DNA from: Cladopsammia gracilis
Lineage: Eukaryota; Cnidaria; Anthozoa; Scleractinia; Dendrophylliidae
DNA: 64,000 bases
Reading direction: 5' to 3'
Assembly: GCA_022457155.1 (NCBI GenBank)
Contig: JAJGOT010000259.1
Span: 684,501 to 748,500 of the forward strand
Made by a program: the position numbers and the translations under genes. The notes under the pieces are model-generated. The model was not told where the DNA came from, ran no database searches, and saw only the letters and a list, made by a program, of their open reading frames with translations. This document shows positions 1 to 64,000 of the stretch, one piece after another; the stretch's first letter is position 1; every line of letters starts with the position of its first letter.

Positions 1-3000
1 TCCCTTAATTTTTCTCTGTAGCGCAGGATCCAAGCTACCATTTTTTTTAGATGGGTCCACGACGAGAAACTCCTCAGGAGTTGGTTCACGCTGTCAATCC
101 CCACACTCGAAGCTGTAGAAAAGTTCTGAAACTCACTTTTGATTTCAGGATCATTTACTGGAATTCCGTCGACAGCAGCCGGCTGTGCAGGCCATTTCGT
201 TTCAGGCTCCCATAGAAAGTTAGGTGCACTTGTCCAACGGTTGCTCTTAATGAATGCATTTACCTCGAGGCCTCTCGAAGCATCATCTGCGGGATTCTCT
301 TCTGTGCTCACGAACCTCCATTGGGACGGCGAGGAACCATCATGTATAATCGCGATCCTGTTGGCAACAAACGTATGGAACCGTTTATCGTTGTTCTTGA
401 TGTAGTTGATAACACAAGTGCTGTCCGACCAGAAAACGGATTCTTGCAATGGAAGGTCAATCTCTCTTCTAATCATTCTGTCCAACCTCGACGCAACAAC
501 AGCTGCTGATAATTCCAGTCTTGGGATTGATATCGACTTCAACGGGGCAGTTCTCGCTTTACCCATTACAAATGAGCAGTGGACCTTGCCTTCGCCATTA
601 ACACATCTGAGGTAGGCTACGGCCCCATAGCCTTGTTGAGAGGCGTCTGAAAAATGGTGCAGTTGTCGTGACACACAAGTGCCAAAACCGAACGGCTTGA
701 AACAGCGATCGATCGAGAAGTGTTCGAGCTTGGGTAGATCGGTTATCCATTTCAGCCAACGATCTCTTTCTTCGGTGGGAAGTGGATCGTCCCACTCCAA
801 TTTCTTTCGACACAAGTCTTGCAATATGGTCTTGGCTGGAAGGATCACTGGGGCTACGAATCCAAGGGGGTCGTACACTGAACAGATAATTGAAAGGAGG
901 CCTCTTCTTGTGAGTGGTTTATCTTTAACTTCAATCTTGAAGCAGAATTTATCTTGTTGCACATCCCAATGTATCCCGAGGGCTCGTTCTACCGGAAGCT
1001 GATCGAGATGAAGATCTTTTAAAGAACCAGCTCTCTCTGATTCAGGAAGTGATGCAAGTAGCTTGCGAGAATTTGACACCCACTTCGTTAGATTAAACCC
1101 TCCTTTTACTAGAAGCTTCTTAAGATCATTTGTCAGGTGAATTGCGTCGGCTTCACTTGCAACGGATTTCAAGCAGTCATCCACATAGAAATTCCTTCTT
1201 ACAGTCTCGATTGTTTCATGAGGGAAATCTCGTGAGTTGTCCTCCGCCGTCTTTCTTAGACCAAATGTAGCGCAACTGGGCGACGATACAGCACCAAATA
1301 AGTGAACTTTCATTTGGTACTCCTGCGGTTCACTGTCTAGATCGTTACCAGGCCACCATAGAAATCGTAAAATATCGGAGTCTTCTGGACGAACCCGGAT
1401 CTGGTAGAACATACATTCGATATCGGCCATTATGGCAGTTCGTTCTTGTCGGAACCGAGTCAGAACGCCGAGCAGATTATTGGCTAGATCAGGGCCTTGC
1501 AGCAGTGCATCGTTGAGAGAGACGCCTTTGTATTTGGCCGCGCAATCAAAAACAACACGTACTTTCTCGGGTTTCTTTGGATGGAAAACTGGGTGATGAG
1601 GTAAAAACCAAACAGCTTCATTTGGGTGGCCGATTAGATGATCCGGGACCTTCCTGGCGTAATCTCTGTCTAGAAGATTGTCAATAAAGGCTGAGTACTT
1701 CCGAAGGAGGTCTGGATCTTTGGCGAGTCTTCTCTTTAAGAGTTTTAATCGATGTTCGGCTAATACTCTGTTATTTGGTAGACAGCGGGGGGAATGCTTC
1801 CACGGCATAGCTATCTCATAGTGACCTTCTTTAAAAACGGCTGAAGACTCCATTATGCTCAGGGCTTTCTTGTCCTCCAGAGACATTGCCTTTTCAGTGT
1901 CCAGCAAGGAATCGTTGAACTCCATATTGCAGAATCTTTGGAATTGCTGGCTCAGCTCAGGGGCCGCCCGGATGAGATTGGAAGTACGTGAAGGGGACCC
2001 GTTTCTTCCAAGTGGACCATTTATTGCCCAGCCGAGCAGAGTTCTCGTCGCATACGGACCTCCATTCTGGCTCTTCCTTACTTCTTTCGGTTCTAGGGCT
2101 CCAGGTACATCGTGACCTATCAACAGGCCGACGTGGGCATCCAATTCAGCAACACGAATACCTTTGAGGTGGGGCCACCTGTCGACATCATTTTGGCGTG
2201 GTATGCTCTCAGTTGCAACTGGTAGTTTTGATGCAGAAAACACGAGTGGTAGCTCGATGAGGTTATCTTCGTTTAGATCAAAAACCTCTAACTGGACCAG
2301 GGCACAGGTTTTGCAGCTGTTTTCTCTTTCCATTGTCGTTAACATTAGGGTGGTGTTAGTACCTTGAATTCCGAGTTGCTCCATCAGCTGATTACTGCAG
2401 AAAGATGTGTTAGAGCCACCGTCCAGGAGGGCATATGTCTCTACTAGCTTGTCGCCACCTTTCGCTTTTACTTTGACTGGAACAATAGGTAAACCTGTCA
2501 CAGAAACCCCGGCCCCAGTGACGATACGTTGATGCTTGTCTGCGTTGACATAAGCACTCTGGGCTTCGATCTGTGTTTGTACGGCTGGTGGATGTAGGAA
2601 CGTCGAATGCTTCGTTTCACACCCATCTATTCTGCAAAAACTCGTTCTTGGGCATGATACTGCATAATGTCCTGGTAGCAGACAATTGTAGCAGAGGTTT
2701 TCTTCTCTTACAAAGTGGTATCTTTCGCCGACGCTCTTTTCTCTGAAGCCTTTACACTGCGACAACCAATGGAAGTCTGTACATAAGGGGCACTTGGGAC
2801 TCCTGCTCCTTGCCATTGACATGTCATCGTCTGTTTTCTCACTAGGATTGTCGGGGTTATGGGCGTCAGCTGCGAAGGACGTGCCTTTTCTGCTTATTGA
2901 TTTCCTCGTCTCGTGAATTCCCTTTCCTTTGGCTTCAACGGATATGTCGCCGAATATGGGATGCGTCAAAACTCTAGCCTTCCTCTCTACGAAACTTGCT

Positions 3001-4538
3001 ACGTCGGCAATTGTTGCTTCCCTTGCGTTTGTCTCAGTTATTTCGTCAGCTACTTCACGCCACTTCTGACGTAGATTGTATGGAAGTCTGCTAATTATCT
3101 TCCTCAGACTGTCCGGATTCTCAATCTTGCTCAGGTAACCAATGTCCTTCAAAGTATTCTTGCAACTTGTTAACAAAACAGAAAAGGATTGCAGGGCTTC
3201 ACCATCTTCAGCTCTGATTAAAGGCCCATTGGTGACACGATCGACATAGGCGGACGCGATTCTGTATGGCTGACCATAACGCTTAGCTAGTAATCTCCGT
3301 GCTTCACGGTAACCTTTCTCGGCTTCCATTGCTAGACAGCTTCGCATCAATTCCTGTACATCTCCTACTGTGTATTGCACGAGATAATACAATCTGGCGC
3401 TGTAGCTTGCAGTCTTGGCTTCAATCATGCTTTCAAAAGCCCTTACAAAGTTGCAGTACTCGATGGGATCACCCGCAAATGTAGGCACCTCAGGTTGTGG
3501 CAAAGTGAGCGCCAAAGTATGTTGCTGTTGTCGTAACAGGAATTTTTGTACTTGCTGGTTTTGTTGTTGTTGCATACTGATCATGCTACGATTTTGCTCT
3601 TGCTGCTGGCGTTGCAATTCCATTAACTGAAGAAACCCTTGTTCACTGGTAAGGGAATGTTCGGAACCTTTATCCTCTAACTTGGCACCCTCTTTATCAT
3701 TCAGACGCTGCTCAGACGGCGGGCAATGACCGTTCCGTTCAGTAGGAGGTTGAGTATCGCGAGGGTCCTCTTTGCACCTACGGCCGCTAGCATGAAATCC
3801 AACTTTTAGGTTTTGCTCGGGCATCAGAGCTTCGGCTTCAGCTAACACACGCTCCTCCGCCTCGGCCTTTGCGATTTCTGTTTTTAGAGCCAGCTCTTGT
3901 TTCTTTTGTTGCAAACGAAGTTCCTCTTGTTGAATAGCTTGTTGCTCTCGAAGCATAGAAACTTCTGCTGCCAAGGACGCTCTCTTCGCGGCGGCTACTA
4001 ACCTTGCGTTAGAAACTGATGAAGCTAAGCTTGCTTTAGATTTCTGAGAAGCCTTCGTACGTTTCGATGATGCTCGAGAACTTACATTGCTGACAGAGTC
4101 CTGAGCGCGAAGCCGATCCAGCACGTCACCGGCGTTCGTATTTTGCGATTGTCTGAATTGCTTCCAGTCCTCGAGAATCCGTCTGTTGTCATCCGCGAGA
4201 AGTCGCGCAGCTTCATAATATTCGAGCGAATCCTCGATTTCCTCTCTTTCTTCAAGTTGTTCGTGATAAGCTTGATGCGCCGCTTGAAAGTTCGCGATAG
4301 CATCATCGTACTCGACGAGTTTCCGTTCAAAGACATTCATGTCGCCGAAATCCGACATAATCTCTCTCGCTTCGTTTCGCTTTCGGGTCATGAGCCCTTT
4401 AGCGGCACTTCGTGAACCTTTTAACCGAAGTTTCCTTTCGTGTTTGATCTCGGTCTGGTCGATGGTAACATTGGGACGTCTTATTCGAGACTCTTTCGTC
4501 GCTTCAGTCGTTGGAGTAGCTTGATCCGCAGTAGACAT
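1..4538 (-). CDS. BEL/Pao LTR-retrotransposon Gag-Pol polyprotein, partial at left edge
   Basis: A single minus-strand frame is open from an ATG at 4538 to the window edge, about 1,512 codons with no stop, so it is easily missed by stop-to-stop ORF callers. Read in order it contains: a charged, Gln-rich coiled-coil N-terminus; a DUF1759-type Gag domain (around 3500-3000); Cys/His knuckles, including a CYNCLLPGH segment (around 2690); an aspartic protease with the active-site motif LLDGGSNTSF (Asp near residue 706); a reverse transcriptase with YVDD at residues 1118-1121 (around 1187); and an RNase H-like region containing FSDAS. This order and the DUF1759/A17-protease/Pao signature are specific to BEL/Pao elements. 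The integrase would lie left of position 1. The intact frame suggests a young copy. Both LTRs and the primer-binding site could not be delimited. Confidence 0.92.
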   Translation of the reverse strand, partial: MSTADQATPTTEATKESRIRRPNVTIDQTEIKHERKLRLKGSRSAAKGLMTRKRNEAREIMSDFGDMNVFERKLVEYDDAIANFQAAHQAYHEQLEEREEIEDSLEYYEAARLLADDNRRILEDWKQFRQSQNTNAGDVLDRLRAQDSVSNVSSRASSKRTKASQKSKASLASSVSNARLVAAAKRASLAAEVSMLREQQAIQQEELRLQQKKQELALKTEIAKAEAEERVLAEAEALMPEQNLKVGFHASGRRCKEDPRDTQPPTERNGHCPPSEQRLNDKEGAKLEDKGSEHSLTSEQGFLQLMELQRQQQEQNRSMISMQQQQNQQVQKFLLRQQQHTLALTLPQPEVPTFAGDPIEYCNFVRAFESMIEAKTASYSARLYYLVQYTVGDVQELMRSCLAMEAEKGYREARRLLAKRYGQPYRIASAYVDRVTNGPLIRAEDGEALQSFSVLLTSCKNTLKDIGYLSKIENPDSLRKIISRLPYNLRQKWREVADEITETNAREATIADVASFVERKARVLTHPIFGDISVEAKGKGIHETRKSISRKGTSFAADAHNPDNPSEKTDDDMSMARSRSPKCPLCTDFHWLSQCKGFREKSVGERYHFVREENLCYNCLLPGHYAVSCPRTSFCRIDGCETKHSTFLHPPAVQTQIEAQSAYVNADKHQRIVTGAGVSVTGLPIVPVKVKAKGGDKLVETYALLDGGSNTSFCSNQLMEQLGIQGTNTTLMLTTMERENSCKTCALVQLEVFDLNEDNLIELPLVFSASKLPVATESIPRQNDVDRWPHLKGIRVAELDAHVGLLIGHDVPGALEPKEVRKSQNGGPYATRTLLGWAINGPLGRNGSPSRTSNLIRAAPELSQQFQRFCNMEFNDSLLDTEKAMSLEDKKALSIMESSAVFKEGHYEIAMPWKHSPRCLPNNRVLAEHRLKLLKRRLAKDPDLLRKYSAFIDNLLDRDYARKVPDHLIGHPNEAVWFLPHHPVFHPKKPEKVRVVFDCAAKYKGVSLNDALLQGPDLANNLLGVLTRFRQERTAIMADIECMFYQIRVRPEDSDILRFLWWPGNDLDSEPQEYQMKVHLFGAVSSPSCATFGLRKTAEDNSRDFPHETIETVRRNFYVDDCLKSVASEADAIHLTNDLKKLLVKGGFNLTKWVSNSRKLLASLPESERAGSLKDLHLDQLPVERALGIHWDVQQDKFCFKIEVKDKPLTRRGLLSIICSVYDPLGFVAPVILPAKTILQDLCRKKLEWDDPLPTEERDRWLKWITDLPKLEHFSIDRCFKPFGFGTCVSRQLHHFSDASQQGYGAVAYLRCVNGEGKVHCSFVMGKARTAPLKSISIPRLELSAAVVASRLDRMIRREIDLPLQESVFWSDSTCVINYIKNNDKRFHTFVANRIAIIHDGSSPSQWRFVSTEENPADDASRGLEVNAFIKSNRWTSAPNFLWEPETKWPAQPAAVDGIPVNDPEIKSEFQNFSTASSVGIDSVNQLLRSFSSWTHLKKMVAWILRYREKLR

Positions 4539-4994
4539 CTCAATCGCCGAACTCAAGTGAAGTATTTTCTAACAATGTGATCGCATCGATTTGACAGATT
4601 TGATGACATATTCCCAACACGTTTATTATACAAGAAAACGGTTAGACTGAAAAGGAAATTGAAATTAACAAATTAGATTGGGCAACTAAAAACAAACTGA
4701 TAACAGAAACCAAACTAAAGATACTGAAACTTACAAATATTTCCACTGCCAAAGAGCTTAGGCGATAGCGGTTAACACTTAGTTTGCCGTATAACAAATT
4801 CGGGGCAAGAATTAATTTATACCAGAGGTAACAATGATTATATTCCCTAAAGAACAACGCAACAGAAATTAACATGGAAAAAATTCAAATAAGTAGCATG
4901 CACGCTAGCGCGGGAATACTACAAAGACAACTGCTAGAAAACCACTAAAGAAGACTGAAAACAACCGCTTCAAAAACCGCTACAAAACTGCTCA
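4539..4994. other. Leader and flank of the BEL/Pao element
   Basis: About 450 AT-rich bases upstream of the polyprotein ATG. They should hold the leader, primer-binding site and possibly the 5' LTR of the element. I could not identify LTR ends or a tRNA-complementary site by eye, and I see no coding exon here. Confidence 0.4.
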
Positions 4995-5335
4995 AAAACT
5001 CCGGGGGTGGGGGGGGGGGGACTCCCATATAAAATGACGGGGTGCTTGTCATACCTTTTAGGGGTCAAATTTTGTAGATTGGTACCGCTTAGTGTACTAA
5101 AATCTAAAATAATCATTGTTAGAATTATTGCGGTACCTTTTAGAGTATTGAGCTGAAAAAATATGACAGAATATGACATGTGTTGCTTTAGATTTGGTAC
5201 CCATTAGGGGTAAGAATTATTTTGAGCCACGCCCATCAAACGAGATTCTGGTACCTTTTAGGGTGTTTTTTGAAAAGCTCTCACTGGCACCCCCGTCATT
5301 TCCACCAATTACCCCAGTTTTTCTTTGCCCTATTT
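4995..5335. repeat. Interspersed foldback MITE, copy 1
   Basis: Begins with a G tract and AAAATGACGGGGTGC, and ends with the inverted GCACCCCCGTCATTT. The interior carries GGTACC-rich blocks such as TTCTGGTACCTTTTAGGG. The same interior occurs at 7545-7800 and 31987-32555, so this is a dispersed DNA-transposon-like repeat rather than an exon. Short open frames through it (for example 5173-5397) are incidental. Confidence 0.75.
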
Positions 5336-5759
5336 CAAAAATGTTCTGTAACTTTTCACTGAAGTTAAATATGGGAAAACGCACACGTTTTTTTTAGCAC
5401 TTCGGGTCTGGAAATCTGAGAACAAACCATATTAGCAAAATAGAACAATTGCTTTGAGTTGTAGCTTTCAAAAGCTGATTCAGACACATTTAGAATTCGT
5501 AATTCATTCTATTAGAAAATGAAAGGTGTATTTTATAGGTAGGCAGCTCTTTAAGCTTTAATTTAATCTCGAGACACTAGAGCTATTACACTGGAGACAC
5601 CCCCGAAGGTACACAATGTACTGTAACCTTAACTGGTTCAGTTATGCACGCTACATACATGTAAAATGTTATAACAAAATTCAATGATGTAAGAAATAAA
5701 GATAAAGAACCTGCATTATAATATAATGTTTTCAATTTATTTTGAATTACTTACAATAC
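5336..5759. other. Intronic or intergenic stretch left of GEMIN2 exon 6
   Basis: AT-rich sequence with no recognisable exon on either strand. The 3' exons of GEMIN2 would be expected leftward, but I see none here or before the BEL/Pao element. Confidence 0.4.
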
Positions 5760-8700
5760 CTGGTTAATGTGCTGAAGTACACTAAGTAGTGGTGGAGTCC
5801 CTTCTGATTCCTGTTTACAAGATACAATTTCATGTATAAATAAAGATTGATGATGATGATGATAATGATGATGATGATGATGATGATGAATAATTGAAGG
5901 TGTGAGTGGAATATAGCCCTAAGTGAATTCTGATCTATTGCTAGCTTCTCCTTCCAGTTTGTCTTGTATATGCTCATATAACAAAAGGAGAATTTGGCTA
6001 TAGATCACGAGTCACTTAGGGCCTTATCCCAAACTGGAATAAGGCCTTCAGTGACTCCTGATCTGAAACCAAATTCTCCCTTTGTTACATGAGCATATAC
6101 AAGACAAACTGGAAGGAGAATCTAGGAGTTGATCACAAGTCACTTAGGGCTTTATTCCACTCACCCCTTCAATTATTGGTAAATAGACATTAGAAATTGA
6201 GCAACCTGTGCATCATAAATGCAATGCATTTATAAAGGTTTGAGTATGGAAATTAATTTATATACATCTATCATCAATGAAACTTGTTGAAATTGAAATT
6301 TATTACCTGAGTAGTGACAGGTAAAGAACCACTATCAGAGGCATTCTCTTCTTTTTGAGTACTTTTACTGTTCTCCTTTCTGTTTAATAAACAAAAATAA
6401 TTACTATGACTCCAAGGAAGAACTTACAAGACTTGTCACAATTATTTTTTATAGAAACCTTAACTCTATGCTGGTCAGCTCAGCCAAAAATGGTCACTCA
6501 TGCCATGCTCATATCATGCTGATGCATTAATCATGAAATTCACTGCCTTGCTTCATACAATTTCCTGTACTTACTCAGAGCTGTGGTTTCATTAAAAAAT
6601 TTCAAGTGTTTTGTAATGCAATGTAGTTTGTTAATTGAAGGCCTACAGTGTAGCAGCATAACCAGCCTATGTTGAATTTTTAAATATTTCACTCGCAAAT
6701 TGCATTTGAACTGAAAAAGCACTCATTACCTGCAAGATATTCTTGATGCAACTTGATCTCCAAGACAAAAACAGCACCATCCTAAGGGATCATTCTTCTT
6801 TGGCTGGTAAACAAAATAATAGTTGAACATTTGAAAAGAGTGTACAACATTTTTAAATTTATTCAAAAATTGTATATCTAAAATTATATTATATCAAACA
6901 CTAGGAAGACACTGGTAAATCAGTAGCAATTAATACATTATTTTTTAAGAATATTTATATAGGGGATATATTCAACTGTTGGGCTATATACATGTATCTT
7001 TCAGAGCACAAAATCAAAATTAGATTTGTGTGATGATCCATTATATAATGATAATAATAATAATAACAATAATAATAACAATCTTTATTTATCCCATATT
7101 CATTGTATAGTGTTTGTACTTGTGTGTCAAAGAGTTTGTATGAGTTCTTGTGCTTGCGTCGTTATACATGCAGCTGAATTATCTTTAAAAAGGGCCTCAC
7201 CAACACAACCGCGGTGGAATTCACTTTACCCCATTTTGACCGATGATGAACCAGCCTCTAAAAAAAGGAAAATAAAAAGAACATTTAATTACATGTATTT
7301 GATTTAAACACTTTTAGCCTTCAAAGAAAATAAAATTCATACCACAGCAACACTTCAAACATTTTAATAACTACCGGTAATCAAAGTTTAACAGAAAGTA
7401 TCATAAGCTTTTATCCTGACAATGATTTGGAAACCTGGTGTTAATTAACATGGATTTTGGAAATTTTATTGTGCTTTTTTCTCTGTATTTGATGATCATT
7501 TTGTAATGAGAAGATAGATCAAATACTCATGTTTCGTCACGCTTTCCTACACCACGCATTTCTCTCCCACCCAGTAACTGCTAAGGGTGCTAAAACCTAA
7601 AATGGCCACCATTAGAATTATCAGGGTACCATTTAGGGTATTGAACTGAAAAATATGACAGAATATGACATCTGTTGTTTTAGAATTGGTACCTCTTAGG
7701 GGTAAAAATTTATTTGAGCCATGCCCATCAAACGAGATTCTGGTACCTTTTAGGGTGTTTGTGTCAATTTTATATGGGTCCCCCCCCCCCCCCCCCCCAA
7801 TGACCCAGGAGCACCGTATCAAATGGCCACAAAAACACGGGAAAATATTAAAAACCTTCGAGGCACTAGTTTCCATCTTACTTATCCGAGGGAAAGAAGC
7901 GTTACACCAAGTCACTTCATACTTCAGAGAATTATATTTTATTTGGAAAAATTATTGCTGTCCTGAGTGGCACTAAGCTTGACTCAAAAAGAGCCAAGGA
8001 CCATCTACAATGTAACTATGATTTTTTGTCTTAAAAATATAATTTGTCAAAAGATGATGTGGTACCTGTCTGATATCTGCGAAGTCTGCTGTTTGTTGCA
8101 TCTGCCAATCAATTGAAGGAGCAAATCCAGCAGGCGCTGGTGACCAGCCAGATCTCTGATGAGACACATTGCAAAAATATGATTAAGCTCCACTACACTC
8201 TCGAGGCTGAATTTGTTTGTGATGTAAAGGAGCGTTCTTCTTTGTTCACTGAGGGGTCTGAATTTCAATTCTCCTGGCTATTTCTGTTTGAGTCTCAGTT
8301 ATTTTAAAAAAACTAAATTTCCCTGAAACAGCTCTTCAAATATTGACTGCTAAGATGGAACCACTTGAGAAACAATCAATGTTTCCGCTGTGTTACAAAT
8401 GGCGCTGACTCATTTTTTTGGCACAAAACAAAGTGCGATCATTATGTTCTTTGACTACAGTGAAAGGTACATGCGCAACAATTCAGGTGCTTTTGAGAAT
8501 TAAACAAAAAATCAGCTCAAGAAACAATACGCATGTACACCCCTTTAGCACTGAGGAAGACCTTCAACTGATTGCAGTGAATTGCGTTTTCAGAAAATAT
8601 TCAAAAGAAAACTGTTTTGTGGCTTATAAATCACAAACATGTTTTGTTCTACAGGCATCCCCTACAAACAGTACCTCGTTAACATGAACAGTCTGCTTGC

Positions 8701-9704
8701 TTGAGAAACTGTTGGTGTCAAGATTGGCTACAACAACATCAGGGCACTGCATTGCTTCAAGACTATCGAATGAAAATAAAATCATGGGTTATTACATGTA
8801 GAACCATAATGAAAGGGATGGGGAAGGGGTGCATCAAGTTTGAACACTGAGAAGAGAATTAAGGATTACTAGAAACAAGCAATGTACAGAATGGGGGATG
8901 TAGCAAGAGGTCTTGGGAGGGATGAGATGTCACGATAGGACTGTAACCCGAGATGTGATTTTTCTTATTATGCAATGTATGCGTAATAATCGGCATGATT
9001 AGAGAGTTTAAATTCAACAAACGTGGTGTCAGAATTGGGATTCAAGCCCACGATTCCATTCACAAATGTGAGGCAAAGGAGGGAAGTGAGATCTATTAAT
9101 GTTATTCTAATTTTTGTTTGTGCTTTTGCTATTCCAAAATATCATCCCCCCCCCCCCCCCCCCCACCAACACCCCTCCCCCCAGCCAAGGTTCATTGTCA
9201 TTAAGAGACGCACTATAATCTATGATTCCTACTAGTTATAAATATAGTCATCATCATCGTAATCATCTTTTTCGTAATCATTATTCTTGGGGCATTCTTC
9301 CCATAATTAAATCAGATTTCAATGAACTGAAAGGCCCATATTGGATTGGATTTATCTTAGATTTTAATAGAATTGCTTATTAATAATTATATATTAAGTA
9401 TCCCCTAATTAGTAAGGGATATTCCCTAGCTATAATGGTATGACAAGTTAATAAAGTTTTGTTGTTGTTGTTGTTGTTAAATGGCTTTATGTAATTGAGC
9501 TTATCAGAGCCTAACATTTTGTGCAGTGTTCAGGGCAAATGGTAATTTCAGTACGTCTTCTGTCTCAAGGTCCTTGAAGATTGTTATATCTACTTACTGT
9601 ACTCTCCTCAGATATTCATAACCAGAAGACGGAAGCCTTGATTCATCGAAATCCTCATCATCTTCAAAACTTTCATGATCAAAAGTTCCCAACACCGGCT
9701 CCAT
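5760..9704 (-). CDS. GEMIN2: Gem-associated protein 2 (SMN complex), 5' exons only
   Basis: Gemin2 binds SMN and holds Sm-protein rings during snRNP assembly. Six exons are visible: 9598-9704, 8675-8762, 8066-8155, 6730-6803, 6307-6379 and 5760-5810. All have GT-AG borders. The phase matches from exon 1 into 2 (both parts of a split His codon) and from exon 4 into 5. Family signatures in order are SGYEYLRRV, QCPDVVVA, a Trp/Gln-rich DWQMQQTADFADIRQ block, GWCCFCLGD and TPPLLSVLQHINQ. One exon, expected between 8066 and 6803, was not found. The C-terminal third should lie left of 5760, possibly beyond the BEL/Pao element, which is on the same strand; truncation of the gene is the alternative. 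The ATG at 9704 lies 38 bases from the divergent ARMC10-like start. Confidence 0.88.
5847..5889. repeat. (GAT)n microsatellite
   Basis: GAT trinucleotide run with one interruption, immediately next to the foldback element at 5889-6177 inside a GEMIN2 intron. Confidence 0.9.
5889..6177. repeat. Foldback MITE with long inverted arms
   Basis: The left arm begins AATAATTGAAGGTGTGAGTGG and the right arm ends CCACTCACCCCTTCAATTATT. Arms of roughly 95 bp pair almost throughout (for example CTTCCAGTTTGTCTTGTATA against TATACAAGACAAACTGGAAG), with a short central spacer that itself contains inverted repeats. It lies in a GEMIN2 intron. Confidence 0.85.
7048..7083. repeat. (AAT/AAC)n microsatellite
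   Basis: Imperfect AAT/AAC trinucleotide run in a GEMIN2 intron. The poly-Asn open frame across it is an artefact. Confidence 0.85.
7545..7800. repeat. Interspersed foldback MITE, copy 2
   Basis: Same interior as the copies at 4995-5335 and 31987-32555, including ATCAAACGAGATTCTGGTAC and TTTTAGGGTGTTTGTG. The right end passes into a C tract at 7781-7798. This copy is uninterrupted at the site where copy 3 carries a nested insertion. Confidence 0.75.
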
Positions 9705-9741
9705 GTTTTTCTACTGTTTTCTGAGATACCGCTTCTTCAAC

Positions 9742-12197
9742 ATGCAGGCGCGGTCACAACAACCAGGAACTTCGTTGAAGTTACATGACGTATCAAATGA
9801 ATCGGACATGGTTTCTTCCGGAAAAGGAGGAAGGTTAATTTTGTTTGCGTTTTGCTCCGCATTCGCAGCACTTGCAGTGACATTTAGCCTTTATTATCTG
9901 ACAGACCACAAGAGAAATAAGAAAAAAGAAAGTACTTTTGATGTATTAGATTCGCCCAGTAAACCTCACGAGGAAAAGACCCAGACATCCTTTGCAGCAG
10001 AATTGGAGCTGACGGAAATATTGAAAGAAAACGGGCATGGCGGGTTTACAAAAGGGACAATTTCCAGGCTGTTGGGACTGTTGGAAAGAGTGGAAGATCG
10101 CATGTTAGAGAAGCTTCTTGTAACTCTTATGAACTGTTCTGCTTTTACAACAAACCAGGTGAAAAGAATTGAATGACCACTGCACTTTCAGCCGTACTGG
10201 GTGGCCTGTGAATAGCCGTTCTGGGTGGTCTGTGCTTGTAAAATGAAGAGAGAATAGGCCAATTCCTGTTTTTCAAACCTTTTTTAATTGGCTGGTTTTC
10301 AAGTCATTCATATCTGCAGTTAAACATCATCCAAAATATCATTTTGAAAATATATCCAGAAAAGATGCCTTTCATGAACCCACCCCACCCCTTTCATGCT
10401 CTCCCTCTGCCATCTTCTGTAGCATAGTAACCAACACATGGCTGACTTTCCCCACAACAAAACTGTAATAATTAACTCTTTGGTAGCACTATAGTGATGG
10501 ATCTACGGGATGGGCAAGGTTCAATTCTCATCCATAAAAAAAAAAATTTACCATGGCTATGAATTCTGCAGTTTATCAGACCTGATTGCAGTGTTGTTCA
10601 ATTTATAGAATGCCATTCGTGAGTGTGGAGGTTTCCCTCGATTAGTGGCTCTTATGATGCATACAAATAAGGCCATCAGCATCAAGGCAGTACAAGTGCT
10701 GTCCAACTTAGCAATGAATGAAACAAACCAGGAAAGGTTAAAGGTATGTGTACAAAATAAACAACTTTTCTATTTTGTTGTTCCAGAAAATATCCATACC
10801 CTCCCCCTCAGAATTTCCAATTATTTTACATGGTGGAGGTATGGATAATTTCTGTAACCACGTATTAAACCATGGATCACAGTATCTGTTAGTAATTTGC
10901 AGGCAGTTTCCTGTTTTTAGAAGAATAATTGTTCCATAATGATTAGACCTTGGTTAAACAATGAGCCTGTGGATGTAATTCACATGAAGCTAAGTGCTGA
11001 CAGATGATTAAAAGTCCTGATCACTGAGGGAGGTGGTCCTCACAGAAATCAGGTTACACCGTTTTCATGCCATCTAACTTTGTCCATCCTTATATTATCT
11101 TATCTCTAAGAGTTCCTGTACATTTTCATTTTCTTTTGCTGCAGGGCAGCATTTTTGATGTGATAAAAAACCTTGAATACTGTGATATCGTTGAGGATGA
11201 AGAGGTGGTTGTGGAACATTTGAGGCTGCTGGTTAATTTGTCTTCAACAAATATCACACATGATGAAATTATGACAGGTTCACAGGAATATTTCAATATT
11301 CTCTCCCAGTCTCTCTCAGAAAAAATTCAGGTAAATTGCACTGAAGTTTTTGTAGTTAATAAAATAACTGTGTATCTGCAAAAAATAAACACATTTTAAG
11401 ACAATTGCTAAGTACTACATATATGAACTGTTGTGGTAGTTCTTATTTATTTATTTTATATTTTATTTTATTTATTTATTTTATTACAATTCATGGCTAA
11501 AAAAAAATAGAAATAAATTACATTACAAAAAAATATATATTATAAACTAGAGATACCCATAGGAGGTCCACAAGAGTCCTAGACCCCATTCTAGGTGGAC
11601 CCCCAATGTTCAAAACACATTAAAAGAATTAATAAAAAATTTTATACTAAAATTACAATTACAATTAAAAAATAGTATTAACCTAAAAAATTCAGTAGAC
11701 TCCTTTTTTATGTGGTAGTTCTTATTGCTTTTAAATTATTAATTAATTTATTTCTATCTTTTATATTATCTTTGAAAAGCCCCTCTGGAAGAGATAATAA
11801 ATAATGTATGTATGTATGTTTAAAGATTTTATTAATATATAGTTTCTTTCTCCTAACTTGCAGCAAGAAGTGTTGAGACTTCTGGTAAACTTATCATGTA
11901 ATGTTAATAATCTTGAAGGACTGTTGGAATTTAAGGTATGTGAAGCTCTTACTTTAGATACTATACTACCAAATTATAAAAAAGAACATTATTTTTTATG
12001 AGATATGGGAGGCTGATGGAATTTGAGATGGGAGGGGTTCATGACAAAAAAATGTCTTCAAGGGGGGAGGGGTGTAAAGTCTGCTGGGGTCAATGAGAAT
12101 GTCAAAAATTATTGTCAGTATTGTTGTGAAAAGGTGTGATTGTGATTATTATTGTAATTGTAACTTTGCCAAAGTGAAATATCAAAACATAATAAAT

Positions 12198-12256
<59 letters not shown>

Positions 12257-13369
12257 TGTCTCTTTGCCTGTCAGCCACTTTTGATTCTGCAAACATTCAT
12301 GCTACCAGACAACACAGATGATATCATTTTACGAGCTGTGACAATCTCAGCCAATTTACTGTCAAGTCCTGATCGCTATACAGAGGTAAATACTGGAAGT
12401 TGTTGCCTGACCAGAAGGGCGTATTGGATAGGAAATTCCTTGGCTCAGTATAGGGTAGAGTGCCTTCTTATACAGTAGGTTAGCCTCTTACAGGTGCTCA
12501 GACTGGGGTCCCTGCAGGGGTCTGGGGCAAAAAGACAAAATACGACACAGAGGGGAGGGGGCAGTGGGGGAGTTCAAGCAGGCAAGCAAGCAAGCAGATT
12601 TGTCCTCCTTGCTGATCTTCTGCTCTAACTCTCACTCCCCCCCTCCTGTCCAAGAGGTGCCTGCAAAGGTGGGTACTCCCCCCCGCACACACACTTGTCT
12701 TGTTTGCCAACAAAACACGTTATGTGGTGAAATGAAAACTTGAAAACTGACAGAATACTCCCTGGTTTGACTTTGATAAAAGTTTGTAGATCTACAAAAA
12801 ATCAGCTATTGAGTTGGGGGCTTTACAGTGTGGAGTGCCTTAATGGAACACCCCACAAACTTTTTCACAAGTGAGCCAATCAGAGAGAGCAAATTCAATT
12901 GACATGCACGCCTCTTCACAAAGTTAAGCACAATGGAATGTAATCTTGTTACTTTCTGTTTATCACAGGAGTGTAAAAAATAGTTACAAAAATAATAAAA
13001 AGATTTTATTCACTTTATTGCTTCACAAATATCTGCAGTTACAAAAATGATTATTACAATTAGCTGGTAATATTGTAGAAACTTGTAAAAATGTTTGTTG
13101 GGTGCACACAGTAAGGCACGTCACACTGTAATAGATGTTATTGTTGTGGGAATTGTTTGTAATTTGTGCACCTCAAGAACAGGGCTCAATCATCTTATTG
13201 TTGTTGTTTTTTTCCTTCACAGCAACAGCAAACGGTGGTGACAGAACATCTTAATGTATTATATGGTGAACTAATGGGTCTTCTTGATCATCAACATCAG
13301 GATATTCAGTCACAGGCCAAAAGGGCACTGAGGAATATATTTGCTTTTAGAGTGATGTACACAACATAA
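9742..13369 (+). CDS. ARMC10: Armadillo-repeat protein, ARMC10-like, membrane-anchored
   Basis: Six exons, 9742-10158, 10609-10743, 11145-11330, 11864-11935, 12275-12385 and 13223-13369, are joined by phase-0 GT-AG introns into a 355-aa protein, close to the length of vertebrate ARMC10. The first exon carries a hydrophobic segment (ILFAFCSAFAALAVTFSLYYL, broken here only by one charged neighbour) that would act as an N-terminal membrane anchor, as in mitochondrial outer-membrane ARMC10/ARMCX proteins. The rest is helical ARM repeat with the motifs AVQVLSNLAMNE, LRLLVNLSS, LRLLVNLSC and ISANLLS. I chose MQARS at 9742; an in-frame ATG at 9703 exists but overlaps the divergent GEMIN2 start codon. 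ARMC10 orthology, as opposed to another ARM family, is inferred from the anchor plus ARM architecture. Confidence 0.82.
11790..11822. repeat. Retroposon-like tail with (TATG)n
   Basis: CCCCTCTGGAAGAG followed by AATAAATAATGTATGTATGTATG resembles the 3' end of a non-LTR element. The A/T-rich stretch from 11440 is probably part of the same debris. It lies inside an ARMC10-like intron. Confidence 0.4.
12199..12256. repeat. (TTA)n microsatellite
   Basis: About 19 uninterrupted TTA units just upstream of the acceptor of ARMC10-like exon 5. The poly-Leu open frame across it is an artefact. Confidence 0.92.
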
Positions 13370-14239
13370 TAATGTATAATGACACAAAAGAAAATGATAT
13401 TTTTAATTTTTTTTTATAAATATACCTATCCAATAGTTTATGAAAAAAGTATAAGTCAATGTCATACAGAATTTTGTATTTTTACTAAACATTCAAAGTA
13501 AAATCTGATTTCTTTTAAAAAATATCAGTGTCTTAAGTTAATGGATTTACTAAGCAAATACAAGGTAAAGTGATCTTGTTGCAAGCTGTAAATGTACATA
13601 GAGGTTATTTAGCGTGAAGTTGTGTAATACAGCTAAGTATTTTTGAAAGTCAGTTATTATTTTTTGAGCCTTTAGGCAAGAAAAAATAAAAACTGACGAG
13701 TAAAAATGCCCAGCCTCATTACACAACTTTTCGCTGAATAAATTGTTTATTATACAACAGTAATCTTCAACTAAACCTAAGTTTTTGAAACTGTTTTTTC
13801 CTAGCACAGGGTCAGAAGAGTGTAATAATGTGTCATATTTGCACTCGTTTTGATGCGTATTTGCACTCTAGAATGCTTTGTCAAATAATAAATGTAGTTA
13901 TTACAATAATACTGTCTGGTGCAAGAATAAAGGTCTGATTTCTAAAACTGGGAATAAAATTTTATGACATAGAAGTGACTTTTTAAGTTATTGTTGGAGG
14001 AACAATAGAAGCTGTATTTGGCTTCTTGACAGTTTATTTACATGTCCTTCAGTTTTTATCATACATGAACACATAGTTTCTCCTTATTGATACATGTACA
14101 TGTGTCAATAACTTTATAATAAAGATGTCCAAAATCACTTCTGATCCGAAGACAGTACACATGTCATTTCCTCTCTCACTGTTCAGCATGATTATAAAAT
14201 TATTGAGTATTTAAAGCAGAATGCACTTTCCTTTATTTG
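13370..14239. other. Intergenic, convergent 3' ends
   Basis: Lies between the stop of the ARMC10-like gene (+) and the stop of the L51/S25-domain gene (-). AT-rich, presumably two 3' UTRs. No exon or repeat family recognised. Confidence 0.5.
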
Positions 14240-15801
14240 TTACGTGTCGTCATCTTCAACAGAGTTTTCGGGTCTGTAACAAAAGTGCAAATAAATAGGA
14301 CATTTAGACTCTGGAGACGAGATATAAAGAACAGGTTGCTAATGGAAATGTATCCTAAATTCAATTAGTAGCAATATGTAAACCTTGCATGACTGTGAAA
14401 TGACAAGATTTGAAATTGAGACTGGGGACATGCACACCCTCCCCCCCCCCCCCCCTTCCCCTACCCCCACTCCCCTAAAAGGACCTCGGTGGCTGTGAGT
14501 TACTTAATGCAATACCATTGCAGATGTTCAATGCATCAACACTGCATTATTATTTAACTGATGCATTTAAATAATTAACAAACTAGCTACCTTGTGACAG
14601 ATATGGTAGCAATGCTAATAACTTCCTGCATTATCTGTGATGGATTTTTGTCAGTTGTTGATATTTTCTCCTCTCTGCCATCACCTTAAATATAAAAATA
14701 GTAATAGTAACAAGAATGTTACTCTTTTGGAGTGGTTTTCTGCAGCAAGGTACATGTACATGTACTGGATATTTTTTTTAACTGACTACTACAAAAAACA
14801 TTAAGGATATTTATGTGAAACGATCAACAGTTTTTGCTTTACAGCGGGACAAATTTTCAAGTTGTCAAGTGTTTATTTCAAAATAAACATAAGCTTAACT
14901 TACCAAATTCTACCAGAAGTTCTTCAACTTGTGATTTCTTTCCTGACCTTGAAAATTCAACATGTGGATTCTTAAATTTTAGCTGCGGGAAGTTTTCCCA
15001 GAAGAAACGACTGAAAAAAATCATGAATCTGTATCATAATCATGTTATTTACCTATTAAAACCTACTTCATGACAGAGATATCCCCTGGAAATAGGTTGA
15101 TAGTCTACGTGTAACATTCCATTCCACGCCCCCTAAAACTGTAATTTAAAATAAACGTCCCCAGGTGGTATGTGAAGGAATGGGAGGGAGGGGAGGACTG
15201 GTGTGGGCTCAGAGTAACACCCTAACCCCACCCCCTATCCCCCAAACAAACACTCCACCCTCATGCTACAACGTCAGGGGTTTAAAAATAGGAGCTCTTC
15301 CCATCGCCGGTAATGAGGAAAGGACAACCCAATACAGCGAACGTAACTCCAAACGGTTTATTAAACAACAGTAACAACAACTCGACAATGTGGCGGCCGA
15401 GAACACGAGGGCGAGAGCATGATACGCATGCGCAGATAACATTGCCCGCTAGCGCATGGACTTTTTGCGGACTTTTGTGGTGAACAATTTGTAAATATTT
15501 CCAAGAACCAACGAACAATAGAAAGACACTGGATCCTGGTTGATGTAGTCAGCAAATTTTATATAAATAAGAAATAACAAATTAAGCAAGACTGAACTCA
15601 CTGTGCACCGGTGTTGTGTTTTTCGATGGGATCAACCAGATTGATTCTCATCTTCTTGACATCTTGGTTCAAGACAACATTACACCTTTTCAAATGTTCT
15701 AGAGTACGTTGCACGGCAAATTTTCCTATATTTTCTCCAGTAGCTTGACGATCCAAGAATCGTTTTGCTGCCTTGTAAACGAGCCGGCTTTTGTCCGCCA
15801 T
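14240..15801 (-). CDS. L51/S25/CI-B8 (thioredoxin-fold) domain protein, probably mitochondrial
   Basis: Four exons, 15602-15801, 14904-15010, 14591-14684 and 14240-14273, join with consistent phases (2, 1, 2) to 144 aa. The central part matches the L51/S25/CI-B8 domain that mS25, mL43 and NDUFA2 share: a strand with KKMRINLVDP, then HNTGAHRFFWENFPQLKFKN, where the small-residue turn and the (N/L)PQ(L/I)xxKN helix end are diagnostic. The C-terminus is acidic (VEDDDT). I cannot assign it to a named ortholog. An AATAAA (14232-14237 on the minus strand) lies only a few bases past the stop, implying a very short 3' UTR. It shares a roughly 240-bp bidirectional promoter with MRPS25, which carries the same domain. 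Confidence 0.82.
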
Positions 15802-16038
15802 CTTGAATTTTCCAGATGGCTCGTTCAGCGGCAACTCTCATCGTTAATTTTGTTTTCATGTACACTCGCTTCTGAACCAGCAAACGCTTTGCTCAGCGGT
15901 AATAACTCTAGGCAATTTTTGCGTCATGTAAAATTATTCAATTACCGCTGATGAATCGCGTGTTCCATCATGGTGGCTTGACAGAGTTTCAGAGTTCGTT
16001 GAGTTATTTCGTTCTTTAGTTGATCTTTTTCTTCCAAA

Positions 16039-17675
16039 ATGCCAGTTGGAAGATTTCCATTTCGTCGGACATTTCAATTCCTTTCTGCTGGAAAGTTGAT
16101 ACTGAAGTCGAATGTAAAGACGGTGTTGATAAATTATACGCATCGCAAGGAGAGTCTTGGGTTAAGGTAAGCTTTTATTATTGCATTATTTTTATCGTTT
16201 ATTTTTTTTACGAGTTTTTTCCAGTCAGACCTGTTAAAGACCTGTCTGTCAGTTCTACAGCTTTCTTGGTTTGGATTAATTCCATAGAAACGTACACACG
16301 TTTTGCAACTTTTATCACAATATGGCTTTGAACATGTATCTACAATATTTCAGAACAAACTCTTAACATTCAGAAAACTGTTCCCTTTCTTGCATCACCG
16401 AACTAAAATAGTTGTATATCTTCGTGGGGCAGTCACTCCAATTCCCCTCCTCCCCCTCCCCCCTGATCTTTATTTGTACCTCCCCCCTGGGTACCCATGG
16501 TTGAGCAGGGTGACTATTGGTTGGTCTTCATTGGTTATTTGTTTTGTTAAAAATAATAATTTATCAATCTTAAGTATAAACTACCTGTGAACCCACCTTA
16601 TTTTATCGTGAGTTTACTCTTGCCATGCTTTTGTCAGGAATTTCATTTACAAGGATATCCCTCAAATCCAGTTCAAGAACCGTGCAACTCAGATCATGAC
16701 AACAAGAAACAAGTCCAACACTCCAGTGGTTAATGTATTTTTTGGTAAGCATCCATTTCATGCAATCCATGTTTTGTTGCACATTTATAAATGGGATTTG
16801 TAGTGGAAATCCACATACATGTAGCTGAGCCTTGTTATTAGTATGGGCTAAACTGTACAATACCTGGCCACTTTAAATAAGAATGAATTGTTTTGTTTTC
16901 ATATGCCTCGTTCTATAAAAAGTTATGGGATATGTAAATAAGTGGCCAGGTATTCTAAAATCACTCCTTAGTATGTACCATTATAAGTTTAAACCTGGGA
17001 GTATCAGTAGTCTGTCAAATGTGATCATCTGGGTTAATAGACAAAACAATCAGACAAGACGTGTGAATAAATTAGTACATCTTTGACCCTTTTAACTAAA
17101 AAAAACTTTTTTAACTCATAAAGTGAATAATTATGCAAAGTGAAATGAGAAATGAACAGGTTATGGCAGACAGTAGCAAATATGAAAATTTTTAAATTGA
17201 AAAATGATTCAGTGAAATCAATGATTGTTAAGCAGATGATTATTATTATCATCATTGTTATCATTATCACATAGATGGATATTGTCCTGATATTTTATTT
17301 TCTAGGTGACGGAAAAAAAGTAATGATTGATGTGGAGGACAAAACTGGTCCTGAAATTCTAGAGATTTTTGGCAAAGTTGCTGGAGCATCTGAAGGGTAA
17401 TTATAAAAGTAACCTGCTATTTCTAATTTTTTTAGTTGTCCTATTGAAAAGGAAACTTTCAAATTTTAAAACCATGCTAATTTTTATTCAGGGAGAGGGA
17501 AGACAGAGCAATGCCAAAATATCCTGGTCGTTACAACCCTGCAAATTTTGGCAAGTATGGCCACTGCTACTGCATCTGTGAGATGCCAGGTCAGGCACCA
17601 TGCCCCAGCCGCGTGCCACACCCTGATGCAAAGAAGCCAAAATGGTGGCAACAAAAAGGAGAAGCAGCAGGATGA
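16039..17675 (+). CDS. MRPS25: Mitochondrial small ribosomal subunit protein mS25
   Basis: Four exons, 16039-16166, 16638-16744, 17306-17396 and 17492-17675, join in phase to 169 aa, close to the human 173. Family marks in order are: MPVGRFPFRRTFQFLSAGK at the N-terminus; YKDIPQIQFKN, the L51/S25/CI-B8 core; FGDGKKVMIDVE; and a C-terminal NPANFG block with a CYCICEM cysteine cluster followed by GQAPCPS. The protein belongs to the mitoribosome small subunit. The start codon is the first ATG of the conserved N-terminus. It is head-to-head with a second gene of the same domain family, and convergent with rabenosyn-5. Confidence 0.95.
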
Positions 17676-19374
17676 TTTAAGGGAACTGACCAAGTCCCTG
17701 TTACCACTTGGTGCCCAACAACGGAGATTAACAATGAGCATAAGCCCTATCACTCAAAAGAGCAATCAAAATCAGATTTCAAGGAAACGAACTGAGAATC
17801 AACAGCTCTGAATATTAAAGAACTGCTGGAGAGCTTTCATTTGAATGTCCACAGACTCCAAAGTTTAATAGAACTACATAACAGGACTAATATTTTGTAA
17901 CAAATTAAAGGGAGAGTCTCATGGTTCGGCCCATGTGCAAGCTATGACATAACCCATTTAATTTCATTGTTTAGACCAATCGGAAGCGAGTAGATAACTC
18001 TGGCAGGAAATTTGCCCCTGAAAATAATATTGGTAAGAAAGCAGATAAAGCATTTTAATCTGTGCACATGCGCTGAACCCTTTAAGATTTGTGTAAAAGG
18101 GCCTTAGAGAAAACAAAAAATATGGCAACTTTGCATTGTTCAATGTGTTCACTTTCAAGCTGTTGGTGAAATCCAATGTGACAAATCAAACGGAAGTTCT
18201 CTAGCAGTAATTTCCTAAAGATTGTATTGTTTGCTTCTGTTGGTGGGTGCATAGCATTGCTTCTTGGGAAAATAATCCTTTCTTCTCCAAACAATCAATC
18301 AAGATAAAACCTTCCAGCAATGATACATACATATTTATTTAAAAAGAACTTATCATACAGTGAACATTACCAATGGATTGTTATTGTTTTCAATGTTCAC
18401 AATAAAAAAATTAATTATTTGCATTTTATTTTTTGTAACTAAAGTTAAGCTTTGTTATTAAAAAAAATATGGAATATTATGAGTAAATCTAAGAGAAAGT
18501 AATCTTTGAAGATGTTTTTAACAGCCACAACAATTTTTAAGAAAGAGAAACTATATTAAAACAATATTTGCCACCTACAAACTAGCTAAAAGAGCTTCTC
18601 AAGGTGGTGGCAAATTAAATACTTTAGGGTAATTCAGTGTTCAGTATAACAAAAGAGAAACTTATCCGCAGAGTTATGAATTTTAACTTTTAAAGGGATA
18701 GATGAGTTGATAGTAAAGTTTAGCCAATTTTGACACAGTCTGGAAGTTTTATAAGACCACTTTAAAGCAGTGAAGGAAAATTAAATTGCAATGCAATTAA
18801 TGAAAATTATGTTTTCTCAAGTTTTCCATTTTTTTCCTTTTGTGTCATGCCATCCAAAAATGTTTGGTATATGACACAGTTGAAAAAATATTTTAAAAAT
18901 AACTAAAAACACCTGGACTGTACAATTGATACCATAAAGCATGAATTTTATTTTGAGTCTTTGATAGTTTTGCATTTCAAAGACTGATATTTTGGTTTCT
19001 GCTACTGATAAGGGTGCCATGGTACAATGTATATAGAACTAACAAAACTCCTACTAAATTCATGATTACGAGCACAAAAAGCAGTCATTTTGTATTATAT
19101 AGGGACACCCCTAAAAGTTAGGATAGCTAATGTTTTCTCGTCGGATTTTTATGCAAGTGTTTGTTTGAAACAAACTCAACTACATTGTCCAGCAAAAATT
19201 CCATGCAATACAGTGCACTCTGTTTAAGCCGAGCACCGCCGAGACCAGCTCTAGCTCTCTGGCCTAGAGAGAGAGTTGAGTTACGGATGAACAAGTGAAA
19301 TTTGGCTACAACCAGCAAATACAGGGATGTCCATTAACAGACTTCACTGTACACTTTTAAATGCCAATAATTTG
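17676..19374. other. Intergenic, convergent 3' ends of MRPS25 and RBSN
   Basis: 1.7 kb of AT-rich DNA between the MRPS25 stop and the rabenosyn-5 stop. I see no exon, RNA gene or repeat family. It presumably holds both 3' UTRs. Confidence 0.5.
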
Positions 19375-22300
19375 CTATCTCCCCTGATGCTGTCGTGTGT
19401 ACTCTTCTTCAAGTTCCATTAAGTTTCTTTCAAGCATTTCAACCTCGTCAAACTTCCTCTGGTCTTTAGCTTGTTTTATATAACTCTTAATAATGTCTAT
19501 TTGTTGGAGCATGGGGTCTGGGGATGAGCCTTGAGTGATAGGGACTGGGCCCCAGCCATTTCCTACAACAGACTCTGGGGAAGCCTGCTGAACAGTCCAT
19601 GCTTTGCCTGAAGGTTCATTTCTCTTTAAATCTCCGCTTCCTTGCCTTTTGTGCTGCCGTAATTTCGCTGCTTGAAGTCGTTCTTGCATGGCTCGTTCTC
19701 TTTGTGCCTTTTCCTCGGCGGCTTTTCTAGCAAGTGAGTTTGCTCTCTCCTGTTGCAGTTTATTAACTTTGTCCACTGATGGCAAGTTTGGAAGAGTGAA
19801 CATATTTTCCTGTAAGTACCCTGTGGCATATGCTCTGATTCCTTTTTGAAGTTTCAGTGCATGAGGGCTTGGTGGTTTTTCAGCCTGGGTGCCCAGTGAC
19901 GCTATCTTTTTACTGAATGTAAAAACAATAAGATTGTCACATTTTACTAACCCATCACTAAACATACATGCACCAACTTACTTTAAACAATAAGGCGTGT
20001 TATGATAGCTTCAGAGCCATCTTTCAATATTATTACTCTAAACAAACATGGCGTTCATTTTTCAAGGGTTATTATCTGAGGGCAGTATTTTATCTAAATA
20101 ACTGCTGCAACATACAATGTACATACCTAATGATATCAACTGATTCATACATCTTTACTAATTTAGCACGGACATGGGCAGCTTCTTCTAAGTCATACTG
20201 AACATCACCTAAACTGAGGAGACACAACATAATAAAATAACTATAGTTTACAATCAGTGCTCTGCTATTAGCTGTATTCTGATCAACCCACTACTGACAT
20301 AACTTATACCTTAGTAGTACATGTACTTACTTAATTGAGTCAGCCATTTTAGTGTAAACAGGTTGTAAACTTTCTGCCTCAGCCATAGAACTCTTCATTT
20401 TCTGTTGAAACAATTAAACATTCCATTTTAAATATATATAAAGGACTTTGGATGCAACAAAACTAATCCACAGTTTCATTAATGTGGCACCTGTCAAAGC
20501 TCTAACATCTGTTTGGAGTGAACTCAAGTCTTAAATTAGCCATCTAGTTTCTCCTGATTGTGGGGTTCCACATTCAATATGTACCCCACCCAAACCCACA
20601 CACACTTCCCATAGACGGTCATTAGAAATACCGAGAGAGGAGGGGGGGGGGGAGTCTCAAAAACCAACGTTTTTAATGGAGAGTATTATGAAGCTTAAGG
20701 ACTTTAATTCCATACCTCATACAGCTGAACAATTGCTGGCTTTGTTTTCTTTTCTTTCTCTTGTCTGTCATACCTTTAAAACAAAGAACATTGAAAACAA
20801 TAATGTGAACAAACTATTCATAGTGATTTTTCAAATGGCCTTGAAATGATTATGCGTAAACACAACTAAAACAACAGACGGTAAGGAGGCAATTTGATTG
20901 GTTTAACAAACGGAGACAAATGCACAGTAGTAGGCGAACTTCGCCGGCTACCGGCTCTTATATACAACCCTGCTTTTCAGCATTCTAATGGGTCAATTGT
21001 ACAAGCCTCTTTCCACATTAGCAATGTTTTTAGTGGCAAACCAGCAAAGCTTGTTTTGATCCTTTCAACTGCTGGGGGAAAAACAAGTGACAAACATTCA
21101 GGGAAACCGTTTTTCAAGGTCATACAAAACTCACTCCAGGAGAAATACCACTACTCCTACACCTACTCCATCCATACCCCCCCCCCACCCCCCTCCTCCC
21201 CACTCCATCCCATTATTTTGTTAGGTTATCCTATTTGTTTGCCATTCATACACCTGGGTGAAGCAAGACGACATGGAAAAATACAAGTTTATTACTAGGT
21301 ATTAACACAACAACACAACACAGGCACCAGACCAGAACTATCAGGCAGGGCGGCCTTTTTCTTTTAAAGTCTTAAAAGCTGAACTAACTCCACAACCTAT
21401 ACAGTTAGTTTGTAAGCTTGAGTCCGATGAAGTTAATAAAATTAAAAAACTATATGTTACAGTTATACCTTTCTAAACAATCCACGCAGGCCTGACATGC
21501 ACGAATCCCAGCTTCATCCGAGTCATCTTTTGCACGTCCTTTGGATCTCATGGGAAGGCTGTGTGAACCAGCTTTATCCAATTTTAATACAGAGACTGAA
21601 AAAGAGATTATACAATATTAATTTTAATATAATATTTATATTATTAATATTGTAAAAATTCAATAAAAATCCTCCTGCTCATTGACGTTCAGTAAAATTG
21701 CTCTAAAGCAATTAACTTATGAGACCCATGTACAAGTACCGGTACTTGTAAGTGGGGCTATTGGGTGTTAAAGTGGGGTGAACTCTGTCTTGTTTTCATT
21801 ATCACACATTTACCCCTTGAATTTTATTACTCATGCGCATAGCGGCATGAGTCAAGGTTTCGGTAAGGTTTCGCTAAGGTTTCTTTCTTTTTGTACTCAC
21901 AAATTGCCTTGTTTTTTAAAAGTTTCCCATATCCCGCGGGACGACTTTCACTGGTCTGATTGGTTGACACGCGACCTCTTGATTTCGGCGTGCCCGTAAT
22001 CACGTTCTTGTTTTCAAATAGCCGAGTGAAGCCACTAGCATTTGGACTTCACCGGAAAAGAAATTACATTTTTCGATGGGAATTTATGTTGATATCAATA
22101 ATATTATTTGTGATTGAATTTTTCTTTGTGTTGTCGCTAGTTTTGAAGAAATGTTCAGTCGTAATAAATGATATCTGATATTATGTAAACAAAACAAGAC
22201 TTACATGTCACGCAAAATTCGTTGAGAGTGAAGGGGTGCGTGACCCAGTTAAAATAAACCATGAAACGTTCTTATGCAAGCGCATGAGTACAGGCGACGA

Positions 22301-25300
22301 GCTAGCCTCTTGTTTTAATAAAGAAATTACCTGAAAAAGTGACAGATACAAAAACAGAACATTTGGCGCACATGATTCCTCCACACAGCCTGCAGTGATG
22401 CCTGCGTCGTGCTACATTGAACTGCTTTTTACAAAGTGGACAAAATTTCACTTCACTGTCAGCTATCCAGGGAACCAAGCTTCTCTCTAGAGCTGGGAAA
22501 AAATATAACAAATTTAAAAAAATTGGTAATAAAAGATCATCTACATTAGTGTGTATTTACAATGTACAATGTACAATGTAGTCTCAAAACAGGTCTTCTT
22601 ACTGGGTGTGGGAAAAAATGCAAAATTATAAGTACTGTACTGTGGTATAGTAAGTTGTAACAGAAGACAGCAGCCGGTTGTTACTCACATTTTCGACCTG
22701 GTCTGGCAGGTAATGCAGGTGAATCCAGCACGTGTACTCCTGACCTCAAAAGCTGCACATGCAAAGAAATAATAATTATTAATGTTCTATGTGAATTAAA
22801 GCATACACAAATATATGTCAGACTTAGTTGTCAACTTTTTACTTTCCTGTGGTACTGTTTATTAGCCAGGCTGTATTTTTCTTTTCTTTTCTTTCTCTTT
22901 CTATTTTCTATACTTCAGCTGAGACTAGGCAGGAACACCAAAACACCCTGTAGCTATTATGCCAATTGACTGTGATATGGCCAACTGACTACGATAGGGT
23001 CAACTGACTGTGATAGGGCCAACTGACTGTGATAGCGCCAACTGACTGTGATAGGGCCAAATGACTATGATAGGGCCAATTGGCTATGATAGGGCCAACT
23101 GACTGTGATAGGGCCAATTGGCTATGATAGGGCCAATTGACGATGATAGGGCCAATTTGGTTGTTTTGGCCTTGTCAAAATGCTTAATTAGAGACACCCC
23201 CCTCGCGTCACATTGTTCTTGCGCTAGCATCAAGTTTCTCCTTGGTCATATCAAGTTTAGCGTCATCTCAAAGGTCATTCGCGGTCTCTCCTCGCTAGTT
23301 TTAGCTTTGCTCTTACTCCACCGCATCATTCTGTTCGCCATGGGTACCCGCTCAACCCGTTCTTCAAGCAAAAAATCATCCTCTTTTCTCCTCCCTTCGG
23401 AAATGGATGCCCTGGCCGCAGCTCTTGGGGAAGATCCTGATCCGATCTACAATCCGGATCCTCAAAACACGGGAGCCATTCCAAAAAAGAAATCATCGAA
23501 GAAATCCAAATCCTCAAGCTCCGAAGATCCCTCTGCGTCTGTGGAGAATCTCATACGCTTAGAAGTTTTGCGTAAGGAAAATCTCACCACTCAACTTCAG
23601 ATCTCTGAAACGCAACTCAAGTTGGCCCAGCTAAACGCAAATGTTTCGTCGCAAGCTTCTGGCGCCACACCCCTATCTTACCCATCGAAGCTACGTTCGG
23701 TCATTGCGCCTAATGCTTCGTCTTCGCCTGTTTTGCCGGCAGATTTCGAAGAGATCCCGTCTCTCAACCAGCTGCGTTCGAAGAAAAAGGCCGGCGCGTC
23801 ATTGCCAAACAACTTCCTTTTCTCTTCTAAAGGTACGGTTGAGTACGATAAATTAGAATTAGCGGAGTTTGTGTGTGGCTACTTAGAGTTTTGCAAGGAG
23901 CAGCCAGAGTCCTCTAAAGCTTCCCTGCTAAAGCATTTACATTTGTTAATGGAGCGCGCTATCACCTACTCTTGGTCCAGCGTTCGAAATTTCCACCTCT
24001 CCGTCAACAATGCTGTAGATCAAGGCCGTCTGTCGTGGCAGAGCTTCGAAAGTATTCGCGAGCGTGCTCAGACGTTTTTCACACATCAAGATCTTCGATC
24101 TAACACCACTAGTCCCTCGTGTAACTATTCTACACCAGCCCGCAGCAAAGGCAAAGACCAGTTCTGTAAAGATTGGAATTACACTGGCAAATGCAGTTGT
24201 GCGATTACCGACCCAAGCTACAAAGCAGTCCATCGCTGTCGGGTTTGCGACTCAGCTGACCACGCCATGCTAACTTGCGCCAAGCGCAAATATCCTATTC
24301 CTTCATCGCAGTCAAACGCCTCGTCAACTTCATTTTCTTCTGGCGCGGATCATTCCTCTTGACTACGCTCTCTCGTAAGCTTATGTAACGAGGTAAGAGC
24401 TTTTGACTTGCCTAATTTCTTGGGCGCTAAACGTTTGGTTTATTCGCGTTTCAACGTTGATGTTTGGTCTAATTATTTAGAACATTATCAAGATCGCGCC
24501 ATCATTGATTTTCTTTGGTATGGCTGGCCTATTAATTATCAGTCTGACATTCTGGCTGCTTCATCTTTTCGCAATCATCCTTCTGCCGTTCAGAACTCGA
24601 CATATTTGTCCACTTACATTGCCAAGGAACTATCCTATCAATCAGTGTTTGGTCCATTTCGTTCTAATCCCTTCAACACGGACTGCGTTATTTCACCTCT
24701 TCTTTGTGTACCCAAGCGTGACTCGGACGAGCTACGTGTCGTTCATGATCTGTCATTTCCATCAAACTGTGGGCCTCCAAGCTTCAAGGCCTTGGCGTAG
24801 AACTTCTTTCCGATAACACTACTTGCGTTTCAGTGATTAACTCGCAGCACTCGTCGAATGTTTTCATGCAGCGCTGCTTACGAGAACTCTGGTTGCTTCT
24901 CGCTTTGCACAACATAAAGCTTGTTGTTAGTCCAGTTCGCGGGTGCGACAATTGGTTAGCTGATTCGCTCAGCAGATTTCACACTGGCCAGTATTGTCAC
25001 CGTTTCAAGTCTCTCACTGGAGCACTTTCCCTTACAGAGTGTCCCGTGCCTGACAGTGTATTTACCTTCGTGCTTGAGTAGCCGGATCTATTCGCGAGCT
25101 CATCATTACTTTTGTTTTCCAGAGAACGCTGCTCATTTGTTGGATTACGCAAACAACATTCAGTCTTTTGCGTTTCAAGAATCTACCAAAAGGAACATGA
25201 GAACACAACTGAACGCTTATCTATTATTTTGTGATCATTGCTTCTTTCACCCATTCCCTGTTTCAAAGCAGGTGTATTTAGCTTATTTAGTTTTCCTTTC

Positions 25301-28046
25301 TAAATCTTTATCTTGTTACCGTTCATTAGTTAATTATGTCAATATTCTCAAGCATATCAACAAGTCACTTGGAGTAGATTTCTCTTTCATGCATGATTAC
25401 GATGCTTTTCTCACGCAGCGGGCACTTCGTCGTATTATGGGTGATTCGGTTCGTGTCACTCAACCGGTGACTGTTGATATTCTTTTGAATGTTTTTCACC
25501 ATTTTGATTGGTCTAATCAATTGCATATTTGCATGCATGCCCTTTTTCTAGTTGCGTTTTTTTCTTTTCTTCGCATCTCAAATTTAGTGCCATACACCGT
25601 AGCCGCTTCTCACTCTGTTAACGCTTATTTTCTTAAGCGCCAAGATGTTTCTTTCACCACCTCAGGAGCGGTTCTTAGGGTGTACAGGACCAAAACAATC
25701 CAGTTCAAACAGCGCGTGTTAGAAATTCCATTACCTTTTATTCCTAATTCAGTTATGTGTCCTGTTACAGCTCTCAAGAGGTATTTAAGCACAGTGCCTA
25801 ATTCTGCTAGCTCGCCTTTGTTTATGGTCAATCACAGCGGGTTGTTTCAACCCATTCTCGCCGCACATTTTAATCGGTTTTTCAAATCATGCATTACCAC
25901 AGTAGGCCTCGAGCCAGGTAATTTTTCATCCAGAAGTTTTCGCCAGGGTGGCGCTACTTTTGCTTTTAATTGCGGCGCTCCTACCGAATTCATCAAGGCG
26001 CAAGGGGATTGGCAAAGCGATGCATATTTAATTTACTTAAAATTATCGACCAAGAAGAAACTTGATATTTTGCAGGCAATTTCGGGTAGTCTCTCCGGTG
26101 TCACCATTTAATTTTTTTTTCTCCCTTTTTCTTTCTCTTCCCTTTTTCCCTCCACTTTGGGTTTGGGGTTTCATCTTATCGCTTGTGTTTTCAATAAATT
26201 CATTTTTGCCCCAACGTCTGCGTTTCTTGGTGTTCACTAATTTGGTTGTTTTGGCCTTGTCAAAATGCTTAATTAGAGACACCCCCCTCGCGTCACATTG
26301 TTCTTGCGCTAGCATCAAGTTTCTCCTTGGTCATATCAAGTTTAGCGTCATCTCAAAGGTCATTCGCGGTCTCTCCTCGCTAGTTTTACCCTCCCTACCC
26401 TCCCGGGGTTTCATCTTATCGCTTGTGTTTTCAATAAATTCATTTTTGCCCCAACGTCTGCGTTTCTTGGTGTTCACTAATTTACTATGATAGGGACAAC
26501 TGACTATGATAGGACCAATTGACTATGATAGGGCAAATTGACTATGACAAGGCCAGCTGACTATGATAGGGCCAACTGACTATGATAGGGTCAATTGACT
26601 GTGATAGGGCCAATTGACTATGATTGGGCCAATTGACTGTGACATTATACATGTAGAGCCAATTGACTGTAATAGGGCAAATTGACTGATATTATAGGGC
26701 CAATTGACTGATGCTCTTCCGACTGAGCTATTAGACCAGGTGGCAGTTATGAGACATTCCCAACTTTTATAATACTAATAACTAACTAGTAACACATTGA
26801 TCAATAATGGTACTGACATACCTTTTCAAGTCGAATGAGTATTTTATTGGTTTCTACAACAAATCTGTCAATTTCTGCATCTCTTCTATCCCTGAATTCT
26901 CTAAATCTGCTCCTTGAAGCTCCTGGTTATGAACAGAAATGGACTCTGGTAAGTACAGACAATCATAACTGGCACTAATGCTGGGCACAGAAAAGTACAA
27001 AATGCAGTATAAAAGTTTTAAATAATTATCATAAGGCCTTGTACATGATAATGTTCTTTTTTGTAAGCCAATGAAAACTGTAATGTTAATTACCATGATT
27101 CACTACCATGTGCATAACCCCCCAGTCACTTCTCTAATTGGCCGAAAAAAAAAAATCTAATGGTGTGCACATTTCAGAGCTTTGAACTAAAAAAACTGAA
27201 GTCTCCATTCGAGCCTAGAGGCCGAGACAGGCCGGTACTTATCTCCAGTTTCTGCAGCATGAAGTGACTACCAGGAGTATTTCTCAGTACTCCCCCCTAG
27301 ATGGGATGCTAGTCCATTGCAGGGTTATCCCCAAGCATTCAATTTGTCAGTACTCATTTATACACCTGGGTGGAGAGACGCAATGTGAGAGTAAAGTGTC
27401 TTGTCCAAGAACACAACACAATGACTTCGGTCAGGGCCTGAAACTTGACTGCTCAATCCGGAGTCCAGCGCACTGACCATTAGGCCACTGCACCACCCAC
27501 CTATTAACAATCCAATCAAAATTTCTGGAATATGGGTGTAAATCATAGATAACCAACAATATATATTTTCTTACCAATTTATGTAAATAATTATAACTGA
27601 GCATGATTTTAATACAAAACTGCAGTTCCATATTTCTTGAAATTCAGAGTTGAAAAGCAATATATAACCCTGTATAAAGATTATTATAATCAAATCACGA
27701 TTTTATAATCTTAATTAAAAGCCAAATATAAGCCTTAAAAATAATGGACTTGAATTTTCGTCTTACCGAATTCTTGGTGATCCCATAGAAAGGGGTCTAC
27801 TCCTCGACTAACAAGGCCTTCAAATGCACCATCTTCAATTCCAGCATTAGCCCCATCTGTTTCAGAACTGTCGATTTTATCCATAATCTTCTTTTTCGCC
27901 TTCCCAAACATCCCACGTATGTGACGGAGAGTGTCTTTATCATCTGAATGACTGTCCTCAAAATGCTTTTGCAAAAGCGTGGCACTTCTCAAATCTTTCA
28001 TGCACATGGGGCAGAGAAATCCTTCCTTGATGTCGTCGCCCTCCAT
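19375..28046 (-). CDS. RBSN: Rabenosyn-5 (FYVE-domain Rab effector), short form
   Basis: Rabenosyn-5 is an early-endosome Rab4/Rab5 effector that works with VPS45. Nine exons, 27767-28046, 26822-26922, 22689-22752, 22331-22492, 21469-21595, 20716-20773, 20331-20401, 20127-20213 and 19375-19912, sum to 1,488 nt (495 aa), and every junction is in phase. Exon 1 has a C2H2 finger ([10 protein letters not shown]...HFEDSH) and [12 protein letters not shown]. Exon 2 has the [14 protein letters not shown] helix. Exons 4-5 form the FYVE finger with [11 protein letters not shown] and CQACVDC. The last exon has SKKIASLG and ends with a Rab-binding coiled coil ([18 protein letters not shown]). The human protein is about 780 aa, with NPF repeats and a second Rab-binding helix; this one stops after the first coiled coil. 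The intron between exons 2 and 3 contains the DIRS-type element and its minisatellite. Confidence 0.93.
21220..21350. repeat. Degraded SINE-like fragment
   Basis: Shares CATACACCTGGGTG and the AACACAACAC...CAGG segments, in the same order, with the SINE at 27188-27501. It lies in an RBSN intron. The similarity is partial. Confidence 0.35.
22960..23153. repeat. 19-bp minisatellite, left block
   Basis: About ten variants of a 19-bp unit GGGCCAACTGACTGTGATA, with AATTG and CTATG alternatives. The array stops at the DIRS-type element and resumes at 26484, so the element inserted into one array. Confidence 0.9.
23154..23303 (+). repeat. DIRS split direct repeat A1
   Basis: Begins AATTTGGTTGTTTTGGCC and ends CCTCGCTAGTTTTA. 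Repeated at 26239-26388. Confidence 0.92.
23340..24362 (+). CDS. DIRS-element Gag-like protein
   Basis: 340 aa from the ATG at 23340. The frame is open further 5', but only through the A1 repeat and minisatellite, so [12 protein letters not shown] is the likely start. The N-terminal half is Ser/Lys-rich and low complexity, the middle is helical ([20 protein letters not shown]), and the C-terminus has a Cys/His cluster ([13 protein letters not shown], then [16 protein letters not shown]) like those of DIRS Gag-like ORF1 proteins. It is probably the nucleic-acid-binding particle protein of the element. The frame is intact. Confidence 0.8.
   Translation: MGTRSTRSSSKKSSSFLLPSEMDALAAALGEDPDPIYNPDPQNTGAIPKKKSSKKSKSSSSEDPSASVENLIRLEVLRKENLTTQLQISETQLKLAQLNANVSSQASGATPLSYPSKLRSVIAPNASSSPVLPADFEEIPSLNQLRSKKKAGASLPNNFLFSSKGTVEYDKLELAEFVCGYLEFCKEQPESSKASLLKHLHLLMERAITYSWSSVRNFHLSVNNAVDQGRLSWQSFESIRERAQTFFTHQDLRSNTTSPSCNYSTPARSKGKDQFCKDWNYTGKCSCAITDPSYKAVHRCRVCDSADHAMLTCAKRKYPIPSSQSNASSTSFSSGADHSS
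24408..25081 (+). pseudogene. DIRS reverse transcriptase/RNase H, core deleted
   Basis: The 5' part (24408-24800) reads into the first RT motif region ([10 protein letters not shown]...[11 protein letters not shown]) and then meets a stop at about 24800. The 3' part, in another frame and open from about 24780 to 25081, is the end of an RNase H domain ([11 protein letters not shown] ... [12 protein letters not shown]). The RT palm with its catalytic YxDD and most of RNase H is missing, so a deletion near 24780-24790 joined the two ends out of frame. The copy cannot make its own reverse transcriptase. Confidence 0.82.
25056..26111 (+). CDS. DIRS tyrosine recombinase
   Basis: 351 aa, intact. 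Arginine and tyrosine positions typical of the phage-integrase fold are visible: FLRISNL (first Arg), [11 protein letters not shown] (the HxxR-equivalent box, with Ser in place of His as in some DIRS enzymes) and [14 protein letters not shown] (Trp and the probable Tyr nucleophile). The N-terminal half matches a SAM-like DNA-binding fold ([16 protein letters not shown]). It would integrate the circular cDNA. It overlaps the end of the RNase H remnant by 26 nt. Confidence 0.88.
   Translation: MYLPSCLSSRIYSRAHHYFCFPENAAHLLDYANNIQSFAFQESTKRNMRTQLNAYLLFCDHCFFHPFPVSKQVYLAYLVFLSKSLSCYRSLVNYVNILKHINKSLGVDFSFMHDYDAFLTQRALRRIMGDSVRVTQPVTVDILLNVFHHFDWSNQLHICMHALFLVAFFSFLRISNLVPYTVAASHSVNAYFLKRQDVSFTTSGAVLRVYRTKTIQFKQRVLEIPLPFIPNSVMCPVTALKRYLSTVPNSASSPLFMVNHSGLFQPILAAHFNRFFKSCITTVGLEPGNFSSRSFRQGGATFAFNCGAPTEFIKAQGDWQSDAYLIYLKLSTKKKLDILQAISGSLSGVTI
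26165..26243 (+). repeat. DIRS split direct repeat B1
   Basis: GGGGTTTCATCTTATCGC through GTGTTCACTAATTT. Repeated at 26405-26483. Its last bases overlap the start of A2. It contains AATAAA, a possible polyadenylation signal. Confidence 0.92.
26239..26388 (+). repeat. DIRS split direct repeat A2
   Basis: Second copy of the 150-bp A repeat (first at 23154-23303), followed by a short GC-rich link to B2. Confidence 0.92.
26405..26483 (+). repeat. DIRS split direct repeat B2 (right end)
   Basis: Second copy of the 79-bp B repeat. The minisatellite resumes directly after it with ACTATGATAGGG. Confidence 0.92.
26484..26708. repeat. 19-bp minisatellite, right block
   Basis: About eleven degenerate copies of the same unit as 22960-23153 (GACTATGATAGGGCCAATT). 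On the minus strand it is preceded by AATAGCTCAGTCGGAAGAGC (26709-26735), which matches a tRNA box A and suggests that the array grew out of a tRNA-derived element. Confidence 0.88.
27188..27501 (-). mobile_element. tRNA-derived SINE
   Basis: The minus-strand head GTGGTGCAGTGGCCTAATGG resembles a tRNA 5' part with an A box, followed by a B-box-like GTCAAGTTTCAGGCC. The body ends in CGAATGGAGACTTCAG and a T run. It lies in RBSN intron 1. A weaker relative is at 21220-21350. Confidence 0.7.
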
Positions 28047-29451
28047 TTTTTACGTGTACTCCAGCAGCCAAGCCGTTTAAAAGCTGTTTGAGTTCATTAT
28101 AATAACCAACTTGTAAACATAACATCAGCCGCCATATTGGTTTTGAGAGTTACCAATACCTCATAGCATTCTGGGTAGCTAGAAGGGACAGTGAAGGCCA
28201 CTCCTACCGTGTGGGGGTGTTTCTAGCCTGCGGACAGGCTTCCAGTCGGACGGCAGGGTCATACGAAGGAGCCTGTTCGCAGGCTAGGGCGTTTTCGTTC
28301 CTGAAAACCTCTCCACTACCAACCTTGAATTCATTCGGATTGGTAGTACGTGATTTTATATTCCCTTATTTCGTTTTATAAAAGAGATAGAAACTTCCAC
28401 TCTGTGATATCACACGATGTCGTACAAGTCCTTGACTCTTAAAACTGGTAGACTTGTGCAGCTCTAGCTACTTATAAAGCTCCTGGCAGCTCCTAAAAGT
28501 AGCATAAAATGACCTAAAATGGCAGAGAAAGAGACAGCGATGAGAACGAGCTTCAATTGGTCTTAGAGGACTGTTTTCGAGTTTCAACAAGCCCTTGAAA
28601 GAATAAACTGATAGGTACTGGGAGCACTTGTTATCGAAGACAAAGAGTTTAAACAAGCAACCGATATGTGTGGCCGAGTACAGGTACATCGCTTATTTAG
28701 AACAATTTTTGTCAGTTTCTTTTCAATCCTTGAGATATTTTTTTAGAATAACAGTTGTTATTTCAAAGATAGTCCTCCAAAAACACATTGAACGAGTAAT
28801 TTGTTTTCCGATTCTATTAAAGCCGGAAAAAAGTGTTGGTGTAGAAACTCGACGGCGCACTTAATTTGATGACTAGAATATCTTGAATAAGCTGTCCTTC
28901 ATGCACACACTGAATATTAAAAGATAATTAATGTCTGAAACAACTTGTGTGCCAGATGTATGCAACACAAGGCTGAATAGATCTTTGCGGGAAGTTACCA
29001 TTACAGAAATGTTTATAGGTCTACCTTTTTGCGGACTAACTGATATTTAATTTAAGAAGTACTAATATGATTTGTACCCAACTCAGTAAAGCTACAGTGT
29101 TAAATTTTGCATAACGATACGCTTGCATTAATTCAACACGGAAGTTTGCCATTTCTTTTGTTAAATAAAAGGAAGAAATAATAGTTCTTTTGTAAAGTTA
29201 AGACATTATGTCAAATGGTGTTTGCACAGATTAAAAAGCCAATAAGAGCGATGTTTATATAGGAATGAACTGATACTGAAAGCCAATCAGAACGTACTTT
29301 ATATCAATTGAAAAATAGATGGATCCACGGTCAAGGGCAACATCTTGTTTTAACACGAACAAAAAGGGGACAAATGATCTGTACAAGGAAGTTGAGCCAC
29401 ACAATCGAAGAAGAGATCTTGAAGTACAGGAGTCAAGACGTTTATCACACG
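28047..29451. other. Divergent intergenic region between RBSN and a secreted-protein gene
   Basis: It holds the presumed RBSN promoter, next to its ATG at 28046, and a hairpin repeat at 28226-28287. The remainder is AT-rich with short incidental frames. No further gene recognised. Confidence 0.5.
28226..28287. repeat. Short hairpin repeat
   Basis: CTAGCCTGCGGACAGGCT pairs with AGCCTGTTCGCAGGCTAG around a roughly 25-base GC-rich loop. It looks like a tiny MITE or foldback. Confidence 0.65.
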
Positions 29452-30785
29452 ATGAAGTTTATTTTGGTTTTCGTTTTCGTCTCTTCTCTTGACTTGTTGA
29501 CCCTATTGGCTGAGAAAATTTCCCTAGAAAATAACAGCGAAGCACCTGCTGCAAACGATGATCCCTCGGGAAATTACCGCGTTGCTTCGCTGAAGAGAGG
29601 AATCGGGAAAATCGGATCAGGTTTGTTAAACTCTCTGACTGCTTAATCTCCCTTTGTCTCCAGATACATGGACGAGCGCAAATCATGACAGTCGATCGCA
29701 CATCGCATTTAATTTTTCTACAGATTTTCCAGGGTAGGGGTGTTAATTAAAATGATAGGAAAGGTATACTTCTCCATCTGCCGAAAAAGTTATGAATTAA
29801 AAAATATTACTTCTAGCTTGACTCCTGTCAAAAGGAAAGGAAAAAAACATTTATTATTAAACGTCTCGATAGCGGCTTCCGACTAACTTTTTGAAACAGT
29901 GATTTCGCATCGGAATCCCACAAGATGTTTCCTGCTGTTAAAATTGCACGGGACTAGACTAGAAAACTACCAGTTTTCTGCATTAGCATGATTAACCAAA
30001 ATCATTAACCATTTTGAACAGCGATTTTAGGAATGATTTCTATATTCCTTAATTGGATAAATGAAAAAAGGACGTGTGATATCATATAAATACCTTTCTA
30101 TGTGATTATTTTTTTATATTTTGAGTATAAGAGAGGCAGTTATAAAGCTAAAATTAGATTTCTTTCACAGTCAACAGTAAACAGTGCCACGAGAAAATTC
30201 AGACTGATCAGTACCTTTCGTGAATCTTATTTAAAGAAATAAACCACACTGAGACCTTTAACTCGCAGGTTTACCAGAAACACTTATAACTGAAATTTGA
30301 AAATCTGAGAGTAAAGTTTTATGAGATTCTTTGTTTCACTTCTAGGTCGCTGGCGCAAGGTAAATTACTCTCCAGTGTGTTTTGGAGCCCTGAATAACCA
30401 GTTTGGCAGGTTCTACGTTCCATCACGTGGCAGGTTAGCCGCCATACAGTTGGTCCACCTATATGGTTACGTGAACTGCAATACGAGGTCATACCCGTGG
30501 TCTCACTGGGGCTGTTCCGGCTCTGATATTGGCGTTGTCATAACAACATCAGCTAATCACGTCCTTTTCCCTCCAAGCCAGTTCATCACTTCAAGTTCAA
30601 AGTGGTCCAGAATTCCTGGATATACTTCACTCTCCCCAGAGCTTGTTCTGTCAGTTTTTTCCCATCCACACTGGGTGACTTCCAATCAACAGTTGCGCGT
30701 GTGGTACGGTGAGGATTTGACGGGGTCGACCGAAGGAGACAACGCAGGGAGAGTATGCTGTGATGTTTATGCTCTCTATGTATGA
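29452..30785 (+). CDS. Secreted protein of unknown function, two exons
   Basis: Exon 1 (29452-29620) starts with a signal peptide (MKFILVFVFVSSLDLLTLLA) followed by a short polar pro-region. Exon 2 (30346-30785) joins it by a phase-1 GT-AG intron, giving 202 aa. The mature part is rich in aromatics and has few Cys (VNYSPVCFGALNNQ, YGYVNCNTRSYPWSHWGCSG, NAGRVCCDVYALYV), consistent with a compact extracellular beta-rich domain. I do not recognise the family. An earlier in-frame ATG at 29308 exists, but it would place the hydrophobic core internally. Confidence 0.72.
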
Positions 30786-31496
30786 AGAGCTATGCTGTTT
30801 TGTATTTTTTTTCGAGAAGTTAAAAAATATAAGGGGAAATAACGTAATTTTTAGGGTTTGTTTTGCATAAAGGCTCACTGGATAAATTCGCTTGGTGTTT
30901 TTTCAAAAGCTTTTAAAAGAGACATTCCTTGAACTGAATTTTGTTTGGGCATTTGCATATTTTTTGAAATACTAAAGAAAATAAACAACTTGTACAACGT
31001 ATATACAGCAATAAACTGAGGTTATAAAAGAGAAAATGTTGTGTTTTGCTGTCTGTGCGGATTTCAGTGTTCTACCGTGTAGCATGAAATTTTTGCTGGT
31101 TTTAATTTTTGCGGATTTTTCGAAATGCCCTCGATCCGCAATAATAAGATCCCGCAGAAAAAAACTCTCGCTGAATAATACTCCGCAAAAATTTACTCTC
31201 TTTAGTCAAATAAAGAACCCTGCTTTTTAATGTAAACTTGCGTTGCTGGGACGATATCAAACGTAAGTAAAAACTATTAACATTGATTTTTAATAAAAAA
31301 AAAAACAACAGTTTTTTAACAGTAACAACAGTTTTTTCTTGAGCATAGCAGAGTGCAGGGTTAGGCGTTTTGGTTCGATTTTGTTGTTGCATCAGTCCTT
31401 TAGGACAGTACTGTACTAACTTCGAAAATTTAATAGAAATCAGTGTAATTTACTGATGTATCTATTAAAGTAGAGCGTACCAGCGTTAATACCATT
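30786..31496. other. Intergenic
   Basis: 3' flank of the secreted-protein gene. AT-rich, with no exon, RNA or repeat family recognised. Confidence 0.45.
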
Positions 31497-31802
31497 CACA
31501 GACATAATCTTCGAGGTGCGCAACATAACCTGTTTATTCCGCGACCGAACACTGAGGCCCTTAAGAAAAGTTTTCGTTATAGGGGCGCAGTAACATGGAA
31601 CAGTCTGTCAGCGGAGGCTAAGCAGGCCACTACTTTAAATAGTTTTTATTCCGCTATTGTATATTAGTATTTTCTTAACTTAGTTTAGCATTTATTATAG
31701 GAGGTTTGTAATTTTTAAGTCTTAACTTTTTCTACTAGGTTTAATGTGCACGGCTCTTTAGAAGACCACTTTTTAGTGATAAGGACTCCGTGAATAAATA
31801 AA

Positions 31803-31856
<54 letters not shown>

Positions 31857-31857
31857 G
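31497..31857 (+). mobile_element. 5'-truncated LINE 3' end
   Basis: 31497-31667 encodes the typical C-terminal end of a LINE reverse-transcriptase ORF (HRHNLRGAQHNLF ... YRGAVTWNSLSAEAK), ending in TAG. It is followed by a short 3' UTR and a (TTA)n tail at 31804-31853. The 5' part is missing, as expected for target-primed truncation. Confidence 0.75.
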
Positions 31858-31986
31858 TAATTCAACAAGTAAGAAAAGTTGAAAATATTAAGTTTCCTTC
31901 CTTCCCCCAACCCTCTGCGTCCAACACCGCACCTTCCTCCAATGTTATATCTCGTTCAACGCTTCGCGTGTTCGTGAGATAATAAC

Positions 31987-32555
31987 GAGGGTTCCTGTCG
32001 TACCTTAAGGGGGTCAAAATTTGTAAATTGGTGCCGCTTAGGTTGCTGAAATCTAAAATGACCACAGTTAGAATTATCGCAATACCTCAGTAGGGTATTG
32101 AGCCGGAAAAATATGGCAGAATAAGTCTTGCTTTGAAATTGGTACCTCTTAGGGGTAAAAACATATTTGAGTCACGCCTATCAAACGAGATTCTGGTACC
32201 TTTTAAGCTTGGTTCCCACTAGCGACGTAAGCGACGTAAGCGGAATCGTAAGCGGAACGGGAATCGCAAGAACCTTACGATCTAGTGGAAATCAAAACGA
32301 CGGAAGCGACGAAAGCCACGGAAGCAGAAACGGAATCGGAAGAAAAAGGAAACTTTCTGATTCTTCCGATTCCGAATCCGTCGCGCTTCAGATTGCGATT
32401 GCGACTCCGTTTTTTGATTTCCACTAGAACGTAAGGCTCCTTACGCTTACGCTTCCGACTCCGACTCCGCTTCCGATTACATCGCTAGTGGGAACCAGCC
32501 CTTAGGGTGTTTTTTAAATTTTTCGACGAGCACCCCGTCATTTTAATACAAAGTA
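31987..32555. repeat. Interspersed foldback MITE, copy 3, with nested insertion
   Basis: Same element as 4995-5335 and 7545-7800, with the right end GACGAGCACCCCGTCATTTT inverted relative to the left end. Its conserved GGTACCTTTTAGGGTG block is split at 32215 by the MITE at 32216-32501. Confidence 0.85.
32216..32501. mobile_element. Nested MITE with TTA target duplication, copy 1
   Basis: Terminal inverted repeats AGCTTGGTTCCCACTAGCGA and TCGCTAGTGGGAACCAGCCC. The interior is built of GGAATCG/CGTAAGC-type repeats that also pair. TTA flanks both ends (32213-32215 and 32502-32504). The TSD length and sequence fit the PIF/Harbinger superfamily. Confidence 0.9.
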
Positions 32556-33240
32556 CCCCGCCCCCCGAAAATTCCCTTATCCCGCTGGCAATAACTTAGA
32601 AGAAAGTCACAATTTGTAGCCCACGAATTAATTTCCGCGTCGTCTCGTTGGATAAAGCACATCATGTTACAAACTGATTTGTTTCATATAAGGGTGCTTT
32701 AAAAAATCACGTTTAATTTATTAACACATCAAAATAGTTCAAAAGAGTAAGACCCTGTAAAATGTTTTACTCTCAGACAGTCGAATTAATAATTATATTT
32801 CATAAATAATTGGAGTATTATAAGAGGCTTGAGTCAAAACCCTGATAAAGAGATTAAGGGTCGGTTATTTAAGTCTAACTTAGTCTAGTCGAGCCTCCTT
32901 GAGTGCGAAAACTGTAATTTAAAAGTAACGAATTTCAAATTCATTACTTTTAAATTACAGTTATCGTTCTTCGTAACTTCAGTATCACAACAAGAACAAA
33001 CGCACAGGTCATTAGAATAAAGAAAACGATCATCAAGTTTTCGAGTCATGTTCTATCTTTTATTTTGTCTTCTTAAAACAGTACATCTGACGCTATTATG
33101 TCAATTTATTAATTATGATGGTCTCTTTGTCATAATTTTACCAAACATTCTTGCTGTAAATACGATAAAGCGAAGGGCGCTATGTATATATGTGTGAATG
33201 TAGTTTGATGTTTTATCTTATCTAATTTGTATACAGTTCT
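32556..33240. other. Intergenic, with one palindrome
   Basis: Contains a hairpin at 32911-32961 (ACTGTAATTTAAAAGTAA against TTACTTTTAAATTACAGT). Otherwise AT-rich, with nothing recognised. Confidence 0.45.
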
Positions 33241-33381
33241 GTGTACGTATTGGAATGCATCTGTGTACGTATTGGAATGCATCTGTGTACGTATTGGAAT
33301 GCATCTGTGTTCGTATTGGAATGCATCTGTGTACGTATTGGAATGCATCTGTGTACGTATTGGAATGCATCTGTGTACGTA
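33241..33381. repeat. 22-bp minisatellite
   Basis: Six near-perfect copies of GTACGTATTGGAATGCATCTGT plus a partial seventh. 22 is not a multiple of 3, so all frames cycle through the same peptides on both strands; open frames here are repeat artefacts. Confidence 0.93.
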
Positions 33382-33431
33382 AGTGCAAACACTCTATATA
33401 TAGCGAGGGGCCATGTCATAGTGCCATCAGG

Positions 33432-33620
33432 TATGAGACACCAACTGGTAACACACAAAACGATTCAAACAGTGCTGCCCCTTTTGATCGCAACAAACTT
33501 GCTGTTGGAAATTCAGCCAAGCATGGCTCGTCAAGTTCTTCTACTGAGGAGGACGATGATTCAGATGATCCATCTAATAAAAAGAGACAACGAAAATGTA
33601 ACAACAACATTACTACCTGA
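33432..33620 (+). CDS. Possible terminal exon with acidic Ser/Asp and basic tail
   Basis: After an AG at 33431 the frame runs to TGA at 33620 and encodes a low-complexity tail with SSSSSTEEDDDSDD followed by NKKRQRK, a nuclear-protein-like composition. No other exon of such a gene was found on this strand, and the upstream open frame is only the minisatellite. It could be a real last exon, a retroposed fragment or chance. Confidence 0.25.
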   Translation, partial: YETPTGNTQNDSNSAAPFDRNKLAVGNSAKHGSSSSSTEEDDDSDDPSNKKRQRKCNNNITT

Positions 33621-33657
33621 TTCCCAGAGTCAATAATGGAATGCAATGTTTTTTTTG

Positions 33658-33913
33658 GGTTTGTCGACGAAATCCTATGGTGTGACCATTCAAATGAAGC
33701 CTCTTCAGTAGTACTTTTGCATGGTATCATTTGTTCTAACTTTTGAGTCTGTCAACGAAATCCTATGGTGTGACCATTCAAATGAAACCTCTTCAGCAGA
33801 ACTTTTGCATGGTACCATTTGTTTTAACTTTTGAATCTGTCGACGAAATCCTATGGTTTGACCATTCAAATGAAACCTCTTTGGCAGTACGTTTGCATGG
33901 TACCATTTGTTTT
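33658..33913. repeat. Tandem repeat, about 89 bp x 2.9
   Basis: Three successive copies begin with GTC(G/A)ACGAAATCCTATGG at about 33663, 33751 and 33839. Each contains GACCATTCAAATGAA and TTTTGCATGGTA. Confidence 0.88.
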
Positions 33914-34158
33914 TCAATATTTTACAAAATGAAATTTGGGATTTTTCTTGAATTTTGATTGTTCGCACTCTGGGGACAACAAACTTGTTCATCAAAGAAC
34001 TCGCCTACAGGGAGGGAAGTTAGCTCGGGCAGAGTCACGACACCGATATTCTCAATGCCGTATGTTGACATATACAGAGCATGGACAATATAAATCAAGT
34101 GGGCGGCCGGATTTTCATGTGGGTAAAGCTTGTGTTTGAACATGCAAAATTAATCTAC

Positions 34159-36454
34159 CTTGATCCCTGCTTCCTTCACAGAAAGGATTGTAGTCATCAA
34201 ACACAAGAGCGAACTCAAGCGAAGAGGTCCTGCTATCATCGGAACAACTGTTTGTTATAAGATCTCTTAGGCACCGCTTGGCTTCTGTGAATTTGCTGTC
34301 ATCAAATAAGAAACAAAAATGATCGAGATGTAAATTCTCCGTACATTATCTATACAGTGTCGATTATGTTGTTACGGACGATATCCGTTTGGTGATATCA
34401 TCTGTGTATGAATCCATTAGGGCTGATTCAGATGACACAACTTTGTCTTCATGCGATTTTTTGTAGCGCGCGCTACTTGCGTCAGGCGAAAATTTTATAC
34501 AACTCGCATCATAAAGCGGTTTTCACTTGTGTGTCGTAAAACCAAAACCAAAGTAATTGCCTTGACCAATCACAGAATTCGCAGACAATCCGATGAACCA
34601 ATCAGAACTCGAAGCAAATACATGCAACCGACGCCAAGCGCGGGTAAAAGCGTGCGAGCAAGTCACGATTGGTTTTGGTTTTACTTCTGATTGGTTAATA
34701 AAGTGGCGCGAGATTTTTTAGCCAATCACAAAGAATAGCAATGCAAAACCAAAGCAACTGCGAAATTACTTTCGACACTCAATTGAAAAGCGCTTAGAGT
34801 TTTAAAACATGTTCAAAATCCTTTTCGTGTTGTAAGCGATTTGTAGGCTGATTTAGACGACGCGATTCTATGAATGTATGGCGTAAGCAGGTTGCATGCA
34901 ATAGTTACAGGCAAAAGTTGTGCCGTCTAAATCAGCCTTTGGAGTCGTGCTAATTCGGCTAAGTTTGAGGCACAGGCTCCTTCCCTCACCACACCTACTC
35001 CGTACCACTCTCAATAAACACACAACAACGGTTTCTTTTTACAACTGAAGCACCTACCTGCAAAGACTTGAATCCGAAACATTGGCAGTAAAGGTGTCGT
35101 TAAATTCCTTCAAACATTTAACTTCTTCCTCGTAGAATCTCGCATCACACTGAAGATGGTCGTGTTGCGAGGAGACTTTTGGTGCTTCTAACATGCCGCG
35201 GCAGTAGAAATCCTCTGGGTTGGTCTGGTTTAGTGATTGTTCTAGTTGTATCTGTATGTCAGCGTCAATAGTATAACCATGTGCCTCCAAACAGGAGCGG
35301 AGCACGCAAACTATGCAGTCTTGCATGTTCGTGTACTTCACGCTGTGATGCAAAACGAACATTAAAGATGATCAATATTCTTTATTTTTGCTTATCTAGG
35401 CATGGGAGGGAAGTTTTCCTCAACATTAAGGTTGAAATGTATGACCTGCTTGAAAAATTTGTCCATTTTCTGACCAAACCATGTGACGTTTTTTTTTTCC
35501 ATTTTCAGTTTTTACCCTTTCTTTTCATGTCAAAATGGCAAAAACTCTGTACTTTTCCCATTTTTTAGCTTCAACATACCTATTTTCAAACCAAAGTGGC
35601 TAAGATATAATACCCTTTGGGGCATCACTTTCATGATTAACATTAGTTTATATAGGGGAGTACCCCAGCCTCCAGTAACTGATATAAGGAGTCCCCCATG
35701 TCTCTCTATCCGTATCAGTTAGTAATAGTAATGGTAATAATTCACTTAAAGTCGATAAACGTAGGGAGTTGTTAAGCAATCTCCCGAGCCAGAGGCTCAT
35801 GTAAAAAACGCTCGACAATTGAGTTAAAATACAATTTAAGTTTTAAAACAAAAAAAAAATAACTAATCTAACTAGTACTTCAATATACTATACAGAAACG
35901 TAAGACAAATGTTTAAAAAAATGCACCTATAGCTATATTAAATTAAAAAGTTATAAAAAAGTGAATGTTGAATGTAAAATGTTTTATGTGTCACCTTTTT
36001 AACCAAAGGAATATACTGTTACGTTGTAATATTTTTGCTCAGGCTTTATAACAAGAAGGTTGACATAATAAATCACTTGTTTTTCACCTGCAGTTGCCAT
36101 GAGGATCTGCTTGCAAACTTCTCATAAAAAGGGTGATGCACTGCCTAGTTCTGATCAATTGTTTGATTATTGAACATTGCCCAACAGCATTCAGTTCTTC
36201 TTCGTTTGATTTGCCATCTGGAATATAACCATCTTCTCCAACTGTAAATAGAACAAGAAAGTAAGGAAAAAAACGCTAACAAAATTACAATCGAAATGAA
36301 AACCATTTTGGAGATAAAATACATACATGGTTTTTACAATGCATAAAAATATAGTAAGAATAAGTATAAAACCAGCGAGCCATGAATAAATACCAGTTAT
36401 ACAATGATAGTGCCTGGTATACCGTGAAATATCCCATGAATAAACAGTCAAGTC

Positions 36455-36494
<40 letters not shown>

Positions 36495-38950
36495 TTCTTC
36501 ACTACATGGGATAAAATATAATACATCAGCCTAGATGGAAGAACGAAGATTTAAAAGCCTTTAATTTACCTCCCTCTTCCGATGATACATTGCAGAAGGG
36601 ATTGTAGTCATCAAAAGCAGATTGTAATATTTCTCGTGCATCTTCGTCAAATTCACAGTGCTGTGTCACTGCTTCTTTTAAGCATAACTTGGCGGCGACG
36701 AATTCCCTGGCGGATAAATATTCAAAACTAAAATTACAACAGTAATTAAAAATCAGGTCAGTGGATAGTGGGACCGAGTTGGAGTGGAGTTAAGCCTTTT
36801 TTAAAAAAAGACGACGTTGTGTACATTTTTAAAAGTACATTCGTAAGATTGATAAGATCTGTTGCTAAATTTCCTCTTTCTGAGCTATATAGCTAGCCTT
36901 GCTACTCTTGTGCGATTCTTCTTTAACACTCACTGTGCTCTGAAACGATTTTGCAGTAGTTATAGATTATCTTTTGTTGTCATTATCTTAGAAATCGAGT
37001 TACTTTGTAGTTGCCTATATATAATAGCATCATTTTAAATATTCTCAACATATTAACCGAAGATGGCATAATTAAGTTATGCCGAAAACATGTCTTTTTA
37101 AACTGTTCTCGTGTTTTTACGTTTCATTTGCTATTAAGTTTTACTTGTTCCTAAAGGAAATCATAGTATTTACATAACAGTGTCTTATGAATATATATAA
37201 GTTAAACATTTTCGATTATGTATCATTTCGCACTTTACCAAACCGCTTAGGAATGTTGATCATTTAACGCTTGATGTCCCTTTTAGTAGGACTGACGTTT
37301 TTAAGAATTCTTTTTTTGTTCGGATTTGTCGCCTGTGGAATGAATTACCTCTTAGTATAAGAGAGTCAAATACCTTGTCAATGGCCGTGTTTTCATGGTA
37401 TAAGAAAAATGAATAAAGTTCTGTCCGTGAAAACGCATAAATTTTTTAAGCTGCTTAACGCGGTCAGTAAACAAATCACCTACAGGAATGTTAAGCGAGA
37501 AAAACCGCCTCGTGAAAACACAGCCAATCTTTCGTAAGAATTTGAAAGCCTTTTATCACGATAAGTTTAATGTAGATTTTTTCTAATTTTTACATTGTAT
37601 TTTACACAATTATTGTCTTCTTTTTAATATAACTTTTTAGATAATTCCATTACTTAATTAATTCTTAGATATATTTATGATGTAATAATATAGGTGGCTT
37701 ATTTTTAAGGAGTCTTGTACTCTGTTTTAAGCCTACCTCAGATTTTTTTTTTAATTGTAATCTGAAACTTGATTGGATAAATAAATAAATAAACATACAA
37801 TAAATGTTCAATCATACTTGCAGAGTGTTCGATCTGCTCTGTTACTCCTAAACTTGGTTTGAAATGTGTCTCCACAAACTTTCGATTGAGTATAAAATGT
37901 TTCGTTGCATGGAATTTCCTTTTTCTGTTCGTCTGTCAGAACTGGAGGTGAAAACAATCCATCCTTGCAATAGAAATGTTCCGATTTGAGTTTCTTTGCT
38001 GCTTCGTTTAAAAATGCTTCAATATCATTGGCTGACACGTGATTTTTTACGCAGTCTCTGACGAAATCCTTTGTGCACTCCACCATCCTATTATAAACGA
38101 CTCTAAACAACATAAGAAGATAAATAAATTGAAGTAGTCAGTAGAAATGTAGGGTGTTTGAAGGACTGAATGCAGTTTTACAGAGAACTGAGAAACGGCG
38201 GGAACAAAGTTAAGCTTGGTTCCCACTAGCGACTTAAGCGACGTAAGCGGAATCGTAAGCGGAATCGGAATCGCAAGAACCTTACGATCTAGTGGAAATC
38301 AAAACGACGGAAGTGACAGAAGCAGAAGCGGAATCGGAAGAAAAAGGAAACCTTCTGATCCTTCCGATTGCGATTGCGACTCCGTTTTTTGATTTCCACT
38401 AGAACGTAAGGCTCCTTACGCTTCCGACTCCAACTCCGCTTCCGATTACGTCGCTAGTGGGAACCAACCCTTACATGGCTGCTGGTGAATGTAATGAAGT
38501 AGTATTTAGTGTTGCTCAATGCCGGATGGCCCTGGATTTGTTACTCTCGATCGGGACTAGTCTCTTGTCCGAAAAAGCGTTCAAACAATACATTGGCTTA
38601 ACACTTTGCGCTTCAGGGTTATGACTAGACTTTTCCTTTTTTGAATATTTATTTTCAAAGACTGGAAGGATTAGTTCAAAGGGGTTTTGCCAGACTTTTC
38701 ATACACTATATTTATATGTTGGAACGAAGTTAGAGCAGCTAACTCTTTAAAGTGGCTATATAAATTAATAAAGTCAAAGTAGTTCGTCACTTATAAAACA
38801 TTTAAAGCTTAGTTTACTTGCAATCCACGGAATTCTTTGTCTGCAAAGTTGTTATGAAGGTCGTTGTGCATTGTCGCGCTTTGTCTATATACACTTGAAA
38901 AGTGCAACTTCCAACCATCTGTAATCCACAGCATCTTTCTACCATTAAAA
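34159..38950 (-). CDS. Modular cysteine-rich (probably extracellular) protein, 5' and 3' ends missing
   Basis: Six in-phase exons: 38818-38950, 37818-38102, 36570-36727, 36088-36241, 35058-35342 and 34159-34295. The second and fifth are both exactly 285 nt and homologous: CTKDFVRDCVKNH against CVLRSCLEAHG, HFYCKDGL against DFYCRGML, and NETFYTQSKVC against DARFYEEEVKC. The third and sixth also match (AFDDYNPFC against VFDDYNPFC). The first and fourth carry the same spacing (GxCxF ... ARQCTTTF against GQCSII ... TRQCITLF). So a three-exon, roughly 190-aa module with about eight to ten Cys is present twice. No signal peptide or terminal exon was found; the rest may lie right of 38950 and left of 34159. 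I do not recognise the family. Confidence 0.7.
34514..34794. mobile_element. MITE family M, copy 1
   Basis: Termini AAGCGGTTTTCACTTGTGTGTCG and CGACACTCAATTGAAAAGCG, with inner CAAT-rich segments (CCAATCAGA, GATTGGTTTTGG). It is the inverted relative of 40838-41120. It lies in an intron of the cysteine-rich gene, or just next to one. Confidence 0.8.
34847..34938. repeat. Short inverted-repeat element
   Basis: GGCTGATTTAGACGACGC pairs with GTGCCGTCTAAATCAGCC around about 55 bases. A related GGCTGATTCAGATGAC is at 34424. Confidence 0.65.
36459..36495. repeat. (GTA)n microsatellite
   Basis: Twelve GTA units in an intron of the cysteine-rich gene. The poly-Thr frame on the minus strand is an artefact. 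Confidence 0.9.
37239..37795 (+). mobile_element. 5'-truncated LINE 3' end
   Basis: 37239-37413 encodes another LINE ORF2 C-terminus (SRTDVFKNSFFVRICRLWNELP ending before TGA), here with a few differences from the 31.5-kb copy. It is followed by an AT-rich tail that ends GGATAAATAAATAAATAAA. It sits in an intron of the cysteine-rich gene. Confidence 0.65.
38213..38470. mobile_element. PIF/Harbinger-like MITE with TTA target duplication, copy 2
   Basis: Same termini as 32216-32501, again flanked by TTA (38210-38212 and 38471-38473). It is slightly shorter, lacking part of the internal repeat array. It lies in an intron of the cysteine-rich gene. Confidence 0.9.
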
Positions 38951-40837
38951 CTGAAAAGTAACAATTACAAAATCATATTATTTTACTTCCGCCTATGATA
39001 AAACTGGACAGAACTGGCTGACACTAGTATTCATATAATTAGTAATATGCTTTTATTTGGCCGATCTCATCAGTTTGGGATTTCATCCGCAAATTCAATT
39101 AAGGTTGTACTGAATCTTCCACAGCATAATTAAACAGTCGTCACGGAAAAGTACTGTTCAGTAGCTTAAAATGAATGGTAACACTTAGGATTTCATCCAC
39201 ACAGACTCAAACTTAACAACCACGTTGCATAATCAAGAGTATCACAAAAACGTACTGCTCACCAGCTTGTTGCACAGTAAATTTGACTAAGGGACAACGC
39301 AAAAGCGCTGAAGCACGTGTCCAAGAATACTACGCGCATGTGTCAAACTGCTGTTGATAAGTCCTATGCTCTAACCATATCATCATCATTGTTCTTTTGC
39401 TTACAAGATTGATTGATTCACTATTAAACTGAAATCTCCGTCCAACAATTGAAGAGAAAAATTCCAAATTTCACTTTAATAAAATATTGAAAAACAAATG
39501 GTGCTATGCAAAAGTACTGCTGAAGAGGATTCATTTGCCAGTGGTCGCAGTATAGGATTTTGTTGACTCAAAAATTAGAACTACACAACATGTCTCCATA
39601 ATTGACTCTGGGGGTGAAAGGGTTAAAACAAACTTATCTAATGTATGTAATCGAGAACAAATGTTAGGGTTAGGGTTAGGGTTAAACGTCTTAAACGTCT
39701 ATTAAAACTTATCTATCCCTCAAATAGATAAATTCGACATAGCTCTGCATATAAGCTTCAATCTGATTTGTTATATTGATAACTGATACCCAAAAGTATT
39801 TAATTTGTCACCGCCTTGAATAGCTCTTTTAGCTATTTTGCTGGAAGCAAATATTACTAATATTGCTTCTCTGTTTCTTTTATAACGTTGCTGTTTCTCA
39901 AAAAACTCAAAACAACAATCTTTACAGTGACGACGCTTTCAGTGCATAAAGTGTTGCCCTCGGTGTACTAATCAGTATAACCTTTAACCAAAAACTTACC
40001 TATGAATAAATATATAACTTTTCCTGTGAAAACCTTTAGCATAACTGGTGAAATGTTGGATGATGTGAGCTACACAAAGCATAAACTGAAGTTCACTGTG
40101 TTTCCCATTCTTGTGCGATAGCGTGAGTTATTATGCACAAACAACAAAATAACATTGGAGCTACTTATGAAAATTAGAATTTTTATGAGCGTTTTCGATG
40201 AACCATTTCAGGGCTTATTGTCCGTGATCAATGACTATATCGCCCTCATGTCATGCGATTATTTTCCATATTTACCACTTGTTTACACTGTTTCTTTCTC
40301 ATACTATTTAAAACTTCAAATTGTTTTGAGTAAATTCAACATGAAATTCAAAACCAGGAATTGTCAATTATTTTACTTTATTCTGGAGTTTGATATTTAT
40401 TAGTTTTATATATCACCATGGCGTGTTTTTGAACGTCTATTTGAGTCATGCTGTTACTAAGCGGTACTCGCTTTGTCACGATAGAATGACCATATAGACA
40501 TTAACTAATGAAAAAGGTCAATTAAGGGTGACATGCGTCAATTATTTTCCATATTTACCACCTGTTTATACTTGTTGTTTTTTTCATACTATTTAAAACT
40601 TTAACTTAATTATTTTGACTTAGTTCAACAAGAAATTCAAAACGAGGAATTGTTAATTATTTCACTTTCATTCCAGAATGTTCCGCCGCTATAAAGCGGC
40701 AATTGTTTAATATTAATTAGTTATTAATTATTTTATCACCATGGCGTGTTTATGGATCTCTATTTCAGTTGCGTCATACCGTTGCTAAGCAGTGCTCGCT
40801 TTGTCTTTGTTTTCGCTTTGTTTTGCTTTAGACAATA
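38951..40837. other. Intergenic or intronic, no gene recognised
   Basis: AT-rich. It contains a short telomere-like run (TTAGGG x3) at 39664-39682. The open frame at 40155-40403 has no recognisable features. Two related segments around 40240-40420 and 40540-40745 (TTTTCCATATTTACCAC ... TATTAGTT ... ATCACCATGGCGTG) form an old tandem duplication. Confidence 0.45.
39664..39682. repeat. Interstitial telomere-like repeat
   Basis: Three TTAGGG units in tandem. Confidence 0.8.
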
Positions 40838-41120
40838 GAGCAGTTTTCAATTGAGTGTCGAAAGTAATTACACAATTGCTTTGGTTTTGCATTGCTACGC
40901 TTTGTGATTGGCTAAAAAAATCTCGCACCACTTTCTCGACCAATCAGAAGTAAAACCAAAACCAATCGTGACTTGCTCGCACGCGTTTTCCCGCGCTTGA
41001 CGCCGCCGACATGTAATTGCTTCGAGCTTTGATTGGTTCATTGGATTGTTTTCGACTGCTGTGATTGGTCAGAGTAATTACTTTGGTTTTGGTTTTACGA
41101 CACTCAATTGAAAACTGCTC
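40838..41120. mobile_element. MITE family M, copy 2
   Basis: Perfect terminal inverted repeats GAGCAGTTTTCAATTGAGTG and CACTCAATTGAAAACTGCTC, flanked by TA on both sides (a possible Tc1/mariner-type TA duplication). The interior has several GATTGG/CCAATC boxes that pair across the element. Confidence 0.85.
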
Positions 41121-42053
41121 TAACTAAAGAAACTAACTTATTTAGGGTGACATCGGTTTAATATTTTAAAAATTGAAACTAAAACTAAATTTTGCGAAGT
41201 TAAAATAAGTTGCTGCACTTGCTAAGGTTGTACATTATTATATCTTACCCTTCTCCATTTTTTTCTTTGTTAGCTTCTTAAACGTTTGTAATAATAAAAA
41301 GTGGAATAAATAAATAAAAAATAGAAATTAAATAAGTATTAATTAATAACCGGAAACTAAGAAGATAATTTAAGTCCAGTTATTTTTGTAAAAGTAACGG
41401 AAAGCATTGCCACTTTAAAGAATAAAAGCGATGCGGTTATAAATAAAACTACGTCTGTGTGAACGCTGCCTAATATAGCGATGCAATCCAGGTTCCAAAG
41501 TACGTGATCCAAAATCCAGTGTAAGCAGTCCAATCCAAACGTTTAATTGAGAGTAAGACCCCTCGCCGCCATCTTCATGTTAACCTAACACCAACCACCA
41601 CGCTTAACATCCATGACAGAACCTTTGAGCGTGATGAGCACGGTTAGTTGGTGGCTTTGTCTCATTGTGGATCTCTTTGAGGCTTGGACGCCGACTTTCA
41701 GGGGCTCTTTTTGAAGATCATAGTCAAGACAGAACGGGTTGAACCGGTCATCTGTAAAACTGGTACCGAGAATTGCATGCCATGCAAAATTGCAATGCGA
41801 GTGGAAATAAAAGAAAGGAAACTGGGAAGAGAGGGTGCAAGAAATGTTTACAGGCGTTAACTCACCCCTCTCCCCAGTCTTCCCTCATTTTCCACGCTCG
41901 TTCGCACGCTGGTTTTAAGCTGCTCCCCAGTCCCACAGTCTCAACGCCTGGAACAGGATATATCCTATTCCATTCATATAAACATCGGTGTTCATTTAGC
42001 TGGTAGGAGACTTCTGCGAGCAGGCTGTTTAGCTGGTTGCGTCAGTTTAATAT
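41121..42053. other. Intergenic
   Basis: No exon or repeat family recognised. The open frame at 41773-42006 shows no domain. Confidence 0.4.
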
Positions 42054-42670
42054 ACAGTCGAACCTCTCTACAACGGCCACCTTCGGACAGACCTTTTTGG
42101 CGGTTGTAGAGAAGTGACTGTTATGGGGAGAGAATGAATTAGAGCATTTGAGTGAGTGAATGAGAAGGCGGGACAAGAGAACATGATGGCTGTTGTGGAG
42201 AGGTGGCCCTTATGGGGAGATTATCAAATAGAGGATTTGAGTGAGTGAATGAATGAGAAGTCGGGACAAGAAAACATGGCCGTTGTAGAGAGGTGCCCGT
42301 TATGGGGAGGTTATCAATTAGAGCATTTGAGTGAGTGAATCGGAGAAAGCGAGACAAGAAAACATGGCCGTTGTAGAGAGGTGGCCGTTATGGGGAGGTT
42401 ATCAATTAGAGCATTTGAGTGAGTGAATAGGAGAAAGCGAGGCAAGAAAACATGGCCGTTGTGGAGAGGTGGCCGTTATGGAGAGGTTATCAATTAGAGC
42501 ATTTGAGTGAGTGAATCGGAGAAAGCGAGGCAAGAAAACATGGCCGTTGTGGAGAGGTGGCCGTTATGGGGAGGTTATCAATTAGAGCATTTGAGTGAGT
42601 GAATAGGAGAAAGCGAGACAAGAAAACATGGCCGTTGTGGAGAGGTAGCCGTTAGTAGAGGTTCTACTGT
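42054..42670. mobile_element. TIR element containing an ~89-bp tandem array
   Basis: The left end ACAGTCGAACCTCTCTACAA and the right end TAGTAGAGGTTCTACTGT are inverted copies. Between them are six copies of a roughly 89-bp unit with GAGCATTTGAGTGAGTGAAT and GGCCGTTGTGGAGAGGTGGCC, starting at about 42139, 42231, 42322, 42409, 42497 and 42587. The units themselves resemble the TIR, so the array probably arose by internal amplification of the terminal sequence. Confidence 0.8.
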
Positions 42671-43041
42671 CCTCTTTTGAAGCAATAGACTTTTCTTTTT
42701 TTCCTTTTTTTTAATTTCTTTGTTATGTATTTAACTTTGCCAGAAAATTACAAACAAACAATGTATCATGGAGGGGACACATCACAACAGCTTCGATCCG
42801 CGTGAACTAAAGTTATGGAAATAAATTCTTACGCATCCATTACGTCATTTGACATTATGGTTCATATAACAGACAGTGCTCATGTTTCCAGACAAAGGAT
42901 TTTTCTCATCAACGCGAGGCTAAGGTTTTCTAACGGATTGTTATTGAAATTCGGCGCCATTATGCAATCGGTCTATTGTTGGTTGCACACCTACATGTAC
43001 AAGCAAAGAAGGTCTCAAGCAAGAGTTTGACTCAATGACAT
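42671..43041. other. Intergenic, no feature seen
   Basis: Lies between the TIR element and the first GPCR duplication unit. Nothing recognised. Confidence 0.4.
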
Positions 43042-45140
43042 GCGCACTTAAAATTCTTAAGTAACACTTTACAAAATTGCTTGCGCAACTGCGCATGTCT
43101 GTCAGTTGGTTTCTGTTTTCCCATAGGCCAAGTGCGTTCTCCAGTGTGGTGTAGATCATACTGGCGGCTTACTTTGGTTTCTTTGAAATAGACACGTTTC
43201 CATGGTCACAAAGCAGGGTTCCTTGATCATGTGTATTTTACTCTTTCACAATCAATGTAGGTTTCAAGTGTCCTTTGGATGTACTTAGAAAGCCCTAGTG
43301 TAAAACCACCAATTACTGTCTTTAACGTACGCACTACATGTCAACTAATTCATCTTCATCGTCATGGCTAAAAATTATTTTAAAATGGTCTTCGAGTTGC
43401 AGGTGGAGGACGGAACAAGAAAGTAAGTCATTAATTACCGAGCCAAAATGTCATAATGTCAAAATGTCAAAATGTCATAAATTGGCTAAGTTGCTTGACT
43501 TGTCTCAAGGGTGAGTCTTTTAGTTCCGCCACTGAACTTGACAGTGACACCACATCAGTTTGATGATGATCCAAGTACAGATATCACTCAAGTGAAAAAA
43601 ACGGTTGCACTACTTTACAATACTAGTTTCCTTCGTCCTCGCTGGACGAAAGACGCAGTTTTTATTCGTAAAAGTTCGTTGGTTTGAGTTCTAGTTTCTG
43701 CCTCCCATTGAATTGTTGTTTATCGTAAGACAGCAGTTATTAAAAATGTTCTTTATCCACCTAGGTTTATAACTAGTACCAATGTTTAAAATGCTGTGGA
43801 GATAACATTCATTGCAGTTATCTAAAAAAACACATTCTCTTTATTGCTGTACGAAAATCTTGCATCCTTATGGAATAAACAAACGGGTTTACAGCGCTAC
43901 TCACGAACGCCATGGAAGCGCACCAAACCCACATTTGAAAAATCCGAATTTCTGCACATTCACCTTTTGCAAAAAAGTTTAGAATCGTCATCACAATGTT
44001 TGGAGCCCAGAGCAAAATGAAAAACAAAATAACAATCGCCGTTGTTCTTGCAGCCTTTGCGTGATTTTGAGGAAGCATGTTTTGTTGAAAGGCGCGCATA
44101 CCTGTTCGTTGAACGTTTTTTCTTCGTTGTTCTTTGATGGCCTTGAAGATGTGAAAATGACAGAATAATATCACACAGAGTGGAATTAGTATTCCAATGA
44201 CCGAATGCACGACCCACAGCGTTTCGATGTCCTTTGGTTTGTGAACAAACGCTCGTGCGCAGACACATAATAGAGAAAAGCTCCAAATAACACCAACAGC
44301 AACAACACACCGCTTGGTGGTTATTACCCGGGTGTAATATAAGGGATATATTACGGCGATATATCTTTCCACGCTCATGGCCCCTAAGTTGAACGTTGTT
44401 GCTATCACAGTATGAATCCAAAGATATTGTTCAGCGACATTCAATGGATGTTCTCTGTGCACGATGTTCAAAGTAACGATAGCAGTATATATGGGGTTCA
44501 TAGTAAGTCCGATAGTAAAATCAGCGGCTGCCAGTGAACCAATAAACACATTTGAAGCAAAACGGAGAGTTGGCGTGCGAAAGATAGCCATCAGGACAAG
44601 AAAGTTTCCACAAACCGTTATAAATCCTGATGTGTTGTTTAAAATCGCTAGGAATATCATGGAGGCGGTGGAAAACTCTCCTGAACAAGTAGAATTCCCC
44701 ATTGTCGTTTTGGTCGATGATTTAACAGTATATACTGTTAATATATTGACAGACCAACGCGACTTGAACAGCCAACGGAAATAAGCCAACGGTTTGTTGT
44801 AAGTGCAAAAAAACATTAATATACCAAAACGTTAACCCATAATCATTATTGAACTAATTATACACCTGCTCTCTCCGGCTGCTACTTCAGTACACGATTA
44901 GTTTCATGAATACCTCTGGTTTATTTCAGTTAAAGTGGCTAATAATCGGTTAGTCAGACTTTCTGACTTGGTACATTTCAAAGTTTTTTTTTTTTTCCAC
45001 TTTTTTAACCGGTTTCTCTTGGGAGGAATTTAAATATTCCATTAATGAAAATGACATTATTCAAATCATCCTTATTTTCATCATCTATTCCTGGCATATT
45101 GCGCAAATGTCTTGTTCTCTTGTCATATGCCTTGTTTGCT
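43042..45140. repeat. Tandem duplication unit 1 (GPCR locus)
   Basis: Matches 45150-47425 nearly throughout, from the CTTGCGCAACTGCGCATGTC flank through the GPCR to TCTTGTCATATGC. The duplication therefore includes about 0.75 kb downstream and 0.4 kb upstream of the coding region. Confidence 0.85.
43818..44702 (-). CDS. Class A (rhodopsin-like) GPCR, copy 1
   Basis: Single-exon, 294 aa from the ATG at 44702. The N-terminus starts MGNSTCSG with an N-glycosylation site; the longer open frame upstream lacks features. Seven hydrophobic segments carry rhodopsin-family marks: GN in TM1 (VCGNFLVLMAIF), LAAADF in TM2, SVERYIAV (the DRY equivalent) at the end of TM3, FILLWAPN in TM6 and NPFVYSIR (NPxxY) in TM7. 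The third loop is basic. The ligand is unknown; cnidarian genomes carry many such intronless receptors. The second copy is at 46096-46977. Confidence 0.92.
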   Translation of the reverse strand: MGNSTCSGEFSTASMIFLAILNNTSGFITVCGNFLVLMAIFRTPTLRFASNVFIGSLAAADFTIGLTMNPIYTAIVTLNIVHREHPLNVAEQYLWIHTVIATTFNLGAMSVERYIAVIYPLYYTRVITTKRCVVAVGVIWSFSLLCVCARAFVHKPKDIETLWVVHSVIGILIPLCVILFCHFHIFKAIKEQRRKNVQRTGMRAFQQNMLPQNHAKAARTTAIVILFFILLWAPNIVMTILNFFAKGECAEIRIFQMWVWCASMAFVSSAVNPFVYSIRMQDFRTAIKRMCFFR

Positions 45141-45540
45141 TATTATTGACTCATGCGCACCTGAAATTCTCAAGTAACACTTTAGATCATTGTTTGCGCA
45201 ACTGCGCATGTCTTTCAGTTGGCTTTTGTTTTCCCATAGGCCAGGTGCGTTCTCCAGTGTGGTGTAGCTCATACTGGCGGCATACTTTGGTTCCTTTGAA
45301 ATAGACACGTTTCCATGGTCACAAAGCAGGGTTCCTTGAGTATGTGTATTTTACTCTTTCACAATCAATGTAGGTTTCAAGTGTCCTTTGGATGTACTTA
45401 GAAGCCCTAGTGTGAAACCACCAATTACTGTCTTTAACGTACGCACTACATGTCAACTAATTCATCTTCATCGTCATGGCTAAAAATTATTTTAAAATGG
45501 TCTTCGAGTTGCAGGTGGAGGACGGAACAAGAAAATAAGC

Positions 45541-45677
45541 CATAGTTAGCCATAGTTAGTTAATTAGTTAGCTAGGGGACCTAAAATAGGGGTAACCTCA
45601 CGGTCTTCCTTTTTAAATACCGTTCTTCTGTATTTGAAATACCGCTTTTTCTGTATTTGAATAAAGTATTATTATTA
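45541..45677 (+). mobile_element. Short retroposon-like insertion in duplication unit 2
   Basis: Unit 1 reads continuously from GACGGAACAAGAAA to ATTAATTACCGAGCC. Unit 2 has extra sequence between them that ends AATAAAGTATTATTATT, a retroposon-like tail. The insertion postdates the duplication. Confidence 0.6.
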
Positions 45678-46095
45678 ATTACCGAGCCAAAATGTCATAA
45701 ATTGAATAAATGGACTACTCAAGTTTTTGGCTAAGTTGCTTGACCTGTCTCAAGAGTGATTCTTTTAGTTCCGCCACTGAACTTGACAGCGACACCACAT
45801 CAGTTTGTGCCAATTACTGTGGACTCGGAGTTTAATTAATCCAAGTAATTCAAGTACAGATATCACTCAAGTGAAATAAACCGTTGCACTACTTTACAAT
45901 ACCAGTTTCCTTCTTCCTTGCTGGACTAAAGACGCAGTTTTTATGCGTAAAAGTTCGTTGGTTTCAGTTCTAATTTCTGCCATTGAATTGTTGTTTATCC
46001 TAAGACAACAGTTTTTACAAATTTTCTTTATCCACCTAGGTTTATAACTAGTACCAATGTGTAAAATGCTGTGGAGAAACATTCATTGCAGTTAT

Positions 46096-46977
46096 CTAAA
46101 AAAAACACATTCTCTTTATTGCTGTACGAAAATCTTGCATCCTTATGGAATAAACAAACGGGTTGACAGCGCTACTCACGAAAGCCACGGAAGCGCACCA
46201 AACCCACATCCGAAAAATCCAAATTTCTGCACATTCATCTTTTGCAAAAAAGTTTAAAATCGTTATCACAATGTTCGGAGCCCAAAATAAAATAAAAAAC
46301 AAAATAACAATTGCCGTGGTTCTTGCAGCCTTTGCGTGATTTTGAGGAAGCGTGTTTTGTTGAAAGGCGCGCGCACATGTTCGTTGAACGATTTTTCTTC
46401 GCTGTTCTTTGATGGCCTTGAAGATGTGAAAATAACAGAATAATATCACACAGAGTGGAATTAATATTCCAATGACCGAATGCACGATCCACAGAGTTTC
46501 GATGTCCTTTGGTTTGTGAACAAACGCTCGTGCGCAGACACATGATAGAGAAAAGCTCCAAATAACACCAACAGCAATAACACACCGCTTGGTGGTTATT
46601 ACCCGGGTGTAATATAAGGGATATATTACGGCGATATATCTTTCCACGCTCATGGCCGCTAAGTTGAATGTTGTTGCTATCACAGTATGAATCCAAAGAT
46701 ATTGTTCAGCGACATTCAATGGATGTTCTCTGTGCACGATGTTCAAAGTAACAATAGCAGTATATATGGGGTTCATAGTAAGTCCGATAGTGAAATCAGC
46801 GGCTGCCAGTGAACCAATAAACACATTTGAAGCAAAACGGAGAGTTGGCGTGCGAAAGATAGCCATCAGGACAAGAAAGTTTCCACAAACCGTTATAAAT
46901 CCTGATGTGTTGTTTAAAATCGCTAGGAATATCATGGAGGCGGTGGAAAACTCTCCTGAACAAGTAGAATTCCCCAT
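46096..46977 (-). CDS. Class A GPCR, copy 2
   Basis: 293 aa from the ATG at 46977; tandem paralog of 43818-44702 with the same TM signatures (SVERYIAV, FILFWAPN, NPFVYSIR). The N-terminal half is almost unchanged. Differences cluster in the third intracellular loop and TM5-TM6 (for example a VQRTCARAFQQN stretch against VQRTGMRAFQQN) and in the extracellular segment before TM7. It lacks the final Arg of copy 1. Both frames are intact, so both may be functional. Confidence 0.92.
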   Translation of the reverse strand: MGNSTCSGEFSTASMIFLAILNNTSGFITVCGNFLVLMAIFRTPTLRFASNVFIGSLAAADFTIGLTMNPIYTAIVTLNIVHREHPLNVAEQYLWIHTVIATTFNLAAMSVERYIAVIYPLYYTRVITTKRCVIAVGVIWSFSLSCVCARAFVHKPKDIETLWIVHSVIGILIPLCVILFCYFHIFKAIKEQRRKIVQRTCARAFQQNTLPQNHAKAARTTAIVILFFILFWAPNIVITILNFFAKDECAEIWIFRMWVWCASVAFVSSAVNPFVYSIRMQDFRTAIKRMCFF

Positions 46978-47425
46978 TGTCGTTTTGGTCGATGATTTAA
47001 CAGTATATACTGTTAATATATTGACAGACCAACGCGACTTGAACAGCCAACGGAAATAAGCCAACGGTTTGTTGTAAGTGCAAAAAACATTAATATACCA
47101 AAACGTTAACCCATAATCATTATTGAACTAATTATACACCTGCTCTCTCCGGCTGCTACTTCAGTACACGATTAGTTTCAAGAATACCTCTGGTTTATTT
47201 CAGTTAAAGTGGCTAATAATCGTAAAGAATTTAATAAACTGACTTTCTGACTTGGTACATTTCAAAGTTATTTTTTATTCCATTTTTTAACAGGTTTCTC
47301 TTGCAGAGAAATTAAATATTCCATTAATGAAAACGACATTATTTAAATCATCCTTCTTTGTATTAACTATTCCTGGTGTTTTGGGCAAATAATGTCTTCT
47401 CTTGTCATATGCGATGTTTGCTTAT

Positions 47426-50251
47426 AAGTGTCTATAAAAGCATCAGTGAACAAAAGTCCATACTTTCATTGACACCTACGTCATTTAAAATGTTCAAACT
47501 GCTTGCCGAATATGAACGATGATAAAGTATAAAGATTTCAAATACATTTGTTAATTCAGAAAATCTGTATGGTTGCCAACTAGGATTTCCTTGAAAACAT
47601 TATACTTTTCGTGACTGTGTACTATTTATGGTCCAATATTTATGGCAGATAATTTGTTTTGTAACTGAAAGCTTTGCAAGATTAAAATGAAAGCTGTAGA
47701 TACTTATTACACGATGTATTAGTACAGCAGCCTTTGTTCAAATAATAAAATGTCTTAATTAAACGATAGGGCCGAGGGAGGGGATACTTTACCATATTTG
47801 CTTTTAGCAATATTTTCCCTGGAGAGGCACGAGAGGCTAGGACATACAGTTTGACTATTTATAGTCTGAAAATGTAGTATGTTTTTGGAATTTTTCACAG
47901 CCCAAGCATTGGCGATCACTTTGCAAAACAGTTTGGTGCAAGACAAATTCAACAAAAATCTTTCGTGAAAATTGAATTGCAACTGTAAAGTCATTTCGTA
48001 ACTGTCTTTTACACAATGAAATGGCGTTTTCGGAGGCTATTTCCAGCGATTGGTAACCGTGTTTGTTTTTGGTAATCTTAAACGAGGGTCTATTATACTA
48101 TGGCGGTCTGCGGACTGTGCGACCCCCTATAATAGACCCTCTTAAATCATTGTTGAAACGAAACAATTACATTTCATCATGTTTTACGCGAAAAAATACG
48201 CCAGGATTTTCAGGGTATTAAGACATCCTGACCAGGGGTTTCTTCGCCCGCCATTTTGAACGCGCGCGGATAAGGCCCTGGGGACGAAGCTGTCACGAGG
48301 TATTTTAAGGGTAACGAAATTAGACATTTTTGTCTTAAAACAGAGTTAGTATTTGAGGGACCCAATGACACCACAAACAATTGCACCTCAAGTGCACAAG
48401 TGCACAAGTGCAAGTGCACAAAGAGATATTATTTTATTATGGATTTTATCTCTTACCCTCGAGCAGTGACAAGTGTCGAGCATGGATTTGAGGCGTCAAG
48501 GTGAAACAAAACTAATTCGATCAGCCGGATAAACACATCCTGTTTTTTTCTAGTTAATTGCATTTGATTCTTTTCAAGACGATATAAAATCAGTTTTGTA
48601 AGTCTTTTTGAAGTCAAATTAACGGTAACCGAAGAATGATTTATTCAGTCCACCAAACTACAATATAGGCTCCAACTTTGAGACACCTGTCAAGGTCGAT
48701 TCACAGATTCACATGTATTCATAATAACAGTGCAGGATATCCAATTAATCAAGGTTTCTTTCTATTTACTAAAACGAAAATCAAATTTTCGTTTAGTTTT
48801 ATGCGGTTTTCTCTTTGTAAAACCATGACACACGATAAAAAGCTAAATTGACGGAACATGGCTGATGGTCACTGTGTTTGAAGCAAAATGTGAGTGCACT
48901 AGAGTCGAGTTGAACGACATGTGACGTCACTGGTTTTATTTATGTGAAAAGACATGAGCTTTTTTTCTTGTTTTCCACCATTTTATCGGTTTTTCCCACG
49001 TAGAACTAAGGTATCTTTTCAAAGGAAAATTGCAGTTTGACAATGTATGTCAGTGTGTGTCTGAGACAGTGTCCCAATACGTCCCGATCTTTGTGTAAAC
49101 ATTTATTTCCATTCATAATGAAAAAGAAATCTACTCATTACATACTTCACACAATGTAAAACGACATCTCAATTTTCACTGTATATGTGCAAAAAAAGAC
49201 TTCGTATAATACAAAAGTTGTACTTTACACGATGTAAATCAATAGCGAAGAAATGCAACCTGACTCCTTTTTCTAATGGTGTGGTTATCGCTACAATGAA
49301 ATAGATGTATTACGTCATTCGCTCAGTTTGACAGAAATTTGACAACTTTTAAACAAGAAAGAAAAACATGCCGACAAAAAAATAATCAACCCACCGCGAA
49401 TTTGCATTCTCCAGACAAACCGTTTTTTATTAACGTAAAACTAACAAATATTAAGTTTCAAAAATTGTTGTGAAAAATGGCGCAATGGATTCAGTTTTCT
49501 GAACATCAAAGTCTTTTTGTATTGATTAACAAACCCACAAATGGCTGAAAAGAAATTTAGATCAATCTAAAATGGTAAGTATTGTTATGTTTAATTTACT
49601 TTGTTCGTTACGGTTCTAATTAAATTAATATGAATGAAACTTCGAAAATAGTCAGTCTACATTTTGTTATCAATTTTTGATCTGTTCAGCGCTCTTTTGC
49701 GAAAAACAAACCATATTTCAGCGTTAAATCGTATCTAAAAATTCAGACCAGTTTATATGTCGCAATTATGCTCGTCAAGGAACCATTTTTGGGCATGATT
49801 TTTGCGGCAACTAACTTCGACTAAGCTTCAAGGTTGGGATCACGTTTCTGTCAAAAGAGGACAATGACAAGGAGTAGGTGAATGTTCTCTGTAAACCGTA
49901 TTTAAAAAAACATAAATTCTGTTGCAAAAATAGGACAAATGACTTATAAATTATGTCAAAAAAAATACTGTCGTCGTTTTCTTCCATTGACATGCTTGAT
50001 TTTATCCTTTTTATTTCTTAAGTGTGTGACCATACAAAGCTATGAAGTTCGATAGAAGAACCAAATAGCGACTACATTGGAGACAAGCGTGAGATCTATC
50101 AATTTTGGCTGAATTTAAGGGTTTATCTGTTTTGATTTCTCCAATATATTCAGAAACAGACGAAGAAGGCCCACCTCCTAACAGTACCATATTTTCTCTG
50201 TTTCATTCGGATTCTTACAAACAGTGTAAATAGCATTGCTCAGGTTTGCAG
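47426..50251. other. Intergenic, 2.8 kb
   Basis: No gene recognised. Contains a small inverted-repeat element at 48085-48141 (GAGGGTCTATTATA against TATAATAGACCCTC) and a short CAAGTGCA run near 48392-48419. It should also hold the 5' exon of the PAN/fibrinogen-like gene, which I could not place. Confidence 0.45.
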
Positions 50252-52563
50252 TAGAACAGACTCAGTTAAACATTACAAACTGGAAGGACATGTTATCAGC
50301 TCACAATCAGAACCTGACATTTGGAGCTGTTTTCAAGTTTGCAAAGAAGAATCGATTGTCAGAGCATAAACTATGAAGTAGAGACCTCCATATGCGAGAT
50401 CAATAACCGGGATAAAAATGGAAATCTGAACAGGTTTGTTTCAAATATGGGAAGTGTTTATCTGGACAATCCATTTAGAGGTAAGCAAGACAAGGATCTT
50501 TTGATTGACTTTATATTACATCGAATATCGTTATTACTCCGATCATTCACAATAAAACAGTGGTTAAAAGATTTAGTTTAAACTGCCATTTCCACTGCTA
50601 GGTCACCATATGCTAGAAAAAAATAATAGATACTAATAAGCCTTGCAGAAAAACGTTTTAGCTTTTCGTGCTTTAAAAAGCTCGAAATTTGATTGCTTGT
50701 TGTATTATTCATGTATTATTAGTTCCACGAATACCAGTGGCGGGTGTAGGGGAGGGTCTCAGAGGGGCGCCCCTGCAACAAAATAAGTCCCCCCCTTTAT
50801 TCGCACTGTCCTATTAGTGCTCGAATCAGGTCCGCTAATGACCAATCAAATTCGAGAATTTTGTTAAAGTTATGATTATAATTGGAATTGTTTTTATGAT
50901 TTACTTTCGTAAGTTAATGAAACTAACGAAAGTCTAATCGTGTACTTGTGTGGTTCTGGAACTGTTTGATTTTCCCAAAACTAATATATCAATTAATGAG
51001 ATTCTGAAGTTCTAATTTACTCTTTAAGCCCGTTTAGGTTTGGTTAAAGACCTTCCCGGTTTGTCCTGCAAAGAAATAAAGGACTCGGATGAGAATTTAG
51101 CAAGTGGGGAATACTGGATTGATCCGAACAACACAAATGATCCATTTACAGTGTTCTGTGACATGGAAACGGATGGAGGTGAGCGTCGCTCAGACTCAGC
51201 CTGCCTCTGAAGCCCATGTGATGATACACGGTTCAACATTTATCGATCAACAGATGTTGCAACGGTTGGGTTGTTCAACAAATGTTGAACAGTGTATTAT
51301 GCCATGTTAAATGTTAAAATCGGCCATTCAGACAACATTGTTCATTGTTCATTAACAAATAGATTCCATTTGGCCGTGTGTCTGTTCAGTTATAGATCAC
51401 AGATGACGTCAAAATGTGGAACAGACACACGGCCAAATGGAATCTGTTTGTTTTATACAATGAACAGAAAAGTAAAAAAATAGTAAAATTACGAACTTGC
51501 CTCGTAGCGCTCGACTCTTCGAAGATTTGTTCCAGTTAAGGTATTTTTCAAGTCGCCAAGAACACTTTTCGTCTTGGTTTCTTCTTTTTCTTGCTTGTAA
51601 ACAGCTCCTGCTAAACATTTTTCGAGGCTTTCACTTGCTCAATCCAGAAAAATCTCGCAAACATTTTCAAAACTGTGCGCCCTGTTGGAGAAAACAAAGA
51701 AAACAATTTTTCTATGACGTCAGCCGTGCGTCTGTACTCTGATAGATCATTGGCAACGACCAATCACAGAGCGCGTAGTATTCAGTTCATTGTATAAACA
51801 AAAATAGAGAAGGGCTCTATTCCGTTCAACGAGTCGCAACTTGTTGAAGACGTCAGTCAATCGTTTTGAAATTGGGGGGGATGGAGATTGCACCGGAGAA
51901 ACACCATAAAGACCTTTTGCGTGACATAACGCAAGAACTGACCAGCGTTTTCTGTCTTTAACCTTCCTTCAAGTTAAAGACGCTTATACTGACGTGATTT
52001 TCAATTCCTTAGGTGGATGGACGCTAATCGCACAAACAGTGGTTAAAGACCCCGCGTCTTTTCCACCAATGATCAGAGCGAAGGATTTCAGAATGATCCA
52101 GAACTACAGCAACGGACTTGTACGAATTGACATCCCTGCAATACATCAGTTAAAACAGCTCATTAACTTCACGCAAATACGATACTTTTGTCATAAGAAA
52201 TCCACAGGGAGGACCTTTCACATCATGACTAAAAATAATTCACACGGCAAAAGAGTCGTGAGATATCTGATTGAAGACCCTTATGTTCAGCCAAGAGCTT
52301 GTGGCTCCTTTGTAGCCCTTCCTGATGATAACTCGTTTTTGGCTGCTAATTGCGCCAAATGGGGTAACGATAGATCAAGCCGTGAATGCAACAAGTGGGG
52401 CTATTACAAGCATAAAGGAATTTTTCGCATTTATAATAATCCGATTTTATGGGAGGGTAAACATTATGTTAATTTGAAGAGGTCAACCTTGGCTTGTGAT
52501 GATTCCATCACGTCTCCTCTACCTTTGTCCCAAGGGGACAAATGGCAGCTATTTGTTCGATGA
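50252..52563 (+). CDS. PAN/Apple plus fibrinogen-like domain extracellular protein, one frameshift
   Basis: Exons 50252-50480, 51038-51178 and 52013-52563 have in-phase borders (phase 1 at both junctions). Exon A is a PAN/Apple module: HYKLEGHVI, then CFQVCKEES in one frame, continued by IDCQSINYE and ICEINNRD in the frame one base earlier, so a base appears to be missing near 50350. Exon B has SCKEIKD...SGEYWIDP and DPFTVFCDMETDGG, the start of a fibrinogen/collagen-COLFI-like domain. Exon C continues GGWTLIAQ and ends with DKWQLFVR. Cnidarians have many such lectin-like secreted proteins. The signal-peptide exon was not found. The frameshift makes this a pseudogene, unless it is a sequencing error. 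Confidence 0.78.
51361..51444. repeat. Hairpin MITE in intron
   Basis: GATTCCATTTGGCCGTGTGT pairs with ACACACGGCCAAATGGAATC around a short loop. It lies in the second visible intron of the PAN/fibrinogen-like gene. Confidence 0.8.
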
Positions 52564-52926
52564 TTGAGTTTTTCCAGAAAAGAAAGAAGTAAGTCCATTT
52601 AGGGTAGTAGTTATGTAAGGCACTATACGGCACTTTACATCACCCATAAAAGTATCGAATTTTGTCCGTTAGATTTCCTCGTTAAATTTTTCAAGATTTT
52701 TTCAAAAAATCCTCGTTAAATTTCCAAAATTGTCGTTAATTTAGTGTATTTTGGAAATTTTCCTCGGTAAAAACCCAGTGGGTAACCATCTTACCCGTAC
52801 ATCAGCATTTCTGAGAAAATTCTGGCTCACTTTCCAAAAAAACACACATCCTCATGAGCCCACTTTCCAAAAAACACACATCCCTCATGAGGCACTTTCC
52901 AGATCTAGTGTTTTAATCGATACTCA
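52564..52926. other. Left terminal region of the endogenous viral element
   Basis: Lies between the host gene stop and the polymerase stop. It contains small direct repeats (CTCGTTAAATTT x2; CACTTTCCAAAAAACACACATCC...TCATGAG x2). The element's left inverted terminus should be here, but it cannot be fixed without the right end, which is outside the window. Confidence 0.5.
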
Positions 52927-55900
52927 TTAATATCCGTATGGAAACGTCTCGATACCAGATTCGGTCTTCACCATACACCGTTTATCGTAACACATCCGAA
53001 AGTCTTTTTTCTGGTATTTATTTACAACCTGTTTTGTTAAAGGATCCCGAGTTATCGCTCGTTCGTTTACGGTTGTTATCTGTTCCTTTTGACCTTCGAT
53101 GATCTGCTTCATCGTTTTTTGATTTATTTTTTGACTATTTTTGTGATTCAGAGTGAAACCTTTGACCTTACATTCCATCTTCCCATCACTTGTACTGTAA
53201 CTGTATGATTTTGGACCAGAACCGCACCAATTCGTAATATAATGTCCGTTTAACTCATCGGTTAGATCACCGAGGCTGTCACCTGTTTCGATACGCTGTC
53301 CCCCTTCACGTTCGATATACCAACAGCTGTCGGTGTCAAAACCGAGAACCTGATCACCGAGTTTATCCAACACTTCATACAGCATCATTCTAGCGTGGCT
53401 GGTTGTGAAGGCAGCAATAAATATGTTTGTGTTATTACTATTGTCAACGAACTGGTCTTTCAAGTTGTAAGTCATTTCAACCATCTCTTCGTTTAAGAAT
53501 TGAATGTTCAGATCGTCTATGCTTTCATCTAACAAGATCTTGTAAAATTCTTTTGGTTCAGTGACGTACACAGTCTGATTCATGTTATTACGCTGACCAA
53601 ACTTTCCCCATAAGCTACACAGAGAGATCTTACTTATCGCCCTCCTTCCAGGATTGAACTCAATCTCACCAAGCTCGATTCCTAACTTTGATTTAACAAT
53701 AGCCTTGTACTCATCAACACTCTTATATGTACAACCTTCCCCAACCTTCAGCTCACTACTCTCCATCTTGATCTTCATGAATTTTCTTACATAACTCTTG
53801 AAAAGGTCATCTGATCTTTTAGGGAAATGCCACACCTCGTATATCTTTAGTACCTTGTACCCTTTACAAATCGCCACATTCAATTCATTTGTGCACCATG
53901 TTCCTATGAATGATCGTTCATCATCTGTATGTGTACATTCCTGAATCTTATTTTCAGCGCACACTCTACAGAGCGGAAATAGCAGCTTTTCAGCCTTATC
54001 GCATTTTATTTTTACCGGTAACACAGGATGATAAAGACCTCTTGGAGGTAAAACTTTACATTTCACAAAACCAAACCAATTCTCATCGTACTCTTGAGGA
54101 GGATCGAATATCTTTGTAGGATGACCTATCGGATAATGCTTGAAGAACTGTACCGTTGAATATAAACTAACAAAGTCAACATATCTACCTTTCTCACCTT
54201 TTTTGAATGTGTAGGTCGGTTTTGTTATATTTGTTCGTCCACCAAAAAATGCGTCCCTAGGGTTAAGAGGCCCTACAAATTCCCGATTCCACGTTTTTAG
54301 AAACTTATTAAACTCTTTCTCCTTTTTCAGTTCACATTCGTAAACCTCAACCAGTTCATACCCGGCAGCTCTAATCTTATCGTTTTTCGCTACCGTCCTC
54401 TTTCTTAGAGTTAACATATCCATCTGATTTTTTGTGTTGATTGTGTCGCATGTATAACACTTCTCACAACCGTGCCAAAAACATCCTTGAAATTCGTAGA
54501 CCGTATTCCCACAGAAACCATCAACCTTTCCGATATCTGGTAAAGTCTCTTCACCACCGTTCAGAGCGTGTTTTATTTTAATACCATCTCTCTGAGAAAT
54601 CCAATCTAACCATGCGATGCTACTTTTACTGTAGTTCTCTCCACGTGTAATTTCCTTTACAACAGCGATCTTTTTACGACGCATGTGGTTACTTCTGTAC
54701 ATGGTCATGCATACAGAAGCGATGGTTATATATTGAAGAGGGTCGATGTTACCTAACTCGATATACTGTTCTCGAAAAATCAACATACCTCTTCTGAGGA
54801 TGTCTACATCACTATCACAGTAATCTCTCAGCTCCTTCTTCATGTCAAACACATAGTTTTCATCAATACGTTGTTGATACCATTTTAAAAATTCCTTTCT
54901 CGCTGAAGGTTTCATGTCATCATAACCATAGTGTTTCTTATCAGGAATAGGCCCTACATAGTTTTGGTTACACTTTGTGTTGAAATAATGTGGAAAATAC
55001 CCTTTTTTCAACTCTTTCAAACCAAATGTCTTAGGGAACGATGATAACCCCGCAGCGATAAAGTTTATAGAATCAATAAATCTAACACCCTCAGCCTTCA
55101 TAGACATAATCTTTGTTCCGTTGTAAATAATATCGGGTTTCACTCTGTTCTCTATACACCAATTTCGAATAAACTGAGCATCGTAACTTTTTGCATTGTG
55201 AGCTATGAAGGTATACCCCACATGCTCATCCTTGTTAAAAATAAATTTACAAAATTCGTCGACCGTTTCAAACGTATATTTATTACCATAAAAATCGTGA
55301 CAGACGACTAAATTGACCTCATGAACACCGGTCTCCTGAGTTGCCTCAAAATCAAAGAACATGTATTTATCGGTTCTTGTCCGACAAGAATAACACAGAT
55401 TTCCATCCTTACATCCGTAACCTTGACATTTTCCACCCCTACATTCCGTTTGAGACATGAAACAAAGATGTTCATTCATATCACAGTACTTCTCACAATT
55501 ACTACACTTTGAATATCCGCAGATGTGCTTTTTTAGGTCAAAATTTTTAGAAGATGTAATTGTACGTTCACATTTCAAACATTTACCTACTTTTTTACAC
55601 ACAGTGTCTTTACTACCCCATGTGGATCGTTCACGTAGATGCTCCATAAAACAATCTACTCCAAAGAAAGACCTATTGCACTTATCGCATGGAATTGGTG
55701 GTTTAGAACATTTTTTCCCATCAGGAAAGTATTTAAAACATGCTGTACATTTTGCGGGGCATCTATGACAATCGCGTTTTGTGTACGGCTTTTTGCAGGT
55801 GTGACAATAATAATCTTTACTCAAGAACGCTGGCATACTTGTGATAACGTCGAAGTGGTTTTTGTTTTTGTAAAGGTATATCATCTGTCCATCGTGCTCA

Positions 55901-57069
55901 TTTTCAGTAGTGAAAATCAGATCATTGAACTGATCACCGTCTACAATGTTTATCTGAATCTTAAGATGTTCCGCGAATCTCTTTACATCTTCCAGATCTG
56001 AACCGGTTTCCTCGTTAATTTCGACTCCAGCTTCTTTATGAAGTTTGATAGCTTCGTCTTTCTGCAGTTTTCTCGACCTATTGAACCCATCCTGTAGCTG
56101 AGTTTTTGTCCATCTACATTTATTTATGTTTGCGAGAGCCGTCACTATCGATCGTGCAAGACAGGTTGAGTCATTATTTTTGATTGTGATTATACTCTTT
56201 TTGGTGCTAGCATTTAATTTTGTTATACGTAATCGACCCTTACCCCGGGGAACCTTTATCGACTGAATCTCTATTTTGACCTCGGGGAGCGGTACATCCT
56301 TGTATTCAATGAATTTAGCTATCTCTTCGACGAGATCCGTCCCAAGGTGATCTGTGATCGTGATTCGTTTTGTACTGACCGGTTTATACCAACTCGGATG
56401 ACTAAGTATCCATCGAATCTTGTCACCGTTTTGTAACCCTCTCTCTTTTATTACTCTGAGCCCTATTTCTAGCAGTAATTGATCAATATCGAATACACCT
56501 GAAAGGTGAGGGTTTAGTATTTTTACATTGAATTCATCGAAAAACGATTTGAACTTTCTACTTTCCTTTGAAGATATCTTGATTATCTCATAAGGATGTT
56601 CCAACAAGGTTGTTCCTTTCAAGATGTCAAGCTCGTTGTTGAGCAATTCTCTTTTTGAAAACAACTGTTTTCTCTGCTTTTTGTTATTTTTCAACTTTTT
56701 ATTAACCTTTTGGAGTTTTTTCTTGAGCCGCTTGATCTGTTTCTCTTTTCTTTTATTATCCGCCAATTCAACATGTGAGGGTGCTTCAAAGTTTTTCTCT
56801 TCTCTTTTCTGCCTGCGGGTTTGTTTGGGTTTTATCTGATAAGGTTTTGGTTCTGCTTTTCGTGGAGGTGGTGTTTGTTCTCTTTCCCTAGGTGGTGATT
56901 CTTCTTCATCTATAAAAGTTACGATACCGCGTGGTGGGGGAGGTGGTGGAGTATTTATACTACTTTCAATGAATTTAATCAGCTCCGCTTTCCTCCTATA
57001 ACGTGAATAACCTTTCAAACCGTTTTCACGTGCAATTGCCTTAAGCTGTTCAACAGTTTTTGAATCCAT
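52927..57069 (-). CDS. Protein-primed DNA polymerase B with OTU-like and nuclease-like insertions
   Basis: 1,380 aa. In order: a SAP/LEM-like N-terminus (residues 1-40); a Pro-rich and coiled-coil linker (40-150); an OTU-like cysteine-protease candidate with STCLARS (Cys303) and KNHFDVI (His405); a Cys-rich zinc region (420-565); 3'-5' exonuclease motifs FDFEA (573-576), FIAHNAKSYDAQFI (621-634) and DYCDSDVDILRRG (749); a GCFWHGCEKC segment (862-871) inside a Vsr/MutH-like nuclease-type insertion; palm motif A DFVSLYS (965-971, Ser where Pro is usual); motif B around CSLWGKFG (1151-1158); and motif C DTDS (1245-1248). It would replicate the element from its terminal inverted repeats. The frame is intact. 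It lies 84 bp downstream of the integrase. Confidence 0.95.
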   Translation of the reverse strand: MDSKTVEQLKAIARENGLKGYSRYRRKAELIKFIESSINTPPPPPPRGIVTFIDEEESPPREREQTPPPRKAEPKPYQIKPKQTRRQKREEKNFEAPSHVELADNKRKEKQIKRLKKKLQKVNKKLKNNKKQRKQLFSKRELLNNELDILKGTTLLEHPYEIIKISSKESRKFKSFFDEFNVKILNPHLSGVFDIDQLLLEIGLRVIKERGLQNGDKIRWILSHPSWYKPVSTKRITITDHLGTDLVEEIAKFIEYKDVPLPEVKIEIQSIKVPRGKGRLRITKLNASTKKSIITIKNNDSTCLARSIVTALANINKCRWTKTQLQDGFNRSRKLQKDEAIKLHKEAGVEINEETGSDLEDVKRFAEHLKIQINIVDGDQFNDLIFTTENEHDGQMIYLYKNKNHFDVITSMPAFLSKDYYCHTCKKPYTKRDCHRCPAKCTACFKYFPDGKKCSKPPIPCDKCNRSFFGVDCFMEHLRERSTWGSKDTVCKKVGKCLKCERTITSSKNFDLKKHICGYSKCSNCEKYCDMNEHLCFMSQTECRGGKCQGYGCKDGNLCYSCRTRTDKYMFFDFEATQETGVHEVNLVVCHDFYGNKYTFETVDEFCKFIFNKDEHVGYTFIAHNAKSYDAQFIRNWCIENRVKPDIIYNGTKIMSMKAEGVRFIDSINFIAAGLSSFPKTFGLKELKKGYFPHYFNTKCNQNYVGPIPDKKHYGYDDMKPSARKEFLKWYQQRIDENYVFDMKKELRDYCDSDVDILRRGMLIFREQYIELGNIDPLQYITIASVCMTMYRSNHMRRKKIAVVKEITRGENYSKSSIAWLDWISQRDGIKIKHALNGGEETLPDIGKVDGFCGNTVYEFQGCFWHGCEKCYTCDTINTKNQMDMLTLRKRTVAKNDKIRAAGYELVEVYECELKKEKEFNKFLKTWNREFVGPLNPRDAFFGGRTNITKPTYTFKKGEKGRYVDFVSLYSTVQFFKHYPIGHPTKIFDPPQEYDENWFGFVKCKVLPPRGLYHPVLPVKIKCDKAEKLLFPLCRVCAENKIQECTHTDDERSFIGTWCTNELNVAICKGYKVLKIYEVWHFPKRSDDLFKSYVRKFMKIKMESSELKVGEGCTYKSVDEYKAIVKSKLGIELGEIEFNPGRRAISKISLCSLWGKFGQRNNMNQTVYVTEPKEFYKILLDESIDDLNIQFLNEEMVEMTYNLKDQFVDNSNNTNIFIAAFTTSHARMMLYEVLDKLGDQVLGFDTDSCWYIEREGGQRIETGDSLGDLTDELNGHYITNWCGSGPKSYSYSTSDGKMECKVKGFTLNHKNSQKINQKTMKQIIEGQKEQITTVNERAITRDPLTKQVVNKYQKKDFRMCYDKRCMVKTESGIETFPYGY

Positions 57070-57153
57070 ACGTGTATTATTATCAATATATTTTATTTTT
57101 TAATACCATTTTAAATTTTCATTTCACGTTCATGAAATGAAAAGAAGAGATCT

Positions 57154-58161
57154 TCACCGCAGATCTTTCAGTTCTTTCAAATCTACCCAAGAGTTGAATT
57201 TATCGCTATACCCGCTCCACTTCACTAACGCTTTACCTTTTCGAGCATCTCGTCGAATCACTTTCTCAATTCGAAAGATGGTCTGTTTAGCCTTCTGCAG
57301 CTCTTCCTTATAAAAAGAACCTGTTATCTCCTCACCCAGCTCATCTTTCAGTTTATAAGTTATAGGGTTAGTGTATCGAATCTTATCGATAGTAAAAATC
57401 TCTTCAGTCCAATTCGGTGTGTAACCTTTATCGAAAACAGGGCGTTTGTATTTCGATATTCGAACCTTATCACCAACTTTAAATTTCGGTTTAGTATTCA
57501 TCCGTTTCATCTTACCGTACAGATTTAAGTAAACAGCACTTTCGTTCTTTTTCTTCGACGCTTCCACAGGTGTCATACCGATGCTTCGGTGTTTTGAATT
57601 ATTGTATTCTTTCAATATCCTCGGTAATATATCATAATACACAGTATTGTTTTGAACGGTAAACTGTTTATACATTTTCTCTTTTATCGTACGGTTCCAT
57701 CTTTCACAAACACTAGATTTTTCTTCATTCTCTGTCGAATACATCACTATCTTATTTTTATCCAACAGTTCTTTCATATTCTTGTTGTAATACTCTTTTC
57801 CCTTATCCACCCACAGCATTTTCGGTTTTCTTCCTTTCTTGAATAACGATTTGAACGCTTCCCTAACGGTCTCTCCCTTTTTATTCTTCAACGGTACAAT
57901 CCAACCGTATTTACTGAAAACATCTAACACCATGAGAAGATATCGATATCCCTTATTCCACTTACTTAATTTCTGCATCTCGACAAGGTCAGAACACCAT
58001 ATCTCATCGATTCCGTTTACAATAACACGCCGCCGAGTAAACTTTCGCCTTATAGGTTTATGCAGCTCATCTGCAAGCTTTTCTTGCCACGTCTCTACGT
58101 TTTTACTCGGCGGCCTTATCCGTTTCCCAACCCAAGTTTTTGTTTTACGTCGATAGTATTT
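57154..58161 (-). CDS. DDE integrase with chromodomain, no ATG upstream of the catalytic core
   Basis: The frame is open from a TAG at 58162-58164 to the stop at 57154. The first ATG (57978) lies after the first catalytic Asp (WCSDLV), so it cannot start a functional enzyme. The catalytic triad is WCSDLV, LWVDKGKEYY and SSVCERWNRTIKEK; a chromodomain follows (FRIEKVIRRD ... LVKWSGYSDKFNSWVDL). The upstream segment in this frame, ELHKPIRRKFTRRRV, is the conserved pre-core region of Maverick-type integrases, so coding clearly begins before 57978. The frame is -1 relative to the PLA2 gene, whose last codons contain the slippery heptamer G GGA AAC (58122-58128). Expression as a -1 frameshift fusion is the simplest reading of the sequence. 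Confidence 0.88.
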   Translation of the reverse strand, partial: KYYRRKTKTWVGKRIRPPSKNVETWQEKLADELHKPIRRKFTRRRVIVNGIDEIWCSDLVEMQKLSKWNKGYRYLLMVLDVFSKYGWIVPLKNKKGETVREAFKSLFKKGRKPKMLWVDKGKEYYNKNMKELLDKNKIVMYSTENEEKSSVCERWNRTIKEKMYKQFTVQNNTVYYDILPRILKEYNNSKHRSIGMTPVEASKKKNESAVYLNLYGKMKRMNTKPKFKVGDKVRISKYKRPVFDKGYTPNWTEEIFTIDKIRYTNPITYKLKDELGEEITGSFYKEELQKAKQTIFRIEKVIRRDARKGKALVKWSGYSDKFNSWVDLKELKDLR

Positions 58162-58733
58162 CTAGCTAACCAGTGACCCCATTGTCGATCGTTATAGGGC
58201 ACGCTATCCAAAGCTTTCACCATTTTTCTATCCGCATCGTTTTTACATTTACGCGGTTCCGGTTTATTTGCGCACACAGAATAATCGACGTCATGCTGCA
58301 TCGCTATAGCATCCGTTTCACCCGTCGGCTGTTCGTAGATCTCCAGTATTTTTCCTGTTTCCGGATCATACGTCAGTTGTGTATCCAAGTCATTGTATGG
58401 TCCTGTGTATTTATGTCCGGGTAATGTCCAACCGCCTTTCGGTTTCGGTAATTTACCGATCATTTTATGAATATCGACACCGCTACCGTGGTGAAGCGGA
58501 TCGAGTCTTTTCGATAAGTCTCCTGTGAAACTGTCCAAAGCCTGATCTATATACTTATCAGCGGCTGATCTAATCTTTTTCTTTACAAAGTCTGATTTGA
58601 TGGCTTTTGACGCACCTATTTTTCCTAAATTGTAAAGACCTTTCATACCGGCTTTCATAGCTATCTCTCCAAGACTATGACTACCTTCCACATCAAAAAA
58701 GCCCCCACCTTGTGGGGGCCCAACTAGTTTTCC
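58116..58733 (-). CDS. Parvovirus-type phospholipase A2 domain protein
   Basis: The frame is open from just after a TAA (about 58743) to the TAA at 58116. It contains the Ca-binding-loop-like KYTGPYNDLD and the catalytic AMQHDVDYSVC (His-Asp), the pattern of viral sPLA2 domains that breach endosomal membranes during entry. The N-terminal half is basic and helical. The first ATG in this frame is internal (IAMKAGMKG); a GTG at 58691 is the only earlier alternative start. Upstream residues in frame include GGGFFD, resembling GSGFFD in the pVI-like protein at 61506-61907, which argues that coding extends to the frameshift site at 58727-58733. Adintovirus genomes are known to carry membrane-active accessory proteins, including PLA2 types. 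Confidence 0.82.
   Translation of the reverse strand, partial: GKLVGPPQGGGFFDVEGSHSLGEIAMKAGMKGLYNLGKIGASKAIKSDFVKKKIRSAADKYIDQALDSFTGDLSKRLDPLHHGSGVDIHKMIGKLPKPKGGWTLPGHKYTGPYNDLDTQLTYDPETGKILEIYEQPTGETDAIAMQHDVDYSVCANKPEPRKCKNDADRKMVKALDSVPYNDRQWGHWLARNTIDVKQKLGLGNG
58122..58128 (-). promoter_or_regulatory. Candidate -1 ribosomal frameshift site G GGA AAC (PLA2 to integrase)
   Basis: In the PLA2 frame the codons read TTG GGA AAC GGA TAA, which gives an exact X XXY YYZ heptamer two codons before the stop. Slipping back one base enters the integrase frame, which has no ATG of its own. GGGAAAC is a functional heptamer in several retroviruses. I see no strong hairpin directly downstream. Confidence 0.65.
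58701..58719 (-). promoter_or_regulatory. Perfect 8-bp GC hairpin downstream of a possible slip site
   Basis: GCCCCCAC and GTGGGGGC flank a three-base loop, followed on the minus strand by six T. It starts 7 bases after GGAAAAC (58727-58733), the spacing of frameshift-stimulating stems. It also looks like an intrinsic terminator, but that mechanism is not expected in an animal virus. Confidence 0.6.
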
Positions 58734-58882
58734 GAACTCTTAACGAAACGGGTTTTCTTGATTCCGCAATTAGCGCAAGTGCACCAAAAATAAGGTCTAC
58801 CGTTTTTAGCTGTCATATAACCGGATGGTTCGGTACAACCGGTTTTTATTTTTTCCTTAACACAATACGTTAACGACTCCAT
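58724..58882 (-). CDS. Small zinc-ribbon protein, 52 aa
   Basis: A short intact ORF too small for most callers. It has the pattern of the viral DUF5679-like ribbon: TYCVKEKIKTGC near the start, then MTAKNGRPYF, CTCANC and IKKTRF. Four cysteines could bind zinc. It ends GAA AAC TAG just before the hairpin, and the downstream PLA2 frame is -1 to it. The role is unknown; similar small ribbons accompany capsid genes in adintovirus-like elements. Confidence 0.75.
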   Translation of the reverse strand: MESLTYCVKEKIKTGCTEPSGYMTAKNGRPYFWCTCANCGIKKTRFVKSSEN

Positions 58883-58922
58883 TTTATTATACGATCTGTA
58901 TAATAAAACTTTTTAATTTTAA

Positions 58923-59381
58923 TTACATGAAATATTTTTTAATAAACTTTTCATTATAGTTTTGATTATCGATTTTGAATCTACTTAAGCAATCATAAAA
59001 TGATTTTTTGTAAATATTATCAAGAAAATATAAACAATAATAACCGCATCTTACTGATTTTATAGCTTGAAACGGGTAACCGATATTATATTGATATTCC
59101 ATACCTGATTTATTAGCATAATCAATGAAATCTTGTGGTGGTGGTAAACAAAACGAATCAAAATAATATATGAGATCTTTATTTTTTACAAATGTTGCTA
59201 CCCAGTGTGTACCGTTCCCTATCTTATCATCAAGATTAATTATACAACATCCTGTTTTATGTATATGATTTACCGTTTGATCTCTCGAAAAAATACCTTT
59301 GAAATCGGGTATTTTTAAGTAATTTATCCATTCAAGGAGGTCAAAATTACTTAGCGGTACATCCCTAAATTTGGGTTTTTT
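58923..59381 (-). CDS. Adenain-like cysteine protease, ATG-less, -1 frame
   Basis: 150 codons are open from the slip site to TAA at 58923-58925, with no ATG before residue 92 of that span. The adenain catalytic pattern is visible: GTHWVA (His), YYFDSF (Asp) and KSVRCGYYCLYF (Cys). This is the maturation protease of adenovirus/Maverick virions. The frame begins after a TGA (59382-59384) and is -1 relative to the 261-aa gene, which contains A AAA AAC at 59375-59381 eight codons before its own TAA. The protein is therefore probably made as a C-terminal extension of that gene. The length is shorter than a typical adenain (about 200 aa), consistent with the N-terminal part being supplied by the upstream protein. 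Confidence 0.85.
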   Translation of the reverse strand, partial: KKPKFRDVPLSNFDLLEWINYLKIPDFKGIFSRDQTVNHIHKTGCCIINLDDKIGNGTHWVATFVKNKDLIYYFDSFCLPPPQDFIDYANKSGMEYQYNIGYPFQAIKSVRCGYYCLYFLDNIYKKSFYDCLSRFKIDNQNYNEKFIKKYFM

Positions 59382-60136
59382 TCACCCCATGATCCGTAAA
59401 AAGGTGGAGGATAGTATGGAAACTTTGGAGAAATCTGTAATCCTCTACCTTCTCTTTTCGGTACCTGTAATCCTCTGCCTTCTCTTGGACTTACAGATAA
59501 CCCTTTTCCAAAAAGTTTTGAAGCTAATTCGATAGCCATAGGAATTCCGATTGCAGCAAGTGTTCCTAAAAATCCTCCATTTATCTGTCTTTGCGTAGGT
59601 TTGAACGTTATTCCGCTACCGCTTTGCATACCTTTTCTCACCGCTTGCGCTTGCCCTTGTGTTAATTCTTTTATGCGAAGCAGTTGAGGAAGAAAATCAA
59701 ACGGTACCGTGATTCCGTTACCAAAAATCTTATCGATACCGAGACTTCCCAAAGCGCCTAACGCTCCTGTAGCTAAATGAGGTAGTACTTTTGTAGCTGC
59801 TTTTGTAGCTAAAGGTACTACCTTTGTTGCCGCTTTTGTAGCAAAAGGTAACAACTTTGCACCGAGTGACAACAAAGAGGTCCATAAACTTCCCCCTACG
59901 GTGATCGCTTTACGAATCTGTGTTTTAGATATTTTGATATCGGTACCGGTACCGTTTTTTAGCGCTTTATTAATCTTATTAATCTGGGTTTTTGTCAACA
60001 TCAACTCATGCGACCCTTTCAAATTATTCTTACTCAACCTTATCGTAATTTCTGAATTATCGTCATATGCTTTTTTAAGTTTATGTAGCTGTCCTTGAGA
60101 CAAATTTACTCCATATGCATTGTAATATGTAGCCAT
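59351..60136 (-). CDS. Virion-associated protein, 261 aa, conserved type in cnidarian adintovirus-like elements
   Basis: Starts MATYYNAYGVNLS. The N-terminal third has two repeats of a TKTQINKI / SKTQIRKA type separated by NGTGTDIKI. The middle is a hydrophobic Ala/Leu/Gly helix region (LATGALGALGSLGIDKIFG) and a GGFLGTLAAIGIP segment. The C-terminus has GKGL/GRGLQ repeats and ends in a Pro/Tyr-rich tail. The composition suggests a membrane-interacting or core protein of the particle. The function is unassigned. Its 3' end overlaps the protease frame. Confidence 0.78.
   Translation of the reverse strand: MATYYNAYGVNLSQGQLHKLKKAYDDNSEITIRLSKNNLKGSHELMLTKTQINKINKALKNGTGTDIKISKTQIRKAITVGGSLWTSLLSLGAKLLPFATKAATKVVPLATKAATKVLPHLATGALGALGSLGIDKIFGNGITVPFDFLPQLLRIKELTQGQAQAVRKGMQSGSGITFKPTQRQINGGFLGTLAAIGIPMAIELASKLFGKGLSVSPREGRGLQVPKREGRGLQISPKFPYYPPPFYGSWGEKNPNLGMYR
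59375..59381 (-). promoter_or_regulatory. Candidate -1 ribosomal frameshift site A AAA AAC (261-aa protein to protease)
   Basis: The zero frame reads GAA AAA AAC CCA; the heptamer sits exactly in phase. After a -1 slip the next codons are CCC AAA TTT, the protease frame. The site is an A7 tract, so a one-base indel is the main alternative. A small CCC/GGG stem-loop follows immediately but is weak. Confidence 0.68.
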
Positions 60137-60169
60137 TTTTAATTTTACAAAATATAATTTTAATTAGAT

Positions 60170-61468
60170 TTACGCTTTTATTAATATTTTTCCGGATGAC
60201 GTGTATAACTCTATCTCTTTTTCATGTAAGACTAAAGCATTTAATCTATAATTTGTTGGATTTGCTCCGTTTAATTCATAATTAAAAGTAAGTGCAACTA
60301 CACCATCTTTTACATCTTCTTCTTGGTTTCTAAGATTAAAGTATAGAATTCCAAAAAGATTTCTGAAATTTGATCGGTCAATTATTGTTCCGCTTAAAAA
60401 GTCGTTGTAAGCGGAACTGTAGGATAACAAAGCTCTGTAAAGTCTTGACTCCTCATCTGATGTCATTTCTAATTGAGGATATTGGATGCTGTTATTTATT
60501 TGCAAGTGTGCTCTAGAAAAATATCGATTGTTTGCACCGATTCCAAATGTTTTGAAAGTAAATATATTTTGCTCCTGATTACTATAACTTGCCTCGGGAA
60601 CAACCCAGATGAAAACATGCCTCGGTCTCCTAATACCTGTACTTATTCGAAAGGAGCTATTTACAGAGGATGTTTGTAATATTTCGGTGTGTTCTCTCAA
60701 ATAGGTCCATTTTTTGGGTTTCAGATAATCTTCAAGATACTGTTTCATACCTAAACCGTTGAAAATAATTTTTGGACACCACAATCTTAATTTTGTTAAG
60801 ATCACTTTACTATCTGGAGCAGCTCCTTTTCTGAAAATTATATTGTTGTCGCTTTCAAGTTCTATAAGAAGATTTGTCTTGATATTTGGGTGAAGATTAT
60901 TTTTGAAAGCTGCAAAATAGCTGTATAGATTTAGCGGAATCGATATTTTGTTAACAGCTGCAGCATCTGTTAAGATTTTTCTTCTAGCAAAACCTTCGTT
61001 ATATAGCGCTTGAGCCGGTCGTGCTTCTGTTGTTCCTGTGGATGAATCTAAATATAAAAACTGATCTTTACCGATCGTGTCGGCATAACTTTTTGTATAT
61101 TTTAAGAGGGAAAGTACGTTTGATGTTTCATTAGCTCTTGAGTTATTATAAACTGTCATCCCGTTGCATTCAACCTGTATCTGTCTTATAAATGTATGAC
61201 CATTAGTTGTGGTACAATCTTGATTACCGTTATTTGGTCCTGCTGTTATACCGGTTGTACTATCAGCAAGCGTAACAAGTTTGAAATCTACTTCCAGATA
61301 AGCGTTATACCAATCGATCGGATTTGCTTCTGAAGAGTTATCAACTGTGAATCGATAATTATTCTTAACCTGTCTATTATTATTTGCGACATTATCGATT
61401 AGCGGTGTTTCCAAATCGTAGCACACGTATTCATATCGTTTGACTAGTTCCGGATTTCTGAAACTCAT
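60170..61468 (-). CDS. Major capsid protein candidate (double jelly-roll)
   Basis: 432 aa, starting MSFRNPELVKRYEYVCYDL. Length, beta-rich composition, position beside the pVI-like, penton-like and protease genes, and segments such as FIRQIQVECNGMTVY and LRLWCPKIIFNGLGMKQYL fit the hexon-like double-jelly-roll capsid protein of adintoviruses. A structure prediction would confirm it. The frame is intact. Confidence 0.8.
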   Translation of the reverse strand: MSFRNPELVKRYEYVCYDLETPLIDNVANNNRQVKNNYRFTVDNSSEANPIDWYNAYLEVDFKLVTLADSTTGITAGPNNGNQDCTTTNGHTFIRQIQVECNGMTVYNNSRANETSNVLSLLKYTKSYADTIGKDQFLYLDSSTGTTEARPAQALYNEGFARRKILTDAAAVNKISIPLNLYSYFAAFKNNLHPNIKTNLLIELESDNNIIFRKGAAPDSKVILTKLRLWCPKIIFNGLGMKQYLEDYLKPKKWTYLREHTEILQTSSVNSSFRISTGIRRPRHVFIWVVPEASYSNQEQNIFTFKTFGIGANNRYFSRAHLQINNSIQYPQLEMTSDEESRLYRALLSYSSAYNDFLSGTIIDRSNFRNLFGILYFNLRNQEEDVKDGVVALTFNYELNGANPTNYRLNALVLHEKEIELYTSSGKILIKA

Positions 61469-61505
61469 TCTTATTATGAATTATAATAAGAAATTATTTT
61501 TAAAA

Positions 61506-61907
61506 TTAAATCAGATCATTTACGATATTTCTGATATATTGAAATTTGTCTTCTTTCTTCTCTTTCTTAGCGTTTTCTTCGTTTAAAAATTTGATAATAT
61601 CGACTCCTTTTGTTTCACCTGAGATTTGTGGTGTTGGTGATGGTGATGGTGGTGCAGCAGAAGGTTCTTTTTTACCTTTCGATGAAAACTTGTCATAAAT
61701 TTTTTCACCAAGAACTTCACCGGTTTTTTCACCAACCTTTTCAGCGCCTTTTTCAATAAGTTTTTCTGCTGCTTTACTAGCTAATTTACTCGCTGTTTTT
61801 CCTGTTATGGTTTTTCCAATTTTTGAAAATATATCGAAGAAACCGGAACCATCAATATAAGAATTTTCTCCCGTATCAAAATCTCTTACTCTTCTTTGTT
61901 CTTCCAT
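61506..61907 (-). CDS. pVI-like capsid cement/membrane-lytic candidate
   Basis: 133 aa. After a short acidic head comes GSGFFDIFSKIGK, an amphipathic segment like the lytic helix of adenovirus pVI and related proteins, then an Ala/Lys/Glu-rich helix (KLASKAAEKLIEKGAEK). A low-complexity Pro/Ser linker and a C-terminal charged helix (EENAKKEKKEDKF) follow. A GSGFF site could be cut by the element's protease. The role is inferred from composition and gene position. Confidence 0.65.
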   Translation of the reverse strand: MEEQRRVRDFDTGENSYIDGSGFFDIFSKIGKTITGKTASKLASKAAEKLIEKGAEKVGEKTGEVLGEKIYDKFSSKGKKEPSAAPPSPSPTPQISGETKGVDIIKFLNEENAKKEKKEDKFQYIRNIVNDLI

Positions 61908-61943
61908 GTGTAAGTCTAAGTTTTATAAATTCTAAATAAATTT

Positions 61944-62705
61944 CTATACTTCTTTTAACACTACAGTTATGGAGATATCGATATCGTTCAGATCAACAAT
62001 TCTATCTTCATCGTCGGCCAAGTAAAAGGTTACTTCGGATATGTCTTTTCTATTCATCTTATGCCATAAATAATTTACTCTCGGGTAGATTTCAAAAGGT
62101 AAAGACCTTGTTTTTGTATTTGTTGAGAATGTGAATAGCGTATTGCTTCGCTTTCCTGAAACGATCGAATCGCTCAACAAACTACATTTTAGGTAAAGAT
62201 TATCGATGCTGTTACTGATATTAGGGAAATTTTCCCCATAACCGCTGCTCGTTAAAACTTTCGATTCGAATCCGAGTAAAATATTAAAATTTCCACTCGA
62301 ACTGAAATCGATGCGGAAATTTTCATTTAATTGAATAAATACCTTGTAAGTTGTAAGATCAAACAATACGCTAATTCCATATTCCTCCGTGTTGGGTATT
62401 TTTCCAATCGTTTTGTGGATAAAATCATTTATATCTTCGTAATCATAAACCCCTGACGGAAAAGTAATCGTTTCATATGTTTGACCTTTATCCTTCGATA
62501 TTCTTAGTTTATCGTTATCATATTCAGGACGAATGTTATGCCAACTCGCAGTCATGCTAAGATGATCCAATGCTAAAAAACATTCTTTATTATCGTCCAA
62601 TCTCAACTCAGGAGTAAACCTTACAGTAAAATTTCCCGGTTTATTATTGGGATTTTGTTTTCTTGCATCTATAGATTTGAAAACTAGCGTTCTGTTAACA
62701 TCCAT
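61944..62705 (-). CDS. Penton-like minor capsid protein candidate
   Basis: 253 aa, beta-rich, starting MDVNRTLVFKSIDARKQN. Segments include FLALDHLSMTASWHNI and FEIYPRVNYLWHKM. Size, gene order next to the pVI-like and major capsid genes, and single-jelly-roll-like composition fit the penton of Maverick/adintovirus particles. The frame is intact. Confidence 0.68.
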   Translation of the reverse strand: MDVNRTLVFKSIDARKQNPNNKPGNFTVRFTPELRLDDNKECFLALDHLSMTASWHNIRPEYDNDKLRISKDKGQTYETITFPSGVYDYEDINDFIHKTIGKIPNTEEYGISVLFDLTTYKVFIQLNENFRIDFSSSGNFNILLGFESKVLTSSGYGENFPNISNSIDNLYLKCSLLSDSIVSGKRSNTLFTFSTNTKTRSLPFEIYPRVNYLWHKMNRKDISEVTFYLADDEDRIVDLNDIDISITVVLKEV

Positions 62706-62736
62706 TTTTATTATACGAAAACCTTTTTAATTTTAA

Positions 62737-63187
62737 TTACGCTAAATATTTTTTATATAATTTCTCATGAGCTGTCTTATCTATTGCTCCTATTCTTAAC
62801 AGCTCATCGTTAATTTGCGATAAATCATTTCTCAAAACAGGAGAGTTATTACCGGCAGCCATCGAACCGATTATTATCTTCATTCTGTCTGCCAATTTGT
62901 TAGGATCATCATAATAAACTATACTTGAACCGATCATTTTCGATTTACCAGATGATTTATGAGGAGGTAAATTACTCAACATATTTAGATCATTAAAAAC
63001 TTTTACAGCGTTCATACTATATCTTGTTTTAGGATTGTATCTTTTCGTCAGTAAATTAATCAGAGATTTATCAACATCGGCTTGATAGACTATTTTTCCA
63101 CCACGATAGACGTTCAATTTCAGTTCTTTCATTAATTTAGGCATGTCGATTAAGAGACCACCATATTGATTATTTTTTTGAATCTTA
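62737..63187 (-). pseudogene. 3' part of a virion gene, cut off by a MITE
   Basis: About 150 codons downstream of the MITE in the same frame as 63311-64000. Helical, with MPKLMKELKLN and LRIGAIDKTAHEKLYKKYL. The ATG-initiated frame that begins at 63279 is a chimera: its first 30 or so residues are encoded by the MITE. Without the insertion, this and the upstream part form one gene. The function is not assigned. Confidence 0.75.
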
Positions 63188-63306
63188 GGCCTACGGCAAA
63201 CGTCGAACTTCACATGTGCCGAATCTAATGCAAATGAGCAAAATCTATTGTTCTTGCTCATTTGAATTAGATTCGGCACATGTTAAGTTCGACGTTTGCC
63301 CTAGGC
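63188..63306. mobile_element. Palindromic MITE inside a viral gene
   Basis: Arms of about 54 bp (GGCAAACGTCGAACTTCACA against TGTTAAGTTCGACGTTTGCC) with an 11-base loop. CTTA flanks both ends (63184-63187 and 63307-63310), a likely 4-bp target duplication. Element plus one duplication is 123 nt, so the frame is kept, but the first codons inserted include a TAG. Confidence 0.88.
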
Positions 63307-64000
63307 CTTATAAGCGTTTCGTCTTGGTTGTTTGTACTTGCGTACCCCTTCACCTTGTTTTTGTTTTGTATATTGCGGTAAAATTTTTACATTCTTAATC
63401 GTTGTTAAATATCTGTCTAATATATCTCTTGTTCTTTCATATATTTTCAGATCATAATCGAGTTGTTGTTTTTCTTCTTCTGTCTTTGGTTTTCTTCTTT
63501 TCAAACCACCTATCTTTATTCCGACACTTCTGTTTTCATCTTTAGCTTCATTATAAGTTGCAACAAGTTGGTCTTCATTCATTTTAAGTAGCTCATTAGG
63601 TTCATGAAAAGTTTCTTTTAAAAATTCTAATTCGTTTTCTGTGAACATCTTATTTGGTTCAGCAGTTATTATTTTACCCTTCGGTGGTGCAGGTATCGGT
63701 AGCGTATCCGTTGGTGGTTGGTCACCGCCAGGAAATGGTAGCTCTTTATTCAATGTTAAAATATCCTTATTGGTTTCAACCAGATCTTTGAAACCGCTGG
63801 TCAAAGCCAATTGATTTTCTTTTAATTGCTGAATTACTTTGTCCTGTTTTTCATCTGTTTTTTTCTGCTGTTCAATTAGCGGTTCTCTCAGAGTTTTAAA
63901 ATAATCACTCATCGCAACATCGCGAACTTGTTCTTTATTTTTAACCTCATTCTTTACTTCGGTAACTGCTTTAGCAATTTTAAAACCTTCAAATTCTAAA
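63301..64000 (-). pseudogene. 5' part of a coiled-coil virion gene, partial at right edge
   Basis: An ATG is at 63912, but the frame is open on through 64000, so the start may lie outside the window. The N-terminal half is a coiled coil (QQKKTDEKQDKVIQQL), then a Pro-rich linker and a basic C-terminus (YKQPRRN). The reading ends at a TAG supplied by the MITE. It is the upstream piece of the gene whose remainder is 62737-63187. Confidence 0.75.

Follow-up and report, generated by a model that had tools for sequence, protein, structure and literature searches.

Candidate serial -1 frameshift sites joining DUF5679, PLA2 and integrase frames in a Polinton-like element of the coral Cladopsammia gracilis

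The window (the whole stretch of 64,000 nt of Cladopsammia gracilis DNA that was analyzed) contains an integrase frame with no ATG ahead of its first putative catalytic residue, lying in the -1 frame of a PLA2 gene, and the question is how such an integrase would be made. The answer that we consider very probable from the sequence is that two serial -1 programmed frameshifts on one mRNA would yield PLA2 and then integrase as polyprotein extensions.

Element and reading frames

A Polinton/Maverick-type (adintovirus-like) element occupies the minus strand over the final 11 kb of the window and extends beyond the window edge. Pfam searches identified polB (DNA_pol_B_2), an integrase with rve and Chromo domains, and a PLA2 ORF (PF08398), and the assignment to the Polintons/Mavericks or adintoviruses was based on polB together with an rve integrase carrying a chromodomain. 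No reverse transcriptase was found with Pfam in the nine ORFs of the element part of the window, polB being found instead, and the ORF at 60170 to 61468 gave no match in the Pfam search. The 52-aa ORF matched DUF5679 at 33.4 bits (cut-off 27), and the protease frame scored 18.4 bits against PF00770, under the cut-off of 21.3. The ORF at 59351 to 60136 is presumably the minor capsid protein, by analogy with Polinton gene content. Among the 120 integrase matches listed, the named homologues were from corals and included that of the Stylophora coral adintovirus, the integrase of which was the best-listed homologue named as a virus; these names point to a probable anthozoan host. No relative was found by scanning viral contig and genome contig collections. 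The features of the locus are as follows.

57092 to 57097, minus strand: AATAAA, a possible poly(A) signal, between the integrase stop and the polB start
57154 to 58161, minus strand: integrase frame with rve and Chromo domains, from the profile search
58029 to 58041, minus strand: 3' arm of a 13-bp stem, from folding and an arm check
58102 to 58114, minus strand: 5' arm of the 13-bp stem, from folding and an arm check
58115 to 58121, minus strand: 7-nt spacer, containing the last sense codon and the stop of PLA2
58122 to 58128, minus strand: slip site 2, G GGA AAC, in phase with PLA2
58116 to 58739, minus strand: PLA2 frame (PF08398), -1 relative to the DUF5679 ORF, its front without ATG
58701 to 58719, minus strand: hairpin GCCCCCAC-AAG-GTGGGGGC, 7 nt past slip site 1
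58727 to 58733, minus strand: slip site 1, G GAA AAC, replaced in many other copies by the canonical G GGA AAC
58724 to 58882, minus strand: DUF5679 (PF18930) ORF, 52 aa, with an ATG start and a TAG stop directly 3' of slip site 1
58909 to 58924, minus strand: AATTAAAATTAAAAAG, a putative promoter-like motif 5' of the DUF5679 ORF
58923 to 59381, minus strand: protease frame, adenovirus endoprotease-like, -1 relative to the minor capsid-like ORF, its front without ATG
59351 to 60136, minus strand: minor capsid-like ORF, no Pfam match
59375 to 59381, minus strand: slip site 3, A AAA AAC, situated 10 codons from the 3' end of the minor capsid-like ORF

From this layout, we infer that one mRNA, starting 5' of the DUF5679 ORF, carries both shifts. 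At slip site 1, where the stop follows directly and a GC hairpin lies about 7 nt on, some ribosomes would move into the PLA2 frame, and at slip site 2, with its 7-nt spacer and 13-bp stem, some of those ribosomes would slip again into the integrase frame, the translated part of which would begin at this site. The predicted products are DUF5679 alone, DUF5679-PLA2 and, in the smallest amount, DUF5679-PLA2-integrase-chromodomain, and the polyprotein is perhaps cleaved later by the adenain-like protease of the element. The second shift would limit the integrase to a fraction of PLA2 and would also attach it to PLA2, which may be carried in particles and the integrase with it. The promoter-like motif has a second exact copy at 62738 to 62723, 5' of the ORF at 62705, and no third was found in 52900 to 64000 on the minus strand. 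Its absence before the PLA2, integrase and protease frames fits a single transcript; it is also absent 5' of the other ATG-bearing ORFs.

The PLA2-integrase junction

The integrase frame is preceded by TAG and is open on the minus strand from 58161 to its stop at 57154. No ATG occurs before codon 62 (57978), which is past D58, and D119 and E153 come later; these three are the putative catalytic residues as read from the rve family. An earlier sequence-only reading had described the frame open from 58161 with its first ATG after the first catalytic Asp, and had noted that the integrase is -1 relative to PLA2, with an in-phase G GGA AAC before the PLA2 stop; both descriptions were confirmed, the heptamer being at 58128 to 58122. 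PLA2 ends in TTG GGA AAC GGA TAA, and this is the sole in-phase canonical heptamer within the PLA2 frame of the window. The two frames overlap by less than 50 nt. An in-phase heptamer would be found in the overlap by chance with a probability of about 7%, as calculated from heptamer frequency, so the heptamer alone is weak evidence. A perfect 13-bp stem starts 7 nt past it in the window, and the 97-nt segment folded at -30 kcal/mol (z -4.3, 0/200 shuffles). The two strands of the window together contain 806 canonical heptamers, and a perfect 13-bp stem 4 to 10 nt downstream was found for three of them, two of which share one AT-rich inverted repeat.

Copies of the junction were collected from the 877.8-Mb assembly, in which 5,166 candidate integrase places were found and 120 were scored, 111 of these 120 having no stop inside the integrase. 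Ninety loci, including the window, were read, of which 50 came from the scored list (its best 30, plus 20 belonging to other length classes), 20 from the P0004 search, and 20 from the P0087 search. The PLA2-integrase heptamer was canonical and in phase in 90/90 loci (54 G GGA AAC and 36 A AAA AAC), a count of related copies within one genome and not of independent events, and it is followed in these loci by 7 nt and a G[GC]CG stem arm. The count combines 86/87 anchored loci with L048, L055, L063, and L065, which were read separately, and a second single pattern recovered the heptamer in 89/90 loci (L036 was missed). The PLA2 frame was free of stops for 50 codons or more ahead of the slip in 85/89 loci, the exceptions being L045, L051, L073, and L088. 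Several copies have another variant of the PLA2 front, yet an identical slip module.

The stem was aligned using 45 of 75 distinct segments, the 30 omitted ones being the window's own subfamily; L048, L055, L063, and L065 are outside the set of 75. In the 45 rows, 94.2% of cells pair, compared with 33-49% when the partner was slid, and both partners have changed at two of the pairs, in nine cells (C-G became U-A in L054, L059, and L066, and A-U became G-C in six rows). The covariation score was 0.152 against a shuffle mean of 0.136 and was reached in 0/500 shuffles; the number of pairs changed on both sides and the number of pair types were not above shuffles for this stem (305/500 each). Indel lengths between the stem arms are divisible by three. 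The stem is missing from two of the 45 rows, L086 (4/13 pairs) and L089 (3/13 pairs), in which the 3' arm belongs to another integrase variant, and it has 11/13 pairs in L057, L076, L084, and L085, of which L085 does not fold in this way. Fold z-scores were -4.25 for L060, -5.18 for L054, -2.51 for L073, -1.98 for L080, and -6.19 for L074, and were near 0 for L085, L086, and L089. With G-U pairs allowed, the stem is at least 12 bp in 64 of the 74 loci anchored by the pattern and shorter in 10, the other 16 of the 90 loci being unanchored. Synonymous-site conservation alone was not decisive: zero synonymous variation is seen around the slip and also at integrase codons 107-120. Because the heptamer, the spacer and, in most rows, the stem are kept across the loci, and because the stem covaries, the recoding proposed by the sequence-only reading is strongly supported.

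The integrase might instead have its own start, at an internal -1 ATG, a post-slip ATG or a non-AUG codon, used by leaky scanning or from a separate mRNA. An ATG in the upstream -1 frame, open to the slip, is present in 13/89 loci, and an ATG between the slip and the RRRV motif in 6/89 (in the linker in L052, L056, L061, L062, and L064, and further on in L027); since L052 has both kinds, a start before RRRV without slipping is possible in 18/89. Near-cognate codons, such as CTG at 58065 and ACG at 58092, are present as well. However, 71/89 loci, including the window, have no ATG from the upstream stop to RRRV, the heptamer and spacer are also kept in the 18 ATG-bearing loci, and one-frame PLA2-integrase fusions exist, all of which makes a separate start highly unlikely. 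The lack of an ATG described by the sequence-only reading for the window was accordingly shared by most copies and not by the 18. An own upstream ATG in relatives was considered as a general rule and rejected, as it holds only for this minority.

A reading of the frame offsets as decay, in which random indels accumulated in dead copies of a formerly one-frame gene, would be in line with the one-frame PLA2-integrase versions in the same genome and elsewhere and with the mostly degraded state of vertebrate Mavericks (PMC8097293). It is extremely unlikely given that the 90/90 loci share the same -1 offset, use either of two canonical heptamers, and keep a single spacer length, with a covarying stem. 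The integrase is under purifying selection, with a pN/pS of 0.16 (50 copies, codons 47-335), which together with the 111 scored copies free of stops also speaks against decay.

Adenoviruses splice, and a small intron joining PLA2 and integrase could resolve the offset in this element. Almost no weight is given to this explanation, as the overlap is short, the protein on either side of it is conserved and runs on without a break in single-frame copies, and intact vertebrate Mavericks are reported to be intron-free (PMC8097293). Slippage during transcription rather than translation, which the A run of A AAA AAC in 36/90 loci could allow, is hardly credible either, given the non-homopolymeric G GGA AAC in 54/90 loci and the fixed heptamer-stem distance, which is a ribosomal arrangement.

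The DUF5679-PLA2 and protease junctions

Serial frameshifting from the DUF5679 ORF requires that PLA2 itself be entered by a -1 shift. In the window, slip site 1 (G GAA AAC) departs from the canonical motif and has a P-site codon without canonical re-pairing. Its hairpin has an 8-bp core, and the spacer shortens to 5 nt when two additional end pairs are included. The 37-nt hairpin segment folded at -18.1 (z -2.8, 1/200 shuffles), and a 63-nt segment gave a z of -1.4 (14/200 shuffles). A heptamer followed 4-8 nt on by a stem of 7 bp or more was found in 81/90 loci, comprising 42 G GAA AAC, 37 G GGA AAC, and 2 T TTA AAC, with the stop directly after the heptamer in 80/81. Slip site 1 is in phase with slip site 2 in 74/81 of these loci, and the remaining seven have a later indel. 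The combination was not found in 9/90 loci, of which L067 and L074 showed the heptamer in a looser scan. Like the counts at the PLA2-integrase junction, these numbers and those of the stem alignments refer to related sequences in a single genome rather than to separate events.

The hairpin alignment contained 20 of the 23 hairpin types obtained from the 59/90 loci that passed the fold filter, with L054 (a spurious match), L059, and L069 omitted. In these 20 rows, pairing holds in 83.8% of cells, and four pairs show a change of both partners, in 18 cells altogether. The covariation score was 0.307 compared with 0.120 (sd 0.030) in shuffles, being reached in 0/500; for this hairpin, the number of pairs changed on both sides and the number of pair types were not above shuffles (242 and 106 of 500). 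Sliding by -1 still gave 67.5% pairing and a score of 0.215, because some rows pair one column over. The first ATG of the PLA2 frame is at residue 28 after the stop (58658), ahead of the PLA2 domain, and PLA2 could start at this internal ATG. Both putative stimulatory stems and this upstream -1 junction had been overlooked in the sequence-only reading.

For the protease, the canonical heptamer that had been noted at this gene is real (A AAA AAC, 59381 to 59375), and the absence of an ATG held for both the integrase and the protease; the count of two such genes did not, since the PLA2 front also lacks an ATG and the number of frames is three. The slip site 3 pattern was matched in phase in 30/50 loci (29 A AAA AAC and 1 A AAA AAA) and was not matched in the other 20. 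In the window, no stem was found near 7 nt past slip site 3 (z -1.05). Some of the listed protease homologues, for example P0247, P0251, and P0312, seem to be fused in frame to the upstream protein. Frameshifting into the protease frame is likely, and less well supported.

One-frame versions and known systems

The protein search returned 6,815 integrase homologues, and among the 120 listed, 43 are fused to a PLA2 domain, and DUF5679 is also present in 9 of these 43; the PLA2-integrase homologues of other sources are known from protein sequence only. Other elements thus encode PLA2-integrase, some with DUF5679 as well, in one ORF, and the fusion is therefore regarded as a natural product. A seeming frame change in the linker is present in P0003 and P0036. 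Twenty integrase ORFs of other sources have a front that could extend into PLA2; 16 of them decode as the -1 frame of a PLA2 end, each with 0/200 shuffles, while P0009, P0026, and P0068 were uninformative and P0072 corresponds to +1 over most of PLA2. Heptamers in other hosts, such as T TTA AAT in P0004, are candidates compatible with the peptides.

In the same genome, 11 copies (L091-L101) were fetched, all with PLA2 and integrase in one frame. The sequence-only reading had looked to related copies for both the heptamer and the overlap; the heptamer was kept in all 90 loci, and the overlap does not extend to these one-frame copies. Nevertheless, an in-phase heptamer is present in 9/10 single-frame copies analyzed (not L100; L101 was not anchored), and a stem of 9-11 bp, mostly of different sequence, in 9/10 (not L094), by which a loss of the stem in single-frame copies was rejected. 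A shift at these heptamers leads to a stop within 6-18 codons and would release PLA2 alone. The module in these copies may be a relic, or it may still yield both products, the default being the opposite one. Tentatively, and with less than even confidence, we propose a clade-wide, Gag-Pro-Pol-like DUF5679 to PLA2 to integrase cascade with betaretroviral heptamers and spacing and a third shift for the protease, in which the module kept in single-frame copies would release PLA2 alone and selection would hold the product ratio rather than the frame.

Betaretroviral Gag-Pro-Pol (MMTV, MPMV, and SRV-1) is expressed by a double serial -1 frameshift (PMC5009743, PMC3835772). GGGAAAC is given for JSRV, MPMV, SRV-1, SRV-2, SMRV, and HERV-K10 and AAAAAAC for MMTV and IAP in PMC3835772, and the next column of those rows reads 7 (8 in mouse IAP), which we take as the spacer. 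The predicted scheme in the element is alike in its two serial -1 shifts, in its heptamers, which in the copies are the betaretroviral ones plus G GAA AAC at site 1, and in having the rve integrase in the most downstream product. It is unlike in that the element is DNA with polB and no reverse transcriptase was found in its ORFs in the window, the upstream products are DUF5679 and PLA2 rather than Gag, and the predicted stimulators are stem-loops, long-looped at site 2; the two systems are not homologous. A P-site codon without full re-pairing, as at slip site 1 of the window, is described for a plant RNA virus site, although the second codon differs (PMC5009743).

With adintoviruses and Polintons (Mavericks), the element shares polB, the rve integrase with chromodomain and the adenain-like protease. 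A -1 frameshift has been proposed by KnotInFrame for adintovirus Penton and Hexon-Adenain (PMC11071296, section 16); that section's proposal names no PLA2-integrase or DUF5679-PLA2 shift, and in this element the shift into the protease frame would start in the minor capsid-like ORF and not in Hexon. Relatively few eukaryotic DNA viruses are known to use frameshifting (PMC8310308), and the frameshifting in PMC12567637 concerns another virus. No proposal of frameshifting for an adintovirus integrase was found in the open-licence literature searched. As far as searched, serial -1 shifts making PLA2 and integrase in a DNA element would be new, frameshifting itself being known.

If the reading of two serial shifts is true, a DNA element sharing the rve integrase with retroviruses would have reached the same translational solution, and this would explain why gene callers truncate or miss the Polinton integrase, PLA2, and protease. 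The slip module is a compact, assayable signal with ninety natural variants. Frameshifting of the dnaX type makes a shorter product, and the nine single-frame copies with an in-phase heptamer (L091-L099) resemble it in that a shift would soon reach a stop, a likeness that may be that of a relic.

The slip module and its surroundings among element copies

The slip module was unchanged in loci L018, L037-L039, L045-L047, L050 and L057-L059 of the same genome, where the front of PLA2 is a different variant; it looks as if recombination joins at that place. Among the ten copies of this genome that carry PLA2 and the integrase in a single frame (L091-L100), the in-phase heptamer was retained in nine, as was a stem of 9-11 bp (9/10), and a shift at the kept heptamer would there release PLA2 alone. 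An ATG in the integrase linker was found downstream of the 5' stem arm and upstream of the WQEKL motif in L052, L056, L061, L062 and L064, and farther along in L027.

The protease heptamer

A third -1 heptamer was located between two minus-strand frames:

59351..60136 (-), minor capsid-like ORF
59381-59375, heptamer
58923..59381 (-), protease frame, adenovirus endoprotease-like

In L001-L050 this heptamer was canonical in all 30 matched loci, 20 of the 50 being unmatched, and no stimulator was evident at it in the window.

Repeats and Polinton load

A motif found in front of each of two ORFs, possibly a promoter element, and two inverted repeats were recorded:

58909-58924 and 62723-62738, AATTAAAATTAAAAAG
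63187-63241 and 63254-63308, inverted repeat, 55-nt arms, 95% complementarity, 12-nt gap, where ORFs 63301-63912 and 62737-63279 meet
about 52718-52760, AT-rich inverted repeat from the stem scan, perfect 13-bp arms, past the polB end; it may lie near the element's end

The 878-Mb assembly holding the window gave 5,166 candidate integrase places at first look, and 111 of the 120 scored had no internal stop: its Polinton load is heavy and apparently young.
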